The notes under the pieces were generated by a model. It searched no databases, had not been told where the DNA came from, and saw nothing but the letters and a program-made list of their open reading frames with translations. 64,000 nucleotides of DNA, taken from assembly GCF_016065055.1 (NCBI RefSeq), contig NZ_CP065856.1:3285836-3349835 (forward strand). Reading direction: 5' to 3'. Origin of the DNA: Halosimplex litoreum. GTDB taxonomy: Archaea; Halobacteriota; Halobacteria; Halobacteriales; Haloarculaceae. Of this stretch, positions 1-64,000 are shown in pieces. Position 1 is the stretch's first letter. The number at the start of each line of letters is the position of its first letter. The position numbers were made by a program, and so were the translations under genes.

Positions 1-1005
1 ATCAAAAGCGAGGAGAAGTTCGGCGTCCAGAACGACCTGCAGAAGATGGAAGCGGGCGAGACGATGTCCATCGGGGACCGCAACGAACTGGAGTTCGTCA
101 ACGTCACCCACTCCATCATCGACGCCATCAACCCGGTCCTGCACACGCCCGAGGGCGCCATCGTCTACGGGCTGGACAAGCGCATGGACCACACGCCGGT
201 CATCGGTGACCCCATCGACATGAAGCGGTTCCGCGAGATCGGCCGCGAAGACAACGGGGTCCTCTGTTACATCGAGGACTGTACGAACGCCAACAAGAAG
301 GGGCGCACGCCGTCGGAATCCGTCGCGCGACGGCACCTCAAAGACGTGATGTACTCCCTGGAGGACTACGACGGCGGGATCGTCGCCACCACCTTCAGCT
401 CCCACATCGCGCGGGTCACGAGCCTCGTTGAGTTCGCCGAGGACATCGGCCGACAGCCGGTCCTCCTGGGCCGTTCGATGGAGAAGTACTCCGGCACGGC
501 CGAGCGCCTGGACTTCGTCGACTTCCCCGACGACCTGGGGATGTACGGCCACCGCAAGTCCGTCGACCGCACGTTCAAGCGGATCATGAACGAGGGCAAG
601 GAGAACTTCCTGCCGATCGTGACGGGCCACCAGGGCGAGCCCCGGGCGATGCTCACCCGCATGGGCCGCGGCGAGACGCCCTACGAGATCGACGACGGCG
701 ACAAAGTCATCTTCTCGGCGCGGGTCATCCCCGAGCCCACGAACGAGGGCCAGCGCTACCAGTCCGAGAAGCTGCTGGGCATGCAGGGCGCGCGCATCTA
801 CGACGACATCCACGTCTCGGGCCACCTGAACAAGGAGGGACACTACGAGATGCTCGACGCGCTCCAGCCCCAGCACGTCATCCCCGCTCACCAGGACATG
901 TCCGGCTTTTCGGACTACGTCAACCTGGCCGAGAGCGAGGGGTACAAGATGGGTCGGGACCTGCACGTCACGCGCAACGGCAACCTGATCCAGCTGGTCG
1001 AGTAG
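1..1005 (+). CDS. rnj: Ribonuclease J, archaeal (5' end outside window)
   Basis: The reading frame is open from base 1, so the start lies upstream; 334 residues of the C-terminal part are seen. It matches the beta-CASP/KH-less archaeal RNase J family, a metallo-beta-lactamase-fold 5'-3' exoribonuclease for mRNA decay and RNA maturation. Visible family features are the [11 protein letters not shown] segment, the [11 protein letters not shown] segment of the beta-CASP region, the VTGHQGEP segment and the late [15 protein letters not shown] motif with a metal-binding histidine. The stop (1003-1005) is followed one base later by the GGPP synthase ATG, so the two are co-transcribed. Known haloarchaeal context places mevalonate-pathway genes upstream, which cannot be checked here. 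Confidence 0.93.
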
Positions 1006-1006
1006 T

Positions 1007-2053
1007 ATGAGCCGACAGTCCCAGGCGGCCGTCGAGCGGGCCATCGTCGCGCGGCGCGAGCGCGTCAATCAGGCGGTCCCCGAAGAGTTGCCGGTCGGCG
1101 AGCCCGAGCGGCTCTACGAGGCGGCGCGCTACCTGCTCGACGCCGGCGGGAAGCGCCTCCGGCCGACCGTCGTCCTGCTGGTCGCGGAGTCGCTGGCCGA
1201 CGTGGACGCCGACCCCGAGACCGCCGACTACCGGTCGTTTCCGGCCGACAGCGGGACGGTCGACGTGCTCAAGGCCGCGGTCAGCGTCGAGGTCATCCAG
1301 TCCTTTACTCTCATCCACGACGACATCATGGACGACGACGACCTCCGCCGCGGGGTCCCGTCGGTCCACCGCGAGTACGACCTCTCGACGGCGATCCTCG
1401 CCGGGGACACGCTCTACTCCAAGGCCTTCCAGTACCTCGTCGAGACCGGCGCCGCCCCCGAGCGCACCAACGCGGCGTTGATGGAACTGGCGACGACCTG
1501 CACCCAGATCTGCGAGGGGCAGTCGCTGGACATCGACTTCGAGTCCCGCGACGCCGTCGCCACCGACGAGTACCTCGAGATGGTCGAACTCAAGACCGCG
1601 GTGCTGTACGCGGCCAGCGCGGCCATCCCGGCCATGCTCGTCGGCGCGGACGACGAGACCGTCGACTCGCTGCACGGGTACGGCCTCGACGTCGGTCGCG
1701 CCTTCCAGATCCAGGACGACCTGCTCGACCTGACGACGCCCAGCGAGAAGCTGGGTAAACAGCGCGGGTCGGACCTCGTCGAGAACAAGCAGACGCTCAT
1801 CACGCTCCACGCACGCGAGCAGGGCGTCGACGTGGACGACCTCGTCGAAACCGACTCGGTCGAAGCCGTCGACGAGGCCGAGATCGAAGCCGCCGTCGAG
1901 CGTCTGCGGGAGGCGGGCTCGATCCAGTACGCCCGTGAGACCGCCCGAGACCTCATCGCCAGCGGCAAGGACAACCTCAAGCTCCTCCCGGACAACGATG
2001 CCCGCGCCCGGCTGGAGGATATCGCCGACTACCTCATCGAGCGCGAGTACTGA
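1007..2053 (+). CDS. idsA: Geranylgeranyl/polyprenyl diphosphate synthase
   Basis: A 348-residue trans-isoprenyl diphosphate synthase that condenses isopentenyl diphosphate with allylic diphosphates to give the C20 (or longer) chains of archaeal lipids. The first aspartate-rich motif is in HDDIMDDDDLRRG (about residues 103-115), preceded by the GGKRLRP substrate loop near residue 48. The second is FQIQDDLLDL (about 237-246). Length is normal for the family. It starts one base after the RNase J stop, so it is a tightly coupled downstream gene. Chain length cannot be fixed from motifs alone. Confidence 0.93.
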   Translation: MSRQSQAAVERAIVARRERVNQAVPEELPVGEPERLYEAARYLLDAGGKRLRPTVVLLVAESLADVDADPETADYRSFPADSGTVDVLKAAVSVEVIQSFTLIHDDIMDDDDLRRGVPSVHREYDLSTAILAGDTLYSKAFQYLVETGAAPERTNAALMELATTCTQICEGQSLDIDFESRDAVATDEYLEMVELKTAVLYAASAAIPAMLVGADDETVDSLHGYGLDVGRAFQIQDDLLDLTTPSEKLGKQRGSDLVENKQTLITLHAREQGVDVDDLVETDSVEAVDEAEIEAAVERLREAGSIQYARETARDLIASGKDNLKLLPDNDARARLEDIADYLIEREY

Positions 2054-2134
2054 CGCCGCGTTCGGCCCGGTCGCGCGGTTCTCGCGCCTTCGCCGTCACC
2101 GATAGCGGCTGCGTCGGTCCCGCGGGCGAGGCGC

Positions 2135-2935
2135 TCACCGTCCGTTCCACGAGTCGAGCCCGTGACCGTCCTCGACGAGGTCGCGCAGTCGGTCGACGAA
2201 CCGAGCGGCGGGGGCGCCGTCGACCACGTCGTGGTCGAAGGTGACCGTGAGGTGGAGGATCTCCCGGGCTTCGAGTTCGCCGTCGACGATCCGCGGCTTC
2301 TCCGCGATGCCGCCGACGGTCAGTTGCACCGTGTAGTTCGTCGGGCTGAGGGCCCACCCGCCGCCGCTGCCGGCCATCCCGACGGACGTCACGGCGACCG
2401 TCCCGGCCGTCTCCGTCCAGCGGCGTGGGAACCACTGGGGGAGTCGCCAGACGAGCCGCCGCACGGGGCCCGGGAGCCGGAAAGCGAGCGCGGCCCACCG
2501 CGAGAGCTCGGTCGGGTCGGTCGAGCCCTGAGCCGACCGGATATCGTCGTGGAGCGACCGCAGCGAGCGTCGGTTCGCACCGCGAACGACGTGCGGGACG
2601 GCGATCCGATCGCCGTCGACAGCGGTCTCGACGAGCACGTTCACGTCCACGTCGTCGAAGACGTGCAATCGCCCGCGCCAGTCGCGATAGGCGTTGACTC
2701 GCGGGTGATCCTCGATCGCTCGCGCGAGACAGCCGACGAGGAAGGCGGTGAATGACGGCGCGTCGCCGGTCGCCGCCTCGATCGTTCGGATGGCCTCTCT
2801 CGCCGCAGTCACGTCGACTTCGACGAGCCCGTGGACGTTGCTCCGTCGGCCGGCCGCACGCATGTAGTCGACCGTCCCGCGACGGCGCGGTGAGACCCGC
2901 TCGATCCGCTCGCCGCGGTGGTCGCGGTCGTCCAT
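2135..2935 (-). CDS. Stand-alone 2-oxoacid dehydrogenase E2-type acyltransferase core
   Basis: This 266-residue protein matches only the catalytic domain of dihydrolipoamide acyltransferases (E2). The active-site motif appears as TFDHDVVDG near residue 230, with the catalytic His and the Asp-Gly retained. The upstream part contains the usual FTAFLVGCLARAI and NVLVET segments. There is no lipoyl domain, hinge or E1/E3-binding domain, and no E1 or E3 gene nearby. It lies opposite to its neighbours, between idsA and gltX. It may acylate an unknown acceptor or use a lipoyl protein supplied elsewhere. The fold assignment is solid; the substrate is unknown. Confidence 0.8.
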   Translation of the reverse strand: MDDRDHRGERIERVSPRRRGTVDYMRAAGRRSNVHGLVEVDVTAAREAIRTIEAATGDAPSFTAFLVGCLARAIEDHPRVNAYRDWRGRLHVFDDVDVNVLVETAVDGDRIAVPHVVRGANRRSLRSLHDDIRSAQGSTDPTELSRWAALAFRLPGPVRRLVWRLPQWFPRRWTETAGTVAVTSVGMAGSGGGWALSPTNYTVQLTVGGIAEKPRIVDGELEAREILHLTVTFDHDVVDGAPAARFVDRLRDLVEDGHGLDSWNGR

Positions 2936-3070
2936 AGAGCCAGTAGGGCGGGCGGACGCATACGTGTTGGCTGGGAGACCGGTTGCGTGCGGCGCGGGGC
3001 TCGGTTCGACGACGCCGGGGACCGACCGAACCCAACGCGGTTTTCACGCGGGGGACAGAACCGTCCGGTA

Positions 3071-4804
3071 ATGGACGACGACGTACGCGAGCAGGCCGAG
3101 GAGGCCGCGGAGGTCAACGCGCTGTTCAACGCGCTGAAACACGACAGCGACGCGCAGGTCGGGGCTATCATGGGGCCGCTGATGGGCGACAATCCCGAGT
3201 TCCGCGAGCACGGCGACGAGATGGCCGGCGTGGTGGCGCCGGTCGTCCAGCGGGTCAACGGCATGGACGCCGGCGAGAAACGCGAGCGACTCGCCGAACT
3301 CGCGCCCGAGCGTGTCGAGGAGCTCGACGCCGAGGACGAGGAGGACGACCAGGTGCTCCCCGATCTCCCGAACGCCGACGAGTACGACGAGATCCGGATG
3401 CGGCTGGCGCCGAACCCGAACGGCCCGTGGCACCTCGGGAGCGCGCGGATGCCCGCCGTCATCGGGACCTACAAGGACATGTACGACGGCTGGATGCTGT
3501 GTCGGTTCGACGACACCGACCCCGAGACCAAACGACCGGACCTGGACGCGTACGACGAGATCGTCGACGCGGTCGACTACCTCGGGTTCGAGCCCGACGA
3601 GGTGATCGAGGCCAGCGACCGGGTCGATATCTACTACGACCACGCGCGGGAGCTGATCGATCTCGGTGGGGCCTACACCTGCTCCTGTTCCGGCGAGGCG
3701 TTCTCGGACCTGAAGAACTCGGGCGAACCGTGTCCCCACCGCGACAAGGACACCGAGACGGTCCACGAGGAGTTCGACGCGATGGTCGACGGGGAGTACG
3801 ACAGCGGCGAGATGGTCCTGCGAGTCAAGACCGACATCGAGCACAAGAACCCCGCCCTGCGGGACTTCGTGGCCTTCCGGATGATCGATACGCCGCACCC
3901 GCGCGAGGAAGCCGCCGACTACCGCTGCTGGCCGATGCTGGACTTCCAGAGCGGGATCGACGACCACCTCACGGACATCACCCACATCGTCCGCGGGATC
4001 GACCTGCAGGACTCGGCGAAACGGCAGGGGTTCGTCTACGACTACTTCGGCTGGGAGTACCCCGAGGTCGTCCACTGGGGTCACGTCCAGATCGACGCCT
4101 ACGACGTGCCGATGAGTACCTCGACTATCATCGAGCGGATCGAAGCGGGCGAACTCACGGGCTGGGACGACCCGCGCGCGCCGACCATCGCGAGCCTCCG
4201 ACGGCGGGGGATCCGCGGCGAGGCCATCGTCGACGCGATGGTCGAACTCGGGACCTCCTCGTCGAACGTGGACCTGGCGATGTCGTCTATCTACTCCAAC
4301 AACCGCGAACTGATCGACGAGGAGACCGACCGCGCCTTCCTCGTCCGTGCGGAGGGCCCCGGAACCGAGGGGAGCGTCGACCTGCCGATCTCGGGCGGGC
4401 CCGACGAAGGCGAGCCGCTCGTCCACCCCAACCACGAGGACCGCGGCCGGCGCTCGATCCCCGTCGAGGACAGCGTCGTCGTCGAGACGGCCGACCTCCC
4501 CGCGGAGGGCGAGCGCGTCTGGCTCAAGGGCTACGGCTGCGTCCGCTACGACGACGGGGAACTCGTCGCGACGGGCGACGACCTCGACGTGGTACGCGAA
4601 GGCGACGTGGACGTGATCCACTGGGCACCGGCCGACGGACCGCGCCTGCGCCTGCGGACGATGGACGGCGACGTGACCGGCGTCGTCGAACCGGGCGTCC
4701 TCGACTACGAGGTCGAGGACCTGGTCCAGTTCGAACGGGTCGGGTTCGCCCGGCTGGACGACCTCGACAGCGACCCCGCGGTCGCCTACTACACCCATCC
4801 CTGA
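3071..4804 (+). CDS. gltX: Glutamyl-tRNA synthetase, archaeal type
   Basis: A class I aminoacyl-tRNA synthetase of 577 residues that charges tRNA-Glu; archaeal forms often also mischarge tRNA-Gln for later amidation. The HIGH motif appears as HLGSA at residues 121-125, inside PNPNGPWHLGSARMP. The KMSKS-like loop is VPMSTS at about residue 347. A four-cysteine/histidine cluster CSCSGEAF...CPH near residues 205-225 resembles a zinc knuckle. The frame stays open upstream, but ATG 3071 gives the family N-terminus; earlier starts add a basic stretch unlike haloarchaeal proteins. It diverges from the E2-like gene, and the 135-bp gap probably holds both promoters. Confidence 0.94.
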   Translation: MDDDVREQAEEAAEVNALFNALKHDSDAQVGAIMGPLMGDNPEFREHGDEMAGVVAPVVQRVNGMDAGEKRERLAELAPERVEELDAEDEEDDQVLPDLPNADEYDEIRMRLAPNPNGPWHLGSARMPAVIGTYKDMYDGWMLCRFDDTDPETKRPDLDAYDEIVDAVDYLGFEPDEVIEASDRVDIYYDHARELIDLGGAYTCSCSGEAFSDLKNSGEPCPHRDKDTETVHEEFDAMVDGEYDSGEMVLRVKTDIEHKNPALRDFVAFRMIDTPHPREEAADYRCWPMLDFQSGIDDHLTDITHIVRGIDLQDSAKRQGFVYDYFGWEYPEVVHWGHVQIDAYDVPMSTSTIIERIEAGELTGWDDPRAPTIASLRRRGIRGEAIVDAMVELGTSSSNVDLAMSSIYSNNRELIDEETDRAFLVRAEGPGTEGSVDLPISGGPDEGEPLVHPNHEDRGRRSIPVEDSVVVETADLPAEGERVWLKGYGCVRYDDGELVATGDDLDVVREGDVDVIHWAPADGPRLRLRTMDGDVTGVVEPGVLDYEVEDLVQFERVGFARLDDLDSDPAVAYYTHP

Positions 4805-4937
4805 CCGTACGCGGACCCCGAGACCGCCGAGGACGCCCGTGATTATCGCCCACGACTGGACACCGGAAACACATCTCTGGCGAACGGGTCCGTCGTGGCG
4901 CTCGACGGACACGAGCGTACTCAAGAACGATAACGCT

Positions 4938-4985
4938 GCATGATGTGTCATGCTCATTGGCTTTCGGGCGGGCCGTGTAACACGG
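4938..4985. promoter_or_regulatory. Two inverted repeats upstream of the Bat-type regulator
   Basis: Two short palindromes lie just before the ATG at 4999. GCATGA-TGTG-TCATGC occupies 4938-4953, and CCGTGT-A-ACACGG, perfect over 13 bases, occupies 4973-4985. Their spacing (about 35 bases centre to centre) and closeness to the start suit operator sites, possibly for autoregulation of the adjacent HTH gene. This is inference from symmetry and position. Confidence 0.4.
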
Positions 4986-4998
4986 AAGCGTTGTCTAT

Positions 4999-5652
4999 AT
5001 GAGCGTCATCGCCGAGATTAGCATTCCCGCGACGGAGTTCGAGCTGGGACGTATCATGGACGTGTCTGATTCGGGGACGGTCGAGCTGGAGTCGCTCGTC
5101 CCCACCGGGGAGCGGGCGGTCCCCTTCTTCTGGGTCTACGGTGCGGACTTCGAGGCGTTCGAGGAGACGGTCTACGAGGCCTCGTCGGTCGACGACCTCG
5201 TCCAGATCGACACCTACGACGACCGCGTCCTCTACACGTTCGAGTGGTCGGTCGAGAACGACGCGGTTTTCCGGGCCGTTCGCGCGGTCAACGCCTACAT
5301 CCTCAACGCGACCGGAACCGGTGACTCCTGGCGGTTCGAGCTGCGGTTCCCCTCTCACGACGCGATGTCTACCTTTCAGGAGCGGTGTCGCGAGGACGAT
5401 ATCGGCTTCGAGGTCATCCGCGTCTACAACCCGAGCAAACCCGACCTCGGTCCGTGGTTCGGGTTGACCGAGCGCCAGCGCGAGGCGATCGTCCTCGCCG
5501 TCGAGGAGGGGTACTACGACATCCCTCGCGACTGCACGACGGTGGAACTCGCCGACGCACTCGGCATCTCCGACCAGGCCGTCACCGAGCGACTCCGGCG
5601 AGCGATCGTCAGACTCGTCACCAACACTATCCTCACCTCGCCCGAGAACTGA
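4999..5652 (+). CDS. Bat-like HTH transcriptional regulator
   Basis: A 217-residue protein of the haloarchaeal bacterio-opsin-activator (Bat) family. Residues 1-150 form the conserved N-terminal module, without an obvious catalytic site. The C-terminus carries the HTH-10 domain, beginning at LTERQREAIVLAVEEGYYDIP (about 157-177) and ending with a recognition-helix region containing ALGISDQAVTERLRRA. There is no PAS or GAF domain, so the signal is not apparent. Inverted repeats lie in its promoter. The following genes are the zinc ferredoxin and Etf cluster; regulation of them is possible but not shown. Confidence 0.87.
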   Translation: MSVIAEISIPATEFELGRIMDVSDSGTVELESLVPTGERAVPFFWVYGADFEAFEETVYEASSVDDLVQIDTYDDRVLYTFEWSVENDAVFRAVRAVNAYILNATGTGDSWRFELRFPSHDAMSTFQERCREDDIGFEVIRVYNPSKPDLGPWFGLTERQREAIVLAVEEGYYDIPRDCTTVELADALGISDQAVTERLRRAIVRLVTNTILTSPEN

Positions 5653-5801
5653 CGGCGACCCCGTCTGAGGTGACTGGCCGAGAGGGAGCGGTAGCGAATC
5701 CAGTGACCACGGCGCCGCTCCCCGCCGCTCGCACCCGAGCGGGCCGTCGTCGTGCGGTTCGACGGCAGCAAGGTTTACGGTGGCCCGGCCGGTGACTCTA
5801 G

Positions 5802-6137
<336 letters not shown>

Positions 6138-6357
6138 GACGGCCCGGCTCGGTGGCCGGCCACGATCGCGTTCTGTACTTTTACCAGCTGCTTTCCGGAT
6201 ACTCTCCACTGTTTTCACCGAAATCCAAGCTACGGGGGCCGAGAGACCGATTCTCCTCGGAAAGATACCGTTGTTAGTACGTGCCTCAGACGCGCGGTTT
6301 CGGTAGACGAAAAATTTACCCATTGTCCGCTCGGCTACCAAACTGTGTGATACCAAT

Positions 6358-7254
6358 ATGCATACTGTCGTACTGACCAAAGGCGTCCCGGACTTCAGGG
6401 AAGGCCAGGTCTCCTTCGACGATGACGGTCACCTAGAGCGGGGGAAGACGCCGACGGTGATGAACCCGAACGACAGACACGCGCTCAGGGCGGCGCTGCA
6501 GACGAAGGTCCGCAACGGGGGGACCGTCTCGCTGATGAGCATGGGGCCGCCGGGCTACATGGAAGTGCTCCAGGAGGGCATGCGGGACGTGTACGCGGAC
6601 GACCTGTACCTGCTCTCGGACCGGGAGATGGGCGCGGCGGACACCTGGGCGACGGCGATGACCGTCGCGACGGGTATCCAGAAGCTGGCGGACCCACCGG
6701 ACCTGGTGTTCGCGGGCTTCAAGACCGCCGACGGCGAGACCGGCCACACCGGCCCCCAGACGGAGTGGTGTCTCGACATGCCGCTCGTGACACACGTCAT
6801 CTCGCTCGACATCGCCGAGGACGAAGGGATCCTCAGGGCCAAGCGCCTCGTCGAGGGGGACGTGGAAGAGATCGAGACCGTCGAGGCGCCGCTGCCGGCG
6901 TTCGTCGTCGCCGACCCCGAGTTCGAACCGACCTACCGGCGGGCCGACCACCGACTGAGACACAAAGACCTGCGCGAGACCGCGGGCGACAGGGCAGACG
7001 AGTTCGGCGAGTACCTCGACGACGGCTCGGATCTCGACCCGACCGACTGGGACCGGTTCACGATGTGGGACCACGCGGCGCTGAACCTCGATCCGGACTA
7101 CATCGGGCTCGACGGCTCGCCGACGATCGTCGCTGGCGTCGACCCCATCCCGAAAGCACCCAGCGAGCGGGAGGCGACGGTGGTCGACCCGAACGACGAC
7201 GCGGCCATGGGGGGCGTCGTCGAAGAACTCGCGCCGTACGCGGGAGGTGACTGA
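6358..7254 (+). CDS. etfB: Electron transfer flavoprotein beta subunit (FixA/EtfB)
   Basis: This 298-residue EtfB binds the adenine-containing cofactor and, in bifurcating Etfs, NADH. The segment FKTADGETGHTGPQ near residue 121 corresponds to the family's DGxT(A/G)xxGP nucleotide loop, and the N-terminus shows the expected KGVPDFREGQV start. The protein is longer than many EtfB subunits because of an acidic insertion at about residues 200-230. An AT-rich element at 6311-6319 lies about 40 bases before the ATG. It is followed two bases later by etfA, and with fixC forms a three-gene operon. Confidence 0.9.
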   Translation: MHTVVLTKGVPDFREGQVSFDDDGHLERGKTPTVMNPNDRHALRAALQTKVRNGGTVSLMSMGPPGYMEVLQEGMRDVYADDLYLLSDREMGAADTWATAMTVATGIQKLADPPDLVFAGFKTADGETGHTGPQTEWCLDMPLVTHVISLDIAEDEGILRAKRLVEGDVEEIETVEAPLPAFVVADPEFEPTYRRADHRLRHKDLRETAGDRADEFGEYLDDGSDLDPTDWDRFTMWDHAALNLDPDYIGLDGSPTIVAGVDPIPKAPSEREATVVDPNDDAAMGGVVEELAPYAGGD

Positions 7255-7256
7255 CC

Positions 7257-8978
7257 ATGCCGGAGATAGACCCCACGGACCACGAGATCGCGGAGCTAGG
7301 GCCGAAGGTCAAGGACGTCGACGATGCCGACGAACTGCGGGAGATGCTGGAGTTGGAGGAAGGCGGGGAGGACCGCGCTCCCGTGAAGACGCTCATCGAG
7401 AGCCGCATCGAGAACGTCGAGGGGGAAGACGAGGAGATCGACCCCGAATCCGTCGATCTCTCCGATCTCACCGTCGCGGATATCGCGAACCTCGTGCGGG
7501 ATATCGACGACGCGGCCGTCCTCGAAGACATGCTGGAGCGCGAGCGAGCGGGCCGAGACCGAAAGACCGCGAAAGGCCAGATCGAAGACCGCATCGAGTC
7601 CATCGAGGGCAGCGACGAGGAGGGCGACGGCGAGGAACTGGAGTACGTGCCGCCCGAGGAGAAACACCCGGACCTCGACCACCCCACCGCCGACAAGCAG
7701 TGGGTCGAGCGGCTGGAGGACGCCGAATATCGGGACATGTGGGTCTACTGTGAGACCCAGCACGGCGAGCTGATCGACGTCTCGATGGAGATGCTCGGCA
7801 AGGCCCGCCAGTTGATGGACGACTACAACGAGGTCCCCGCGAGCGACGCGAGCGGGGAGTCGGAAGACTCGTCTTCCGGAAAGTACGGGGGCGACGAGGA
7901 CGGCGAGCCCGAGAACGTGGTCGCCGTCCTGATCGGCGATTCCGTGAGTGGTCTCACCGACCAGGTGATCGAGTACGGCGCCGATCGGGTCGTCACCCTC
8001 GAAGACGACCGGCTGGCCCGGTTCCGACACAAACCGTACACGGAGATCTTCTGCTCGATGGCTCGCGCGGGCGGCCAGGTCGCCGACGACGACCACGCCG
8101 AGGTCGACTGGAAGGACTACGACGAACCGCGCTACACCGTCTTCCCGGCGACGAACAACGGCCGTGACCTGTCGGCGCTCGTCCAGGGCGAACTCGACTC
8201 CGGGCTGGCCTCGGACTGTTCGGGCCTCTACATCGAGGAGGCGATGATCTCCAACCCCGCGAAGACGGGCAACCCCGGCGACAGCGTGGAGTTCGAGCGT
8301 ATCCTGCACATGAAGCGCCCGGACTTCTCCGGGTTCGAGTACTCGACGATCCTCTGTATCGACAAGCCCTTCCGCGACTTCCACCCCCAGGGCGCGTCGG
8401 TCATTCCGGGCAGCTTCGAGATCCCCGAGGCCGACCCCGAGCGAGAGGGGGAGGTCGTCGAGTACGAGATGGATCTCGACGAATCGTGGTTCGGGGTCGA
8501 CGTGACCGACTACGACACGCTCGATTCGGGGATCGACCTCACCGGCCACGACGTGGTCGTCGCGATGGGGCGCGGTATCGGCGATTCGCCCACGGAGGGG
8601 ATCGAACTCGGGCTCGATCTGGTCGACGCGTTCGACGACGCCGCCCTCGGTCTCTCGCGGGGGGTGATCACCTCCTCGTACAACTTCGAGGGACACGTCG
8701 AGGGCTACATCGGCGAGGATCGACAGATCGGCGAGTCCGGGCAGGTCGTCGAACCGGACGTGTACGTCGCCGCGGGCATCTCCGGGGCGATCCAGCACAA
8801 GGTCGGGATGGACGAGTCGGACACGATCGTCGCGATCAACTCCGACCCCGACGCGGACATCCGGGGGTTCTCCGATTACTTCGTCGAGGGCGACCTGTTC
8901 GAAGTGGTGCCCCGCTTGACCGAGGCGGTCGAGGCGGGTGAACTGGCGACGGCGGTCGCGGAGGCGAGCGACGACTGA
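7257..8978 (+). CDS. etfA: Electron transfer flavoprotein alpha subunit with long N-terminal extension
   Basis: The conserved EtfA core starts near residue 215 and ends with the FAD-binding region containing QIGESGQVVEPD and AAGISGAIQHKVGM (about 488-520). The protein has 573 residues, against roughly 320-350 for ordinary EtfA. The extra 200 residues are acidic and contain a duplicated module: residues 18-57 and 80-120 both follow a V(K/R)D(V/I)DDA...L...ML..E..G.DR...K..IE.RIE pattern. The start overlaps no gene but lies two bases after the etfB stop. EtfA carries the FAD that passes electrons to FixC. The role of the extension is unknown. Confidence 0.9.
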   Translation: MPEIDPTDHEIAELGPKVKDVDDADELREMLELEEGGEDRAPVKTLIESRIENVEGEDEEIDPESVDLSDLTVADIANLVRDIDDAAVLEDMLERERAGRDRKTAKGQIEDRIESIEGSDEEGDGEELEYVPPEEKHPDLDHPTADKQWVERLEDAEYRDMWVYCETQHGELIDVSMEMLGKARQLMDDYNEVPASDASGESEDSSSGKYGGDEDGEPENVVAVLIGDSVSGLTDQVIEYGADRVVTLEDDRLARFRHKPYTEIFCSMARAGGQVADDDHAEVDWKDYDEPRYTVFPATNNGRDLSALVQGELDSGLASDCSGLYIEEAMISNPAKTGNPGDSVEFERILHMKRPDFSGFEYSTILCIDKPFRDFHPQGASVIPGSFEIPEADPEREGEVVEYEMDLDESWFGVDVTDYDTLDSGIDLTGHDVVVAMGRGIGDSPTEGIELGLDLVDAFDDAALGLSRGVITSSYNFEGHVEGYIGEDRQIGESGQVVEPDVYVAAGISGAIQHKVGMDESDTIVAINSDPDADIRGFSDYFVEGDLFEVVPRLTEAVEAGELATAVAEASDD

Positions 8979-8980
8979 CC

Positions 8981-10648
8981 ATGACTGACGACTACGAACA
9001 CTACGAGGCGGTCGTCGTCGGCGCCGGCCCCGGCGGCGCGGCGGCGGCCGCGACACTCGCACGGAACGGCGTAGAGACGCTGGTCCTCGAACGAGGGGTC
9101 GACGCCGGCTCGAAGAACGTCTCGGGGGGGCTCATATACGCCGAGGAGTCCTCGCCGTACACGATCGACGAGCTGTTTCCCGGCTTCCGCGAGGAGGCGA
9201 GCGACCGCGAGGTCACCGAGCACTACATCCACAACGTCGCCGGGCGAGAGGTGAAGACCTTCGACCTGGGCGAGTTGCACCACCACGACACCGAGTGGGC
9301 CGACTCGGTGCTCCGGCGGAAGATGGACTCGTGGCTCGCCCGCGAAGTCCACGAGATGACCCGCGAGACCGGCGGCGGTCTCCTGACGGAAGTCCGGGTG
9401 AACGGCCTCCTCCGGGAGGGCGCGGAGATCGTCGGCGTCACCTGCGACGAACTCGACCCCATCGAGGCCGACGTGATAATCGCGGCCGACGGGGTCAACT
9501 CCGAGCTGGCCCGCGACGCCGGACTGATGGACTGGGAGGAGCCCGACGAGTGGTTCCAAGGGGTCAAGGCGGTCGTGGATATGCCCGAAGGCGCCATCGA
9601 GGGTCGGTTCGACGTCGACGGAGACGAGGGCGTCGCCCACCTGTTCTCGGGCGACCTCTTCGAGAACGTCCGCGGTGGTGGGTTCCTCTACACGAACGAC
9701 GAGTCGCTGTCGATCGGGACGGTCTTCCACCTCGACTCGATCGCAGACGAGCGCGCCGAGCCCCAGGAGCTGCTGGACAACCTGCTCACCCATCCCCTCC
9801 TGACCGACTGGCTCGGCGGCGAGTACGACGAACTGGAGTACTCGGCGAAGCTCGTCCCGGACTCGAAGAAGGTGGCTCACCCCTCGCCCTACCGGGATCG
9901 ACTCCTGCTGGTGGGCGACGCGGCCGGTCAGATGCAGGCACAGGGACCGATCATCAAGGGGATGAACCACGCCGTCACCGCGGGCGCGCTCGCGGCCGAA
10001 GCGTTCGTCGACGCCAGGTCGCGAGGCGACACGGACGCCGCCGGCGAGCGCTACGTCGCCAAGCTGGAGGCCGAGGGCGTGATGGACAAGCTCCGGCCGA
10101 CCCGCTACAGGACACTGGGGAAGCTCGGCGAGGTCGGGCCGGTCGCCTCGGCGATGGACGCCGTGACCGACTCCGTGGTCGGCCGGGCGGCCATCTCCGC
10201 GCTGGGCGACCGGGCGGAGTCGCTGTTCAACTCCCCGTTCCTCATGGGGATGCTCCCGGACACGCGGATGGGCTACGTCACCGTCCCGACGGTCATCGCC
10301 GAGGAACTCGGCGAACCGGTCGACGGCCTCAACACCGTCGAGCCGCCGGAACTAGACGACCGGATCGGCGACCTGACCTACGACGTCGACGAGGGCAACC
10401 CTCACATCGAACTGCGCGACAACGCCTTCGCCGCCAGCGGAACGGCGGTGACGGCCTGTCCGGTCAGCGCAGAGGACTTCGGCGGGGGCTGCTATCGCGA
10501 CGAGTACGTCGGCACGAACGGCACCGAGGAGCACGTCGTCAGCCTCGACACCCAGCCCTGCGTCGAGTGCGGCACCTGCGCCGTCGTCGCCGACACCGAC
10601 TGGACCCACCCCCGCGGCGGCAAGGGCGTCGAGTACGAACGGGGGTGA
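8981..10648 (+). CDS. fixC: FixC-FixX fusion: Etf-quinone oxidoreductase with ferredoxin-like tail
   Basis: Residues 1-430 are a FixC/Etf-QO-type flavoprotein that takes electrons from EtfAB and reduces quinone. The FAD dinucleotide fold is VVGAGPGGAAAA (residues 11-22) followed by LVLERG. The final 100 residues match FixX: ACPVSAEDF, a further Cys (GGGCY), then CVECGTCAVVADTDW and HPRGGKGVEY. In most bacteria FixC and FixX are separate genes of about 430 and 95 residues; here the 555-residue length and continuous frame show a fusion. The gene starts two bases after etfA. Together they form an EtfABCX-like set known to bifurcate NADH electrons to quinone and ferredoxin; bifurcation here is inference. 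Confidence 0.9.
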   Translation: MTDDYEHYEAVVVGAGPGGAAAAATLARNGVETLVLERGVDAGSKNVSGGLIYAEESSPYTIDELFPGFREEASDREVTEHYIHNVAGREVKTFDLGELHHHDTEWADSVLRRKMDSWLAREVHEMTRETGGGLLTEVRVNGLLREGAEIVGVTCDELDPIEADVIIAADGVNSELARDAGLMDWEEPDEWFQGVKAVVDMPEGAIEGRFDVDGDEGVAHLFSGDLFENVRGGGFLYTNDESLSIGTVFHLDSIADERAEPQELLDNLLTHPLLTDWLGGEYDELEYSAKLVPDSKKVAHPSPYRDRLLLVGDAAGQMQAQGPIIKGMNHAVTAGALAAEAFVDARSRGDTDAAGERYVAKLEAEGVMDKLRPTRYRTLGKLGEVGPVASAMDAVTDSVVGRAAISALGDRAESLFNSPFLMGMLPDTRMGYVTVPTVIAEELGEPVDGLNTVEPPELDDRIGDLTYDVDEGNPHIELRDNAFAASGTAVTACPVSAEDFGGGCYRDEYVGTNGTEEHVVSLDTQPCVECGTCAVVADTDWTHPRGGKGVEYERG

Positions 10649-10684
10649 GACGGGCGGTATCCCGGACTCCGCTCACCGGCTTCC

Positions 10685-11053
10685 ATGTCATCACAGTACC
10701 GCGACCGCATCGACGACCTGTCCGAGAAGGCGGCGGCCGCCCGCGAGTCGTTCGACCCGCCGGCGGATCCGCCCGACGAGGAGCGCGCGCTAACCGTCTG
10801 CCGGGAGGGCATCGGCGCGGCCGTCGCCGTGTACGTCGACGCCCGCTCGGGCGAGTGGCACCGCTTCGGCGAGGCGGAGTTCGAGCGGCTGGAGCGCGCA
10901 CTCAACACCTACCTCGAACTGTACGCCCGCTGTTACGGCGTCGACACGGTCCCGGACCACTCCGTCCGCACGGCCGCCGAGGCGCTCCTCGACACCCACG
11001 ACGTCGTCGACGTGGCCCGGATCCTGACCGGTGTCCCCTCGCGCGACGAGTGA
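10685..11053 (+). CDS. Haloarchaeal conserved protein, unknown function
   Basis: A 122-residue soluble, mostly helical protein with an acidic composition typical of haloarchaea. I recognise no catalytic motif, metal site, signal peptide or membrane segment. Residues 60-100 contain a conserved-looking WHRFGEAEFERLERAL helix and two isolated cysteines (about residues 39 and 81). It follows the Etf operon by 36 bp on the same strand and could be its distal member, but no functional link is visible. Coding is supported by haloarchaeal codon use and an ATG start. Confidence 0.75.
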   Translation: MSSQYRDRIDDLSEKAAAARESFDPPADPPDEERALTVCREGIGAAVAVYVDARSGEWHRFGEAEFERLERALNTYLELYARCYGVDTVPDHSVRTAAEALLDTHDVVDVARILTGVPSRDE

Positions 11054-11143
11054 GATCGTCGGCCGACCGATTCGCCCGCAGACGCGGTTTTATGCCGATC
11101 GACCGTGATAAACGCTAAGTGTCACGGCGTGGTATGGTCTCTC

Positions 11144-11875
11144 ATGGAGCTCACGGCAGAACTCTCGTTCGACCACGACGACCGGCGTGACATCTACGAC
11201 TACGTCGAGCGCCACGGGTCGGTCGAGCCCCGGAAGGTCCGGCGGGCGCTGGAGATGGAGCCGCGGGCGTTCGGTCATCACGTCGCGATCCTCAAACGCG
11301 ACGGTGTCCTGCTCGAATCGGAGGCGGAGTTGCGGATCGCCTACGACGACGAACTGGAAGAGGAGTTCAGTTCGGACGGCGTCCAGGTGACGATCCGCCG
11401 CGCCCGGGAGGAGGATCTGACCGGGCTCGTCGGCGTGATCCGCCAGGCTATCGGCGGGGGTACCTACGTCGACGCCGAGACGGTCGCCGACGTGGTCGAC
11501 CACGAAGAGGTACTGTTGCGACACAACGAGTTGCAGTCCCGGGTGTTCTTCGTCGCCACCGTCGACGGCGAAGTGGTCGGCTGGGTCAATCTCAACACCC
11601 ACGAGACGGCGAAACTCGACCACACGGCCGAACTCACGGTCGGCGTTCTCGACCAGTACCGCGGCCACGGCATCGGGAGCGAACTCCTCGAACGCGGCGT
11701 CGAGTGGGCCAGCGACAACGGCTACGAGAAGATCTACAATAGCGTCCCCGAGGCCAACGAGGGCGCGATCGACTTCCTCGAAGCCCACGGCTGGGAGGTC
11801 GAGGCGGTCCGCGAGGACCACTACAAGATCGACGGCGAGTACCTCGACGAAGTGATGCTCGCGACGACTGTCTGA
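11144..11875 (+). CDS. HTH-GNAT fusion: putative N-acetyltransferase with DNA-binding-like N-terminus
   Basis: Residues 1-75 look like a winged-helix region (YDYVERHGSVEPRKVRRAL, then HHVAILKRDGVL). Residues 85-243 form a GNAT acetyltransferase: the acetyl-CoA loop is LDQYRGHGIGSELL near residue 170, and the C-terminal part has the typical AIDFLEAHGWE strand-helix. It would transfer acetyl groups from acetyl-CoA to an unknown amine. ATG 11144 is chosen; the frame is also open from a GTG at 11105 that adds 13 unlikely residues. It stands alone, and the HTH-GNAT pairing suggests a sensor-like or regulatory acetyltransferase. Confidence 0.8.
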   Translation: MELTAELSFDHDDRRDIYDYVERHGSVEPRKVRRALEMEPRAFGHHVAILKRDGVLLESEAELRIAYDDELEEEFSSDGVQVTIRRAREEDLTGLVGVIRQAIGGGTYVDAETVADVVDHEEVLLRHNELQSRVFFVATVDGEVVGWVNLNTHETAKLDHTAELTVGVLDQYRGHGIGSELLERGVEWASDNGYEKIYNSVPEANEGAIDFLEAHGWEVEAVREDHYKIDGEYLDEVMLATTV

Positions 11876-11975
11876 GGGGTCGACGACGCCGCCGCGACTC
11901 GCGCCCGGCAAGCCCGGAACCCGCGAGCCGGCGTCGGGTCGATTCGGCGACGGCTCCCCGGTACACCACGGTAGA

Positions 11976-11984
11976 CTTTTATAC
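11976..11984 (+). promoter_or_regulatory. TATA element of the wHTH gene
   Basis: CTTTTATAC lies about 29 bases before ATG 12009. This is the spacing expected for a leaderless haloarchaeal transcript and supports the chosen start. Confidence 0.6.
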
Positions 11985-12008
11985 AGCGTTCTCACAAAGT
12001 CGTACCCG

Positions 12009-12359
12009 ATGACGGCCGACGACGAGGACGAACTCGATACGGCGTTCGAGCTGCTGGCCGACCGACGACGGCGTGCGGTCGTCACCGTGCTCCGCACGGC
12101 ACCTCGAGGGGCGCTGGAACTTCCGGCGCTCGTCGACGCCGTCGCGACGGAGTGCGAGGCCGACCCCGACGCGTTCGCCTCGACGCTCCACCACAATCAC
12201 CTCCCGAAACTGGACGACGCCGGCGTCGTCGAGTTCGACCGCGAGGAGGGCGTGGTCAGCTACGACTCCCACCCGCTCGTCGAGCGGTGTCTCGACGTGG
12301 CTCAGTCCTACCGTTCGGACCAGTGGATGCGCGGCCCCTCGAAGCCGGAGTCGGAGTGA
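12009..12359 (+). CDS. Small winged-helix protein (DUF7344-like)
   Basis: This 116-residue protein has the layout of the small haloarchaeal winged-helix regulators. A first helix (AFELLADRRRRAVVTVL) is followed by a variable region, then STLHHNHLPKLDDAGVVEFD, the typical recognition-helix and wing segment of ArsR-like folds. There is no sensor domain and no cysteine-rich metal site. A TATA element 29 bases upstream indicates a monocistronic leaderless transcript. It probably binds DNA; the target is unknown. The family name is from memory and the fold is the firmer part. Confidence 0.78.
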   Translation: MTADDEDELDTAFELLADRRRRAVVTVLRTAPRGALELPALVDAVATECEADPDAFASTLHHNHLPKLDDAGVVEFDREEGVVSYDSHPLVERCLDVAQSYRSDQWMRGPSKPESE

Positions 12360-12396
12360 CCGACGGTCGTCGCCCTGGCCCTCGTCTTTCGGTGCC

Positions 12397-12561
12397 TCAG
12401 GGCCACTCGCCTTCGTAGCCGTCCAGCGGGTCCGCGACCACGCCGTCCTGCCGGGCGATCACTCGCGCGTGCCCGGTGCAGACCCGCCGGTCGTCCGCCC
12501 AGGGGACGTGTACCTCGACGACAGCCTCGTCCTCGCAGCCGTCTTCCGCGCACTCGACCAT
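12397..12561 (-). CDS. 54-residue zinc-finger-like small protein
   Basis: An uninterrupted 55-codon frame starts with ATG and has acidic haloarchaeal composition. Four potential metal ligands are present: Cys4, Cys9, Cys28 and His31 (MVECAEDGC and VCTGH). This CxxxxC...CxxH layout resembles the many small zinc-finger proteins of haloarchaea. The middle is EVHVPWADDRR and the tail is DPLDGYEGEWP. It is convergent with the wHTH gene and has the dispersed repeat on its upstream side. No function can be assigned. It is below the usual gene-calling size, so it may be missed by annotation pipelines. Confidence 0.65.
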   Translation of the reverse strand: MVECAEDGCEDEAVVEVHVPWADDRRVCTGHARVIARQDGVVADPLDGYEGEWP

Positions 12562-12630
12562 ACTCCCATTTCGGCCTCCGCGAGGGTAGTCTTTGGTGGC
12601 GGCATCTCGGAATTTCAGTACAGGTAATGT

Positions 12631-12928
12631 AGTTAGCGGTGCGGTCGGCGCGTGCTGTCGAGCGTGCCCGCCTCGTGGCGGGCCGCTCGAAACAGCCGCG
12701 CGAGGGATTCGCGACGCTCGTGTCGCGAATCGGCTGGGGAGGTACGTGGCTTTTTGCGGTTGCTGTGCTGGGCGGTCCCTGGTGGACTGAAAGGGCGAGG
12801 CGTGCTCGCGTCCAGTTTAGTCGCTTGAGCGGGCACTATCCGCGCGGGCGGTGCGGAGAGCGCGGATATCCCGCTCAGCGACCGCGAGCGCGCCGAGGGC
12901 TTTCACCACCTGCTGTTCTCTGCGGTCG
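12631..12928 (+). repeat. Dispersed structured repeat, copy A
   Basis: A roughly 300-bp non-coding element whose reverse complement recurs at 44446-44886. The first 75 bases differ at only three or so positions between the copies. It has three strong hairpins. At 12658-12690, a 7-bp and a second 7-bp stem flank a single bulged T with a TCGT loop. At 12707-12730 there is a 9-bp stem. At 12827-12876, GAGCGGG/CCCGCTC encloses ATCCGCG/CGCGGAT. The 3' end carries a CGAGGGC...CTGCGGTCG block. Frames across it give only basic, non-haloarchaeal peptides. No transposase is present. It fills the 452-bp gap 12562-13013. Confidence 0.85.
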
Positions 12929-13013
12929 CGGTCGTTCGACTTCGTTTCGCGACGGGTCCGCACAAAACAACCACTCAACTCGCACACCGTACCGAACAGT
13001 CGTGCTCTCGGCC

Positions 13014-13523
13014 TCACAGCAGGACGACGCCGACCATCGCGACGAGGACGCCCGCGGTCAACAGGATCTGCAGGACGCTGGAGGTGAGCATGCCCAGTAG
13101 GGTCACGCCGGCGGCGCGGGCGCTCTCCTCGAACTCGCCGCCGTCGACCAGTTCGAGGACGAACACGGTGCCGGCGGTGCCGACGAGGAATCCCAGCGGG
13201 CCCCACACGAGCCCGACGAGGCCGACGACGGTGGCGATCACGGTCGTCCGGGTGGAGGCACCGCCGGCCTTCGCGGAGACGGCACCGGCCAGCCAGTCGG
13301 TCGCGACGGCGATCAGCGCGACGAACAGCAGGCCCGAGAGGACGAAGACGTTCGGTTCGGCGAAGCCACTGGCCCACCAGTAGACGACGACGCCGGCCAG
13401 CGAGAGGATGCCGCCCGGGACGAGCGGGGTGACGCTGCCGACGACGCCGCCGACCAGCAGGACGAACGCGACGATCACGAACAGGTCTGCGGGGAGGGCG
13501 GAGAGTGCGGGGAGTTGCATCAT
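13014..13523 (-). CDS. DUF456 membrane protein
   Basis: A 169-residue integral membrane protein with the glycine-rich hydrophobic pattern of DUF456. There are about five membrane segments, with the family-like VTPLVPGGILSLAG near residue 32 and VWGPLGFLVGTAGTVFVLEL near residue 110. The ATG (13521-13523) overlaps the tmcA stop as ATGA, so it is translationally coupled to tmcA; a second ATG follows directly. Function of the family is unknown. The only visible context is co-expression with the tRNA acetyltransferase. Confidence 0.82.
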   Translation of the reverse strand: MMQLPALSALPADLFVIVAFVLLVGGVVGSVTPLVPGGILSLAGVVVYWWASGFAEPNVFVLSGLLFVALIAVATDWLAGAVSAKAGGASTRTTVIATVVGLVGLVWGPLGFLVGTAGTVFVLELVDGGEFEESARAAGVTLLGMLTSSVLQILLTAGVLVAMVGVVLL

Positions 13524-15817
13524 TTCAGTCGCTCCAGCTCTTGGGTCGTCTTGGAGCCGCCGAACCGTGAAAGCAGTGGTCGGGTCGCCGCCCCCAGCGC
13601 CCGCATGCACTGGCCGTGGGAGTGAAAGTCCAGTTCCTCGGCGACGGCTCCCCACGAGTGGCCCTGCAGCGCTTTCCGGACGAGCAGCCGCTCCTGGCGG
13701 GGCGTCAGCAGCGCCTCGCTCGGTTCGCCGTCGGCGTCTTCGCCCGTCGTCGGCCCGCCGGCGTCGGTCAAGTACCGGACGGTCAGCCGCCGGAGCGGTC
13801 GCGGCGAAGTGTCGAAGATGCCGGCACCGCCCGTCATCCCGGCGAGCAGGCGCCACTCCCACTCGGTGAGGTCGAGGTCCGTCGTCCCGTCGACGCTCCG
13901 CAACGCCGCGCGCACCACGTCCGGGTCCATATCGTCGAGCGGGTCCGACAGCATCGCCGCGACGCGGTCGACGAACCACCGCGAATGGCGGTCGGCGAGG
14001 TCGCGGCCGGCGTCGCTGGTGGGAGCGAGCATCACCGCGGAGTACTCGCCGCTGGCGTCGTTGCGGGTCGTCGAGAGGTGGACGGTCGAGAAGCCGTTGG
14101 CACGCCAGAAGTCGAGCAGTTCCGGCGTCGCGCCGTAGCCCGTGCCGAGCCAGTCTACGTCCTCGGCGAACTCCGACCGGACCTCCGCGAGCAACCGCGA
14201 CCCGAGCCCGCGCGAGCGGACGGCGTGGTGGGTCGCGATCCGGAGCACGCGCAGCCCTTCCGGGACGCCGGCGTCCTCGTCGCGGAGCTGACTCGTCAGC
14301 ACGTCGGGGATCATGTTCCCCCGCACGCGGCCGCCCTCGTACATGTGCGCCCGCAGGTCCGCGGGGAGGTTCCCCTCGCGCGCCAGCAGCGCGACCGAGA
14401 CGACGTGGCCCTCGTGGGTGAGCGCGCGAACGGTCACGTTCGGCGCGTCGAGCAGGCGAGCCAGGTCCGACGGCTCCGTGCGGTAGTGGGCGGCGACGAG
14501 CAGTCCGAAGGTTTCCCGGAGCAGGTGTTCGTCCGCGAGCAGGTCGGCGGCGTCGAAGGCGCGGTAGTCGGGCGACGGCGAGTCGCGACCGGTGTCTTCC
14601 ACGAGCGAGTCGACGGCGGGACCCGCGTCGAGTAGGAGCGCGCGGAAGGCCCACACCTCGACGGGATCGCCGGCGGCGTAGCGGATCGGGTCGGTCATCG
14701 ACACGTCGGTCACGTCGAAGTCGCTCTCCTCGAGGCGGTCGCGAAAGCGCACGGAGAACCCCCGACCCGCGCCCTCGTAGCCGTGAACCGTGGTCGCGAA
14801 CGCCGCCGCGGGGGCGTCGAGGAACCGTTCGAGCAGCCCCACGGGCAGCGCCGCGGCCTCGTCGACGACGACGGCGTCGGGACCGTCCGGTAGCTCGGCC
14901 GCGGTCGTCGGCTTCTCGAAGCGGACGCGGCCCTGAGACGTTTCGAGCAGCGTCGGATCCGACTCGTCGGGGTCGCCCGCGAGCGCCCTCGCGTCGACCA
15001 GCACTTCGCGGGCGCGAGCGAACACTTCCGCGGCGCCGCGGTACTGTGGCGCGGTGACGAGCACGTCCCGGCCCGCCAGTGCGAGCGCCCCCGCCGCGAG
15101 CCCCGCGGCGCTGGACTTCCCGCGCCCGCGGTCGGCCTCGACGACGAGGGCGGTACCCGGCTCGCCGAGCGCTTCGAGGGCCTCGACGGCCGTCACCTGG
15201 TCGTCGGTTCTGCATCGCCGATAGACGCTGTCGGGGAACGCGGCGTCGTCCGGGGCCGCCGGCGGGTCGACGGGGCGGTGCGGCGCGGGCTCGGTCAGCC
15301 CGTCGCGCTCGACGGTCGGTTCGGTCGTGCCGTCGCCCACGTCGACGATGGCGATCCCGGGATGAGCGCGCAGCAACCCCACCAGCCGACGCCGGAAGTT
15401 GCCCGCCACGTCTGCCACGTCGAACGGCGGGACGGCGAGGCTCTCGTCGAACCCGTCGCGGCGGTCGGGCCACGAATCGAGCGAGGGGACACAGAGGACG
15501 AGCAGGCCGCCGCCGTCGACGGCGCCGACCGCTCGCCCGAGCGCGTTCGGGCGACACGCCTCGTGACAGTCGACTACGAGCGCGCCGTGGGTCGTCCCGA
15601 GCAGGTCGCCGGCGCTGGCAAGCGTGATCCGCTCCCAGGGCGTCCCCTCGGACTCACCGAGGTAGGTCACGTCTCGCGACTCGATGTCGACCGCGTCGAG
15701 GGCGTCGACGGCGGCCGCGCGGGTGGCTTCGCCCTCACCGGCGAGGACGAGCAGCCGCCGTTCGTTGGTCGCGCGGGCTTCCTCGCGGAGTGCGTTCGCG
15801 ACGCGGTCGACGGTCAT
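13520..15817 (-). CDS. tmcA: tRNA(Met) cytidine acetyltransferase
   Basis: A 765-residue RNA cytidine acetyltransferase that makes N4-acetylcytidine in tRNA (and in archaea probably rRNA), using acetyl-CoA and ATP. The order is an N-terminal DUF1726-type region, then a RecD-like helicase with Walker A DRGRGKSSAAGL near residue 230 and Walker B VVVDEAAALP near residue 318. A GNAT domain with THHAVRSRGLGSRLL near residue 530 follows, and then a tRNA-binding tail with QGHSWGAVAEELDFHSHGQ. The frame is open 81 codons further upstream, but ATG 15817 gives the normal N-terminus. The stop overlaps the DUF456 start. Confidence 0.92.
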   Translation of the reverse strand: MTVDRVANALREEARATNERRLLVLAGEGEATRAAAVDALDAVDIESRDVTYLGESEGTPWERITLASAGDLLGTTHGALVVDCHEACRPNALGRAVGAVDGGGLLVLCVPSLDSWPDRRDGFDESLAVPPFDVADVAGNFRRRLVGLLRAHPGIAIVDVGDGTTEPTVERDGLTEPAPHRPVDPPAAPDDAAFPDSVYRRCRTDDQVTAVEALEALGEPGTALVVEADRGRGKSSAAGLAAGALALAGRDVLVTAPQYRGAAEVFARAREVLVDARALAGDPDESDPTLLETSQGRVRFEKPTTAAELPDGPDAVVVDEAAALPVGLLERFLDAPAAAFATTVHGYEGAGRGFSVRFRDRLEESDFDVTDVSMTDPIRYAAGDPVEVWAFRALLLDAGPAVDSLVEDTGRDSPSPDYRAFDAADLLADEHLLRETFGLLVAAHYRTEPSDLARLLDAPNVTVRALTHEGHVVSVALLAREGNLPADLRAHMYEGGRVRGNMIPDVLTSQLRDEDAGVPEGLRVLRIATHHAVRSRGLGSRLLAEVRSEFAEDVDWLGTGYGATPELLDFWRANGFSTVHLSTTRNDASGEYSAVMLAPTSDAGRDLADRHSRWFVDRVAAMLSDPLDDMDPDVVRAALRSVDGTTDLDLTEWEWRLLAGMTGGAGIFDTSPRPLRRLTVRYLTDAGGPTTGEDADGEPSEALLTPRQERLLVRKALQGHSWGAVAEELDFHSHGQCMRALGAATRPLLSRFGGSKTTQELERLK

Positions 15818-16176
15818 GGGCTCCCGTCCGCCGCCGAGCGACAAATGCCCGCCGATCGGGTCGACATAGCGGTCGGCTGCGGGCCGCTTACCGGTCGCGG
15901 GACCGTCGGTCGTAACGGCAGTTGATCGGGGGACGACAGTGTGTCGAGGATCTGCCACGCGAGGGCGTCGAGCGGGCGTGACGTGTGCAGGCGGCTCGCA
16001 CGCGGGGTCGTCTTCGAAAGTGCTTTTAGTACTCCTCTGCCAGATGGGTGTACAGCCCACGCGGGGTTGATGATGCTCCTAGCCTCTCAGGATATTCCGC
16101 CGCGATTTTCTCGCGGCGCCCGGGTCCGACCCGGCGGCGGGGGAGCGCGAGCCCACGCGTGGGAGGTGATCCACAA
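15818..16176 (+). promoter_or_regulatory. L7Ae operon promoter and long folded leader
   Basis: There is no gene in this 359-bp gap between divergent tmcA and rpl7ae. A TATA-like CTTTTAGT at 16023-16030 predicts a transcript start near 16050 and thus a leader of about 125 bases, which is long for a haloarchaeon. The leader contains TTGATGATG at 16067-16075. It also has an 8-bp hairpin CGCCGCGA/TCGCGGCG with a TTTTC loop (16098-16118), and a second hairpin CCGGGT/ACCCGG (16120-16134). A strong Shine-Dalgarno GGAGGTGAT ends at 16170, six bases before the ATG. L7Ae is known in other archaea to bind its own leader; that applies here only by inference. Confidence 0.6.
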
Positions 16177-16539
16177 ATGCCAGTATACGTAGATTTCGAC
16201 GTGCCCGCGGACCTCGAGGACGACGCTCTTGAGGCCCTCGAGGTCGCACGAGACACAGGCACCGTGAAGAAAGGAACCAACGAGACCACCAAGGCCGTCG
16301 AGCGCGGCAACGCCGAGCTCGTCTTCGTCGCCGAGGACGTCCAGCCCGAGGAGATCGTCATGCACCTCCCGGAGCTGGCCGACGAGAAAGAGATCCCGTT
16401 CGTCTTCATCGGCACGCAGGACGAGGTCGGCCACGCCGCCGGGCTCGAAGTCGGCAGCGCGGCCGCCGCGGTCGTCGACGCGGGCGACGCCCAGGACGAC
16501 GTCGACGACATCGCCGGCAAGGTCGAGGAACTCCGGTAG
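16177..16539 (+). CDS. rpl7ae: Ribosomal protein L7Ae (eL8), K-turn binding
   Basis: The 120-residue product binds kink-turns in 23S rRNA, C/D and H/ACA guide RNAs and RNase P. The RNA-binding motif [20 protein letters not shown] (about residues 28-47) and the later [20 protein letters not shown] segment are characteristic. The frame is open 43 codons upstream, but ATG 16177 follows a near-perfect Shine-Dalgarno and gives the canonical N-terminus. It is the first gene of the rpl7ae-rps28e-rpl24e-ndk operon. The long structured leader suggests translational control by the protein itself. Confidence 0.96.
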
Positions 16540-16549
16540 GTGACCTTCG

Positions 16550-16780
16550 ATGTCTGCTGAAGAATCCGACGGAGACGGCGGTTCCACGGCCGCCGAAGTC
16601 ATCGAAGTCGTGGGCCGCACGGGGATGCACGGCGAGGCCATGCAGGTCAAGTGCCGGATCCGCGGCGGCGAGAACCAGGGCCGCATCATCACGCGAAACG
16701 TCCTCGGGCCGGTCCGGGAGGGCGACGTGCTCCAGCTCCGCGAGACCGCGCGCGAGGCCGACCAGATCGGAGGCCAATAA
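16550..16780 (+). CDS. rps28e: Ribosomal protein S28e
   Basis: A 76-residue small-subunit protein, the usual length. It shows the OB-fold core [21 protein letters not shown] and the conserved C-terminal [16 protein letters not shown] short acidic N-terminal extension ([10 protein letters not shown]) is typical of halophiles. It starts ten bases after rpl7ae. Its TAA shares a base with the next ATG (TAATG), so translation of rpl24e is coupled to it. Confidence 0.96.
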
Positions 16781-17196
16781 TGCCACGAACGCGCGAATGC
16801 GACTACTGCGGCACCGACATCGAGCCCGGGACGGGCACCATGTTCGTCCGCGTCAACGGCTCGACCATCCACTACTGCTCCTCGAAGTGCGAGAAGAACG
16901 CCAACCTCGGTCGCGAGTCCCGCGACCTCGAGTGGGCCGGCGAGGAGGAAGCCGCCGAGGCCGACGACGACGAGGAGTCCGAATCGACCGCCGACGAGCG
17001 CCCCACGGACATCGAGGACCAGGGCCAGGACGTCGACGCGCCCGGTGACACCGACGAGGACCTCGAAGACGTCGAACCTGACGAGGCCGTCGAGGCCGGC
17101 GCCTCCGACCCCGACGAGGCCGAAGCCGACGAGGCGGACGCCGACTCCGAGGACGACGAGTCCGACGCCGACGAGGAGGAGGCCGAGGCTCGATGA
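16780..17196 (+). CDS. rpl24e: Ribosomal protein L24e with long acidic tail
   Basis: Residues 1-60 are a normal L24e zinc-ribbon protein: [13 protein letters not shown], then [14 protein letters not shown], giving four cysteine ligands. The protein continues to 138 residues with an almost purely Asp/Glu/Ala/Ser tail of about 75 residues. Ordinary archaeal L24e has some 55-70 residues. The tail is in frame, uses haloarchaeal codons and ends in an ATGA overlap with ndk, so it is not a frameshift artefact. The start shares its A with the rps28e stop. The tail is likely disordered and its role is unknown. Confidence 0.93.
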
Positions 17197-17672
17197 GCCA
17201 CCACGACGAGCGCACGTTCGTGATGGCCAAGCCCGACGCCGTCCAGCGCGGGCTCACCGGCGAGATCGTCACCCGCCTCGAAGAGCGCGGGCTGAAGCTC
17301 GTCGGCGCGAAGTTCATGCAGATCGACCAAGAGCTCGCCGAACAGCACTACGGCGAACACGAGGACAAGCCGTTCTTCGACGAGCTCGTCGAGTTCATCA
17401 CCAGCGGTCCGGTGATGGCGATGGTCTGGCAGGGCGCCGACGCGACCCGTCAGGTCCGACAGATGATGGGCGCGACCGACCCCGCCGACGCCGCACCCGG
17501 CACGATCCGCGGCGACTACGGGCTCGACCTCGGTCAGAACATCATCCACGGCTCGGACCACGAGGACGAGGGCGCCAACGAACGCGAGATCGAGCTGTTC
17601 TTCGACGAGGACGAACTCGTCGAGTACACCCGCTCGGACGAGCCCTGGGTGTACGAAGACGAAGGCCACTGA
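17193..17672 (+). CDS. ndk: Nucleoside diphosphate kinase
   Basis: This 159-residue enzyme transfers the gamma phosphate between nucleoside tri- and diphosphates through a phosphohistidine. The active-site histidine is in [18 protein letters not shown] (about residues 116-133). The start [16 protein letters not shown] and PGTIRGDYG are also canonical. It overlaps rpl24e by four bases (ATGA), the conserved archaeal arrangement that ties it to ribosomal protein expression. The acidic tail and surface suit a halophilic form. Confidence 0.96.
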
Positions 17673-17756
17673 GTCGCTGAGTCCCCGCTTTTCCGCCGTC
17701 GCTGCGCAGCGGGCGACTCGTCGCCCGCCGACGCGCTTTTATTACAGTCGACCGAC

Positions 17757-18521
17757 GTGCCCAGCGTGTCGTATCGAGAGCCGCGGGCGGCCACGCTTCT
17801 GGTCGCTCTCGGGGCGGCGTTCGCCGTCTGGGCGAGTGTCGGTTCGTGGGCGATGACGCCGCTCGCCGTCCCGGCGGAGATGGCGTTGAACCCGAACGTC
17901 GGGAAACTCGCGTATCTGGCGGCGGTCGCGCTCACCGTCGCGCTCCGGGGTTGGGGAGGCGAGACGGACTCGCTCGTGTTCGCCGCTGGCGCGTGGCTCG
18001 GATTCCTCGCCGTCGGCCCCCCGGTCGTGATGCTCGGTCACGGTCCGCTGAAACTGCTGTTCGGGAGTCTCTGTCTGTTCGCGGCGGGCGTCCTCGGGCG
18101 GTGGGGCGACCCGGCGCTTCGGGCCCGGGACGCCGTGCCGGGGTGGCCGTCACCGCCCGCCGACGGGTGGGTCGCCTTCGGCGGGTACCTCCTCGCTGCG
18201 CTCGGGTGGGTCCCCCTCGGGCCGGCCGCGGTGACCGCTCTCCGGCATCCGGAGAAGGGACTCCTGCTCGCGCTACTCGTTCTGCCCGGCGTCGCGTTCT
18301 GTTGCTACTGGTGGGGGCCCGGCCTGCGCGTCGCGTTCGGATTCGTCGGCGCGGCGTTGCTGTTCGCGGCGCTGCTCCCGCGCGGTTCGGAGATGGACGA
18401 CACGACGTCCCGACTGGTCCGCGGGTTCGCGCGGGGCGGAGCGGTGTTCGTCGCGCTCGCGTCGGCGGAACTGTTGCGGCGAGCGGTAGGGGCGGTCCGG
18501 TCGCCGTCCGGGACGGGGTGA
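17757..18521 (+). CDS. Multi-pass membrane protein, unknown
   Basis: A 254-residue hydrophobic protein with about seven predicted membrane helices (for example residues 12-34, 50-64, 74-92, 95-108, 138-160, 170-188, 192-205). It has short charged loops and no recognisable catalytic motif. The start is GTG 17757, about 20 bases after CTTTTATTAC, which resembles a TATA box; GTG 17766 is a close alternative. It is a single gene between ndk and the phosphotransferase. Function is not recognised. Confidence 0.7.
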   Translation: MPSVSYREPRAATLLVALGAAFAVWASVGSWAMTPLAVPAEMALNPNVGKLAYLAAVALTVALRGWGGETDSLVFAAGAWLGFLAVGPPVVMLGHGPLKLLFGSLCLFAAGVLGRWGDPALRARDAVPGWPSPPADGWVAFGGYLLAALGWVPLGPAAVTALRHPEKGLLLALLVLPGVAFCCYWWGPGLRVAFGFVGAALLFAALLPRGSEMDDTTSRLVRGFARGGAVFVALASAELLRRAVGAVRSPSGTG

Positions 18522-18603
18522 CCGGGTCTCGTCCGACGGGCGTCGGACGTTCGGCTTCGCCGCAGGTGATACATTTTTCTCACCCCCTGATCTATAGGGT
18601 GTC

Positions 18604-19617
18604 GTGCAGACGACATCGGCCGCAGATATCGAAGCCGTCCTCGACGAGTCCGGCCCGGACTACGAGGAGTTCAGCTACGAGGCGGCCACGGGGGGGACGC
18701 GAGCGGACGTGTACATGGTCACGCTCGTCTACCAGGGTAACGAGTACGAGGTGGTAGTGAAGTTCGAACCGCCGGGCGACGACCGGTTCGCGGTCGAGCC
18801 GAAGCTCCACGAGTACGTCGCCGACCGGACCGAGATCCCGATCCCGCGCATCCTCGTCTTCAAGCGCGAGCCCGAGCGGTCGGTGCCGCCCTACTTCGTC
18901 ACCGAGCGGGTGCGCGGGGACAACCTCGCCGACCAGTACGGCGCGATGGACCAGAGCCACTGGGAGCGGGTCATCGAGCAGGTCGGGACGATCATGGGCG
19001 ACCTGCACTCGGAGATCGCCTTCGAGGCGTTCGGTCGGCTGATGCTCTACGACGACCGGATCACCATCCGCAACTGGCGGGGTAACTGGCGGGAGTACTT
19101 CGCAGACCTGACCCGCTCGCACATCGACCGCCTCGGCGGGACGCCCTTCGAAGGGATGCAGTCACGAGCCCGCGACGCCATCGAAGACACCCTGTCGCTG
19201 GTGCCCGAAGACGGGATGCCCCGGCTCGTCCACGACGACATGCAGCCGACGAACCTGCTGTGCATGCTCGACGAGCCGGACCCGATCACCGCGGTGCTGG
19301 ACTGGCAGGACACGCTGGCCGCCCACCGGGACTACCAGCTCGCCCAGTCGGAGTTCCTCTACATCGACTCGACGTTCGACGACCCGCAGGTCTGCGAGCG
19401 CCTGCGCGAACAGCTGTACGAGGGCTACCGGACCCACGCGGCGTTCGACCCCGGCGAGACCTACGAGCGGACCAAGCCGATCTACCAGCTGTCGACGCTC
19501 CTGTGGCGGATGACGGGCTTCGACGACGCCTTCGCCGAGGACGACCTCGGCCGCGCCCGCGCGGAGTTCCAGTACCGCCAGCAGTTCGACCGCCTGATCG
19601 CCGAGCTCCCGCGGTAA
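18604..19617 (+). CDS. Phosphotransferase family protein (APH/choline-kinase fold)
   Basis: This 337-residue protein has the aminoglycoside-phosphotransferase kinase fold. The catalytic loop LVHDDMQPTNLL places His210, Asp212 and Asn217 in the HxDxxxxN pattern. The following VLDWQDTLA supplies the metal-binding Asp. The N-lobe has EVVVKFEPP as the ATP-lysine strand. It would phosphorylate a small hydroxylated substrate with ATP; members are often named after antibiotic resistance but most archaeal ones have unknown substrates. The start is GTG 18604. No partner gene is adjacent. Confidence 0.85.
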   Translation: MQTTSAADIEAVLDESGPDYEEFSYEAATGGTRADVYMVTLVYQGNEYEVVVKFEPPGDDRFAVEPKLHEYVADRTEIPIPRILVFKREPERSVPPYFVTERVRGDNLADQYGAMDQSHWERVIEQVGTIMGDLHSEIAFEAFGRLMLYDDRITIRNWRGNWREYFADLTRSHIDRLGGTPFEGMQSRARDAIEDTLSLVPEDGMPRLVHDDMQPTNLLCMLDEPDPITAVLDWQDTLAAHRDYQLAQSEFLYIDSTFDDPQVCERLREQLYEGYRTHAAFDPGETYERTKPIYQLSTLLWRMTGFDDAFAEDDLGRARAEFQYRQQFDRLIAELPR

Positions 19618-20005
19618 GGACCCGCCGCCCGCGATCCGTTCGATCCGACACGACCCCGTTCGCTGCGACCGGACTTGTTGTGTCGGAGACCTGTTTTCGA
19701 TAACGAAGTTCTTAAGTTATCGCTCCACAGACATTCCGGCGGGATGCCCTCCGTGCCGTCCCCGACGACCGGCCCCGACGGTTCCGTCCGCCCGCGAGAG
19801 TCGACGTCGTCGCTGGCGGGGGCGTCGGTCGTACCACCTGCTCGCGGTCCGGGACTCTGCCGCGCTATCGTCCCCGCCGCTCCCGGCTGCCGTCGAGGAC
19901 CGCCGACGAACCGCCGCTCGCACTACTGCCGCCCCTACTCCCCATCCCTCCCTTCCGCGTCACCCGCACCGAGTCGCCAGTCGCGAACCGTATCTCCTCC
20001 GAGAC
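19618..20005 (+). other. 388-bp gap: possible promoter and long leader
   Basis: I see no convincing gene. A TATA-like TTCTTAAGTTATC at 19709-19721 predicts a start near 19740, which would give the gene at 20006 a leader of about 265 bases. No TATA is evident closer to 20006. The frame open from 19744 is rich in Arg, Ser and Pro and overlaps the next gene, so it looks non-coding. Confidence 0.4.
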
Positions 20006-21805
20006 ATGAACCGGACCAAGACGATAGCTCTCGCGCTCCTGATCGCAGTCGCATCGCTTCCGGCCGTCGCGGCCGCCACCAGCGTGAACGTGACCATCTC
20101 GTCGGTCGACGTGACCCCATCCGAACCGGTCCCCGGCGACGACGTCACGATCGAGCCGACCATCGAGAACTTCGGCAGTAGCTCCGCGGGCTACTTCGTC
20201 GACCGCGTGCGGGTCGTCGAGGCCGACGGTGGACCCCATCCCGAAGAGTACGCCGACGTGAAGAACATCGGGACGATCCCGGCCGGCGGCGAGCGGTCGG
20301 TCCCGCTGTCGGTATCGTTCGACGAGCCCGGCACGTACGACCTGCAGGTAAACGTCTCCGGCCGTGACACGGAGCAAGACCGGGTGACACGGCTGAGCTA
20401 CCCGGTGTCGGTCACGGTCGAACAGCGCTATCCGCAACTGGACATCGACGCCAACGACTCCGTCGCGGGCGTCCGTGCCGACGGCTCGGTCACCGTCGCC
20501 AACAGCCTGTCGAGCCCCATCGAGAGCGTCGAACTCGCCGTCGGCGGCGAGAACGTCACCGTCACCAACCGTCGGGAAGTGCTCGCGACGGTTGCGAGCA
20601 ACGCCTCCCGGACCGTCGCGTTCGACTACCGCGCCGACGACGCGGGTCGCCACCGGATGACGGCGACGCTGACCTACACGACCGCCGGCGGCGTGACCGA
20701 CACGGTCACCGACACGGTGACCGTCCGGACGGCGACCGAACGGCCGCAACTCGACATCGACACGAACGCTTCGATCGCCGGGCTGGCGTCCCACGGGACC
20801 GTCACGGTGGCCAACGGACTCGGCGCGGCGGTGACGAACGCCGAGTTGACCGTCGCCGGCGACGGCGTCACCGTCCGCAACGACCGCTCGGTGTTCACAC
20901 GCATCGCCGACGGCGAGTCGGCGACGGCCGCCTTCGACTTCCGCCCGTCGACGGCCGGCGACCACGAGCTGACCGCGACGCTCACCTACTCGACGCCGGG
21001 CGGGGCGAGCCGGACCGTCACCGAGACGCTCACCGTCGGCGCCGACCCGCTGGCCGACAACGTCGCGCTGGACCTGAGCACCCGCGAGGGAGGCAACTCC
21101 CAGGCGGTGACGGTGTCTGTGCTCAACCGAGGTAACGCGCCGATCTCGAACGTCAGCGTCCGCGCCACCTCGCCGAACGCCTCGGTCGGACAGGCGCTCG
21201 TCGACCGCGTCGCCGCCGGCGAGTCACGGGCGGTTCGTCTGAACGCGACGCTGTCGGGCGACCGCGCGGCCGTCGACGTGGACGCTACGTACGACGTGGC
21301 CCGCCAGCGTGGAGAGGCAACGGCGTCGACAGCGCTCACACAGGCGCCCGGCACGATCAGTCTGACCGGGATCGAGGTCGTCCCCGAGGGCGGGCGACTG
21401 CGCGTCTCGGGGAGCGCGAGTAACCTCGGGACGACCGACGCCCAGAGCGTTCTGGTCAGGGTCGACGACACGGAGCGGGTGACGCCGACTGCCCCGAACC
21501 CCGAGTACTTCGTCACGACCGTCCCGGCGAGTGACTTCCGTTCGTTCGACGTGTACGCGGCCGTGCGGGGCAACGTCTCGGCGATCCCGCTCGAAGTCGA
21601 GTACCTCGTCGACGGCGAGCGACACACGCGGACGTTCGAGGTCGACGCCGCGGGCGCGAGCCGCGCGCTCGCCGTCGGTCCGGACGTCGAACCGCAGTCC
21701 GCCGGCGGCGGATTCCCCCTCCCGCTGGCGATCGGTGCCGTCGTGGTGGTGGTCGTGCTCGCGCTGATCGTCCGCACCTGGAGGGCGAGCCGTGGCGGTG
21801 ATTGA
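20006..21805 (+). CDS. Secreted, C-terminally anchored protein with CARDB-like repeats
   Basis: A 599-residue surface protein. It starts with a signal peptide (MNRTKTIALALLIAVASLPAVAAA) and ends with a membrane segment (LPLAIGAVVVVVVLALIV) and basic residues. Between them are four or five immunoglobulin-like modules of about 110 residues resembling CARDB/S-layer-type domains. Each is marked by VTVANxL...E and a closing LTYTTAGGVTDTVT-like strand; repeats near residues 160-235 and 255-335 are clearly homologous. Its end overlaps the ABC ATPase gene by 14 bases, so it is probably the extracytoplasmic part of that transporter system. Confidence 0.82.
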   Translation: MNRTKTIALALLIAVASLPAVAAATSVNVTISSVDVTPSEPVPGDDVTIEPTIENFGSSSAGYFVDRVRVVEADGGPHPEEYADVKNIGTIPAGGERSVPLSVSFDEPGTYDLQVNVSGRDTEQDRVTRLSYPVSVTVEQRYPQLDIDANDSVAGVRADGSVTVANSLSSPIESVELAVGGENVTVTNRREVLATVASNASRTVAFDYRADDAGRHRMTATLTYTTAGGVTDTVTDTVTVRTATERPQLDIDTNASIAGLASHGTVTVANGLGAAVTNAELTVAGDGVTVRNDRSVFTRIADGESATAAFDFRPSTAGDHELTATLTYSTPGGASRTVTETLTVGADPLADNVALDLSTREGGNSQAVTVSVLNRGNAPISNVSVRATSPNASVGQALVDRVAAGESRAVRLNATLSGDRAAVDVDATYDVARQRGEATASTALTQAPGTISLTGIEVVPEGGRLRVSGSASNLGTTDAQSVLVRVDDTERVTPTAPNPEYFVTTVPASDFRSFDVYAAVRGNVSAIPLEVEYLVDGERHTRTFEVDAAGASRALAVGPDVEPQSAGGGFPLPLAIGAVVVVVVLALIVRTWRASRGGD

Positions 21806-22535
21806 AGCCCGGAACGTCGTCAAGCGCTACCGGACCGGCGGGGAGACGCTGGAGGCCCTGGAGGGGATCGACTTCGCAGTCGAGCCCGGCGAGTTCGTCT
21901 CCATCATGGGGCCCAGCGGCAGCGGCAAGACCACGCTGTTGAACCTCCTCGGACTCCTCGACGACCCCAGCGAAGGGGAGGTCCGGCTCGACGGCGAGGA
22001 CGTGACCGGGCTCTCCGACAGCGAACGGACCCGCTCGCGCAAGCGCACTATCGGGTTCGTCTTCCAGGACTTCTATCTCGTCCCGACGCTCACCGCGAAG
22101 GAGAACGTCGAGGTGCCCGCCCTGTTCGACCACGACCCGTCGGTCGAGGAGCGGTCGGTCGACCTGCTCGAACGGATGGGGCTCGGGGATCGGCTCGACC
22201 ACAAGCCCGACGAGCTGTCGGGCGGGCAGAAACAGCGCGTCGCCATCGCCCGCTCGCTCGTCAACGAGCCGCGCGTCCTGCTGGCGGACGAGCCGACCGG
22301 CAACCTCGACCGGGAGACCGGTCGGACGATCCTCGACGAGTTCGTCGCGATCACCGAGCGAGACGTGGCCGTCGTCGCCGTCACGCACGACGAGCTCGTC
22401 AACGAGTACGTCGACGAGACGGTCGAACTCGTCGACGGCCACCTGGGCGAGGACGTTCCCGGGGACGGCGGGCACTCGAGCGCCCCGGAAGCGCCCGGCT
22501 CGGAGCCGCGACCCGGTGACGGTGATCGGCCGTGA
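21792..22535 (+). CDS. ABC transporter ATP-binding protein, MacB/LolD type
   Basis: A 247-residue ATPase. Walker A is GPSGSGKTT (about residue 39), the signature is LSGGQKQRVAIARSL, Walker B is VLLADEPTGNLD, and the switch histidine is in VTHDE. The order and the QxxNLLGLLD-like region fit the MacB/LolD family, which drives mechanotransmission in FtsX-type permeases and does not necessarily transport a solute. The start is GTG 21792 inside the preceding gene; the end touches the permease start. The acidic C-terminal tail of about 30 residues is probably disordered. Confidence 0.92.
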   Translation: MAVIEARNVVKRYRTGGETLEALEGIDFAVEPGEFVSIMGPSGSGKTTLLNLLGLLDDPSEGEVRLDGEDVTGLSDSERTRSRKRTIGFVFQDFYLVPTLTAKENVEVPALFDHDPSVEERSVDLLERMGLGDRLDHKPDELSGGQKQRVAIARSLVNEPRVLLADEPTGNLDRETGRTILDEFVAITERDVAVVAVTHDELVNEYVDETVELVDGHLGEDVPGDGGHSSAPEAPGSEPRPGDGDRP

Positions 22536-23683
22536 TGGAGCGGCTGTTCCGTCGGGTCCCTGCACTGCTGATGGCCCGACGCAACATCGCACGGACGAAA
22601 GTCAGATCCGTGCTCGCGGCGCTGGGCATCGTCATCGGCGTCATCGCGATCGCGTCGCTCGGCATGTTCGGATTGACCCTGCGCTATCAGCTCACGGAGA
22701 ACCTCGGCGATATCGCGAACGAGGTGACCGTCGAGCCGAACCGGGAGGACGTCCGGACGCCCAGAGCCATCTCGCGACGCGAAGTGCGGGACATCCGGCG
22801 CATCGCCGGGTCGAGCGCGTCCGTCGTCCCGATCCAGCAGCAGAACCTCCCGGTCTCGCTGGACAGGGGACCGCCGAGCAACCGGTTCGTCCAGAGCGTC
22901 GAGTCGCCCGCCGCCGTGTACGACGCCGCGGAGGGGTCGATCCCCGAGAACTTCCGGAGCGGCGTCCTCGTCGGCCAGGGGATCGCCGCCGAGAACGACA
23001 TCGACCCCGGCAGCACCATCGCTATCAACGGCACGTCGACGCCGGTGCGGGCGGTGCTCGCGCCCGGCGACTCGGTCGGCTTCCTCCCGTCCGAGAACGC
23101 CATCGTCGTCCCCTCGTCGTCGTTCGACCGGCGGGGCTACTACCGCGTCATCGTCCAGGCCGAGGACGGCGGGGCGGCGAACGAGACGGCGATGGCGCTG
23201 CGCGAACGGCTCAACGAGCGCCGCGATCGGTTCACCGTCGACGACAACTCCGACCTCGCCGACCAGATCGGCCAGACGTTCCGGGCGCTGAATCTCTTCC
23301 TGCTCGGCATCGGCTCCATCTCCCTGCTGGTCGCCGGCGTCAGCATCCTCAACGTGATGCTGATGAGTACCGTCGAGCGCCGCCAGGAGATCGGGGTGTT
23401 GCGCGCCGTCGGCTTCCAGAAACGCGACGTGCTGAAGATCATGCTCTCGGAGGCCGTCCTGCTCGGTATCGTCGGCGGTATCGCCGGCGCCGCCTTCTCC
23501 ATCGTCGCCGGGATGGTGATCAATCACTTCATCCTCGGCGACGCGACCCTCGCCTTCAGGCCCGGGAACTTCCTCTACATCGGGCTCGCCTTCGCTTTCG
23601 GCGTCGGGACGAGCCTGCTCAGCGGGCTCTACCCGGCGTGGAAGGCAGCCAACGAACGCCCCGTCGAAGCGTTGCGGAGCTGA
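22535..23683 (+). CDS. ABC transporter permease, MacB/FtsX type
   Basis: This 382-residue protein has the four-helix FtsX topology. One N-terminal helix (VRSVLAALGIVIGVIAIASLG) is followed by a periplasmic-type domain of about 220 residues, then three helices near residues 255-375. The conserved RRQEIGVLRAVGFQKRDV and SGLYPAWKAANERPVEALRS motifs are present. ATG 22535 overlaps the ATPase stop as TGATG; GTG 22532 is an in-frame alternative. With the ATPase and the CARDB-like protein it makes a three-gene operon for an envelope-directed mechanotransmission or export system of unknown substrate. Confidence 0.91.
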   Translation: MERLFRRVPALLMARRNIARTKVRSVLAALGIVIGVIAIASLGMFGLTLRYQLTENLGDIANEVTVEPNREDVRTPRAISRREVRDIRRIAGSSASVVPIQQQNLPVSLDRGPPSNRFVQSVESPAAVYDAAEGSIPENFRSGVLVGQGIAAENDIDPGSTIAINGTSTPVRAVLAPGDSVGFLPSENAIVVPSSSFDRRGYYRVIVQAEDGGAANETAMALRERLNERRDRFTVDDNSDLADQIGQTFRALNLFLLGIGSISLLVAGVSILNVMLMSTVERRQEIGVLRAVGFQKRDVLKIMLSEAVLLGIVGGIAGAAFSIVAGMVINHFILGDATLAFRPGNFLYIGLAFAFGVGTSLLSGLYPAWKAANERPVEALRS

Positions 23684-23715
23684 AAACCCGTCGTGGCGGT
23701 CGGCTTCTCCCCGTT

Positions 23716-24225
23716 TCAGTCGGCGTGGACCGTCAGTCGCGGGCTCGCGCGGTCGACGGCCACCGTCGCGAACTGCTCGAACCATCCGGACTCACCGCTT
23801 TCGAGGGCGTCGAGGCAGTCCTGGACGGTAAAGTTGATCGCCCCGGTCTCGTCGGCGCAGGGGAACACCGCCTGCAAATCGCTGCCCGCGTAGACGGCGA
23901 GCGACGCCATCGGGAAGACGACCACGTCGTGGACCGCGTCGCTACCGATGTACGAGCGCTGGCGGCGTTCGAAGGCAGGTTCGAGCCGGTAGCCGTTTTC
24001 GCTCGCCCAGTCGCCGAACTCGTCGTAGGTGGCCAGCGCCGCGTCGCGGCTGTCCTGTTCGGGCGTCCGGATGCGCTGCCAAGAGGCGTCGACCTCCGTG
24101 TCGGTGACGACGCCCTCGGCTTCCAGATCCTCGACGCGCCCGAGGATGCGCTGTTGCCGGTCGTAGCTGCCGTACGTGTCCCCCCGAAGGTAGAGTTCGA
24201 TCCGCTGGTCGGTCGTGTCCGTCAT
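23716..24225 (-). CDS. Haloarchaeal HTH_63-like protein
   Basis: This 169-residue protein matches a haloarchaeal family with an N-terminal RIELYLRGDT...RQQRILGRVEDLEAEGVV module and a C-terminal VVFPMASLAVYAGSDLQAVFPCADE module, which I recall as HTH_63. A single cysteine follows VFP. It has no membrane segment. ATG 24225 is preferred to an upstream GTG (24237) that adds four residues. It is an isolated gene downstream of the metE pair on the same strand. DNA binding is plausible from the family name, and the ligand is unknown. Confidence 0.72.
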   Translation of the reverse strand: MTDTTDQRIELYLRGDTYGSYDRQQRILGRVEDLEAEGVVTDTEVDASWQRIRTPEQDSRDAALATYDEFGDWASENGYRLEPAFERRQRSYIGSDAVHDVVVFPMASLAVYAGSDLQAVFPCADETGAINFTVQDCLDALESGESGWFEQFATVAVDRASPRLTVHAD

Positions 24226-24421
24226 GGTGTCTATCACTTGATCGATCTCTCGGGCGGCCCCCTCAAAACGCTTTCCGCCCTATTCCTTCGAGGGACTCTA
24301 GGGACCTAGTATGGGTCGCGCCGACACCGTTCTCGTGCGGGCCTCGCCACTTCCATGCGACCCGTCTGCGAGCGGAGAGGGCGTCCGTCTGCGCGTTCGG
24401 CCGGAGAGATCGAGTCCGCAG

Positions 24422-25507
24422 TCAGTCGTCGGCGGAGGCGGTCTCGCCCGCGGCGGGCACGTCGATCTCGCCGGCGTCGAGTTCCGCTTCGACTTCGCGG
24501 GCGGCGGTGACCATGTTCTCCATCTTCGCGTAGGCCTTCTCACGGGGGAGCAGCTTCAGCCCGCAGTCCGGAGAGATGGTGAGGTGCTCCGGCGGGACGA
24601 CTTTCAGGCCCTGGCGGATGTTCTCTTTGATCTCTTCGACGGTCTCGACCTCGGCGGTGTGGTTGTCGACGACGCCCAGCGCGAGGTCGAGGGTGAACTC
24701 GGGCTCGGTGAACACGTCGATCTGCTCGTAGTCGCCGTTGGTGAGCTCCAGGTCGAGCTCGTCGATCGGGTAGTCGAGCACCTCGGGGTAGATCCGCGAG
24801 TAGTCGCCGTAACAGACGTGGAGACCGATGCGGACCTCCTCGGGGATGTCCGCGACGATGCGTTCGAGACAGTCGCCGACGATGGCGTGGTCGTCGGGCG
24901 TGGTCGCGAGCGCGGGCTCGTCGATCTGGATATAGCGGGCGCCGGCGTCGACGAGCTGCTCGATCTCCTCGTTGACGAGGTCGGCCAGGTCGTAGGCCAG
25001 CGCCTCGTCGTCGTCGTAGGCCTCGTTGAACGTCCAGTTGGCGAGGGTGTAGGGCCCGGTGATGGGCACCTTGACGGGGCGGTCGGCGACGGAGTCGGTG
25101 AACTCGAACTCGTCGACGAGCCACTGCTCGCCGTACTCGACCTCCTCGGCGACGCTGGGCTTGTTGAAGTAGTTGTGGCCCCACACTTTGACGCGGCCGT
25201 TGAACTCGTAGCCCTCGATGCGCTCGGCGAAGTACTCGACCATCTCCGTCCGTCGCATCTCGCCGTCGACGACGGTATCGAGGCCCGCGCGCTCGTGCTC
25301 CTCGGTGATCAGGCGGGCGGCGTCGTCCTTGGCCTCCTCCCACTCCGTGTCACCGAAGTTGTCGTCGTCGTCCTCGTAGAGCTCGCGGGCGCGGTCGAGC
25401 CACTTGGGCTTCTTGTAGCTGCCGACGACCGAGGTCAGCAGGAAGTGGTCGTTGTCGTGGTCGGCCGGGCGAAACTGCTCGCGGTTGTCGGCGGGTCGGT
25501 CGGTCAT
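24422..25507 (-). CDS. metE: Methionine synthase, MetE C-terminal catalytic type
   Basis: A 361-residue protein corresponding to the C-terminal, zinc-bearing barrel of cobalamin-independent methionine synthase. Expected ligands are present: LHVCYGDY (His and Cys) at about residue 238 and SPDCGLKLLP (Cys) near residue 330. The substrate-handling IQIDEPALATTPDDH is also conserved. It would methylate homocysteine; the folate-binding N-terminal half is absent, so the methyl donor is uncertain. It overlaps the neighbouring MetE-like gene by four bases (ATGA), and the two very probably act together. Confidence 0.88.
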   Translation of the reverse strand: MTDRPADNREQFRPADHDNDHFLLTSVVGSYKKPKWLDRARELYEDDDDNFGDTEWEEAKDDAARLITEEHERAGLDTVVDGEMRRTEMVEYFAERIEGYEFNGRVKVWGHNYFNKPSVAEEVEYGEQWLVDEFEFTDSVADRPVKVPITGPYTLANWTFNEAYDDDEALAYDLADLVNEEIEQLVDAGARYIQIDEPALATTPDDHAIVGDCLERIVADIPEEVRIGLHVCYGDYSRIYPEVLDYPIDELDLELTNGDYEQIDVFTEPEFTLDLALGVVDNHTAEVETVEEIKENIRQGLKVVPPEHLTISPDCGLKLLPREKAYAKMENMVTAAREVEAELDAGEIDVPAAGETASADD

Positions 25508-26517
25508 GCCGTCACCTCCGCGCGCTCGACGGCGCCAAGCGCCGCCAGCTTCTGCTCGAACCTGCCGGAGGGCAGGTAGAACGTCGGCGTGTTGATCGTC
25601 GCGTAGGCCGTCTCGAAGTCGACGCCGTGGGCGTTGTCGAGCGTCCACTCGACGCGTTCGGCGATCTCCGAAGGCTCCTCGACGAGCGTGTTCTGCCCGT
25701 CGACGATCCCCAGCGCGATGTCGTCTTTGGCACCGTACTCGCTGATCACGTAGGCGTTGTCCTCGTGGTTGGCGACGAAGTCGAAGCCGACCGCGTCGAC
25801 GTCGGCGTCCATGAGATGGGCGTACACCTTCTCGTCGATACCGCCGTCGCCCCTGTGGGACTCCCAGTAGGTGTGGGCGACCACGTCGGCCTCGGCGGCC
25901 CCCGCGACCGTGTCGATGGCCTCGCTGGCGCGCTCGTCGGCGCCGTCGTCGGGCGCCGACTCCAGCAGCGAGGGTTCCAGCAGGAACAGCGTCTCGACTT
26001 CGGGGAACCGCTCGGCCTCGGCGGCGAGGAAGTCGGCCAGCGCCGAGAGGAAGGCGGCCTCGTCGCCGTAGTGCTCGTCCGTCGCGAGCTGGCTCAGCGT
26101 GTACGGGCCGGGGAGGACGGCGTTGAGGCTCTCGTCCGTGAGCTCGGCGGTCGCTTCGAGGTCGGTGGCCACGTCGCCCGTGGCCGAGAGGTCGCCGGTC
26201 ACGACGGGCTCTCGATAGAAGTTGTTGTTGTCGAAGTAGCGGACGATCCCGCGGGTCTCGACGGCGTCGGCGACCGCCAGCGGGTGGGTGAGCATGTCGT
26301 CCCACCGGAGCTGGCCCTCGACGACCAGATCGAGGCCGGCGTCGGTCTGGAGGCCGACGACCTCCTCGCGTGCTCGGTCGTAAGCGTCGCTGATCTCGGC
26401 GCTCTCGTCACCGGAGACCAGCCCGCCTTTCTGTCGGCCCTTCAAGTTCGCGAGTTCGTCCTTCGCCCAGTCCGGTACCGGAAACAGGCCGGGCGTCGTC
26501 GAGCGTACCTGTGTCAT
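25504..26517 (-). CDS. MetE-like protein lacking the zinc site
   Basis: This 337-residue barrel protein is homologous to MetE (VLPGPYTLSQLA, FDFVANHEDN, LGIVDGQNTLVEEP). At the positions of the zinc ligands it has HTYWESH instead of a His-x-Cys motif, and no cysteine at all near the C-terminus (TFYLPSGR). The canonical MetE N-terminal half is likewise a zinc-less duplicate, so this may be the partner half in a split enzyme. It is the first gene of the operon, with a TATA element about 30 bases upstream, and is translationally coupled to metE. Substrate binding or methyl-donor docking is inferred. Confidence 0.85.
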   Translation of the reverse strand: MTQVRSTTPGLFPVPDWAKDELANLKGRQKGGLVSGDESAEISDAYDRAREEVVGLQTDAGLDLVVEGQLRWDDMLTHPLAVADAVETRGIVRYFDNNNFYREPVVTGDLSATGDVATDLEATAELTDESLNAVLPGPYTLSQLATDEHYGDEAAFLSALADFLAAEAERFPEVETLFLLEPSLLESAPDDGADERASEAIDTVAGAAEADVVAHTYWESHRGDGGIDEKVYAHLMDADVDAVGFDFVANHEDNAYVISEYGAKDDIALGIVDGQNTLVEEPSEIAERVEWTLDNAHGVDFETAYATINTPTFYLPSGRFEQKLAALGAVERAEVTA

Positions 26518-26542
26518 TGGAACGTCCTACGAAATGACGCCC

Positions 26543-26557
26543 TATAATATTTCTTAT
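26543..26557 (-). promoter_or_regulatory. AT-rich promoter of the metE operon
   Basis: The AT-rich stretch TATAATATTTCTTAT (read on +) gives a TATA box on the minus strand about 30 bases upstream of the ATG at 26517. That is leaderless spacing. It is one of the few strongly AT-rich sites in this area. Confidence 0.55.
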
Positions 26558-26637
26558 CTCGTTTGATGCGCTGTGGTAATCTCTGTATCGGAAAGATAGT
26601 CAGAAGGTCTATACGAAACCTGTCGGAACACGAGGGC

Positions 26638-27318
26638 GTGTCACGGATCCCGCGCCCCGGTCCGACCGCGATTCGGGTCCTCGGCGTGGTGGTCGCCGTC
26701 GGGTCGCTGGCGCTGTTGCTGTCGTACCCCTACCACATGCGGTATCACTACAGCGTGCCGGCGATCGGCGACCACTACATCGTCCCCTTCCTCGGAGTGT
26801 TCCTGGCGTTCGCCTGGGCCGCGGCGGTCGCGTGGGGGGCCGCGACGGCGCTTCGGGGTCGGATCCGTTCGCTGACGCCGCCGCTGGCGTGGATCGCGGT
26901 CCCGCTCGCGCCGCTCCCCGCGGCCCTCGACACCTACCACCAGCCGACGACCGACGTGGCGCCGGCGCCGCCGCGGATCGCCGAGTGGACGCCGCCAGCG
27001 GGGCCCGTCGAAGTCGCCGTTCGCGTGTTCGAAGTCAACGGGTTCTGGCGGCTGGGCTGTGTGCTCTTCCTCGCGATGGGCGTCGCGCGGGCGCGGGGAC
27101 AGCGCCGCTGGCTGTACGGGACCGCCGCCGCGCTGGTCTGGTACGGCGGCGCTCACGGTATCGTCACGTCGGGACTGCTCCACGGAGCGCTCGTCCGGTC
27201 GTTCGTCGCCGCTGTCCCCGGTGTCGCCCTCTTCGTCCTCGGTGCGAAGCTGGCCGCTCCGGAGGGCGACGAACCCGACCCCGAGAACACCGACGGTGCT
27301 GTCGCCGCCTCGTCCTGA
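26638..27318 (+). CDS. Multi-pass membrane protein, unknown
   Basis: This 226-residue protein has about six hydrophobic segments, near residues 13-31, 44-68, 80-96, 135-150, 160-180 and 190-205. I see no conserved catalytic motif. GTG 26638 is chosen because CTATACG at about 26609 lies some 27 bases upstream and because codons before it (from 26563) encode a basic, non-haloarchaeal peptide. The C-terminal tail is acidic. It is convergent with the hemK2-rsmA operon. Function is not recognised. Confidence 0.68.
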   Translation: MSRIPRPGPTAIRVLGVVVAVGSLALLLSYPYHMRYHYSVPAIGDHYIVPFLGVFLAFAWAAAVAWGAATALRGRIRSLTPPLAWIAVPLAPLPAALDTYHQPTTDVAPAPPRIAEWTPPAGPVEVAVRVFEVNGFWRLGCVLFLAMGVARARGQRRWLYGTAAALVWYGGAHGIVTSGLLHGALVRSFVAAVPGVALFVLGAKLAAPEGDEPDPENTDGAVAASS

Positions 27319-27319
27319 C

Positions 27320-27949
27320 TCAGTCGTCGAGCGCGAACCGCATCACCAGCAGCGTCTCGAAGGGGTGTGACTCGCTCGCGACCTCCTCGCTCGCGAGTCC
27401 GTTCTCGGTCGCCCGCTCGCGCACCGCGTCGGGATCTGTGAGCGAACTCACCAGTAGATAGGCCGCCCCGTCCGGAGTGAGCACCCGCGATACGTCGTCT
27501 AAGAACGGATCGATGGCCGCGCGGCCGTTCTCGCCGCCCGACAGCGCTCGCTCCATCCAGTCGTCCCATTCTTGTTCGGCCTCGGTCGGGAGATACGGCG
27601 GATTGAACGTCACCACGTCGAACGCCCGGTCCCGGAATGCCCCCGTCAGATCGGCCCGGACGACCGGCATCCCGGCTTCGGCGGCCTGCCGACAGGCGTG
27701 GGGATTGAGATCCGCACCGACCGCGTCGGCGCCCGCCTCGCGCAGCCGCGCGGCCACGTAGCCCGAGCCGGTGCCCACGTCCAGCGCCCGGTCGCCCTCG
27801 CCGACGCGCTCGACGACGGCGTCGGCCAGCAGCTTCGAGTCCTCGGCGGGCTGGTACACCTGCTCCACGTCGCGCTGGGCGGCCAGTCCCGGCTTGCCGG
27901 CGGATTCGTCACTGTCCGCCTCGTCCGCTTCTGACCGGTCCTCGGTCAT
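27320..27949 (-). CDS. HemK2/Mtq2-type methyltransferase
   Basis: A 209-residue SAM-dependent methyltransferase. It has the SAM loop LDVGTGSGYVAARL near residue 56, an acidic strand end (GADLN), and the catalytic FNPPYLP of the NPPY class near residue 120. Archaeal members methylate the glutamine of the GGQ motif in release factor aRF1, like eukaryotic Mtq2. The first 25 residues are an acidic lead. It overlaps rsmA by four bases and is the last gene of the rpl21e operon, consistent with a translation role. Confidence 0.88.
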   Translation of the reverse strand: MTEDRSEADEADSDESAGKPGLAAQRDVEQVYQPAEDSKLLADAVVERVGEGDRALDVGTGSGYVAARLREAGADAVGADLNPHACRQAAEAGMPVVRADLTGAFRDRAFDVVTFNPPYLPTEAEQEWDDWMERALSGGENGRAAIDPFLDDVSRVLTPDGAAYLLVSSLTDPDAVRERATENGLASEEVASESHPFETLLVMRFALDD

Positions 27950-28848
27950 TGGGGCTCGCCGGGGTCGCCGACCTCGTACGCCAGCGTCGCCAGGTCCGCG
28001 AACTCCGCGGGCGTGACGTTGCCGGCGCGGGCGCTCATCAGGCCTTCGTCGGCGGCCTCGACCACCGCGTCGGGGTCGCCCAGCCCGGAGATGTGGGCGG
28101 TGTTCCGGACGGCGTTGCGCATGGTCTTCCGACGCTGGGTGAACACGGCCTTCAGGAAGGCCATGAAAAAGTCCTCGTCGTCGACCTCGTAGTCGGGATC
28201 GCTGGGCGTCGTCCGCACCACCGCGCTCTGGACCGCGGGCGGCGGCGAGAACGCTTCTTTGGGGACGGGTTCGACCACCTCGGCGTCGGCGTAGTGGCCC
28301 GCCGTCACCGACAGCCGGCCGTAGTCGTCGGTCCCCGGCTCGGCGGCCATCCGCTCGGCGAACTCCCGCTGGAACATGAGCACGAGCGGTCGCTTCTCCG
28401 GGAGCAGGCGGAAGGCCAGCTCGCTGGACGGGCCGTAGGGGAGATTCGAGATCGAGGCGGTGAACTCGGGTAACTCGACTTCGAGCGCGTCACCCTCGAC
28501 GACGGTGAGGGCCCCCGCTTCGATCTCGGGGGCAAACTCCTCGCGGAGGAACGCGGCCAGGCCGGGATCGCGCTCGATAGCCGTCACCCGCTCGCCCGCG
28601 GCGAGCAGGCGGTCGGTCAGCGCGCCGGTCCCGGCACCGATCTCCAGGACGTGCGAGAGGTCGACGTCGGCCTCCGTGGCGTACTCGGGTAGTCGGTCCA
28701 GCACCCGGTCGTCGACCAGGAAGTGCTGGTCGCGGTTCGGGTCACCGCGGACGCCCGCCCGCCGGAGCAGCGCGTCGGGGTCGCGCGTTCCCGTTTCGGG
28801 TTCACTGTCGCTGTCGGCGTCTCCCTCTCGCGTGTGCTCGCCGTTCAT
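27946..28848 (-). CDS. rsmA: 16S rRNA dimethyladenosine transferase
   Basis: This 300-residue KsgA/Dim1 enzyme dimethylates two adjacent adenines in the 3' hairpin of 16S rRNA. The motifs are QHFLVDDRVLDRL (N-terminal), LEIGAGTGALT (SAM), and the catalytic ISNLPYGPSSELAF. The C-terminal RKTMRNAVRN is also typical. It carries an acidic N-terminal addition of about 25 residues. It overlaps both neighbours by four bases within the rpl21e-rpo4-DUF655-rsmA-hemK2 operon. Confidence 0.94.
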   Translation of the reverse strand: MNGEHTREGDADSDSEPETGTRDPDALLRRAGVRGDPNRDQHFLVDDRVLDRLPEYATEADVDLSHVLEIGAGTGALTDRLLAAGERVTAIERDPGLAAFLREEFAPEIEAGALTVVEGDALEVELPEFTASISNLPYGPSSELAFRLLPEKRPLVLMFQREFAERMAAEPGTDDYGRLSVTAGHYADAEVVEPVPKEAFSPPPAVQSAVVRTTPSDPDYEVDDEDFFMAFLKAVFTQRRKTMRNAVRNTAHISGLGDPDAVVEAADEGLMSARAGNVTPAEFADLATLAYEVGDPGEPQ

Positions 28849-29429
28849 TCCTCGTCCCGGCGGGCGAAGGTGCGATACTTGAGGTCGTCCTCGCGGATCT
28901 CCTCCAGGATACGCTCGACGACGACCTCGCGGGGGTTGTGCAGCCCCTCGACGCGCTCGCCCAGATCGTCGAAGCTCTCGAAGGGACCGCGCTTGCGCTC
29001 GTCGAGGATCGAGTTCCGGAGCTTCTTGCCGATTCCGGGCAGGAGGTTCAGCTGGTGGAGTCGCAGGGTGATCGGCTGGGCGTCGTTGTAGAAGTCGACG
29101 AACCGCCGCTCCTCCTCGTCGACGAGGTCCTCGACGGCGTAGTCTAGTTCCGACTGGGCGCCCCCGGTCAGGTCCTCGTACTCGACCTCGCCGGTGCGTT
29201 CGATGGCGTCGGCCGCCCGATCGACGACCAGGTCGTCGCCGATCGACACGCCGGCGTCGGGCCCGAGGACCACCTCGAACAGGCGGAAGTCCTCGCGCCC
29301 GAGCGCGTATGCGAGCGGTTGTTTCTGATACTGCGGCCGGTCGTCCTCGGTCCGACCGTGGGCGAGAAAGTCGAGGACGATCGCCGTCGGCCCCCCAGGA
29401 TCGCCGTCGCTGCGCTCGGTGTCGCTCAT
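28845..29429 (-). CDS. DUF655 family protein with helix-hairpin-helix
   Basis: A 194-residue archaeal conserved protein. Residues 40-120 form the DUF655 core (YQKQPLAYALGREDFRLFEV). Residues 125-165 carry a helix-hairpin-helix typical of nucleic-acid binding (LNLLPGIGKKLRNSIL, then GPFESFDDL). Its fixed position between rpo4 and rsmA in archaea points to a role in transcription or ribosome biogenesis, but no activity is established. It overlaps rsmA by four bases and follows rpo4 by 66 bases. Confidence 0.9.
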   Translation of the reverse strand: MSDTERSDGDPGGPTAIVLDFLAHGRTEDDRPQYQKQPLAYALGREDFRLFEVVLGPDAGVSIGDDLVVDRAADAIERTGEVEYEDLTGGAQSELDYAVEDLVDEEERRFVDFYNDAQPITLRLHQLNLLPGIGKKLRNSILDERKRGPFESFDDLGERVEGLHNPREVVVERILEEIREDDLKYRTFARRDEE

Positions 29430-29495
29430 GACAGACGAGTAGGGCGAGACGGAACTTAAACCCCCGCTGTCGGGCGCTTGGGAAAGGGAGACCGG

Positions 29496-29852
29496 TCAGG
29501 CGTACTTGGCGACGACTTCGAGGATGGCGTCGAGTTCGTCGCCCGAGAGGGTAAAGCGCTCCTGTGCGTAGATCGACCGTAGCTCGTCCCGATCTCGGGG
29601 GCGGAGGTTCGCGATCTTGTAGGCGGTCGGTTCGTCGACCTTCTCCAGTTCCTGCAGCTCGGCGACGAACTCGCGGGACTCCTCGGGGTCGAGGACGGCG
29701 AAGCGGTTGACGTGCTCGATGGCTCGCGCGAGCTCGTAGCGCATCTCCCGGTCCTCGTCGGCGGCCCGCTCGCGCTCGAGCTCCTCGAGGACCGCCTTGG
29801 TCTCGGCGACCGTCAGGTACTCTTCGCCGACCTTCTCTTTGAAGATCGTCAT
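29496..29852 (-). CDS. rpo4: RNA polymerase subunit Rpo4 (RpoF)
   Basis: The 118-residue homologue of eukaryotic Rpb4 forms the RNA polymerase stalk with Rpo7. The family pattern is clear: an N-terminal [15 protein letters not shown], a central [19 protein letters not shown], and a C-terminal [13 protein letters not shown]. The length is normal. It overlaps rpl21e by four bases (ATGA), the conserved archaeal coupling of a ribosomal protein with this polymerase subunit. Confidence 0.94.
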
Positions 29853-30139
29853 GCCTGGCTGCGGAGGTGGGCGGGCTTGACGATCAGCGTCTTCTCGACA
29901 CTGCCGTCGGTAACGGCTATCTTGTAGGCAGAGCCCTGTTCACCGACGATCTCGCCGGTCCGACCGTCGAAGCGCGGGTGGTAGCGCCCGTCCGGGACGC
30001 TCGGGTCGATCTTCAGGTGGACTTTCTCACCGGTCTCGTACTCGGTGACCGCGCGCTGGGGCGGGGACGTACCGCTGTCTCGAGGGTCGTTGCGGAGCTT
30101 CTTGCGCGTCTTCTTCTGGGGTCCGTTGGAGTTAGGCAT
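29849..30139 (-). CDS. rpl21e: Ribosomal protein L21e
   Basis: A 96-residue large-subunit protein with the family's SH3-like core: [26 protein letters not shown], then [18 protein letters not shown]. The basic N-terminus ([15 protein letters not shown]) contacts rRNA and stands out against the acidic proteome. It is the first gene of the five-gene operon, with a clear TATA box upstream. Confidence 0.95.
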
Positions 30140-30165
30140 TCGTGCGGTTCCGTTCTCCGGTCACG

Positions 30166-30173
30166 CTTATAAA
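30166..30173 (-). promoter_or_regulatory. TATA box of the rpl21e operon
   Basis: TTTATAAG on the minus strand lies about 30 bases before ATG 30139, a textbook spacing for a leaderless haloarchaeal transcript. Confidence 0.7.
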
Positions 30174-30300
30174 TCGCACGTTACGCGGTCGTGTCCGGGG
30201 TGCGAGTGGCCGCCACGACCGGACGATCGCCGTCGGCGAGGGCGGGTCTCGCCGGTGGCGCGGCTCGGCGGCCGGACTGCGACGAAAAGCGAGCGAGTCG

Positions 30301-30567
30301 TTACAGGCGACCGACGTCGCCGACTTCGACGCTTTCGACGCCCTCGACGCCGGAGAAGGCCTCTTCGACGGCCTCGGTGCCGCCGGCCTCGTCCGGGACG
30401 ACGACGGTCGGGAGCAGGGCGACGAGGCCGAAGGCCACGTCGTCGCGCTCGAAGCCGTTGATCTTCGCGCCCTCGGGCAGCGACGCTTCGAGGCGCTCCT
30501 GGAGCGCGTCGAGGTCGATCTCGGGGTTCTGCGGCATGACCTTGATCTGGGCAGCGACTTTCCCCAT
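30301..30567 (-). CDS. ef1b: Elongation factor 1-beta (aEF1B)
   Basis: This 88-residue guanine-nucleotide exchange factor reloads aEF1A with GTP. It shows the ferredoxin-like family pattern [19 protein letters not shown], then [24 protein letters not shown]. The length matches archaeal aEF1B. The frame is open upstream, but ATG 30567 is the family start and lies two bases after the stop of the zinc-finger gene. The two genes share one promoter. Confidence 0.94.
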
Positions 30568-30569
30568 CG

Positions 30570-30749
30570 TTACGGCCCCATGAACCCGCAGTCCGGGCAC
30601 TCGTAGAGGTTGCTCTGCTTGCGGCACTTCGCGCAGCGGTAGATCTGCTGGCCGCAGTCGGGACACTTGAACGCGGCGGCGTTCGTGCCGGCGATGTTGA
30701 TGCCGCACGAAACGCACTTTTGCTGGCGTTTCTGTTGGCTCTCGCTCAT
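30570..30749 (-). CDS. 59-residue double zinc-finger protein (HVO_2753 family)
   Basis: A small protein with two four-cysteine zinc sites drawn from [22 protein letters not shown] and CPDCGFMG. Length and pattern agree with the Haloferax volcanii 59-residue zinc-finger protein HVO_2753, for which a role in swarming and biofilm formation has been reported. It is annotated in many archaea as a zinc-ribbon RNA-binding protein. It leads a two-gene transcript with aEF1B, which hints at a link with translation. Confidence 0.9.
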
Positions 30750-30770
30750 ACCACTCCGTATCCTCTCACG

Positions 30771-30778
30771 GTTTTTAA
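30771..30778 (-). promoter_or_regulatory. TATA box of the zinc-finger/aEF1B transcript
   Basis: TTAAAAAC on the minus strand is about 25 bases before ATG 30749, giving a leaderless start and supporting the 59-residue gene. Confidence 0.62.
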
Positions 30779-30835
30779 CCGTTGTCAAAGGCGCCGGCCG
30801 GCACTCGACGGTCGCAGTGGTCGCGCTGCGTCGCG

Positions 30836-31465
30836 CTACCCGAAGTTCTCGACTTTCGCGTCCTCGGGGTCCCCGCCCGCGGCTTCCACGGCAGCCGTCG
30901 CGTCGTCGAGGAAGTCGGCGAAGCCGTAGACGAACACCTGCGTGTCGTCGGTCAGCTCCGGTTCGACCGACGACGCGAGTGGCGACGACGGTGCGACGAC
31001 GGCCACGGAGGCCCCGCGCTCGTTCAGCTCCGTCAGCCGGTCGTCGTGGATCGGCGCGGCGTCGCGGTAGACGATGGCGGCCTCGCCGCCCTCGTCGAGC
31101 GCTCGCTCGGCGATCCCGATCGCCGGACCGACGCCGGGCCCGCCCGCGAGCACGAGGACCCGATCCTCGCCCTCGTAGTAGGCGTCGCCGTACGGGCCCG
31201 AGACGGTGACGGTGTCGCCGGCGGCCAGGTCGGCGAGTTCCGGGCCGACCTCGCCCTCGGGGTCGATGCCGACGGTGATCTCGAACGTCCCCGCTACGTC
31301 CGGCGAGGAGATCGTGTAGAAGCGCGCCTCCTCGACGCCGTCGAGGGCGACCTTCACGAACTGCCCGGGCTGGGCGTCGAACCCCTCTGGCGTCTCGAAA
31401 TCGATGGCGATAGCGTCCTCGCCGACCGACTCGACCGCGACGACGGCGACTTCGGTGTCGTCCAT
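30836..31465 (-). CDS. FAD-binding ferredoxin-reductase-type oxidoreductase
   Basis: This 209-residue protein has the ferredoxin-NADP reductase fold. The FAD motif is RFYTISSP near residue 62. The NAD(P) loop [18 protein letters not shown] is near residue 110. The C-terminal [12 protein letters not shown] corresponds to the family's closing nucleotide motif. It has no iron-sulphur domain, so it must pair with a separate carrier such as a ferredoxin. The frame opens upstream, but ATG 31465 gives the family start. It diverges from korA. Confidence 0.85.
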
Positions 31466-31692
31466 GCTCCCGTGTCGCGGCCGGCGGCGCATGGTCCTTT
31501 CGTTCCCGGGTGCGAGCGCCGTCGGTCGAGCCGTCTGGAGCGGGCGTCCGTTCACCATCGCAGGACGCGATCTCCGGACGTTCGAAACCGGCGATTTTCG
31601 TCCGTGCGTCCACTTTTCCGTCCGTCTCAGGGGGATTAGTTCCGGCCCATTACAGAAGTCTTTTTGCGGGGCGGGAGATATTCCAATGCAGT

Positions 31693-33471
31693 ATGCCCGA
31701 GGACCTGAACTGGGCCATCGGCGGTGAAGCCGGTGATGGGATCGACTCTACCGGGAAGATCTTCGCACAGGCACTCTCGCGTGCCGGCCGTCACGTCTTC
31801 ACCTCGAAGGACTTCGCGTCACGGATCCGGGGCGGATACACCGCCTACAAGGTCCGGACGTCCGTCGACCGCGTCGAGAGCGTCGTCGACAGACTCGACA
31901 TCCTGATCGCGCTCACCGAGCGTACGATCGACGAGAACATGGACGAACTGCACGAGGGCAGCGTTATCATCTACGACGGTGAACGCTCCACGATGCAGGA
32001 CGTCGAAGTTCCCGACGGGATGATCGGCCTGTCCGTGCCGCTGCAGCGACTCGCCGAGGACGCCGGCGGCGCCATCATGGCGAACGTCGTCGCCCTGGGC
32101 GCGGCCTGCGAAGTGGCGCAGTTCCCCATCGAGAACCTGGACGAATCACTGAACAAGCGTTTCGGCGACAAGGGCGAGGCCATCGTCGAGAACAACAAGG
32201 AGGCCGCCCGCCTGGGCCAGCAGCACGTCCAGGAGGAGTACGACCACGACTTCGACTACGACATCGAGACCACCGACGAGGACTACGTCCTGCTGAACGG
32301 CGACGAGGCCATCGGCATGGGCGCCATCGCCGCCGGTTGTCGCTTCTACTCTGGCTACCCGATCACGCCCGCGACCGACGTCATGGAGTACATGACCGGC
32401 CGCGTCGAGCAGTACGGCGGCAAGGTCGTTCAGGCCGAGGACGAGCTCTCCGCCATCAACATGGCCCTGGGCGCCGCTCGCGCAGGTGCACGCGCCATGA
32501 CGGCCACCTCGGGCCCCGGTATCGACCTGATGACAGAGACGTTCGGGCTCGTCGCGACCACGGAGACGCCGCTGGTCATCTGTGACGTGATGCGCTCCGG
32601 TCCCTCGACCGGGATGCCGACCAAGCAGGAGCAGGGCGACCTCAACATGACGCTGTACGGCGGCCACGGCGAGATCCCGCGGTTCGTCGTCGCGCCCACG
32701 TCGGTCTCGGAGTGTTTCTGGAAGACCGTCGAGGCGTTCAACTACGCCGAGAAGTATCAGACACCCGTCTATCTGGTCTCGGACCTCGCGCTCGCGGTCA
32801 CCGAGCAGACGTTCCCGCCGGAAGTGTTCGACATGGACGAGGTCGAGATCGACCGCGGCAAGGTCGTCGACGAGGACGAGGTCGACTCCTGGCTCGACGA
32901 GCGCGGCCGCTTCCAGGCGCACTTCCCGTCCGCCGACGGCGTCAGCCCGCGGGCGTTCCCGGGCACGACCGACGGCGCGCACATGACTACCGGCCTCGAA
33001 CACGACGAGCTCGGGCGCCGGACCGAGGAGGAGGCGGTCCGCCTCGAACAGGTCGAGAAGCGCCAGCGGAAGGTCGAGACCGCCAAGGAACAGGAGGAGT
33101 GGGACTACCGCGAGTTCGGCGACAGCGAGGCCGACACGCTCGTCATCTCGTGGGGCTCCAACGAGGGCGCCATGCGCGAGGCCCTCGGATTCCTCGAGGA
33201 GCGCGGCCACGACGTGCGCTTCATCTCGGTGCCCTACATCTTCCCGCGGCCCGATCTCTCCGCGGAGATCGAGGCGGCCGACGACGTGATCGTCGTCGAG
33301 TGTAACGCCACCGGGCAGTTCGCCGACGTCATCGAGCACGACGTGCTCGAGCGCGTCCAGCGGGTCAACAAGTACAACGGCGTGCGATTCAAGGCCGACG
33401 AACTCGCAACGGAGATCGAGAACACACTCACGGGCGCCGACGCCGGCGCCACGGAGGTGGAGGCAGAATGA
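31693..33471 (+). CDS. korA: 2-oxoacid:ferredoxin oxidoreductase alpha subunit (KorA type)
   Basis: A 592-residue alpha subunit in which the gamma domain is fused at the N-terminus (GGEAGDGIDSTGKIFAQAL, ASRIRGG) to the pyrimidine-binding domain (FYSGYPITPATDVMEYM, about residue 215). It ends in a domain II-like region. With KorB it decarboxylates a 2-oxoacid to acyl-CoA and reduces ferredoxin. The 592/287-residue sizes fit the haloarchaeal 2-oxoglutarate enzyme better than the larger pyruvate enzyme; the choice is from memory. A TATA-like GTCTTTTTGC lies about 30 bases before ATG 31693. It overlaps korB by four bases. Confidence 0.87.
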   Translation: MPEDLNWAIGGEAGDGIDSTGKIFAQALSRAGRHVFTSKDFASRIRGGYTAYKVRTSVDRVESVVDRLDILIALTERTIDENMDELHEGSVIIYDGERSTMQDVEVPDGMIGLSVPLQRLAEDAGGAIMANVVALGAACEVAQFPIENLDESLNKRFGDKGEAIVENNKEAARLGQQHVQEEYDHDFDYDIETTDEDYVLLNGDEAIGMGAIAAGCRFYSGYPITPATDVMEYMTGRVEQYGGKVVQAEDELSAINMALGAARAGARAMTATSGPGIDLMTETFGLVATTETPLVICDVMRSGPSTGMPTKQEQGDLNMTLYGGHGEIPRFVVAPTSVSECFWKTVEAFNYAEKYQTPVYLVSDLALAVTEQTFPPEVFDMDEVEIDRGKVVDEDEVDSWLDERGRFQAHFPSADGVSPRAFPGTTDGAHMTTGLEHDELGRRTEEEAVRLEQVEKRQRKVETAKEQEEWDYREFGDSEADTLVISWGSNEGAMREALGFLEERGHDVRFISVPYIFPRPDLSAEIEAADDVIVVECNATGQFADVIEHDVLERVQRVNKYNGVRFKADELATEIENTLTGADAGATEVEAE

Positions 33472-34331
33472 GCTCCGACGTTCGATTCACAGACTTCAAA
33501 TCCGACAAGCAACCGACCTGGTGTCCCGGCTGCGGCGACTTCGGGACGATGAACGGCATGATGAAGGCCCTCGCCGAGACGGGCAACGACCCCGACAACA
33601 CGTTCGTGGTCGCCGGCATCGGGTGTTCCGGCAAGATCGGCACCTACATGCACAGCTACGCGCTCCACGGTGTCCACGGCCGCGCCCTGCCCGTCGGCAT
33701 CGGCGTCAAGCTCGCCAACCCGAACCTCGAAGTGATGGTCGCGGGCGGCGACGGCGACGGCTACTCCATCGGCGCGGGCCACTTCGTCCACGCCGTCCGC
33801 CGCAACGTCGACATGTCCTACGTCGTCATGGACAACCGCATCTACGGCCTCACCAAGGGCCAGGCGTCGCCGACCAGCCGCCAGGACTTCGAGACCTCGA
33901 CGACCCCCGAGGGCCCGCAGATGCCCCCGGTCAACCCGCTCGCGCTCGCGCTCGCGTCCGGAGCGACGTTCATCGCACAGTCGTTCTCCTCGGACGCCCA
34001 GCGCCACGCCGAGATCATCCAGAAAGCCGTCGAACACGACGGCTTCGGGTTCGTCAACACCTACTCGCCCTGCGTGACGTTCAACGACGTCGACACCTAC
34101 GACTACTTCCGCGACTCCATCGTCGACCTCGACGAGGAGGACCACGACCCCCACGACCGCGAGGCGGCCAAGCAGAAGATCCTCGAGGGCGACAAGGAGT
34201 ACATGGGCGTCATCTACCAGGACGACGACTCCGTCCCGTGGGAGAAACGCGAGGGCATCGACCAGGACATGTCCGACATCCCCGACGGCGCCCCCGAAGA
34301 CGCGATGGACCTCGTTCGCGAGTTTTACTAA
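33468..34331 (+). CDS. korB: 2-oxoacid:ferredoxin oxidoreductase beta subunit (KorB type)
   Basis: This 287-residue beta subunit binds thiamine diphosphate. Visible features are the CPGCGDFG cysteine pair near residue 20, GIGCSGKIGTYM, and the TPP motif GGDGDGYSIGAGHFVHAVRRN near residue 92 ending in MDNRIYGLTKGQ. Cysteines C19, C22, C51 and the later SPC probably hold the 4Fe-4S cluster. It overlaps korA as ATGA. It is followed by a strong compound inverted repeat, likely the operon's end. Confidence 0.89.
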   Translation: MSSDVRFTDFKSDKQPTWCPGCGDFGTMNGMMKALAETGNDPDNTFVVAGIGCSGKIGTYMHSYALHGVHGRALPVGIGVKLANPNLEVMVAGGDGDGYSIGAGHFVHAVRRNVDMSYVVMDNRIYGLTKGQASPTSRQDFETSTTPEGPQMPPVNPLALALASGATFIAQSFSSDAQRHAEIIQKAVEHDGFGFVNTYSPCVTFNDVDTYDYFRDSIVDLDEEDHDPHDREAAKQKILEGDKEYMGVIYQDDDSVPWEKREGIDQDMSDIPDGAPEDAMDLVREFY

Positions 34332-34336
34332 ACCAT

Positions 34337-34399
34337 CTTTTTCACGGAGGGGTGGGCAAACCGCGCCCACCCCTCAACCAAAAACATGGGTGAAAAAGC
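34337..34399 (+). terminator. Compound inverted repeat after korB
   Basis: An inner perfect 11-bp stem, GAGGGGTGGGC (34347-34357) with GCCCACCCCTC (34365-34375), has a 7-base loop. It is enclosed by a second perfect 9-bp pair, CTTTTTCAC (34337-34345) and GTGAAAAAG (34391-34399). The T-run and A-run mean either strand would end in a U-tract. It starts six bases after the korB stop. A terminator or RNA-stability element is the likely role. Confidence 0.55.
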
Positions 34400-34605
34400 C
34401 GCCTCCGCGTGGCTTTGCCCCGCTCCGGCGGTCGAACCGCGCGCCGAGGCGCGCGGATACTGACCGCGACGCCATCCGCACTGCAACTGCACCGCACAGC
34501 ATCGCCACAGCACCCGCACAGCACTACCACCGCACCCGCACCGCATCCGCAACCGGATCCTTTCAACCCGAAATCACTTGGCCGACCGCCGTCTCAGTGC
34601 TCGAC

Positions 34606-35310
34606 GTGCAGCGGCTCGGCACCGCACTCGTCGCCCTCCTCGCCCTGGTCGCGCTCGCGGGAGCCGCGGGCACGTTCGGCGCAGTCGAGGGCCCCGCACT
34701 GTCCGGTGGCGGGACGCCGACGGGACCGGCGACGCCCACCGAGGTGCCGCCGCCGACCGGCGCACCGGGTGGCGCGGCCGATTCCGAGGTCCGGCGGGCC
34801 GACACTCCGACGACGGCCGCGGCGGACGACTCCGGCGGCGTCTCGCCGTTCGTCGTCCCCGCCGTCGGCGGCTCGCTGCTGGCGGTCGGCCTGCTCGTCG
34901 TCTTCCTGACCGGGCACGACGACCGGGCGCCCGCTGCTCCCGAAGAGGGATCCGAGGGCGAGGGCCCGACACCGGCCGTCTCGCCGTCGTACGACTCGCA
35001 CGACGAGAACGCGGTCACGCGGGCGTGGCGCCGACTCCACGACCGGTCGGACGCCGAGGAGACGGCGACGCCCGGTGACGTGGCGGCGCGGGCACTCGAC
35101 CGCGGCCTGCCGGGAGACGCGGTCGCGACGATCACCGACCGGTTCCGCGTGGTCAGATACGGCGGGGAGTCGGCCGAGGGCGACCGCGGAGAACCCGCCG
35201 TCGAGGCCGCCGCAACGATCGATTCGGGGGACGAGACGGACGGTCCGCCCGCCGAGTCCGACGCGGCCGACGCCGAACCGGCCGACTGCGACTCGACCGA
35301 CGGTCGGTAA
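34606..35310 (+). CDS. DUF4129 protein, first of two paralogues
   Basis: A 234-residue membrane-anchored protein. It has an N-terminal signal-anchor (TALVALLALVALAGAAG), a Thr/Pro/Gly-rich linker, a second membrane helix (FVVPAVGGSLLAVGLLVVFLT, about residue 80) and a cytoplasmic DUF4129 domain with NAVTRAWRRLHDRSDAEETATPGD...ALDRGLPGDAV. The last 50 residues are acidic. GTG 34606 is chosen by alignment with the paralogue at 35342; GTG 34597 is possible. DUF4129 proteins usually sit with transglutaminase, DUF58 and MoxR genes, as here with DUF58 downstream. The exact role is unknown. Confidence 0.78.
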   Translation: MQRLGTALVALLALVALAGAAGTFGAVEGPALSGGGTPTGPATPTEVPPPTGAPGGAADSEVRRADTPTTAAADDSGGVSPFVVPAVGGSLLAVGLLVVFLTGHDDRAPAAPEEGSEGEGPTPAVSPSYDSHDENAVTRAWRRLHDRSDAEETATPGDVAARALDRGLPGDAVATITDRFRVVRYGGESAEGDRGEPAVEAAATIDSGDETDGPPAESDAADAEPADCDSTDGR

Positions 35311-35341
35311 AAACTTGTAGTTGGGACGAACACTCTCGCCT

Positions 35342-36022
35342 GTGAGACGATTCGTGACCGCCCTGATCGCCCTCTTCGCGCTGGTCGCGCTCGTGACGGC
35401 CGCCGGGTCGTTCGGCGGTCCCGACCAGCCGACGCTGTACTCCGGAACGACGCCGACCGAACCGATGCCGGTCGGGCCGCCCCCCGCCCCAATCGGCGAC
35501 GCTGGAAACGGCACGAACGCGACCGACTCGCGCGACGTGATCGACAGGGAAACACCGGTTCCGCCCCAGGAGAGCGGTGACGGTGGCGGCGTCTCGACGC
35601 TGCTCGTCGCCGGCCTCTTCGGTGGCCTGCTCGTCGCGGCCGTCGTGGCCGTCCTGTTGACCAGGGACGACGCCAGAGCGCCGCCGCGAGACGAGAGCGG
35701 CGGCGGCGGGCCCGACGGACCGCCCACACCGACGGTCGAACCGACCTACGACTCGCCCGCCGACAACGCGGTCGTCCGCGCGTGGCGCCGCCTGCGCGAC
35801 CGCTCGGGCGCCGACGAGACGGCGACGCCCGGTGAGACGGCGGCGGCGGCCGTCGACCGGGGCTACCCCGACGACGCCGTCGAGAGCGTGACCCGCGGGT
35901 TCGAGGCGGTCCGATACGCCCGGCGGTCCCCGACGGACGAACAGGACCGGCGCGCTCGCGAGCTGTCCGACCGGCTCGACGCCGGCGCCGACGCCGGGAC
36001 CGACGGCGGTGAGAACGCGTGA
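35342..36022 (+). CDS. DUF4129 protein, second paralogue
   Basis: A 226-residue protein with the same layout as its upstream neighbour: N-terminal hydrophobic segment (FVTALIALFALVALVTAAGSFG), Pro/Thr linker, second helix (VAGLFGGLLVAAVVAVLLT) and DUF4129 domain (NAVVRAWRRLRDRSGADETATPGETAAAAVDRG). The two domains are clearly paralogous, so this is a tandem duplication. GTG 35342 matches the other start; AAAAACTTG about 25 bases upstream could be a TATA. It overlaps the next gene as GTGA. Confidence 0.8.
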   Translation: MRRFVTALIALFALVALVTAAGSFGGPDQPTLYSGTTPTEPMPVGPPPAPIGDAGNGTNATDSRDVIDRETPVPPQESGDGGGVSTLLVAGLFGGLLVAAVVAVLLTRDDARAPPRDESGGGGPDGPPTPTVEPTYDSPADNAVVRAWRRLRDRSGADETATPGETAAAAVDRGYPDDAVESVTRGFEAVRYARRSPTDEQDRRARELSDRLDAGADAGTDGGENA

Positions 36023-36633
36023 GTCGACGCCGTCGAGCCCTGTTGGCGGTGGGACTCGCCGCCGTCGTCGCCGGGGTCGTCCTGACGTTCCGGCCGGGAC
36101 TGGTCGCGTTCGACTGGGCGACGCTGGCGACGCTCGGCATCTGGGTCGTCGCACTCGCGGGCGTCGCGGCCGCGGCTTTCGAACGGTTCGAGAGCGACGA
36201 CGCGCCGCTCGGCGGTCTCCCGCGGGTGGGCGAACGGCCCGACTACGGCGTGCCCGGCGACGACCTCGCCGCGGCGGTCGCGGACGCCGGCGCCGGCCAG
36301 CGCGACGCGGCCGACCGCGACCGCGTCCGCGAGCGGTTGCGCCTCGCCGTCGTCGACGCGCTGGAGCGGTTCGCGGGCGACACGCCCGAAGAGGCCGAAC
36401 GCCGAGTCGCCGAGGGCTCGTGGACCGACGACCCCGACGCGGCCGCGCTGTTCGCCGACGGCGACGACTCCCGCCACGAGGGCGTCGAGCCCGACTTCGA
36501 CCGGCGGGCCGAGCGCGCCGCGGCGGCCGTCGCACGGCTCCGGGACCGAACTGACCGGGGCGAAGCGATCGGCACGGACCGGAGCGATCGAGTCGGCGAT
36601 TCGCGCCGTTCCGGAGGTGTCGCCGATGACTGA
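36019..36633 (+). CDS. Membrane protein of the DUF58 cluster
   Basis: This 204-residue protein has two N-terminal membrane helices (LLAVGLAAVVAGVVLTF and LATLGIWVVALAGVAAAAF). A 140-residue, highly charged cytoplasmic part follows, with a helical RLRLAVVDALERFAGDTPEEAERRV segment. No catalytic motif is visible. It begins with GTG overlapping the upstream stop (GTGA), and its end overlaps the DUF58 start by eight bases, so it is embedded in the cluster. A haloarchaeal accessory subunit is likely. Confidence 0.75.
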   Translation: MSRRRRALLAVGLAAVVAGVVLTFRPGLVAFDWATLATLGIWVVALAGVAAAAFERFESDDAPLGGLPRVGERPDYGVPGDDLAAAVADAGAGQRDAADRDRVRERLRLAVVDALERFAGDTPEEAERRVAEGSWTDDPDAAALFADGDDSRHEGVEPDFDRRAERAAAAVARLRDRTDRGEAIGTDRSDRVGDSRRSGGVADD

Positions 36634-37993
36634 GGCGACGACCGTCGGTGCCAGCCTCTCCCGCGGGGAGGGGCGGCTCGAACGGACCGGCCGCTGGGGC
36701 GGGATCCACGGGCTCGCCCTGGCGGCGACGGCGGTCGCCATCCTGGTCGGGAAGCCGGTCGCCATCCTCACGGGACTGGCCGGCGTCGGCTTCGCGGCCT
36801 ACAGCCGGATCGCCGAGGCGCCCGAGCCCGAACTGGCCGTCGAGCGCCACGTCAGCGACACCGACCCCGAACCGGGCGAGACCGTCCGCGTCACGCTCAC
36901 CGTCGAGAACGAGAGCGGGACGACGCTGCCGGATCTGCGCTTTGCCGACGACGTGCCGGCGGGTCTGGAAGTCGTCGACGGGACCGCACGGCACACCACC
37001 GCGCTGCGACCGGGCAAGCGCGCGTCGATCGCCTACGAGTTCGAGGCCGTTCGAGGTCGCCACGAGTTCGACAGCCTCACCGTCGTGACCCGGGATATCA
37101 GCGGTGCGAGCCGCCGTGTCGCCCGGCGGGCGACCGACCGCTCGACGGTGGTCTGTCGCCCGACGTTCGAGGGACGGACGGTCCCGCTGGGCGAGTTGGC
37201 GACGCAGCTGCCCGGCAGCCAGCCCGTCTCGGCGACCGGGGAGGGACAGGCCTTCCACTCGCTGCGGGAGTACCGGACGGGCGACCCGCTCGGGAGCGTC
37301 GACTGGAACCGCTTCGCCAAGGACGGCGAACTCGCGACGCGTCGGTTCGAACAGCCCCGAACGGTGAAAGTCGTCCTGCTCGTCGACGCGCGGGCCGCCG
37401 CCTACGTGACCGCGGGTGACGGACGCCCGGCCGTCGACGCCTGCGCCCACGTCGCGGGCGCGCTCGTCGGTGGCCTCGCCGAAGCGGACTGTCACGTCGG
37501 GCTGGCGGCGCTGTCGCCGCGGGAGTGCTGGCTCCCACCCGCTTCCGGTCGGTCCCACCGCGAGCGACTGCTCGACGCGCTCACCACGCACGACGCCTTC
37601 GGCTGGCGTCCGCCGACGGAAGGTGACGAGGCGACGGGCGACGGTGACGGTTTCGACCGCTTGCTGACGCGAATCCCGGGCGACGCGCAGGTCGTACTCT
37701 GCTCGCCGTTCGTCGACGACCGGCCCGTCGAAGTCGCCCGGGCGCTCGACGCCCGGGGGCACGACGTGACCGTCGCCAGCCCGGACGTGACCGCCGACGA
37801 CTCCGCCTATCGCCGCCTCGCGGCCACGGAGCGGCGGGTCCGTCTCGACCAGTGCCGCCGCGCGGGGACCGCCGTCGTCGAGTGGACCGACGGCGGCGAC
37901 CGCGGGTCGCCGCGACCCCGCACTGGGACGGCCGCGGTCGACGGATCCGGTCCCCGCGTCGCGACCGACGGGGGTGAGGGCCGATGGCGGTGA
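36626..37993 (+). CDS. DUF58 domain protein
   Basis: The 455-residue product has two N-terminal membrane helices (residues 28-60), an Ig-like extracellular stretch (ETVRVTLTVENESGTTLPDL), and then the DUF58 region with the diagnostic FHSLREYRTGDPLGSVDWNRFAK near residue 210. A von Willebrand A-like part (VVLLVDARA) follows. DUF58 proteins work with MoxR ATPases in protein or metal maturation; no moxR is in the window. ATG 36626 follows a GGAGGTG Shine-Dalgarno by six bases, better than GTG 36617. It overlaps the following gene by ten bases. Confidence 0.86.
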   Translation: MTEATTVGASLSRGEGRLERTGRWGGIHGLALAATAVAILVGKPVAILTGLAGVGFAAYSRIAEAPEPELAVERHVSDTDPEPGETVRVTLTVENESGTTLPDLRFADDVPAGLEVVDGTARHTTALRPGKRASIAYEFEAVRGRHEFDSLTVVTRDISGASRRVARRATDRSTVVCRPTFEGRTVPLGELATQLPGSQPVSATGEGQAFHSLREYRTGDPLGSVDWNRFAKDGELATRRFEQPRTVKVVLLVDARAAAYVTAGDGRPAVDACAHVAGALVGGLAEADCHVGLAALSPRECWLPPASGRSHRERLLDALTTHDAFGWRPPTEGDEATGDGDGFDRLLTRIPGDAQVVLCSPFVDDRPVEVARALDARGHDVTVASPDVTADDSAYRRLAATERRVRLDQCRRAGTAVVEWTDGGDRGSPRPRTGTAAVDGSGPRVATDGGEGRWR

Positions 37994-38484
37994 GCCGTCC
38001 GCCCGACCGACGGCGGCCGCGGGCGAGCCACGCGCTGGCTGTCCTCGCGTCGGTCGCGGTGGTTGCGGCGGTCCGCGGGTCGACGATGGCGACGCTGCTC
38101 GGGCTGGCCGGCGCCGGGGCGGTCCTCGCCGGGCTGGTCCGGCGCTCGGAGTCGTCGGTCGTCTTCGGCGGTGCGGCGCTGTTCGCCGCGACGGTGCTGG
38201 CGGCGACCGGGCCCGCGTCGGTGGAGTCTGTCCTCCTCGGCGGGTTCGGCGCCGTGATCGCGGCGGATCTCGGGACCTTCGGGCTCGGGATCGACCGCGA
38301 CGCCGACCCGGCGGTTGCGACGACCCGGGTCGAGCTGTTGCACGCCGTCGGGAGCGGCGTCGTGGCGGTCCTGACCGCGGGCGTCGGCTACGCGTTGTTC
38401 GAGGCCGCCCCACGCGGCGGCTCGCTCGGCGTCGTCGCGCTGTTGCTCGGCGGCGTCGTGCTGGCGTGGCTGTTGCGCGAGTGA
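37984..38484 (+). CDS. Membrane protein, last gene of the DUF58 cluster
   Basis: A 166-residue protein with about five closely spaced hydrophobic helices (starting ALAVLASVAVVAAV, ATLLGLAGAGAVLAGLV, GAALFAATVLAAT). It has no catalytic motif. It overlaps the DUF58 gene by ten bases, so translation is coupled. Comparable small membrane proteins accompany DUF58 in other haloarchaea as far as I recall. Function is unknown. Confidence 0.75.
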   Translation: MAVSRPPDRRRPRASHALAVLASVAVVAAVRGSTMATLLGLAGAGAVLAGLVRRSESSVVFGGAALFAATVLAATGPASVESVLLGGFGAVIAADLGTFGLGIDRDADPAVATTRVELLHAVGSGVVAVLTAGVGYALFEAAPRGGSLGVVALLLGGVVLAWLLRE

Positions 38485-38607
38485 GTCGGCCGGTCGCCGA
38501 CGCGACCGGGGCGTCGGTCGACCGCCCGCGGACCGCGTGCGCAGGGCGGAAACGTCTCACACGGGTTCGTCCCGTTCAGGAACGTTCATTACGCAGACGC
38601 CGGACCA

Positions 38608-39843
38608 ATGTCTATGAGCGACCGCTTTGACGTGGTGATCGCGGGTGCCGGTCCCGCCGGAGCGCAGTGCGCGCGGGACCTGGCCGCCAGGGATTACGAG
38701 GTGCTCGTGCTGGAGACCGAACCCGAGGCGGAGTTCCCGCGTCAGAGCAACAAGTCGACCGCCGGGACCTTCCCCTCGATGATGGCGTCGTTCAACGTCC
38801 CGGACGAGGTCGTCATGAACTACACGGAGACGGTGGTGCTGGAGTCACCCAACGACCACTTCGTCCGCGACCAGCCCGGCGCGGTCCTGGAGTTCGCCGA
38901 CTTCAAGCGCTGGCTCGTCGCGGAGGGGCGCGAGAACGGTGCCGAGTACCGCTTCGACTCGCGAGTCTCCAAGCCTATCGTCGAGGACGGCGAGCCGGTC
39001 GGCGTCCGCTACGACGGCAGCGAGGAGGTCTACGCCGACGTCGTGGTCGACGCGACGGGGCCGGCGGCGCCGCTGGCGAAGGATCTCGACGTCACCGACC
39101 TCAAACGGGAACGCCAGGCTATCGGCGTCGAGTACGAGTTCGAGGGTGTCGAGGCCGACCACCCCGAGTTCGCCGATTGTACCGACGCGATGATGCTCCG
39201 GCTCGACCACGACCTGGCCCCCGGCGGCTACTCGTGGCTGTTCCACACCGGCGAGGACACGGCGAAGGTTGGGCTCTGTTACATCCAGAACGACAGCCAC
39301 CGTGACTACGCCAAGGAGGGGATGGGGATCGACGACTACCTCGAGTACTGGCTGGAGAGCGACCCTCGATTCGAGGACGCGACGCGACTGGACGGCAAGC
39401 AACACCGCGGGTCGGCGCACATCCAGAAGCCCGGGCAGATGACCACCGACAGCTTCATCGCGATCGGCGACACCGTCCCGACCATCGACCCGCTGTGGGG
39501 CGAGGGCATCCACAAGGGGATGCGCTCGGCGCGAGCGGCAGCGGCCACGGCCGACCGGGCGCTGACCGGGACGGTCGACACCTCCGCCGAGCAGATGGAG
39601 ATCTACAACACGCTCTGGCACAGCGACGTGGCGCCGAAGATGGACACGCGCCTGCTGATGACCGAGTTGCTGTATCTCACGCCCAACGACCGCTACGACC
39701 GGTTGATGGCCGACCTGCGTCGGGCCGACGGCGATACGCTCGCGAAGATCAACAACGGAAATCGGCTGGCGATGCGGGACCTGGTCCACCTCGACGACCT
39801 GCCCCTGCTCGCGCGGTTCGTCCGCGAGCGACTGGACAACTGA
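38608..39843 (+). CDS. Geranylgeranyl reductase family flavoprotein
   Basis: This 411-residue protein has an N-terminal FAD fold (VVIAGAGPAGAQCARDLAARD, then VLVLETEPE). The GGR-family motif GGYSWLFH, equivalent to YxWxFP, occurs near residue 209, and the GD box SFIAIGDTVPTIDPLWGEGIHKG near residue 285. Archaeal members saturate the geranylgeranyl chains of membrane lipids (digeranylgeranylglycerophospholipid reductase) or of quinones. The start is ATG 38608, with ATG 38614 two codons on. It stands alone. The exact substrate is not decided by the sequence. Confidence 0.82.
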   Translation: MSMSDRFDVVIAGAGPAGAQCARDLAARDYEVLVLETEPEAEFPRQSNKSTAGTFPSMMASFNVPDEVVMNYTETVVLESPNDHFVRDQPGAVLEFADFKRWLVAEGRENGAEYRFDSRVSKPIVEDGEPVGVRYDGSEEVYADVVVDATGPAAPLAKDLDVTDLKRERQAIGVEYEFEGVEADHPEFADCTDAMMLRLDHDLAPGGYSWLFHTGEDTAKVGLCYIQNDSHRDYAKEGMGIDDYLEYWLESDPRFEDATRLDGKQHRGSAHIQKPGQMTTDSFIAIGDTVPTIDPLWGEGIHKGMRSARAAAATADRALTGTVDTSAEQMEIYNTLWHSDVAPKMDTRLLMTELLYLTPNDRYDRLMADLRRADGDTLAKINNGNRLAMRDLVHLDDLPLLARFVRERLDN

Positions 39844-39969
39844 CCGCGATGGACCGCTCGGGGCCTGACCGAGCGGTTCGCGCGCGGTCGGAAGCTGGAG
39901 TCCGCGATCCACGCGCGTTTCCATCGGCGGGCCGACAGGATTTTACCACTCCGGGTCGCGTCCACGGGC

Positions 39970-41703
39970 ATGGAACGGGAACCGAGCAGGCGACGATTCG
40001 TCAGGGGTTGCTGTCTCGCCGGTGCGGGGGCGCTCGCGGCGAGCCATTCGGTCGGCGGCGCGACGGCGAGCCGCCGGCAGGAAGTGCCGCCGACGCGCTG
40101 GAACCGGACCTACGATCAGGGGACGACCGCGGACGCGAACGGGCTGGCACCCGCGCCGGACGGCGGATTCGTCGTCGTGGGGACGACCGAATCCGGGGAC
40201 GACGCCGTGAGCGAGATCTGGCTCTACAAGACGAGCGCCGCCGGTCGATTGGAGTGGCAGACGACGTTCGCCGAACGGGGTGTCACGGAAGGGTTCGACG
40301 TGGCGGCGGTCGAGGACGGATTCGTCGTCGTCGGCCACACTCACGAGGAGGGCGATAGCGACCAGGACGCGATCGCCGTGCGCGTCGACGGCGAGGGGAC
40401 CGAACAGTGGCGGCGAACGTTCAACGCCAGACCGAGGACGACCGACACGATGCGAGCCGTCACTGTCGACGACCAAGGGCGGTTCGTCTTCGTCGGGTGG
40501 ACGAGCCGATTCAGGGACGCGTGGGTGGTGCGGATGGCCGACGACCAGTCGATCGACTGGGCGGAGACCTACGGTCCGGGCGACCGCAACCAGCTTCACG
40601 GCGTCGTCGCCGCGGACGGAGGGTACGTCGCGGTCGGCGAGACCGACGACACCACCGGTGACACTGCGGGGTGGGCCGTCAAGCTCGACGACGGGGGTGC
40701 ACAGATGTTCTCTCAGCAGTTCAAGAAACGATCGGGCGACCAGATCAACACGTACGACGACTACAACGTCCTCTACGACGTGGCGGAGACGCGCAACGGG
40801 TTCGTCGCCGTCGGCGCCAACGCCTTCGACCCGCAGACGAACGACCGGCGAGGCTGGGCGCTGGAGATCAACATCAACGGCGGCAAACTCTGGGGAACGC
40901 GCGTCGAGTCCGACACCCACACCGTGTTACGGAGCGTCACCGGTGGGAACCTGGAGTACTACGTCGCCGGCGAGACCGCCACGAACGGCAGCGGCGACGA
41001 CGCCAGAGGGTTCGTCGCGAACCTCGGGATCGAGGGCGAACCCAAATGGCAACACAGCTACGGTTCGGGTTCGAGTGAGTTCTCCGCGTTCCACTTGACG
41101 GGCGGCGAGGGGATGGTCTGCGTCGGAAGCACGGCGGCGTCGGCCGGCGGTGACACGAGCGGCTGGGGCGTGAAGGTCGGCGGCGAAGCGGTGGCGACTG
41201 CCACCCCGTCGGCGACGCCCAGCTCCACTCCGTCGCCGACGCCCGCGCCCGACGACGGCTCGACACCGACGTTCACTCCGACGCCGACCGACGAACCGGA
41301 CGGCACAGACGCGATGGGTGCCGGGACGAGCACTCCGGCGCCGACGGCCTCGGGCGGTCCGGGGACTGCGACTCCCGATGGCGACGGCGGGGGCGAAGCG
41401 ACGACGACCGGCGACGGCGATGGCGGCGGGCTCTCGCCTGCGGTCGTCGGTGTCGGCGCGGTCATCGTCGCCCTCGGGAGCGCCGGCGTGCTCTACAACC
41501 GGTTCCTCGGCGACGACGGGGGCCCGGCCGGGTCGGACGGGGGTGCCGACGGATCTTCGTCCGACGGCACCGACGACGGTGGTGACGGCGGCGACGACAG
41601 CCCCGACCCCGTCGAGACCAGCGAGCCCGACACCGACGGTACCGAAGAGGTTCAGGCAGCCCAGACAGTCGTCGAGGGTCCCGACGACGAGACCGCGGAG
41701 TAG
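39970..41703 (+). CDS. Tat-exported beta-propeller protein with C-terminal anchor
   Basis: A 577-residue surface protein. The N-terminus SRRRFVRGCCLAGAGALAAS is a twin-arginine signal; a cysteine in GCCLAG might be lipidated. Residues 45-400 contain six or seven repeats of the form GFVVVGxT...W..K.D..G...W..T, typical of bacterial-type WD-like propellers. A Thr/Pro-rich linker (about 410-490) leads to a membrane helix (LSPAVVGVGAVIVALGSAGVLY) and an acidic tail. A TATA-like ATTTTACC is 27 bases before the ATG. Ligand unknown. Confidence 0.84.
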   Translation: MEREPSRRRFVRGCCLAGAGALAASHSVGGATASRRQEVPPTRWNRTYDQGTTADANGLAPAPDGGFVVVGTTESGDDAVSEIWLYKTSAAGRLEWQTTFAERGVTEGFDVAAVEDGFVVVGHTHEEGDSDQDAIAVRVDGEGTEQWRRTFNARPRTTDTMRAVTVDDQGRFVFVGWTSRFRDAWVVRMADDQSIDWAETYGPGDRNQLHGVVAADGGYVAVGETDDTTGDTAGWAVKLDDGGAQMFSQQFKKRSGDQINTYDDYNVLYDVAETRNGFVAVGANAFDPQTNDRRGWALEININGGKLWGTRVESDTHTVLRSVTGGNLEYYVAGETATNGSGDDARGFVANLGIEGEPKWQHSYGSGSSEFSAFHLTGGEGMVCVGSTAASAGGDTSGWGVKVGGEAVATATPSATPSSTPSPTPAPDDGSTPTFTPTPTDEPDGTDAMGAGTSTPAPTASGGPGTATPDGDGGGEATTTGDGDGGGLSPAVVGVGAVIVALGSAGVLYNRFLGDDGGPAGSDGGADGSSSDGTDDGGDGGDDSPDPVETSEPDTDGTEEVQAAQTVVEGPDDETAE

Positions 41704-41769
41704 CGGAGAGCCCGGGGGCCAGCTTCCGGAGTCGCAACCCATATTGGCCGTTCGTCCCGACTCCCGTGT

Positions 41770-42609
41770 ATGTCTCGAGAGACCCACTCGTCGGAACGCA
41801 CGGATCGAGTCGACGGGATGCCGACCTTCGGACTCGGAACCTGGGAGAACGAGAACCCACAGCAGTGCGCCGAGAGCGTCCGGACGGCGCTGGAGATGGG
41901 GTATCGCCATATCGACACCGCCCAGATCTACGGCAACGAGTCGGCCGTCGGCGACGGTATCGCAGCGGCCGGGGTTCCGCGTGAGGAGGTCTTCCTCGCG
42001 ACGAAGGTGTGGATCGACCACCTCGACCGCGACGGCGTGATCGAGACGACCGAAGAGAGCCTCGACAAACTCGGCGTCGACAGCGTCGACCTGCTGTACG
42101 TCCACTGGCCGTCGCGGACTTACGACGCCGCGGAGACGTTGCCGGCGTTCGAGGAACTGGTCGATCGTGGCCTGACCGACCGCATCGGCGTCTCCAATTT
42201 CGAGCCGCACCACCTCGAGACGGCCCGCGAGGTGCTCGACGAACCGATCTTCGCCAACCAGGTCGAGTGTCACCCGCTGCTCCAGCAGGAGGAACTTCGA
42301 GAGTACGTCGAGCGAACGGATATCGAACTCGTCGGTTACTCGCCGCTGGCCCGCGGCGGCGTCTTCGACGTACCCGAACTGTCCGAGATCGCCGAGAAAC
42401 ACGGCGTCAGCGAGGCGCAGGTGTCGCTGGCCTGGCTCCGCGAGACGGGCGTGACGGCGATCCCGAAGGCCACCAGCGAGGCGCACATCCGCGACAACTG
42501 GGAGAGCCTCGACCTCGAACTCGACGGGGACGACCTGGCGACCATCGAGGGGATCGACCGGACCGACCGACAGGTCCACACCAGCTTCGCCCCCGACGCC
42601 TGGGACTGA
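41770..42609 (+). CDS. Aldo/keto reductase
   Basis: A 279-residue NADPH-dependent carbonyl reductase with a TIM-barrel fold. The catalytic tetrad is visible as Asp and Tyr in YRHIDTAQIYGNE (about residues 51-63), Lys in FLATKVW and His in LYVHWPS. The cofactor-binding IPKATSEAHIRDNWE segment is near residue 235. Length is normal. It is monocistronic; the substrate is unknown, as family members accept many aldehydes and ketones. Confidence 0.9.
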   Translation: MSRETHSSERTDRVDGMPTFGLGTWENENPQQCAESVRTALEMGYRHIDTAQIYGNESAVGDGIAAAGVPREEVFLATKVWIDHLDRDGVIETTEESLDKLGVDSVDLLYVHWPSRTYDAAETLPAFEELVDRGLTDRIGVSNFEPHHLETAREVLDEPIFANQVECHPLLQQEELREYVERTDIELVGYSPLARGGVFDVPELSEIAEKHGVSEAQVSLAWLRETGVTAIPKATSEAHIRDNWESLDLELDGDDLATIEGIDRTDRQVHTSFAPDAWD

Positions 42610-42759
42610 CGACGGCAGGCGCCCACGGTTCGACCCGGGATCCGAGTTCAGTTCTCGGAACTGGCGATACTGTCGTCGAGAAGACGTGTCGGGCGTGAGT
42701 AGCGAACGGCGGCGGCGAGCAACAGAAGAGGTATACAGGGCGCTGCCAAATTCCGGAAC

Positions 42760-43506
42760 ATGTCAGTCGGGAACCGGCAGGGGGTCGTCGAAGCCATCCG
42801 CTTCGACCTGAACAAGTTCCACGAGACCTGGATGGGGCTGCTCTATCCGCGCCAGCGTGGCGCGGGCGACACGGTCCTCGGGAAGTGGCAACCGCAGACC
42901 ACGCGCGAGCGGGTCACCTACACCGCGTGGGCGGCGCTGGGGGCGCTCGTCGTCGCGGTGCTGTACCCGCTCGCCCTGTTCGGCGTCGTCGTCCGCTTCC
43001 ACGCCCGGAAGATCGACGTCTCCGTGGAGAAACTCGGTGCGGTCGGCGTGCTGCTGCTCGCCGTCCTCGTCTGGGGCGGACTGGCGGCGCTCGTCGAGTT
43101 CCGCCTCGATTACTCCAGCCAGGAGGCCAACGCCATCATCGCCGCCAGTGTCGTCGCCATCGTCTCAGCGGGGCTCGCGGTGGCCTTCCGTGCGATCGGC
43201 GGGCGGATCACGACGATCGTCTTCGCCTACCCCTTCGGCATGACGGCCATCTTCCTGCCGCCGGTCGTCGCCGCCCTCGTCTCCGACGACGTGGCGCAGT
43301 TCAGCATCGCCTACGCCGACCAGATCGCCGAGCTCGTCCGCCAGGAAGTCCTCGGCCCGGTCGGGCTCCGGAGCTACGTCGTCGAGAAGTTCGACATGAC
43401 GGAGTTCGCCTACGTGCTCATCTGGATCGGCATCTCCGTCCCGCTGGGATGGCTGCTCGGCACCACCGTCGCGCTCGCCGACTTCATCCGCCCGAAAGGA
43501 GAGTAA
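42760..43506 (+). CDS. Membrane protein, unknown (haloarchaeal)
   Basis: A 248-residue protein. The N-terminal 45 residues are soluble and contain a conserved-looking FDLNKFHETWMGLLYPRQR stretch. Five membrane helices follow (about 56-78, 90-108, 124-142, 147-168, 213-235). A GGTATACAG element near 42731 lies about 28 bases before the ATG. It is convergent with the next gene. No family function is recognised. Confidence 0.72.
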   Translation: MSVGNRQGVVEAIRFDLNKFHETWMGLLYPRQRGAGDTVLGKWQPQTTRERVTYTAWAALGALVVAVLYPLALFGVVVRFHARKIDVSVEKLGAVGVLLLAVLVWGGLAALVEFRLDYSSQEANAIIAASVVAIVSAGLAVAFRAIGGRITTIVFAYPFGMTAIFLPPVVAALVSDDVAQFSIAYADQIAELVRQEVLGPVGLRSYVVEKFDMTEFAYVLIWIGISVPLGWLLGTTVALADFIRPKGE

Positions 43507-43542
43507 GCCCTCGGGCTCGTCGCCCGCTTCGCTGTCCGTGAC

Positions 43543-44265
43543 TCACAGCACGCCGGCCGGATCGATAGCCGTCGGCTCGGGCGCGCTTTCCGCCCCGTCG
43601 CCGCTCGCGACGGCGACGGTACCCGTCGACTCGCGGTCGACGAGTACCGTCCCGCCCGCCAGTACCGGCGCGAGGACGCCCGCGACGACGGTCCCCGGTT
43701 CGGCCAGGGGCGCTCGCACGGCGACCTCGTCGCCGCCGTCGAGGTCGTACTCCTCGACCACCCGGTCGGCGGCCCCAAGCAGTCGCTCGTGGGTGAACGC
43801 CTCGTCGGCGGTCGCGAGCGCGGCGTCCGTCGGGACGACCCGGTCGGGCGGACTCGTCGGGTTCTCGCTCCACATCTCGGCCTCGAAGTGTGCGAACTCG
43901 GGATCGTCGGGCACGTCGCCGTAGACGAACGTCTTCGTTCCCGGGCCGGGGTCGTACGCGTCGGCGCGAGCCGCGGGGACGACCAGCGCCTTCGCGGACG
44001 GCGACTCGTCGGGGTCGAAGCGGGTCGTCGCACCCAGGAGGCTCGCGCCGAACAGGGCGAGCAGCGGCGGCGGGGTCAGCGAGTCGCCCGCGTCGACGCC
44101 GACGGTCGCGCCGCCGCGGACGCCGTAGTGGCGCAGGATGTTGCCCGTCTTCCAGGTGTTCGTACAGAACTTCTCGTAGCTGTACGACCCGGCCCGGCTG
44201 TCGGTCCGCACCGCGAGGTCGTCGGTGCGCCGCTCGCGAGCGACGAGGTCCCCGATCACGTCCAT
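43543..44265 (-). CDS. Truncated AMP-binding-like (acetyl-CoA-synthetase-like) protein
   Basis: A 240-residue protein often labelled acetyl-CoA synthetase in haloarchaea. It has the family start of acyl-CoA ligases (SYSYEKFCTNTWKTGNILRHYGV, GASLLGATTRF). It lacks the ATP/AMP motifs expected further on, namely the phosphate loop and the YxxTE and hinge motifs. It is less than half the length of a working ligase. Downstream modules such as THERLLGAADRVVEEYDL echo the N-terminal region. Catalysis is doubtful. ATG 44265 is chosen, since upstream codons run into the dispersed repeat. Confidence 0.7.
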   Translation of the reverse strand: MDVIGDLVARERRTDDLAVRTDSRAGSYSYEKFCTNTWKTGNILRHYGVRGGATVGVDAGDSLTPPPLLALFGASLLGATTRFDPDESPSAKALVVPAARADAYDPGPGTKTFVYGDVPDDPEFAHFEAEMWSENPTSPPDRVVPTDAALATADEAFTHERLLGAADRVVEEYDLDGGDEVAVRAPLAEPGTVVAGVLAPVLAGGTVLVDRESTGTVAVASGDGAESAPEPTAIDPAGVL

Positions 44266-44281
44266 AGCGGCGCTTCGGACG

Positions 44282-44305
44282 GTGTCGGCAAAAGGAGTCC
44301 GACAC
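44282..44305 (-). promoter_or_regulatory. Inverted repeat over the promoter of the AMP-binding-like gene
   Basis: Perfect arms GTGTCGG (44282-44288) and CCGACAC (44299-44305) enclose CAAAAGGAGT, whose minus-strand CTTTTG could be the TATA element about 27 bases before ATG 44265. This layout suits a repressor operator overlapping the promoter. Confidence 0.35.
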
Positions 44306-44445
44306 GGAGTGGGAGAATCCGTCCGGGCCGGGTCGTCGACGTGCGGTTCCATCGGCCGAGTCGTCGCTCCCGCGACGCTCGGTTCGCGTGTGGGTGTCTC
44401 GGTCGTTTCTGGTCGACGTGGTGTGGAAGAAACGGAGCGGAAAGC

Positions 44446-44886
44446 GGCCGCAGTCGACGGCAAGCGTTGAAATCCCTCGCCGCGCTCGCTAGCAGTTGGA
44501 TCGACCGCAGTCGACGGCAAGCGTTGAACGCCCTCGACGCGCTCGCTCACGGCTCACTTCGTTCGCCGTTCGCATGTCGAGGCGCTCGCTTCGCTCGCGC
44601 CTCGCACTCGCGGTCGCTGAAGCGGGATATCCGCGTTCTCCACACGGCCCGCGCGGATAGTGGCCCGCTCAGACGACCACGCGAACGCGAGCGCGCCTCG
44701 CCCGTTCAGTCCGCCAGGGCGACACGGCATCGTGGCCGTCCCGCACAGCACCGCAGACGGCCACACACCTCCCCAGCCGATTCCTTCGCTCGCTGTGCTC
44801 GCTCAGTCATCCCTCGCGCGACTGTTTCGAGCGGCCCGCCACGAGGCGGGCACGCTCGACAGCACGCGCCACCGCAACCGCTAACT
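44446..44886 (-). repeat. Dispersed structured repeat, copy B (inverted to copy A)
   Basis: Read on the minus strand from 44886, this matches copy A at 12631-12928. The AGTTAGCGG start, the bulged CCCGCC/GGCGGG hairpin, AATCGGCTGGGGAGG, GGACTGAA.GGGCGAGGCG.GCTCGCG and the ATCCGCG/CGCGGAT hairpin recur in order. It is longer (about 440 bp) because it has extra GAGCGAGC-rich insertions and two tandem copies (57-bp period, 44451 and 44508 on +) of the terminal CAGTCGACGGCAAGCGTTGAA block. It occupies most of the 720-bp gap 44266-44985. No protein-coding content is credible. Confidence 0.83.
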
Positions 44887-44985
44887 GCCTCACCGTCTCG
44901 AGCGCACCGATGCCGCGAGCGCACGAACGACGACCCGCGGGACGGATGAGTAAGCGTGATTGCGACCCGCTCCGTACTCCCCGTC

Positions 44986-45606
44986 GTGACACAGTGGGTC
45001 GAGAACCCGACGGGCGGGCGCGACCGCGGGGTCGCGGCGCTCGCACGCGCGTGGGCGGAGGTGCTGGTCAGGCCTCGTCGCCTCTTTCGGTCGGGCGTGG
45101 CGCCGGGGGACCAGGCGCCCGGGCTGGTGTTCGCCGGGGCGGTCGTCCTCGTCGAGGAACTGACACGCGTCGCGACCGGAGCGGCCGCCTATCCGGTGTT
45201 GAGCGGACAGCCGGTGCTCTCGACGCTCCTCTTTCTGGCGCTCGCGGTCGTGCTCGTCGCGCCGGCGTCGTTACACCTCACCGCCGCGCTGCAGACGGTG
45301 ATCCTCATCGCGGCGGCGCCGAACCGTGCGGGCGTCAGCGAGACGGTGCAGGTCATCGCCTACGCCGCGGCGCCGTGCGTGTTCGCCGGGCTCCCGTTCC
45401 CGGGCGTCCGCGTCGCCGCGACCGCCTACGCGAGCGTCTTGCTGGCTGTCGGGGTCAGCGACGTCCACGACGTCGCGTTGCCGAAGGCCGCCGTCCTGAC
45501 GGCCGTCCCCGCGGCGCTCGTCTTCGGCTACGGCTTCCGCGGGTTCGCCGCGCTCTCCGAACTGACCGGACTCACCTGGGCCGACGTGGCCGCGAGTCTC
45601 GCCTGA
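44986..45606 (+). CDS. YIP1 family membrane protein
   Basis: A 206-residue protein with the haloarchaeal Yip1 start (MTQWVENPTGGRDRG, then VLVRPRRLFRSGVAPGDQAPGL). Five membrane helices lie between residues 45 and 195. Yip1-domain proteins are small integral membrane proteins whose prokaryotic role is unknown. GTG 44986 is preferred because it gives the family start; a GTG at 44956 adds ten unsupported residues. Copy B of the repeat lies directly upstream. Confidence 0.8.
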   Translation: MTQWVENPTGGRDRGVAALARAWAEVLVRPRRLFRSGVAPGDQAPGLVFAGAVVLVEELTRVATGAAAYPVLSGQPVLSTLLFLALAVVLVAPASLHLTAALQTVILIAAAPNRAGVSETVQVIAYAAAPCVFAGLPFPGVRVAATAYASVLLAVGVSDVHDVALPKAAVLTAVPAALVFGYGFRGFAALSELTGLTWADVAASLA

Positions 45607-45691
45607 ATCGATCGCGAGCGCCACCGCGCGCGGTGGCCGCTCCGCCCCACCGACCACGGTCGTTTAAGCGCGCGCCGACCGGATCGCGGAT

Positions 45692-45955
45692 ATGTTCACG
45701 CTCGACCTGGAGGAGTTCACGTTCGAACTGAAAGAGGGAGCGATCAAGCACGTCGGCCCATCGAACACGTCGGCGACGGCGAAACTGTACGACGTGGAAG
45801 GGGTGGAGGTGCGGGAGTTCGGTGACGAGCGCGTCAAACTCGCCTTCGAGGACGACGAGGGCAACGAGGTGGAGGTCGCGCTGTTCCCCGAGGCGGCCGC
45901 GGAGGTCGCCCGCGGGATCGAGGCGCTCGAAGACGACAGCCGCGTGTTCGAGTGA
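45692..45955 (+). CDS. Small conserved haloarchaeal protein
   Basis: This 87-residue acidic protein starts MFTLDLEEFTFELKEG. It has alternating strand-like segments and ends in a helix (EAAAEVARGIEAL). It has no cysteines, signal or membrane segment. GTTTAAGC about 29 bases upstream gives a leaderless start. It looks like a small all-beta or alpha-beta domain. I recognise it as conserved-looking but cannot assign a function. Confidence 0.72.
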   Translation: MFTLDLEEFTFELKEGAIKHVGPSNTSATAKLYDVEGVEVREFGDERVKLAFEDDEGNEVEVALFPEAAAEVARGIEALEDDSRVFE

Positions 45956-46087
45956 GTAGAACGGCCCGAAACGGACTATAGCGACTTCTGAGGGCGTTTC
46001 GGTCCCGAACTAGGGCGAAAATCCGGGCCGGCGAGTGACGGACGCGTTTCGACAACCGTTTTAGGCCCGGGGCATTTCTACCTGCCA

Positions 46088-48280
46088 ATGGGTTCGTGTA
46101 TCATCTGCGGGAAGTCTGTCGACGGTCGCATCTGCGACCTTCACGAGGAAGACGTCGTCTTCGAGTTCCGCGGGAACCAGCCCGACCAGCTGTCGGTCAA
46201 CCGCTACTACCGCGGAACCGTGGACGGGTACGCCGAGTTCGGCGTGTTCGTCGACATCGGCGACAGCGTCACTGGACTGCTCCACCGGAGCGAACTCGAC
46301 CGACGACTGGAGAGTCTCGACTGGGAGTCCGGCGACACCGTCTTCGTGCAGGTACAGCAGGTGCGAGACAACGGGAACGTGGATCTCGGCTGGTCGATCC
46401 GCCAGGCCGAAGAGGAGTTCCGCGGGACCCTCGTCGACGACCCCGACCAGGGCGCACCGTATCTCAAAGAGGACGAATCGGGAAATGAGGACGCGGCAGC
46501 CGACGACGGTTCGGCTGCCGACGCGTCCGGCGACAGCGAGGAAACCGACGCGGCCGAGGAAATCGACGAGGCCGACGCAGCAGCTACCGACGACACGGAC
46601 GTGACGACCGAGAGCGACGAGAGCGACCAAGGGGTCGAGCCGACCTCGACCGCCGACGCCGCCGCGACCGAGGCGGACGCGGGGCCGAGTGAGGGCGGGG
46701 CGGCCGCGGCCAGTGGTGGCGCCGCCGCTGCGGTCGCCGAGGAGGAGACGGACGAGAGAACGGACGAAGCGACGGAGCCGGGTCACGTCGCCATCGAGAC
46801 GCTCGAGGATCGAGTCGGGGAGACCGTGCGACTCGAGGGCGTCGTCGAGAGCGCTCGTCAGACCAGCGGACCGACCGTCTTCGAGATCCGCGACGAGACC
46901 GACAGCGTCGAGTGTGCCGCGTTCAAGGAGGCGGGTGTTCGCGCCTACCCCGAGATCGACACCGACGACGTGGTCCGCCTGGACGGCGAGGTCCGCGAAC
47001 GCCGCGGCGAGCTCCAGGTCGAGACCGAGGCGCTGGTGAAACTGGAGGACGAAGACCGGGCGACCGTCGAGGACCGGCTCGCCGACGCGCTCACTGCCCA
47101 GGCCGAACCGGAAGCGGTCGACCCTATCGCCGCCGACGAGACGGTCGAGGCGCTGGCCGACGACGTGCGTGACGTGGCGACCGCGGTCCGCCGCGCGGTG
47201 CTCGAGGAGCGACCGGTCGTGGTTCGCCACGCGGCGACCGCCGACGGCTACGTCGCCGGCGTCGCGCTGGAGCGGGCGACGCTCCCGCTCGTTCGCGACC
47301 AGCACGACCAACACGACGCGGTCTACCACTACTTCGACCGCCGCCCCCTCGAAGAGGGCGTCTACGACATGGACGACGCGACGAAGGACGCGACGCGGAT
47401 GCTGGAAGCCCGCGAGCGTCACGACGAGAAGCTGCCGCTGTTCGTCTTCGTCGCCGCCGGCGCCACCAGCGAGTCGCTCGACGGCTTCGAGCTGCTCGAC
47501 CTGTACGGCGCGGGCCGCGCGCTGGTCGACGACGTTGCGGTCGACGCCGAGATCGGCGAAGCGGTCGACGTCGCGGTGGCCCCCGACGGGACCGACGCAC
47601 AGAAGACCACGACCGCGACGCTTTCCGCCAACGTCGCCGCCCACGTCAACGACGACGTGCGCGACGACCTCCAGCACCTCCCCGCCGTGAGTTACTGGGA
47701 AGACACGCCCGAGGCGTACGCCGACGCCGCCAGCGAGGCCGGCTACGACGCCGACGCCGCCCGCGAGGTTCGCGAGGCCGTCGCGCTGGAGGCGTACTAC
47801 CAGTCCTACGAGGACAAGCGCGAGCTGATCACCGACCTGCTGTTCGGCGAGGGCGACGGCCCCGGCGGACTCGCCGGTCACGTCAGCGAGCAGTTCCGCG
47901 AGAAGCTCGACACCGAGATCGAGACCGCGGAGGCCAACCTCGACACCCAGACCATCGAGGGAACGGAGATCGCGGTGCTCGACACCGACGCGTTCACCCA
48001 CCGCTACGAGTTCCCGCCGACCAGCCTCCTGCTCGACGAACTCCACCGCCGCCACCGCGACGACGTGAGCGCGGTCGTCGGCGTCTCCGACGACGAACTC
48101 CACATCCGCAGCGACCACGCAATCGACGTGCGCGACGTGGTCGACCGCGCCCGCGAGTGGGTGCCCAACGCCGGGCTGACGGCCAAGTCCGCCCGCGACG
48201 GCAAGCTGGAGTACATCGCCGGCGAGCGCTCGGCCGTCCTCGACACGGTCATCGACGTCGTCGCCGACGAAGTGGCCTGA
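46088..48280 (+). CDS. Zinc-finger/S1/OB-fold protein with degenerate DHH (RecJ/Cdc45-like) domain
   Basis: A 730-residue nucleic-acid-binding protein. In order: a zinc knuckle CIICGKSVDGRICDLH (residues 4-19); an S1 domain (RGTVDGYAEFGVFVDIGD, about 42-110); a long acidic linker (about 120-235); and an OB fold (VGETVRLEGVVESARQTSGP, about 245-325). A DHH-like region with VVVRHAATADGYVAGVAL near residue 378 follows, and then a C-terminal DHHA1-like domain. The metal-binding Asp-rich motifs of active RecJ are not intact, recalling inactive Cdc45-type proteins. A TTTTAGG element is 27 bases before the ATG. Confidence 0.78.
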   Translation: MGSCIICGKSVDGRICDLHEEDVVFEFRGNQPDQLSVNRYYRGTVDGYAEFGVFVDIGDSVTGLLHRSELDRRLESLDWESGDTVFVQVQQVRDNGNVDLGWSIRQAEEEFRGTLVDDPDQGAPYLKEDESGNEDAAADDGSAADASGDSEETDAAEEIDEADAAATDDTDVTTESDESDQGVEPTSTADAAATEADAGPSEGGAAAASGGAAAAVAEEETDERTDEATEPGHVAIETLEDRVGETVRLEGVVESARQTSGPTVFEIRDETDSVECAAFKEAGVRAYPEIDTDDVVRLDGEVRERRGELQVETEALVKLEDEDRATVEDRLADALTAQAEPEAVDPIAADETVEALADDVRDVATAVRRAVLEERPVVVRHAATADGYVAGVALERATLPLVRDQHDQHDAVYHYFDRRPLEEGVYDMDDATKDATRMLEARERHDEKLPLFVFVAAGATSESLDGFELLDLYGAGRALVDDVAVDAEIGEAVDVAVAPDGTDAQKTTTATLSANVAAHVNDDVRDDLQHLPAVSYWEDTPEAYADAASEAGYDADAAREVREAVALEAYYQSYEDKRELITDLLFGEGDGPGGLAGHVSEQFREKLDTEIETAEANLDTQTIEGTEIAVLDTDAFTHRYEFPPTSLLLDELHRRHRDDVSAVVGVSDDELHIRSDHAIDVRDVVDRAREWVPNAGLTAKSARDGKLEYIAGERSAVLDTVIDVVADEVA

Positions 48281-48319
48281 CGACGGATCTTTTTGCCGTT
48301 CCTCGCCGTTCGATCGTCC

Positions 48320-48850
48320 ATGAGCGACGGCGATAGCGACCCGGTCGTTTCGGCCGCAGACTTCGACTGGGACGAGTACGACCACGGCGAACGGGAGTTC
48401 CGTCGGAAGCGCCTCGGTGGCGCGGCCGGCGGCGAAGACTTGGGCACGAGCCTCTACGAACTCGAACCGGGAAAGCGGACGTGGCCCCGGCACTACCACG
48501 CCGGCAACGAGGAGGCCATCTACATCCTCGGTGGTGAACTGACGCTGTATCTGGAGCGTGGCGCGGACTCGGACGAGGAGGGCGAGCGGGCGGTGACCGA
48601 GCACGCCCTCGAACCGGGCGACTACGCGGCGCTGCCGAGCGGGCCGGACCACGCCCACGAGGTCGAAGCCCGCGGCGACGACACGGCTCGGTTTCTCGTT
48701 ATATCGACGATGAACGAGCCCGACCTGTCCGTGCTCGTCGAGCGCGACGCGGCGATGCTATTCGCAGGGGGTGCGCCCGGCAACTACGACGACCGCTACA
48801 TCTCGCAGACCGTGGACCTGGACGCCGAAGTAGAGTACTGGGAGGAGTAG
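48320..48850 (+). CDS. Cupin domain protein
   Basis: This 176-residue protein has a double-stranded beta-helix. The metal-binding motif is PRHYHAGNEEAIYILGGEL (about residues 55-73), giving His, His and Glu, and the second part is GDYAALPSGPDHAHEV with the fourth histidine. It is likely a metal-dependent sugar or small-molecule binding or isomerase protein of unknown substrate. ATG 48320 follows a CTTTTTGC TATA-like element by about 28 bases; the frame is open a further nine codons upstream. It is the last GC-rich gene before the AT-richer island. Confidence 0.85.
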   Translation: MSDGDSDPVVSAADFDWDEYDHGEREFRRKRLGGAAGGEDLGTSLYELEPGKRTWPRHYHAGNEEAIYILGGELTLYLERGADSDEEGERAVTEHALEPGDYAALPSGPDHAHEVEARGDDTARFLVISTMNEPDLSVLVERDAAMLFAGGAPGNYDDRYISQTVDLDAEVEYWEE

Positions 48851-48916
48851 GCGATTCCGGCCTCTCTGGGTCGACCACCGCTATCGTCGGCTCCGGATAC
48901 ATCGTCGCGGCGTTCG

Positions 48917-49051
48917 CCAGTACTTCTCATCTACAAGCACTCCACTATCGACTATCAGTCAAAATACCAATATCTGAAACCATTAGGTAAAATGTTTTCT
49001 AGACATAACAAGCAACAATAACAAACGCCCGGCAGTAGTAGTTGGCTCGCA
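48917..49051 (+). promoter_or_regulatory. AT-rich promoter region of the low-GC operon
   Basis: Base composition changes sharply here: stretches such as AAAATACCAATATC (about 48961) and GGTAAAATGTTTTC (about 48986) are unlike the rest of the window. One of them should contain the TATA box for the gene at 49052, leaving a leader of roughly 35-60 bases. CAACAATAACAA just before the start is unusual for this genome. Confidence 0.5.
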
Positions 49052-49624
49052 ATGAGCAACGAAGAGACAAGCAGCCGGTCGATGGACAGCGACACTGATC
49101 ATTCCGAGGCAAGCCGCCGACAGGTGCTACAGGCGGTCGGTAGCAGCGCGGTGCTGGGTGTGGGCCTCTCGCAAGCCTCTGGGAGCGTAGCGGCTCGAGA
49201 CGACGATAGCTACGAGACGGAACGACTCTCGAAGAAAGAGGCGGGAGAACTCCGTGGCGAAGTGATGTCTTCGAGCGCGTTCAAGACGGTTCGCCAGGAG
49301 TTGCAGGATAGGGACTTCTGGCCGAGCTTCGGTGAGAGCGCAGTGGCTGCGAGAGTCACAAGTACGGAATCCGATGAAGAGTGGTCCGTATTCAAGATGA
49401 ACTGTGAGTACAGAGGAGATAAATCTGGTGATGATGGCAACAAAGCGATTCTGTACGCAAGGAAGGACGACGGAAGGCTGTTCGTCCGTAGTATCTTCCG
49501 GAGAGACAGTGATCCAGTCAACGTCTACGAATACGAGTGCGATGTCGGAGACAATTCGTCAGCAGGTAGCGCGGAAGAGATGTCACATTTCGTGATCCCT
49601 GTCTCAGGAGGAGGTGACAACTGA
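49052..49624 (+). CDS. Tat-signal protein of the low-GC island, unknown
   Basis: A 190-residue protein with a twin-arginine signal: an Asp/Ser-rich lead, SRRQVLQAVGSSAVLGVGLS, then a likely cleavage after SVAARD. The exported part (about 145 residues) is charged, has two cysteines (about residues 115 and 171) and alternating strand-like segments (SDEEWSVFKMNC, KAILYARKDDGRLFVRSIF). I recognise no family. Its stop overlaps the next start as TGATG, so the two proteins are made together. Codon use becomes less GC-rich through the gene. An exported partner, immunity or precursor-like protein is possible but unproven. Confidence 0.82.
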   Translation: MSNEETSSRSMDSDTDHSEASRRQVLQAVGSSAVLGVGLSQASGSVAARDDDSYETERLSKKEAGELRGEVMSSSAFKTVRQELQDRDFWPSFGESAVAARVTSTESDEEWSVFKMNCEYRGDKSGDDGNKAILYARKDDGRLFVRSIFRRDSDPVNVYEYECDVGDNSSAGSAEEMSHFVIPVSGGGDN

Positions 49625-50190
49625 TGCCCCCCGAGATCTCCGGTTACGACTGTGGTGGTTCGATACAGGTCGAAGAGCTATGTGGGTTATTTCACGATAG
49701 CGATAGTCAATTGAACGATTTCTTCGACGACCTCGGTATCGAAACCAGTTTCAAAGAAGTCTCGTGTGCAAGTGTCGGGATATCTAGTGGAGCGGCCGCA
49801 GCTACAGGGGTACTAAGCGGATGGCAAGGATTTGCCCTATTTAGTACGGTCTGTGGTGGAACTACGATGGGTTGTATCATTAACGATGCGATACGTAACA
49901 ATACGCCCTGCGGAAGTCAAATTATCGACGTTTACATTCCAGAGTCGATCGATGACGGTGCCGAGTATCCACCTGTGCTATTACTAATTCGATGCGAGAA
50001 GGATGTTTCAGACGATATTGAGCAACTGACTGAAGACATTACTGATAGACTGGACAATGCAGCCGATGAGGCAGTCGATATTACAATAAAAACTGGTACC
50101 GAGATCGCCGATCAATTGAAGGACGCAGCCGGGTCGTTAAACCAACTCACCGACGATATTATAGATGCGGGTCAAGATATAATCTTCTGA
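49624..50190 (+). CDS. Cysteine-containing hydrophobic-core protein, halocin-like candidate
   Basis: This 188-residue protein has no N-terminal signal. Residues 48-98 are small-residue-rich and hydrophobic with four cysteines (C48, C77, C84, C96: SCASVGISSGAAAATG, STVCGGTTMGCII, TPCGSQ). Other cysteines are C10, C20 and C124. Residues 125-188 form a long amphipathic helix rich in Asp, Ile and Leu (DIEQLTEDITDRLDNAADEA). The cysteine-rich, glycine/alanine-rich core recalls halocin C8-type peptides in style, but I cannot show homology. It is translationally coupled to the Tat protein and followed by two tiny membrane proteins. GC content is clearly below the window average. Confidence 0.82.
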   Translation: MPPEISGYDCGGSIQVEELCGLFHDSDSQLNDFFDDLGIETSFKEVSCASVGISSGAAAATGVLSGWQGFALFSTVCGGTTMGCIINDAIRNNTPCGSQIIDVYIPESIDDGAEYPPVLLLIRCEKDVSDDIEQLTEDITDRLDNAADEAVDITIKTGTEIADQLKDAAGSLNQLTDDIIDAGQDIIF

Positions 50191-50200
50191 ACGACAGACG

Positions 50201-50377
50201 ATGTCTTCTATTCTGGACTGGGATCGATACGAGATAGCGATCGTGGTGGTACTGTACCTCCTCGCAGGTGTCGAATTAACCAGGGGGGACGAGGATGGAT
50301 TCACCATCTATCTTGCCGCGGGAACGGCTACTCTCATTATTATGCTCTCGATCAAGTGGTGGCAGTCAGACAAATAG
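50201..50377 (+). CDS. 58-residue two-helix membrane protein
   Basis: A small frame (ATG to TAG) with two hydrophobic helices, EIAIVVVLYLLAGVEL (residues 11-26) and FTIYLAAGTATLIIMLSI (34-51). They are separated by a charged TRGDEDG turn, and the end is KWWQSDK. It lies ten bases after the previous gene and seven before the next on the same strand, with matching low GC. It is too short for common gene callers. Position suggests an immunity or export accessory of the preceding pair; this is inference. Confidence 0.72.
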   Translation: MSSILDWDRYEIAIVVVLYLLAGVELTRGDEDGFTIYLAAGTATLIIMLSIKWWQSDK

Positions 50378-50384
50378 AGAATCA

Positions 50385-50591
50385 ATGAAGATCGTATTCA
50401 CAGGATTCGAACTATTCGGTATCGCGTTGGTCCTCACCGCTGCCATCGTCACGACGTACGACTTTGGGGTCCATTACGGGACGACGAGTGGATGGATCCT
50501 CTTAGCCTTGCTCGGGATGGCGATAGCCACCATCCACAACATCAGGTATCCGCGCGTGGATCAGAACCCGAACGATGCAACGACCGAGTAA
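50385..50591 (+). CDS. 68-residue two-helix membrane protein
   Basis: ATG 50385 begins a protein with two helices, FELFGIALVLTAAIVTTY (residues 8-25) and SGWILLALLGMAIATIHNI (35-53), and a polar tail ending NPNDATTE. The frame is open 30 codons earlier inside the neighbouring gene, but those codons give a Ser/Arg-rich peptide, so the internal ATG is preferred. It is the last gene of the low-GC operon. Its size and topology parallel the 58-residue protein, although the sequences are not obviously homologous. Confidence 0.72.
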   Translation: MKIVFTGFELFGIALVLTAAIVTTYDFGVHYGTTSGWILLALLGMAIATIHNIRYPRVDQNPNDATTE

Positions 50592-50839
50592 GGATTTCTA
50601 ACTCTGCCTTGTTCGTTCACCATTTTCGTTCCGTCGACAAAATCGATGCGGACGCACGGTTACGGCCCGGATCTGGAATCTCGGTGAAGAACGACGCACG
50701 AGATCCCGAATCGGTTTACCAACCGCCTTCGGCTGGCGCTTCCATCTGAGAAGCGGATAGCAGCACGACCGGGCCAGTGGCGAAAAGGGCCGTTTGAACG
50801 TACGGAAGCAGTTTTTCCGTGGGGAGCGACCCGGCGACT

Positions 50840-51418
50840 ATGCGACGACGCGCCCTCCTCGCCACCCTGGCGTTCGGGTTGACGGGCTGTCTCGACCTGG
50901 TTGGTCGGGACGGCAACGGACCGACAGCCCACGGTACTGGCCCCGAGCCGACGCCCGCGACGGACGCGACGACGCGAACCGTCGAACCGGCCGAGCAACG
51001 CGCTCCGCAGTCGGACCCCGAAGCCGAGTCGCCGACCGAGACGTATCGGCTCGGCGACGGGCCGCCCAGCGGCGCGCAGGCGCACGAACTCGTCGTCTGG
51101 CGGGACGGGCCGGTGCGGCCTGTGACCGTGGAGGTATCGGCGCCGGAAGCGGACATCGCCGTCTCGCCGACGCCACAGCTGGAACCCGGTGCGTACCTGC
51201 TGTTCGAGCTGACCGAGCGGGTCGACTACGAGGTGGCCGTCCACGTCAAGGGCGGGACGTGGTACGGGTTCGACCTTCCGGGGAGCTACGTCGACTGCAA
51301 CGACTCGCGGACGACCGTCCGAGTGCCCGAGTCCGAGCCGGTCGAGTACGGGACGTTCACGACAGCCATGGGCTGTCGGGTCACCGTATCGTCACCGACC
51401 GCCGACGGAGACGAGTGA
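50840..51418 (+). CDS. Putative lipoprotein
   Basis: A 192-residue exported protein with a short signal and lipobox: MRRRALLATLAFGLTGCLDL, with Cys20 as the lipidation site. A Thr/Pro/Glu-rich spacer (about 28-75) precedes a compact beta-rich domain (HELVVWRDGPVRPVTVEV, AYLLFELTERVDYEVAVHV) with two further cysteines near residues 154 and 178 that could form a disulphide. A CAGTTTTTCC TATA-like element about 27 bases upstream supports ATG 50840. Function is unknown. Confidence 0.8.
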   Translation: MRRRALLATLAFGLTGCLDLVGRDGNGPTAHGTGPEPTPATDATTRTVEPAEQRAPQSDPEAESPTETYRLGDGPPSGAQAHELVVWRDGPVRPVTVEVSAPEADIAVSPTPQLEPGAYLLFELTERVDYEVAVHVKGGTWYGFDLPGSYVDCNDSRTTVRVPESEPVEYGTFTTAMGCRVTVSSPTADGDE

Positions 51419-51470
51419 GCCGGTCGGGGATCGGTGAAACGGCGACGCCGTTCCTGGCTCGGCCGTCCGC

Positions 51471-51854
51471 TCACTCGCCCGCCTTCGGGTCGAACACGCC
51501 CCGTCGAAGGCCCTCGCGAACGGGTTCGTGTTCGGCGTCGGTCGGCGGCGGCGCGGTGACCAGCAGCGCCTCCAGCCGGCCGCCGTCGTCGGCCTTGACG
51601 CCGCGGTCGATCCCTGCGAGGACCGCGACCACGTCGCCTGGTTCGACGCGGTGGTCGGTGTCGCCCTCACGGACGACGCCCGTCCCATCGCGGACGTGGA
51701 CGACCACGTCGCTGTCGGGCGCGTGGACCGGGATGAACTGCTCGGGCTCGAAGTAGCCACAGACCGCCTTCAACTGGTCGCTTCGGAACGCCTCGCGGGC
51801 GCTGAAACTGTCATCGTCGTACTCCCGTTCGGCGTCGAAGTCCGTCGCTGGCAT
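51471..51854 (-). CDS. Small cupin domain protein
   Basis: A 127-residue single-domain cupin. Part 1 is FIPVHAPDSDVVVHVRDGTG (about 41-60) and part 2 is EPGDVVAVLAGIDRGVKA. The usual first metal-ligand motif (HxH...E) is weak: only one histidine lies in VHAPDSDV. Metal binding is therefore uncertain. It is convergent with the lipoprotein gene. A small-molecule-binding or regulatory role is the default reading. Confidence 0.8.
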   Translation of the reverse strand: MPATDFDAEREYDDDSFSAREAFRSDQLKAVCGYFEPEQFIPVHAPDSDVVVHVRDGTGVVREGDTDHRVEPGDVVAVLAGIDRGVKADDGGRLEALLVTAPPPTDAEHEPVREGLRRGVFDPKAGE

Positions 51855-51941
51855 CGTCTAGACGACGGAGCGGCGGGGAAAGGCCGCTTGGCCGAACGGG
51901 TTCGGTCGCTGTCGACGGCGCCCGAACGAGACGGTCGCAGA

Positions 51942-52076
51942 TCAGTCCCGAACCGCGCGGATCCCCTTCTTCGCTCCGTAGTAGGCCCACTCCGCGGAGT
52001 AACAGAAGACGCAGCCGCGGAACGTCGGCCTGTTCGACCTCTCCTCGGACTCGCCGGCGTCGGCGGTAGCGGTCAT
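51942..52076 (-). CDS. 44-residue small protein with CxxC motif
   Basis: A 45-codon ATG frame on the minus strand: an acidic lead, then TFRGCVFCYSAEWAYYGAKKG with one CxxC pair and an aromatic stretch. TTCTTATC (52099-52106 on +) lies about 26 bases upstream of the start, as expected for a leaderless gene, and it diverges from elp3. It is shorter than normal annotation limits. Only one CxxC is present, so a zinc site would need a dimer or partner. Function is unknown. Confidence 0.5.
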   Translation of the reverse strand: MTATADAGESEERSNRPTFRGCVFCYSAEWAYYGAKKGIRAVRD

Positions 52077-52203
52077 GTACGGAGCGGAGGACTCGTCGGA
52101 TAAGAAGGTACCGTCGACGTGCGCGGCGAGCGCACGGGCCGAAGGCCGCGCGATAGGCGAGCGACACGCTTATTCGCGCCAGGCGACGATCCCTGACAAC
52201 GCG

Positions 52204-53886
52204 ATGAGCACCGAGACGCCGGACGCGAGCGAGCCCGAAGCGGACGAACCGGAGGCGTTCCTGAAGGCCTGCCGGGAACTCGTCGACCGCATCCTCGCCG
52301 GCGAGATCGAGAAAGACGACGTCGAGAACGCGAAGAAAGAGGTCTGCGGGAAGTACTCCTCCCCGAAGGTCCCCAGAAATTCGGACCTCATCGACTTCGG
52401 GCCCGACGAGCGCCGCGAGGAGCTGGAGGCGGTCCTCCAGCGCAAGCCCGTTCGCACCGCGTCGGGCGTCTCCCCGATCGCGATCATGACCTCGCCGAAG
52501 CGCTGTCCCCACGGGAAGTGTCTGTACTGTCCCGGCGGTCCCGACTCGGAGTTCTCCTCCGCGCAGTCGTACACCGGCCACGAGCCCGCGGCCGCCCGCG
52601 GGGTCCAGAACGACTACGACCCCTACGGACAGGTGCGCCTGCGGCTCGAACAGCTCCGCCAGATCGGCCATCCGGTCGACAAGGCCGAGCTGATCCTGAT
52701 GGGCGGGACGATGACCGCCCGGAGCCACGACTACCAGGAGTGGTTCGTCAAGCGCGCCCTGGAGGCGATGAACGAGTACGACCCGGAGGGAAACCCCCAA
52801 CCGGCGGAGGACAGGAGCTTCGCCCAGGACCCCGAGGATCGCGAGTTCAGCTACGTCGAGGACGTGATCGCCGAGAACGAGACCGCCGAGGTGCGCAACG
52901 TCGCCACGACGTTCGAGACCAAGCCCGACTGGTGCGACCCCGAGCAGATCGACCGGATGCTCGACCTCGGCGCGACGAAGGTCGAGGTGGGCGTCCAGAC
53001 CACCTTCGAGCGGATCAATCGGGAGATGCACCGCGGCCACGGCACGCAGGACGCCATCGACGCCAACCGCCGGCTGCGCGACTCGGGGTTCAAGGTCGGC
53101 TTCCACATGATGCCCGGCCAGCCCGGGATGAGCAAGGAGATGTGTCTGGAAGACTTCCGACGCATCTTCGAGAACACCGACTGGCGACCCGACTTCCTGA
53201 AGATATACCCCACGCTCGTCGTCGAGGGGACCGTGACCTACGACTGGTACCGAAAAGACGAGTTCGAACCGCTCTCCAACGACGAGGCGGCCGAGTTGGT
53301 CGCGGAGATCAAGTCGATGATCCCCGAGTACACGCGCCTCCAGCGAGTGCAGCGGGACATCCCCGCGGACTTCATCGAGGGCGGCGTCTGGAAGTCCAAC
53401 CTCCGACAACTGGCCCGCCAGCGCATGGACGAGCACGGCTGGACCTGCGACTGCATCCGCTGTCGGGAAGTGGGGCATCACGACGAGGAGCCCGAGGAAG
53501 TCACGCTCGCCGTCGACACCTACGAAGTGGCGGGTGGCCGCGAGCACTTCGTCAGCTTCGAGGACCGCCAGAAGGGGGTTCTGGTCGGGTTCTGTCGGCT
53601 GCGGTTCCCGAACGACCCGGTCCGACGCGAGCTGCAGGACGCTGCAGTGGTCCGCGAACTCCACGTCTACGGGAGCGAAGTCGGGGTGGGCCAGTCCGCG
53701 GGCGAGGGGAGCGGGAGTCACCAACACCAGGGGTACGGCAAGCGACTGCTGGCCGAAGCCGAGCGGCTGGCCGCCGACGCCGGCTACGACAAGCTGGCCG
53801 TCCTCTCGGGTATCGGCGTTCGGCAGTACTACCGCGAGAAGCTCGGCTACCGCCAAGACGGCCCGTACGTGAGCAAGCGACTGTGA
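52204..53886 (+). CDS. elp3: Elp3-type tRNA uridine-34 acetyltransferase/radical SAM enzyme
   Basis: This 560-residue enzyme makes carboxymethyl-type uridine modifications at the tRNA wobble base. The radical-SAM cysteines are in CPHGKCLYC (C101, C106, C109). Further motifs are LILMGGTMTARSHDYQEWF, KVEVGVQTTFERI and a CDCIRCREVG zinc/SAM-region motif near residue 420. The C-terminal GNAT domain has HQGYGKRLLAEAERLA. A TATA-like GCTTATTCG is about 31 bases before ATG 52204. The last codons are part of the 137-bp tandem repeat that follows. Confidence 0.94.
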   Translation: MSTETPDASEPEADEPEAFLKACRELVDRILAGEIEKDDVENAKKEVCGKYSSPKVPRNSDLIDFGPDERREELEAVLQRKPVRTASGVSPIAIMTSPKRCPHGKCLYCPGGPDSEFSSAQSYTGHEPAAARGVQNDYDPYGQVRLRLEQLRQIGHPVDKAELILMGGTMTARSHDYQEWFVKRALEAMNEYDPEGNPQPAEDRSFAQDPEDREFSYVEDVIAENETAEVRNVATTFETKPDWCDPEQIDRMLDLGATKVEVGVQTTFERINREMHRGHGTQDAIDANRRLRDSGFKVGFHMMPGQPGMSKEMCLEDFRRIFENTDWRPDFLKIYPTLVVEGTVTYDWYRKDEFEPLSNDEAAELVAEIKSMIPEYTRLQRVQRDIPADFIEGGVWKSNLRQLARQRMDEHGWTCDCIRCREVGHHDEEPEEVTLAVDTYEVAGGREHFVSFEDRQKGVLVGFCRLRFPNDPVRRELQDAAVVRELHVYGSEVGVGQSAGEGSGSHQHQGYGKRLLAEAERLAADAGYDKLAVLSGIGVRQYYREKLGYRQDGPYVSKRL

Positions 53887-54160
53887 GAGCGGCCGATCCG
53901 TCGTCCCGAGCGCGAACGGGGTGAGCGCTCGGCTTTTTCGCCCACGTTTTTGCCGAGCGGGTCGCCGAGCGACCCCGAGGGAAAAAGGTGGGACCTGGCC
54001 CGTACGTGAGCAAGCGACTGTGAGAGCGGCCGATCCGTCGTCCCGAGCGCGAACGGGGTGAGCGCTCGGCTTTTTCGCCCACGTTTTTGCCGAGCGGGTC
54101 GCCGAGCGACCCCGAGGGAAAAAGGTGGGACCTGGCCCGTACGTGAACAAGCGGCTGTGA
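53864..54160 (+). repeat. Perfect 137-bp tandem duplication after elp3
   Basis: Two identical 137-bp units lie at 53864-54000 and 54001-54137. A third, 23-base partial unit at 54138-54160 has two changes (GAACAAGCGGCTG instead of GAGCAAGCGACTG). Each unit begins with the last 23 bases of elp3, including its stop. It then carries an 8-bp inverted repeat CGCTCGGC/GCCGAGCG around two T-runs, and a GGGTCG/CGACCC hairpin. Thus two terminator-like structures follow elp3. This fills the gap 53887-54194; no gene is seen there. Confidence 0.92.
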
Positions 54161-54194
54161 CCGAGGCCGCCAGTCACAGCCGGACGGGAGACCG

Positions 54195-55091
54195 CTACTC
54201 GTCGGTCGCGTAGCCCCCGTAGTCGATTTCGGCCCAGTAGAGGCCCCCATCGTAGCGGACGACGTAGGACCCACCGTAGTCGGTCTCCTCGACCGGATTT
54301 TGGGCGCGGAACCGGTCGACCAGCGCGTCGAACGCTCGGTTGTCGCTGTCCTCTACCCAGTAGGTCTCGTTGAGAGAATCGTTCACGAGGTCACGCTCCC
54401 CCTGGGAGAGCCCGGAGAGTTCGAACTCGTAGCGCTCGCGGAGCGAGTCCGCGTAGGTCTCGTGGCTCCCGGCGACCTCGCTCGCCTCGTAGCGGTAGAC
54501 GGTCAGCTCCGTCCGTTCGGCCTCCACGTCGATAGGGTAGACCTCGCCTTCGTATCTCACCGCGTCGTACTCCTGTGCCGGCACCAGCACCGACGACTCG
54601 GCGTCGTCTTCGGTGTAGGTGCCGCCGACGCCGAAGTCGAATCCCGGTTCGAGGGCGCCCTCGTCGGGCAGGTCCCGAGAGAGCACGAACGCCAGGGCGT
54701 CCCTGTCGACAGCCGGTAGCTTCTGGTAGTCGACGACCCGCCCGTCGACCGTGGAGGCGTTGAAGTCGATCCGGATCCCGAACTCGTAGCCCGGTTCGGT
54801 CCCGTTCTCGGCGTACTCGACGGCGTAGAAACGGCCGTCGTGCCGGAACGGGAGCTGCTCGTCGACGGGTGGGCGCTCGCCGACTGCCGTGGCGGTGCCG
54901 TTATCGATCGCTCGCCGCACCACGCGTTCGTCTTCGTCCGGCGAGCCGTCCGTAGGCAGGACGTGGCTCGCCTCCTGGGCGAGCGCGCGGTCGTCGACGG
55001 GTGTCAACGACAGCGACCCCTCGGCCGAACAGCCGCTTAGCCCCGCGACGAGAGCGACGAGTGCGAGAGCGAGCGCCGTCCGGTGTCGCAT
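54195..55091 (-). CDS. Putative lipoprotein, unknown
   Basis: A 298-residue exported protein with signal and lipobox MRHRTALALALVALVAGLSGCSAEG (Cys21 is the lipidation site). The mature part is acidic and strand-rich with repeated aromatic segments (HDGRFYAVEYAENG, RYEGEVYPIDVEA, RYDGGLYWAEIDYGG) that may be an internal beta repeat. No other cysteine is present. ATG 55091 is chosen over 64 upstream codons of basic sequence. CTCCTATCG upstream may be its TATA. Function is unknown. Confidence 0.78.
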   Translation of the reverse strand: MRHRTALALALVALVAGLSGCSAEGSLSLTPVDDRALAQEASHVLPTDGSPDEDERVVRRAIDNGTATAVGERPPVDEQLPFRHDGRFYAVEYAENGTEPGYEFGIRIDFNASTVDGRVVDYQKLPAVDRDALAFVLSRDLPDEGALEPGFDFGVGGTYTEDDAESSVLVPAQEYDAVRYEGEVYPIDVEAERTELTVYRYEASEVAGSHETYADSLRERYEFELSGLSQGERDLVNDSLNETYWVEDSDNRAFDALVDRFRAQNPVEETDYGGSYVVRYDGGLYWAEIDYGGYATDE

Positions 55092-55215
55092 ACCGGACGG
55101 TCGCGGACGCGATAGGAGTGTCTTGTGCAGACACAAACCCTGATTTGACCCTCCGACGACCGGTATCGGTCGCGGCCAGCACCGTTTTGCCGCTCGCTCG
55201 CTAACTGGACTGTAC

Positions 55216-55905
55216 ATGCCGAAGCGACTCGCCGAGGGGGTCTGGCTGCTCGACATCGGACTGGTGCCGCCGTTCGCGACCAACGGCTACCTCGTCGACG
55301 ACGGGACCGTCACCCTCGTCGACCCCGGACTGCCCTGGAACCGCCCGTCTCTGGGCGCCGAGCTGTCGGAGATCGGCTACGAGGTGGGCGACGTCGACCG
55401 CGTGTTCCTCACCCACTACGACATCGACCACACCGGTGGCCTGCGGGCGCTCGACGGCGAGTTCGACGGGCCGGTGTACATCGGCGCCGACGACCTCGCG
55501 CTCGGACGCGGCGAGAGCGAGCCGAAGCTGCTCCACCACAAGGGACTGTTCCACCGCGCGGCGCGGCTGATCTATCCGCTCCCCGACCACATGGACGTGC
55601 GCGGCGTCGAAGACGGCGACGAGATCGGCCGGTTCACCGCCTACCACACGCCCGGCCACAACCCCGGCCACACCGTCTTCGTCCACGACTCGGGCGCGGC
55701 TTTCCTCGGTGACCTCACCTGGGAGGACGACGGCCGGCTCACCCCTCCGTTCTGGCTCGACTCCTACGACATGCGAGCGCTGACCGAGAGCATCCGGGAC
55801 CTGAGCCAGCGCGCTCCCCCGTTCGAGGTCGCCGCGATGGGCCACGGCACGCCGCTGATCTCGGGCGGGCGACAGGCGCTTTTGGAGTGCGCCGCTCGGT
55901 TGTGA
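55216..55905 (+). CDS. Metallo-beta-lactamase fold hydrolase
   Basis: A 229-residue MBL-fold protein. The metal motif is THYDIDHTGG near residue 62, an HxDxDH variant of the usual HxHxDH. Later ligands are HTPGHNPGHTVF (about 139-150), LGDLTW (Asp), and MGHGTPL (His). This is a hydroxyacylglutathione-hydrolase-like or thioesterase-like enzyme of unknown substrate. ATG 55216 starts in good agreement with the family. It precedes the RqcH gene by 72 bases on the same strand. Confidence 0.88.
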   Translation: MPKRLAEGVWLLDIGLVPPFATNGYLVDDGTVTLVDPGLPWNRPSLGAELSEIGYEVGDVDRVFLTHYDIDHTGGLRALDGEFDGPVYIGADDLALGRGESEPKLLHHKGLFHRAARLIYPLPDHMDVRGVEDGDEIGRFTAYHTPGHNPGHTVFVHDSGAAFLGDLTWEDDGRLTPPFWLDSYDMRALTESIRDLSQRAPPFEVAAMGHGTPLISGGRQALLECAARL

Positions 55906-55977
55906 GAGAAACCGGGTTGCCCCGGCCCGCGACGGACGGTGCGACAGGCATTTGCCGCCGAGCACGGACGGTGTGAT

Positions 55978-58170
55978 ATGGACAGAAAGCGGGAACTGAC
56001 GAGCGTCGACCTCGCGGCGCTCGCCGGCGAGCTATCGGACTACGAGGGTGCGGGCGTCGGGAAGGTCTACCTCTATCCCGACCGCGACCTGCTGCGGTTC
56101 CGGATGCGCCACTACGACCTGGGACGGACGGAGCTGCTCGTCGAGGTCGGCGAGGACAAACGGGTCAACGTCACCGACCCGGACAACCTCCCGGCGGCGC
56201 CCGAGCGACCGCCGAACTTCGCGATGATGCTCCGCAACCGGATGCAGGGGGCCGAACTGGTCGACGTGTCGCAGTTCCAGTTCGACCGCATCCTCGAACT
56301 CACCTTCGAGCGCGACGAGGAGACGACCACGATCGTCGCCGAGCTGTTCGGCGACGGCAACGTCGCCATCCTCGACGGCACCGGCGAGGTGATCGACTGT
56401 CTCGAAACTGTGCGGCTCAAATCGCGGACGGTCGCGCCGGGCGCCCAGTACGAGTTCCCGAGCGCGCGGTTCAATCCGCTGGGCGTCGACTACGACGCCT
56501 TCGAGGCGCGGATGCGCGACTCCGACTCCGATCTGGTCAGGACGCTCGCCACGCAGCTCAACTTCGGCGGCCTCTACGGCGAGGAGCTGTGCACGCTCGC
56601 GGGCGTCGATTACAACGTCCCAATCGAGGAGGCGACCGACGACCAGTTGCGGGCGCTGTACGACGCCCTCCGGCGGCTGGCCGACCGGTTGGCCGACAGC
56701 GATCTGGACCCCCGAGTCTACTACGACCTCGACGACCCCGACGCCGAGGATCCGACGGACGACGACGGCGCGATCGAGGGCCAGCGCGTCGACGTGACGC
56801 CGATCCCGCTGGCGGAGTACGACGACCGCTACGGCGAGCCGTTCGACTCGTTCAACGAGGCGCTGGACGACTACTTCACCTTCGCCAGCGACGAGGACGA
56901 CGATACCGGGGGCGACGCCGCGGGCGGCGACCGGGGACGGCCCGACTTCGAGTCGGAGATCGCCAAACACGAGCGGATCATCGAGCAACAGCGGGGGGCA
57001 ATCGAGGACTTCGAGGCCCAGGCCGAGCGCGAGCGCGAGAACGCCGAGGCGCTGTACGCCAACTACGACCTCGTCGACGACATCCTCTCGACGGTTCAGG
57101 GCGCCCGCGCGGAGGACCGCTCGTGGGACGACATCGAGGAGCGCTTCGCGGAGGGCGCCGAGCAGGGCATCCCCGCCGCCGAGGCGGTCGTCTCCCTCGA
57201 CGGCAGCGAGGGGACCGTGACCGTCGAGATCGACGGCGAGCGGGTCACGCTGGTGGCGAACGAGGGCGTCGAGAAGAACGCCGACCGACTGTATCGGGAG
57301 GCCAAGCGCATCGAGGGCAAGAAGGAGGGCGCCGAGGAGGCCATCGCCCAGACCAGAGCGGAACTGGAAGCAGTCGAGCAGCGCAAAGAAGAGTGGGAGG
57401 CCACCGACGCCGGCGACGCGGGCGGGAACGGGGGCGGAGACGGCGACGGCGAATCGGACGACGAAGACGGGCCAGTCGACTGGCTCTCCGAGCCGTCGAT
57501 CCCGGTCCGCCAGTCCGAGCACTGGTTCGAGGCGTATCGGTGGTTCCACACCAGCGACGGCTTCCTCGTCATCGGTGGCCGGGACGCCGACGACAACGAG
57601 GATCTGGTCAAGAAGTACCTCGACCGCGGTGACCGCTTCTTCCACGCGCAGGCCCACGGCGGCCCCGCGACGATCCTCAAGGCCACCGGCCCCTCCGAAT
57701 CGTACGACGACGACGTAGAGGTCCCCGAGTCGAGCAAGCGCGAGGCCGCGCAGTTCGCGGTCTCCTATTCGTCGGTCTGGAAGGACGGCAAGTTCGCCGG
57801 CGACGTGTACGAGGTCGGCTCCGACCAGGTGTCGAAGACGCCCGAGAGCGGCGAGTTCCTGGAGAAGGGGGGCTTCGCCATTCGCGGGGATCGCACCTAC
57901 TACGAGTCCACCGAGGTCGGCGTCGCGGTCGGGATCACTTGCGAGCCCGAGACGCGCGTGATCGGCGGCCCGCCGGCGGCCATCGAACCGAAAGCCGAGA
58001 CGACCGTCGAAGTGGAACCGGGACAGTTCGCCCAGAACGACATCGCGATGCGGCTCTACCGGGAGTTCAAAGGCCGCTTCGCCGACGACGCGTTCGTTCG
58101 GAAGGTCGCCAGCGCCGACCGCATCCAGGAGTTCCTCCCGCCGGGCGGCAGCCGGTCGGTCGACGACTGA
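55978..58170 (+). CDS. RqcH/NEMF-type ribosome quality control protein
   Basis: A 730-residue NFACT protein that binds stalled large ribosomal subunits and, in relatives, adds C-terminal tails to the nascent chain. The N-terminal NFACT-N region begins ELTSVDLAALAGELSDYEGAGVGKVYL. A helix-hairpin-helix and coiled-coil middle (about 320-500; AKHERIIEQQRGAIEDFEAQ, RLYREAKRIEGKKEG) follows. The NFACT-R region has HWFEAYRWFHTSDGFLVIGGRD and FFHAQAHGGPATIL near residue 550. ATG 55978 is preferred to an upstream start at 55939. Two acidic insertions are halophile features. Confidence 0.92.
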   Translation: MDRKRELTSVDLAALAGELSDYEGAGVGKVYLYPDRDLLRFRMRHYDLGRTELLVEVGEDKRVNVTDPDNLPAAPERPPNFAMMLRNRMQGAELVDVSQFQFDRILELTFERDEETTTIVAELFGDGNVAILDGTGEVIDCLETVRLKSRTVAPGAQYEFPSARFNPLGVDYDAFEARMRDSDSDLVRTLATQLNFGGLYGEELCTLAGVDYNVPIEEATDDQLRALYDALRRLADRLADSDLDPRVYYDLDDPDAEDPTDDDGAIEGQRVDVTPIPLAEYDDRYGEPFDSFNEALDDYFTFASDEDDDTGGDAAGGDRGRPDFESEIAKHERIIEQQRGAIEDFEAQAERERENAEALYANYDLVDDILSTVQGARAEDRSWDDIEERFAEGAEQGIPAAEAVVSLDGSEGTVTVEIDGERVTLVANEGVEKNADRLYREAKRIEGKKEGAEEAIAQTRAELEAVEQRKEEWEATDAGDAGGNGGGDGDGESDDEDGPVDWLSEPSIPVRQSEHWFEAYRWFHTSDGFLVIGGRDADDNEDLVKKYLDRGDRFFHAQAHGGPATILKATGPSESYDDDVEVPESSKREAAQFAVSYSSVWKDGKFAGDVYEVGSDQVSKTPESGEFLEKGGFAIRGDRTYYESTEVGVAVGITCEPETRVIGGPPAAIEPKAETTVEVEPGQFAQNDIAMRLYREFKGRFADDAFVRKVASADRIQEFLPPGGSRSVDD

Positions 58171-58204
58171 GCGGATCCGACGGTCGGAACGGTTCCGACC
58201 GCGT

Positions 58205-58579
58205 TCAGTACTCGTTACCCAGGAAGATGTCGGCCGGGTCGGCGCCACCGCGAGACGGCATCAGCGGGTAGCTCCGCCCGCTGACGGGCGGTGGTCCCTG
58301 GTCCGCGGGGGTCGCCATCGATCCGCCGGCCGCGGTGGTTCCGGACCCTGTCGGTGCGTCGGGACCCCCCTCGTGCCCTTCCGGACCGAACGAGACCGTC
58401 GGGAGCCCCTCCGGGTTGTATCCGGTGTCGCCGGCGCTGGCGCGTCCGGCGGAGAGGTGTTCCCCCGGGAGAGAGTCGAGTTCGGTCGGCTCGTCCGCGG
58501 TCCTCTCGATGGCTTCCCCGCGGTTACTGCCGACCGACACGCCCTCTCCTTCGTCGTCGATAGTGATTGAGACTCGCAT
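58205..58579 (-). CDS. Small protein downstream of the protease, unknown
   Basis: A 124-residue low-complexity protein rich in Gly, Pro, Ser and Asp. It starts MRVSITIDDEGEGVSVG and ends ADIFLGNEY. It has no cysteine, signal or membrane helix and is probably disordered. It begins six bases after the protease stop on the same strand, so the two are almost certainly co-transcribed. A substrate, inhibitor or regulatory partner of the protease is a reasonable guess only. Confidence 0.62.
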   Translation of the reverse strand: MRVSITIDDEGEGVSVGSNRGEAIERTADEPTELDSLPGEHLSAGRASAGDTGYNPEGLPTVSFGPEGHEGGPDAPTGSGTTAAGGSMATPADQGPPPVSGRSYPLMPSRGGADPADIFLGNEY

Positions 58580-58585
58580 AGTCGA

Positions 58586-60064
58586 TCACTTCCAGTGGTA
58601 GACGTAGCGAGCCCGGAAGCGCGTCGCGACGTTCGCGATGTTCTTCACGTTGATGTAGTAGAACAGCCGGCCGTTCGAGTCCATCTTGACGGAGTGGACG
58701 GAACTCTCGATGCGACCCTCCGGGTTCAGCGGGTCGACGTAGTAGTCGACCGAGTATCGGGGGTCCCACGGACCGGACCACCAGAGCTGGTGCTGTCCGG
58801 GGTTCAACGACCCGGAGAAGTGGTCGACCGGGTCGCTGACGCCCTGGATCGTCGCCTGTTCCGTCGTGGCGGTGTCTATCGCCCCAGCGGCGTCTTGGGC
58901 CGACGGTGCTCGGCGGCGTTGGTCGCCGATGGGTGTGGCCGGCTGGCCCTGCTGCATCTGACCCGCCGACGGGGTGCCGCCCGCGTTCCCGCTGGCGCCG
59001 GAACTCGTTCCGCGGCGGGCCGACATCGGTTCGAGCGTGCCGTGTTCGTCCTGCACGGTTCCCATCGGGATACCGAGGGTGATCCGTGGGCTCCCGGCGA
59101 ACAGGAGGTCCGTGCCGTAGAACCCGTCTGAACGGAGCGTCCCGATGACGCTCCCGCTGTCGCCGCCGCTGCTCATCGCGCCGAAGACGTCGAGCCCCTC
59201 GAACTCCAGTGGCTCGGTGAACGGGTGGCCGTAGTTGACCTTCGCGCGCAGGTCGGTCGCGATCAGCTTCGAACTCGTCACGCCCGTCGTCCGCCCACTC
59301 TTGACGTGGGCCTCTCCGTACCGGGCGTTCGCCCAGCCCTCGAGGTCCGGGATCCCGAGGATGTCCCCCTCGACGATATCGTCCTCGACTCGGACGAGCG
59401 CGCTGTCGGTCCGATTGACCTCGTCTTCGCTCAGCTCGGACCACTCGAGGAGCTCCCCGATGGTGTCGTCCGGCGCCGACCCGCCGTCGTGACGGCCCGG
59501 CTGGAGGATGCTGTCACCGGCGCTCGCCCGTTTGGCGGGTGCCGCGACGTGGGCGTTGGTCAGGAAGACCGTCTCGTTGTCGCTCGTGTACAGCGGTGAG
59601 GTTCCGAGTGTCCCCGCGGAGATTTCGGTGTGTCCGACCGACACGCCGGCCGAGGCCGGTCGCCACTTGTCCATCCGCGTCTGGGCCGGTCCCACCGCGC
59701 CGACGTACTCCTGTCGGCCTGGCCGCTCGATCGGTCGACCCGTCGCCGGCTCGCTGGGCCGCCGGGACACCGATTCGTCCGACCGCGCGTACTGCTGGGC
59801 CAGCGCGTAGAACTCCCCACCCGCGTCCACCACGTCCGTCTGTACGGTCTCTTCGTCCGCGTCGACGGTCTCGGGAACGAGGTCGTCGTCCGCGAGCTCC
59901 GCCGCCGGCAGCTTCCGTCGGACGATCACCACGACCGCCTCCTCGTCGAGGACGTCCCCGTCGCTTCGCTTTGGCCCCCGTCCCACTGCCATCACGTTCG
60001 GTTTCTCCAGTAGTTCGTCCTCTGTCGACGACGGGATGTCGCCGCTGAATGATTTCACTTGCAT
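58586..60064 (-). CDS. Trypsin-like (S1/Nal1-type) serine protease with C-terminal domain
   Basis: A 492-residue protein. The catalytic triad can be placed at His172 (VFLTNAHVAAP), Asp220 (VNRTDSALVRV) and Ser303 (MSSGGDSGSVIG), with KSGRTTGVT near residue 255 as in Nal1-type peptidases. Residues 1-90 form a separate N-terminal module. A Gly/Ser/Gln-rich linker (about 340-415) leads to a beta-rich domain of about 80 residues (HQLWWSGPWDPRYSVDYYV). There is no signal peptide, so it appears to act inside the cell or use another route. GGTTTATCC about 65 bases upstream is a possible TATA. Confidence 0.82.
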   Translation of the reverse strand: MQVKSFSGDIPSSTEDELLEKPNVMAVGRGPKRSDGDVLDEEAVVVIVRRKLPAAELADDDLVPETVDADEETVQTDVVDAGGEFYALAQQYARSDESVSRRPSEPATGRPIERPGRQEYVGAVGPAQTRMDKWRPASAGVSVGHTEISAGTLGTSPLYTSDNETVFLTNAHVAAPAKRASAGDSILQPGRHDGGSAPDDTIGELLEWSELSEDEVNRTDSALVRVEDDIVEGDILGIPDLEGWANARYGEAHVKSGRTTGVTSSKLIATDLRAKVNYGHPFTEPLEFEGLDVFGAMSSGGDSGSVIGTLRSDGFYGTDLLFAGSPRITLGIPMGTVQDEHGTLEPMSARRGTSSGASGNAGGTPSAGQMQQGQPATPIGDQRRRAPSAQDAAGAIDTATTEQATIQGVSDPVDHFSGSLNPGQHQLWWSGPWDPRYSVDYYVDPLNPEGRIESSVHSVKMDSNGRLFYYINVKNIANVATRFRARYVYHWK

Positions 60065-60536
60065 ATATCGGTTACCCTCGCTTGCCTCCCCCCTCGGAAG
60101 GCGTCTCGTGGTTCGATTCTCGAACGGATAAACCGGGGAAATAGTTCTCGATATGAGAAATCGATCGATATCGTTCGTTTGATATTTATTTCGAACAGTA
60201 TCTCCGAGTTATACACTGTCGACGATATCGGTTCGCCGGGCCATCGCCGTCCGATATCGCGTAACTACCCGACCGAAAGGTCGTCCGAACGGTCGCAGTC
60301 TCGCAGGCCCCGACGACGACACACTCACCCGATCGTGGTCCGCCTTTATCGGCACGGTCGTCCGTACCACCTGCGTGTCGAAAGCTGGTACTGAGACGTA
60401 GGGTCTCGATCGGTACCGGCGACCACCGAGCCAAAATCTGGCTGTTTCCGTCGATCGCACGCGGACATCGCACGGTCGACGCGCCGTTCGGCGGGGACTA
60501 CCGTCGACCCCCGTCCCCCCACCGACCTCGGTCGTC
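60065..60536. other. Intergenic stretch upstream of the protease
   Basis: No gene is supported. The part 60120-60240 is AT-richer than average and contains CGATAT...ATATCG symmetry around ATCGATCG (60150-60172), perhaps part of the protease promoter. The remainder up to the minisatellite shows nothing I can interpret. Frames across it give basic, non-haloarchaeal peptides. Confidence 0.4.
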
Positions 60537-60684
60537 GTTCGGTTTCGGGTACCGTTCGGTTTCGGGTACCGTTCGGTTTCGGGTACCGTTCGGTTTCGGG
60601 TACCGTTCGGTTTCGGGTACCGTTCGGTTTCGGGCACCGTTCGGTTTCGGGTACCGTTCGGTTTCGGGTACCGTTCGGTTTCGG
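60537..60684 (+). repeat. 17-bp minisatellite, about 8.7 copies
   Basis: The unit GTTCGGTTTCGGGTACC repeats head to tail from 60537, with starts at 60554, 60571, 60588, 60605, 60622, 60639, 60656 and 60673. The last copy is incomplete. One unit has CGGGCACC instead of CGGGTACC; the others are identical. Each unit contains the palindrome GGTACC. The array ends exactly at the stop codon of the DUF5778 gene on the minus strand and would be transcribed as its 3' untranslated region. Confidence 0.95.
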
Positions 60685-61098
60685 TCAGGACTCCGGTTCG
60701 ACGCCGACGGCGTCGTAGTCGGCCTCGCGGAGGGCTTCGACCAGCCCCTCTTGATCGACGTCGGCCTCGTAGTAGAACACCACGTCGAAAGTGCCCTCGC
60801 GGAGCAGCTGCTGGCACTCCCAGACGAACTCGTCGTCGTCGAGGGTGAGTCCCTGGTGCTGGTTGACGCCGAACTCGCCGTCGTCGTTGCCCGAATAGAC
60901 GTACGTGTCGGTCGGCTCGATGCCGGCGTACTCGGCGATGTAGTTGCCGATCTCCAGGGTCGACTCGTGGAGCGTCGGTTCCTGGTCGCCCGACAGGTCG
61001 GTGTGGACGATCACGCCGACGAGCTCGATCTCGCCGGGTTCGAGGAGTGCCTGGGCGCGCTGGTAGAGGTCGGTGTCGACGGCGTCTGCGTCACTCAT
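60685..61098 (-). CDS. DUF5778 family protein
   Basis: A 137-residue haloarchaeal protein with the strongly conserved VGVIVHTDLSGDQEP and VYSGNDDGEFGVNQHQGL and ECQQLLREGTFDVVFYYEA segments that I recall from the DUF5778 family. It is acidic, soluble, and contains one cysteine. ATG 61098 is chosen because the 44 upstream codons are basic and unlike the family. The gene is followed immediately by the 17-bp minisatellite. Function unknown. Confidence 0.85.
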   Translation of the reverse strand: MSDADAVDTDLYQRAQALLEPGEIELVGVIVHTDLSGDQEPTLHESTLEIGNYIAEYAGIEPTDTYVYSGNDDGEFGVNQHQGLTLDDDEFVWECQQLLREGTFDVVFYYEADVDQEGLVEALREADYDAVGVEPES

Positions 61099-61271
61099 TG
61101 TCGCCACTCCGACGCGCTGGCTCTTGTGTCCCACGGTCTCGAGCCGGGAAACGCCCGGCGATCGCGACCGCTCGCCGAAGGTATTCGGGTCGGAAGCGGC
61201 GCGGGTTCGGTGGCGAGAGCGGCCGCTCACCGGTGAGACGGACCGTGGTGGGAACCCACCAGGAGCCGCAG

Positions 61272-61466
61272 TTACAGGCGCTCGAGGTTCGTCGCGCGCG
61301 GGCCTTTGTCGGCCTGCTCGATGTCGAACTCGACTTCCTGTCCCTCTTCGAGGTCCGGACCGCCCACGTCCTCCATGTGGAAGAAGACGTCCTCGTCGGC
61401 GTCTTCCGTGTCGATGAAGCCGTAGCCGCCGGTGTCGTTGAAGAAGTCGACCTTGCCGGTCGCCAT
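61272..61466 (-). CDS. cspA: Cold-shock domain protein, third of three
   Basis: A 64-residue cold-shock protein: GKVDFFNDTGGYGFIDT contains RNP-1-like GYGFID and EDVFFHMED contains RNP-2-like VFFH. It is a single OB-fold that binds single-stranded RNA/DNA. The protein differs from the middle copy only at one residue (Glu for Asp after GFIDT), although about 20 of 195 bases differ. It starts two bases after the middle gene's stop. Confidence 0.93.
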   Translation of the reverse strand: MATGKVDFFNDTGGYGFIDTEDADEDVFFHMEDVGGPDLEEGQEVEFDIEQADKGPRATNLERL

Positions 61467-61468
61467 CG

Positions 61469-61663
61469 TTACAGACGCTCCAGGTTGGTCGCTCGGGGAC
61501 CCTTGTCCGCTTGCTCGATATCGAACTCGACTTCCTGACCCTCTTCGAGGTCGGGGCCGCCGACGTCTTCCATGTGGAAGAAGACGTCTTCGTCCGCGTC
61601 GTCGGTGTCGATGAAGCCGTAGCCGCCGGTGTCGTTGAAGAAGTCGACTTTCCCGGTCGCCAT
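61469..61663 (-). CDS. cspA: Cold-shock domain protein, second of three
   Basis: This is the 64-residue middle copy, with the same GYGFID and VFFHMED nucleic-acid-binding motifs. It follows the first gene's stop by two bases and precedes the third by two, so all three are on one transcript. Mostly synonymous differences from its neighbours indicate that the protein sequence is under selection rather than freshly duplicated. Confidence 0.93.
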   Translation of the reverse strand: MATGKVDFFNDTGGYGFIDTDDADEDVFFHMEDVGGPDLEEGQEVEFDIEQADKGPRATNLERL

Positions 61664-61665
61664 TG

Positions 61666-61860
61666 TTACAGACGCTCCAGGTTCTCGGCGCGCGGGCCTT
61701 TGTCTGCCTGAACGATGTCGAACTCGACTTCCTGCCCCTCCTCGAGGTCAGGACCGCCGATGTCCTCCATGTGGAAGAACACGTCCTCGTCGGCGTCGTC
61801 AGTGTCGATGAAACCGTAACCGCCAGTGTCGTTGAAGAAGTCAACCGTACCGGTCGCCAT
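61666..61860 (-). CDS. cspA: Cold-shock domain protein, first of three
   Basis: The 64-residue promoter-proximal copy. It differs from the second at four positions (Thr for Lys near residue 5, Ile for Val before GGPD, Val for Glu before QADKG, Glu for Thr before NLERL). The RNP-like motifs are intact. A TATA box about 29 bases upstream makes the transcript leaderless, starting at this gene. Confidence 0.93.
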   Translation of the reverse strand: MATGTVDFFNDTGGYGFIDTDDADEDVFFHMEDIGGPDLEEGQEVEFDIVQADKGPRAENLERL

Positions 61861-61884
61861 TGCAGTTACCCAGACGAGATGAGC

Positions 61885-61892
61885 CTATTAAA
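61885..61892 (-). promoter_or_regulatory. TATA box of the cold-shock triplet
   Basis: TTTAATAG on the minus strand is centred about 29 bases before ATG 61860. A near-ideal distance for a leaderless transcript. Confidence 0.68.
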
Positions 61893-61928
61893 GTCTGGCG
61901 GGTCCTTCGAAAAGTGTGCTACCACACG

Positions 61929-64000
61929 TCACGTTTCGAGCGCGACCGCCTCGGCGAGCCGCTCGACGGGGTGTGGCGGCGAGTCGCCCGCTTCGTGGTC
62001 GTCGAGTTGCGACCGGCAGGAGGCGCCGGGGGCGACGACTTCGTCCCCGGGACTGTCGTCGACCTGGTCGTAGAGGATCGACGCGATAGCCTTGCTCATC
62101 GAGTAGTGTTCGGCCTCGTAGCCGAAGCTGCCGGCCATGCCGCAACAGCCCGAATCCAGGGCGTCCACCTCGTAGCCCGCGCGTCGGAGGGCGCCGACGG
62201 CGTGGTGGTCCTTCTTGATGGCTTTCTGGTGGCAGTGGCCGTGGTAGGTGAGCGACTCGGCGGGGGCGTCGAAGTCGATCGACTCGTCGAGGCGGAAGCG
62301 GTCGACGTACTCGCAGACGCCGTAGGCGTTGGCCGCGACCGTCTCGACGGCCGCGCCCGAGAGCAGATCCAGGTAGTCGTGCTGGAACATCACCGCGTCT
62401 GACGGTTCGACGACGACCAGATCCCAGCCGTCGGCGATCCGCGGGGCGAGTTCGTCGACGTTGCGGTCGGCGCGCTCGCGGGCGGTGTCGAGAAAGCCCT
62501 TCGAGTGGGCGGCGCGGCCGCTGGCGGCCACGTCGTCGGGGACGTCGACGTGGACGCCGGCCGCTTCGAGGACGCGAACGGCCGCCTTCCCCGCTTCGGG
62601 GTGGCTGTAGTTGGTGTACGTGTCGGGGAAGACCAGCGCCTTGCGCTCGGCGTCGGCCTCGGGGACGCCCGCGTCGCGGCCGGCGAACCAGTCGACGAAC
62701 GACTCGCGTTCGAACGTCGGGAGCGTCCGCTCGCGGGCGATCCCCAGCACGCGCTCGGCGACGAGACCGCTCCCGGGGAGCTTCTGCAGCCAGTTCGAGA
62801 CGGGCGCGGTGGCGGACCCCAGCGCGCTCAGCCGGTCGACGTTGGCGAAGACGCGCTCGCGGAGGCTCGTGCCGTGCTCTTCGTGGTGGGCGTGTTCGAC
62901 CTCCGCCTTGAGCTTCGCCATGTCGACCTCGCTCGGGCAGTCTTTCGCACAGCCCTTGCAGCCGATACACAGGTCCATCACCTCGCTGACGAACTCGTCG
63001 TCGGTCGGGTCCTCGGGGAGGTCGCCGCTCATGGCTTGACGAAGCATGTTCGCCCGGCCTCGCGTGGCGGTCACCTCCTCGTCGGCCGCGCGGTAGGTCG
63101 GGCACATCACGCCGCCGGTGGTGTCCTGGCTGCCGCGACAGCCGCCGCAGCCGTGGCAGAGCTCGACCATGCCCTGCATGCCGTTGTCGTTGTCCCAGTT
63201 GAGGTCGGGCTCGAAGCCAGCATCGAAGCCGTAGTCGGGGTCGAACCGCAGGTCCTCGGTCATGTCGACGGTCCGGGCGCGGTCGGGCGCCTCGCCAGCC
63301 GCCACGTCGGCCGCGTCGACGCCGACGACCTGCCCAGGGTTCAGGAGCCAGTCGGGGTCGAAGGTGGCCTTGATGTCGCGGAACAGGTCCCACACCTCCT
63401 CGCCGTAGAGTTTCCGGTTCCACTGGGTCCGGGCGCGGCCGTCGCCGTGCTCGCCAGAGACCGACCCGTCGTACTCGACGACGAGGTCGGTCACCGCGTC
63501 GGCGATGGACTCCATCGCGGCCACGCCGTCGACGCTCTTCGTGTCGATCAGCGGCCGGATGTGCAGACAGCCCGGCCCCGCGTGGGCGTAGAAACTCGCG
63601 TAGGTGTCGTGGTCCTCCAGGACCGCCTGGAAGTCGGCGACGAACTCCGCGAGGTTCGCCGGCGGGACGGCGGTGTCCTCGATGAAACTGCCGTGTTTCG
63701 CGTCGGTCGTCCGCGAGAGCAGGATCGGCAGGCCGCTCTTGCGCAGTTTCCAGAAGCGAGCGCGGTCGGCTTCGTCGTGGGCCTCGCGGGCCGCGAACGC
63801 CCGAATCGGCGCGTCGGTCACGTCGGCTGCCCCCTCGGTCGGGCCGGTCTCGGTGGTCGCCGCGCCGACCAGGGCGTCGCCGAGCCGCTCGGCGTCCACC
63901 GTGTCGCCCACTCGGTCGGCGATCAGGTCGGCGACCCGCTGGCGCCCCTCCTCGTCGGTCTCGGCGTAGAACTCCACGAGCAGGACCGAGCCCGTGCCCT
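61929..64000 (-). CDS. FAD/Fe-S D-lactate-dehydrogenase-type enzyme (5' end outside window)
   Basis: The C-terminal 690 residues of a large membrane-associated flavoprotein are seen; the frame runs off the right edge (GSVLLVEFYAE is typical of the FAD domain). In order: end of the FAD-oxidase C domain (SGEHGDGRARTQW, FDPDWLLNPG), then two 4Fe-4S motifs (CHGCGGCRG...CP and CIGCKGCAKDCPSEVDM), then GlpC-like CCG-type motifs (YHGHCHQKA, DSGCCGMAGSFGYE). It would oxidise D-lactate or a similar 2-hydroxyacid and pass electrons to quinone. The GTG at 63977 is internal and not the start. Confidence 0.88.
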   Translation of the reverse strand, partial: GTGSVLLVEFYAETDEEGRQRVADLIADRVGDTVDAERLGDALVGAATTETGPTEGAADVTDAPIRAFAAREAHDEADRARFWKLRKSGLPILLSRTTDAKHGSFIEDTAVPPANLAEFVADFQAVLEDHDTYASFYAHAGPGCLHIRPLIDTKSVDGVAAMESIADAVTDLVVEYDGSVSGEHGDGRARTQWNRKLYGEEVWDLFRDIKATFDPDWLLNPGQVVGVDAADVAAGEAPDRARTVDMTEDLRFDPDYGFDAGFEPDLNWDNDNGMQGMVELCHGCGGCRGSQDTTGGVMCPTYRAADEEVTATRGRANMLRQAMSGDLPEDPTDDEFVSEVMDLCIGCKGCAKDCPSEVDMAKLKAEVEHAHHEEHGTSLRERVFANVDRLSALGSATAPVSNWLQKLPGSGLVAERVLGIARERTLPTFERESFVDWFAGRDAGVPEADAERKALVFPDTYTNYSHPEAGKAAVRVLEAAGVHVDVPDDVAASGRAAHSKGFLDTARERADRNVDELAPRIADGWDLVVVEPSDAVMFQHDYLDLLSGAAVETVAANAYGVCEYVDRFRLDESIDFDAPAESLTYHGHCHQKAIKKDHHAVGALRRAGYEVDALDSGCCGMAGSFGYEAEHYSMSKAIASILYDQVDDSPGDEVVAPGASCRSQLDDHEAGDSPPHPVERLAEAVALET

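Follow-up and report, generated by a model that had tools for sequence, protein, structure and literature searches.

Composition and insertion site of the four-gene block

The analyzed DNA, here called the window, is a stretch of 64,000 nucleotides of Halosimplex litoreum and contains four tightly packed genes on the plus strand (49052-50591), the reading frames of which are all open. The GC content of the block is 0.517, whereas the other 1540-bp segments of the 64 kb have a mean of 0.687 (SD 0.025, minimum 0.623). An initial annotation of the sequence had described an abrupt drop in GC and four co-directional genes at this place, and both observations hold. The features relevant for the following sections are:

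48854-51463, no strand: insertion relative to the congener G209
49052-49624, plus strand: gene 1, Tat-exported protein of 190 aa, mature domain with well-supported homology to halocin C8 precursors in their N-domain (HalI part)
49052-49198, plus strand: Tat signal region of gene 1 from the sequence, SRRQVLQ at residues 21-27 and an AxA-type end near residues 46-49
49232-49309, plus strand: predicted helix-loop-helix of gene 1 (residues 61-86), its best conserved part, aligning with halocin C8 precursors; AlphaFold2 pLDDT ~95
49610-49617, plus strand: Shine-Dalgarno sequence of gene 2, GGAGGTGA, within the last codons of gene 1
49624-50190, plus strand: gene 2, 188 aa without signal peptide, six conserved cysteines; candidate for the effector
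49642-49692, plus strand: N-terminal motif GYxxxGxIxxxxLC of gene 2 (residues 7-23), conserved in alignments
49765-49995, plus strand: core of gene 2 from C48 to C124, by alignment a Gly/Ala-rich hydrophobic stretch followed by C84-xxxxAI-C96-VY-C124; it matches the C-terminus of L055
49999-50187, plus strand: C-terminal tail of gene 2, acidic and amphipathic; L053 and L055 lack it and both end at the last cysteine
50201-50377, plus strand: gene 3, two-helix membrane protein of 58 aa by hydrophobicity, candidate immunity protein
50385-50591, plus strand: gene 4, two-helix membrane protein of 68 aa by hydrophobicity

We regard 48854-51463 as an insertion because the cupin genes on both of its sides are immediate neighbors in the congener G209, where the 2.6 kb are missing at the same site. 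Using blastn, window positions 48291-48853 and 51464-53998 matched L110 4716-4154 and 4148-1619, respectively. The island had been placed at 48917-50640 in the initial annotation; the four genes do lie there, but the true insertion unit is wider and includes a lipoprotein gene (50843-51418). This gene is GC-rich (0.708) and is also absent at the site of the congener. Among the eight genomes of the genus the gene 2 family occurs in H. litoreum alone, with three copies, two of them truncated and located elsewhere in the genome. Presence in one genome of the genus in combination with the insertion corresponds to a mobile cassette with a patchy distribution, and the gene block looks horizontally acquired and recently inserted.

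Gene 1 and the N-terminal domain of halocin C8 precursors

That the first gene encodes a protein with a Tat signal had been proposed before, and the SRRQVLQ sequence in gene 1 confirms this. The signal is conserved in all relatives of gene 1, and Tat models gave weak matches below the cut-off. AlphaFold2 predicts gene 1 with confidence from residue 51 onwards, as a helix (61-73), a loop and a second helix (75-86) followed by an antiparallel sheet. Fold searches with this model in PDB and BFVD gave no match at E 0.001, and in hmmscan against Pfam and NCBIfam gene 1 reached no family. Neither gene 1 nor its relatives L018 and L019 were matched by PF22862 (Hac8_like_N) in hmmscan, and for this reason we do not call gene 1 a member of that family. 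Comparison of L015 with L021 indicates that gene 1 is under constraint (dN 0.24, dS 1.06).

With the full gene 1 profile, many weak matches are due to nothing but the Tat signal. The weaker matches also include single-gene precursors with cysteine-rich ends, several of which score above the halocin C8 cut-off. As Tat signals match each other anyway, the comparison set of 24 halocin C8 precursors was picked solely by the C-terminal TIGR04449 domain, and both the Tat signal and the peptide were removed from the precursors; gene 1 was likewise used as mature part. One member of this set, L068, contains the exact halocin C8 peptide. Aligned to the precursor N-domains with hhalign, the mature part of gene 1 reached a score of 49.8 over 89 columns, compared to a maximum of 15.0 in 100 column shuffles and 11.4 with the reversed profile. 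The E-values printed by hhalign apply to one comparison at a time and lack a database calibration, and therefore we rely on shuffles and controls. At the level of single sequences, the 24 precursor N-domains outscored 195 control ORFs against gene 1 (Mann-Whitney p = 5e-7). Judged from these sequence comparisons, homology between the mature domain of gene 1 and the N-domain of halocin C8 precursors appears well supported. In halocin C8 the immunity protein HalI arises from the N-terminal part of the precursor once this has been exported by Tat (PMC11509114), and Mei 2008 (J Bacteriol 190:6501; cited in PMC11509114) states in its title that a helix-loop-helix at the N-terminus of HalI is essential for immunity.

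Related N-domains are also present in the Tat proteins L044, L045, L047, L050 and L063, which carry other cysteine-rich C-termini; those of L044, L045 and L063 are not recognized by the halocin C8 model. These five proteins are possibly a polymorphic effector set on a common N-domain.

Gene 2 is a separately started cysteine protein

Genes 1 and 2 overlap as TGATG (TGA 49622-49624, ATG 49624-49626), in agreement with the coupling noted earlier. The Shine-Dalgarno sequence at this junction is also found in L015, L018, L019 and L021, is slightly altered in L053 and L133 and is weak in Halarchaeum. The spacing of both genes varies among the relatives, with overlaps of 4 or 1 bases and gaps of 1 or 2 bases. 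A conserved programmed frameshift fusing genes 1 and 2 was considered and rejected, as the frame offset is not equal among the relatives and a Shine-Dalgarno sequence is present. Both findings together indicate that gene 2 is made as a separate protein without signal peptide.

The initial annotation listed C48, C77, C84 and C96 of gene 2. All four are present, but the list was too short: gene 2 has seven cysteines in total, and six of them (C20, C48, C77, C84, C96 and C124) are conserved in every full-length member. The conserved N-terminal motif is a possible contact site for gene 1. The structure model of gene 2 (pLDDT 53) is too poor for interpretation and points to strands no less than to membrane helices. 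Homology to a cytosolic enzyme, named earlier as an argument against an exported peptide system, was not found: in Pfam and NCBIfam gene 2 had no match above the cut-off and matched no enzyme family. TIGR04449 did not match gene 2 either, and a search of the own genome with this model was also negative. A profile comparison of gene 2 with the halocin C8 peptide by hhalign gave 17.8 over 8 columns at a null maximum of 15.6, which is not significant. On the basis of this result and the lacking TIGR04449 match, we rejected gene 2 as a homologue of the halocin C8 peptide.

A link between both genes is provided by L055 from genome G220, which was found via the gene 1 profile. It is a single protein of 363 aa with a Tat signal and a gene-1-like N-domain, and its C-terminus matched the gene 2 profile with 6.4e-6 in an hmmsearch among 2649 ORFs. 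The hhalign score of this C-terminus against gene 2 is 32.4, compared to a maximum of 20.1 in 200 shuffles. L055 resembles the cassette in the Tat signal, the N-domain, the gene-2-like core and a small membrane gene downstream. It differs in being one polypeptide, in the position of the amphipathic helices, which precede the core in L055 and follow it in gene 2, and in having fewer cysteines, with four in the core region. As a natural fusion, it implies that genes 1 and 2 of the window encode proteins of one system, with the core as an exported part. Taking the data together, gene 2 is likely the effector half. We also considered L042 as another fusion containing a gene-2-like core, which the comparisons do not support (hhalign probability 0.1; E 14).

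Distribution and degraded copies of the cassette

Relatives of gene 2 are present in about 13 of 392 Halobacteriales genomes. Full-length relatives of gene 1 (whole-gene profile, E below 1e-80) occur in six genomes, in all of them directly before gene 2, and the pairs span three families; named carriers are Halarchaeum nitratireducens, Natronobiforma cellulositropha and the isolate HArc-gm2. The order of Tat protein, cysteine protein and two-helix protein recurs in other haloarchaea. The cassette is therefore not a product of chance, given the recurrence of gene 2 relatives, the constant adjacency of gene 1 and the repeated gene order. Absence of the genes from each other's neighborhood in other genomes had been mentioned in advance as an argument against a common system, and the constant pairing of gene 1 and gene 2 answers it.

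A second, divergent split arrangement is located at L053 746-1896, with a Tat protein, a cysteine protein of 101 aa and a two-helix protein of 63 aa, and a relative of this arrangement at L134 2856-4177. The GYxxxGxIxxxxLC motif is found in the same register in L053, which is not significant alone. As a homologue of gene 2, the cysteine gene of L053 is suggestive at most (21.2 vs. a null maximum of 22.7).

The two further copies of gene 2 in the H. litoreum genome (G000:C1, 2.21 and 3.62 Mb) are truncated at the 5' end (L012 4922-5559 and L013 5059-5707). Each is accompanied by an intact two-helix gene of 53 or 55 aa and has no gene 1, and one of them is located directly after a Cdc48-like ATPase gene. 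At L021 5019-5309, gene 2 has lost its cysteine core by an in-frame deletion and retains 97 aa; gene 1 and the two-helix gene are both intact there. No copy was found on viral contigs. Plasmids contained one degraded copy, on pHH126 of Haloarcula hispanica, and no gene 1.

The small membrane genes

Genes 3 and 4 encode proteins with two hydrophobic segments each, as expected from the earlier description of two small two-helix membrane proteins of 58 and 68 residues. A small two-helix ORF is located at the same place after gene 2 in five of the six cassettes with gene 1; in Halarchaeum no such gene follows immediately. For gene 4, the second two-helix gene, most other cassettes showed no counterpart. 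Where gene 1 and the front of gene 2 have been lost, an intact two-helix ORF is mostly retained (L012, L013, L016, L017, L102, L103, L112, L137 and the second locus in L113), and in L111 this ORF stands alone. The degraded cassette L133, in which the two-helix gene is lost, is a counter-example to this retention. For the orphan two-helix genes, dN/dS values of about 0.2 to 0.9 on 55 codons do not allow selection to be demonstrated.

Small membrane proteins are a usual kind of bacteriocin immunity protein, and the fact that degraded copies mostly retain the two-helix ORF supports an immunity role of these proteins. The solitary or nearly solitary two-helix genes of L111, L137, L112 and L103 are found in Haloarcula-type genomes and on plasmid pHH126, with remnants of gene 2 adjoining or none, and are candidate orphan immunity genes.

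Discussion

We interpret the block as a horizontally acquired, split halocin-type antagonism cassette and assign a probability of roughly 55% to this interpretation. As such it would be a variant of the halocin C8 kind of system, to which gene 1 is related by its N-domain and in which gene 2 would act as the effector. The system of halocin C8 and its precursor ProC8 (TIGR04449 halocin_C8_dom; PF22862; HalI) and the cassette share the Tat signal, a homologous N-domain beginning with a helix-loop-helix, a cysteine-rich hydrophobic C-terminal partner and, often, small membrane genes nearby. In contrast, halocin C8 is made as one polypeptide containing the immunity part and the peptide, whereas the cassette uses two genes with a separate start for the second. 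Furthermore, gene 2 is longer, contains six conserved cysteines and an acidic tail and is not matched by the C8 model, and gene 1 stays below the PF22862 model. The idea of a halocin-C8-like precursor split in two genes, put forward in the initial annotation, is thus upheld for gene 1 by the homology of the N-domain and indirectly for gene 2, because L055 joins a gene-1-like and a gene-2-like domain; a detectable C8 peptide is not part of gene 2. The loss of the core with retention of gene 1 and the two-helix gene in L021 also counts for a split antagonism cassette.

In the mechanism that we propose, gene 1 would represent the N-terminal HalI-like half, consisting of the Tat signal and a small folded domain that starts with the helix-loop-helix, and gene 2 the separately started, signal-less C-terminal effector half. 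Both proteins would be made from one message in coupled amounts. In the cytoplasm the gene 1 domain may bind gene 2 and hold it harmless, and the complex would be exported by the Tat system with gene 2 as passenger. Outside the cell the disulfide-rich core of gene 2 may be released and act on the membranes of competing haloarchaea, and the two-helix membrane proteins would protect the producer. The Tat system moves folded proteins. To our knowledge, Tat passenger export is known for bacterial enzymes and not for halocins. An example of such hitchhiker export, in which a signal-less partner is carried by a signal-bearing one, is PaoABC of Escherichia coli (PMC4273604). These are bacterial enzyme complexes, whereas the cassette would encode a small archaeal effector pair using a comparable route. 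We put forward only tentatively, and with less than even odds, that a signal-less halocin-type effector exits via Tat bound to a separately encoded HalI-like immunity partner, so that effector and protector are free to recombine as two genes.

Export of the pair could also serve a purpose other than antagonism, if the gene-1 domain generally served secretion or chaperoning in haloarchaea and gene 2 were its cargo with a role at the surface, in adhesion or in protease inhibition. N-domains of the gene 1 superfamily indeed precede several unrelated cysteine-rich C-termini. We consider this unlikely, because the sole superfamily members of known function are halocins with the immunity located in the N-domain (PMC11509114) and because a patchy, mobile and repeatedly degraded cassette beside small membrane genes is what is expected of antagonism loci. 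Another alternative would be that gene 1 alone is secreted and gene 2 stays inside as a cytosolic or inner-membrane partner, for example an immunity factor or a regulator, in line with its missing signal peptide. However, the matching core of L055 sits in a protein with a Tat signal, the six conserved cysteines suit an exported disulfide protein, and gene 2 is likewise broken in those copies from which gene 1 has disappeared, which makes such a role quite improbable.

The low GC content, the lineage-specific insertion and the two truncated copies elsewhere in the genome would also be compatible with a decaying insertion without present function. As the four open frames, the junction, the Shine-Dalgarno sequence and all conserved cysteines are intact in the window, and gene 1 is constrained between L015 and L021, we regard decay as very improbable.

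With gene 1, the halocin C8 precursor domain reaches further than the curated models, and our analysis indicates that the two halves of such precursors exist in fused as well as in split form. If the mechanism is true, the cassette would be a simple archaeal pair in which a toxin is exported through Tat as passenger of its own protector. The combination of a Tat domain, a cysteine core and a two-helix gene can also be used as a search key for unannotated archaeal antagonism genes. In genome G218 a PIN-type and ribbon-helix-helix-type gene pair, resembling a toxin-antitoxin system, is located directly downstream of the cassette (L015 3934-4756), and such a pair is also found beside a cassette remnant in G241.
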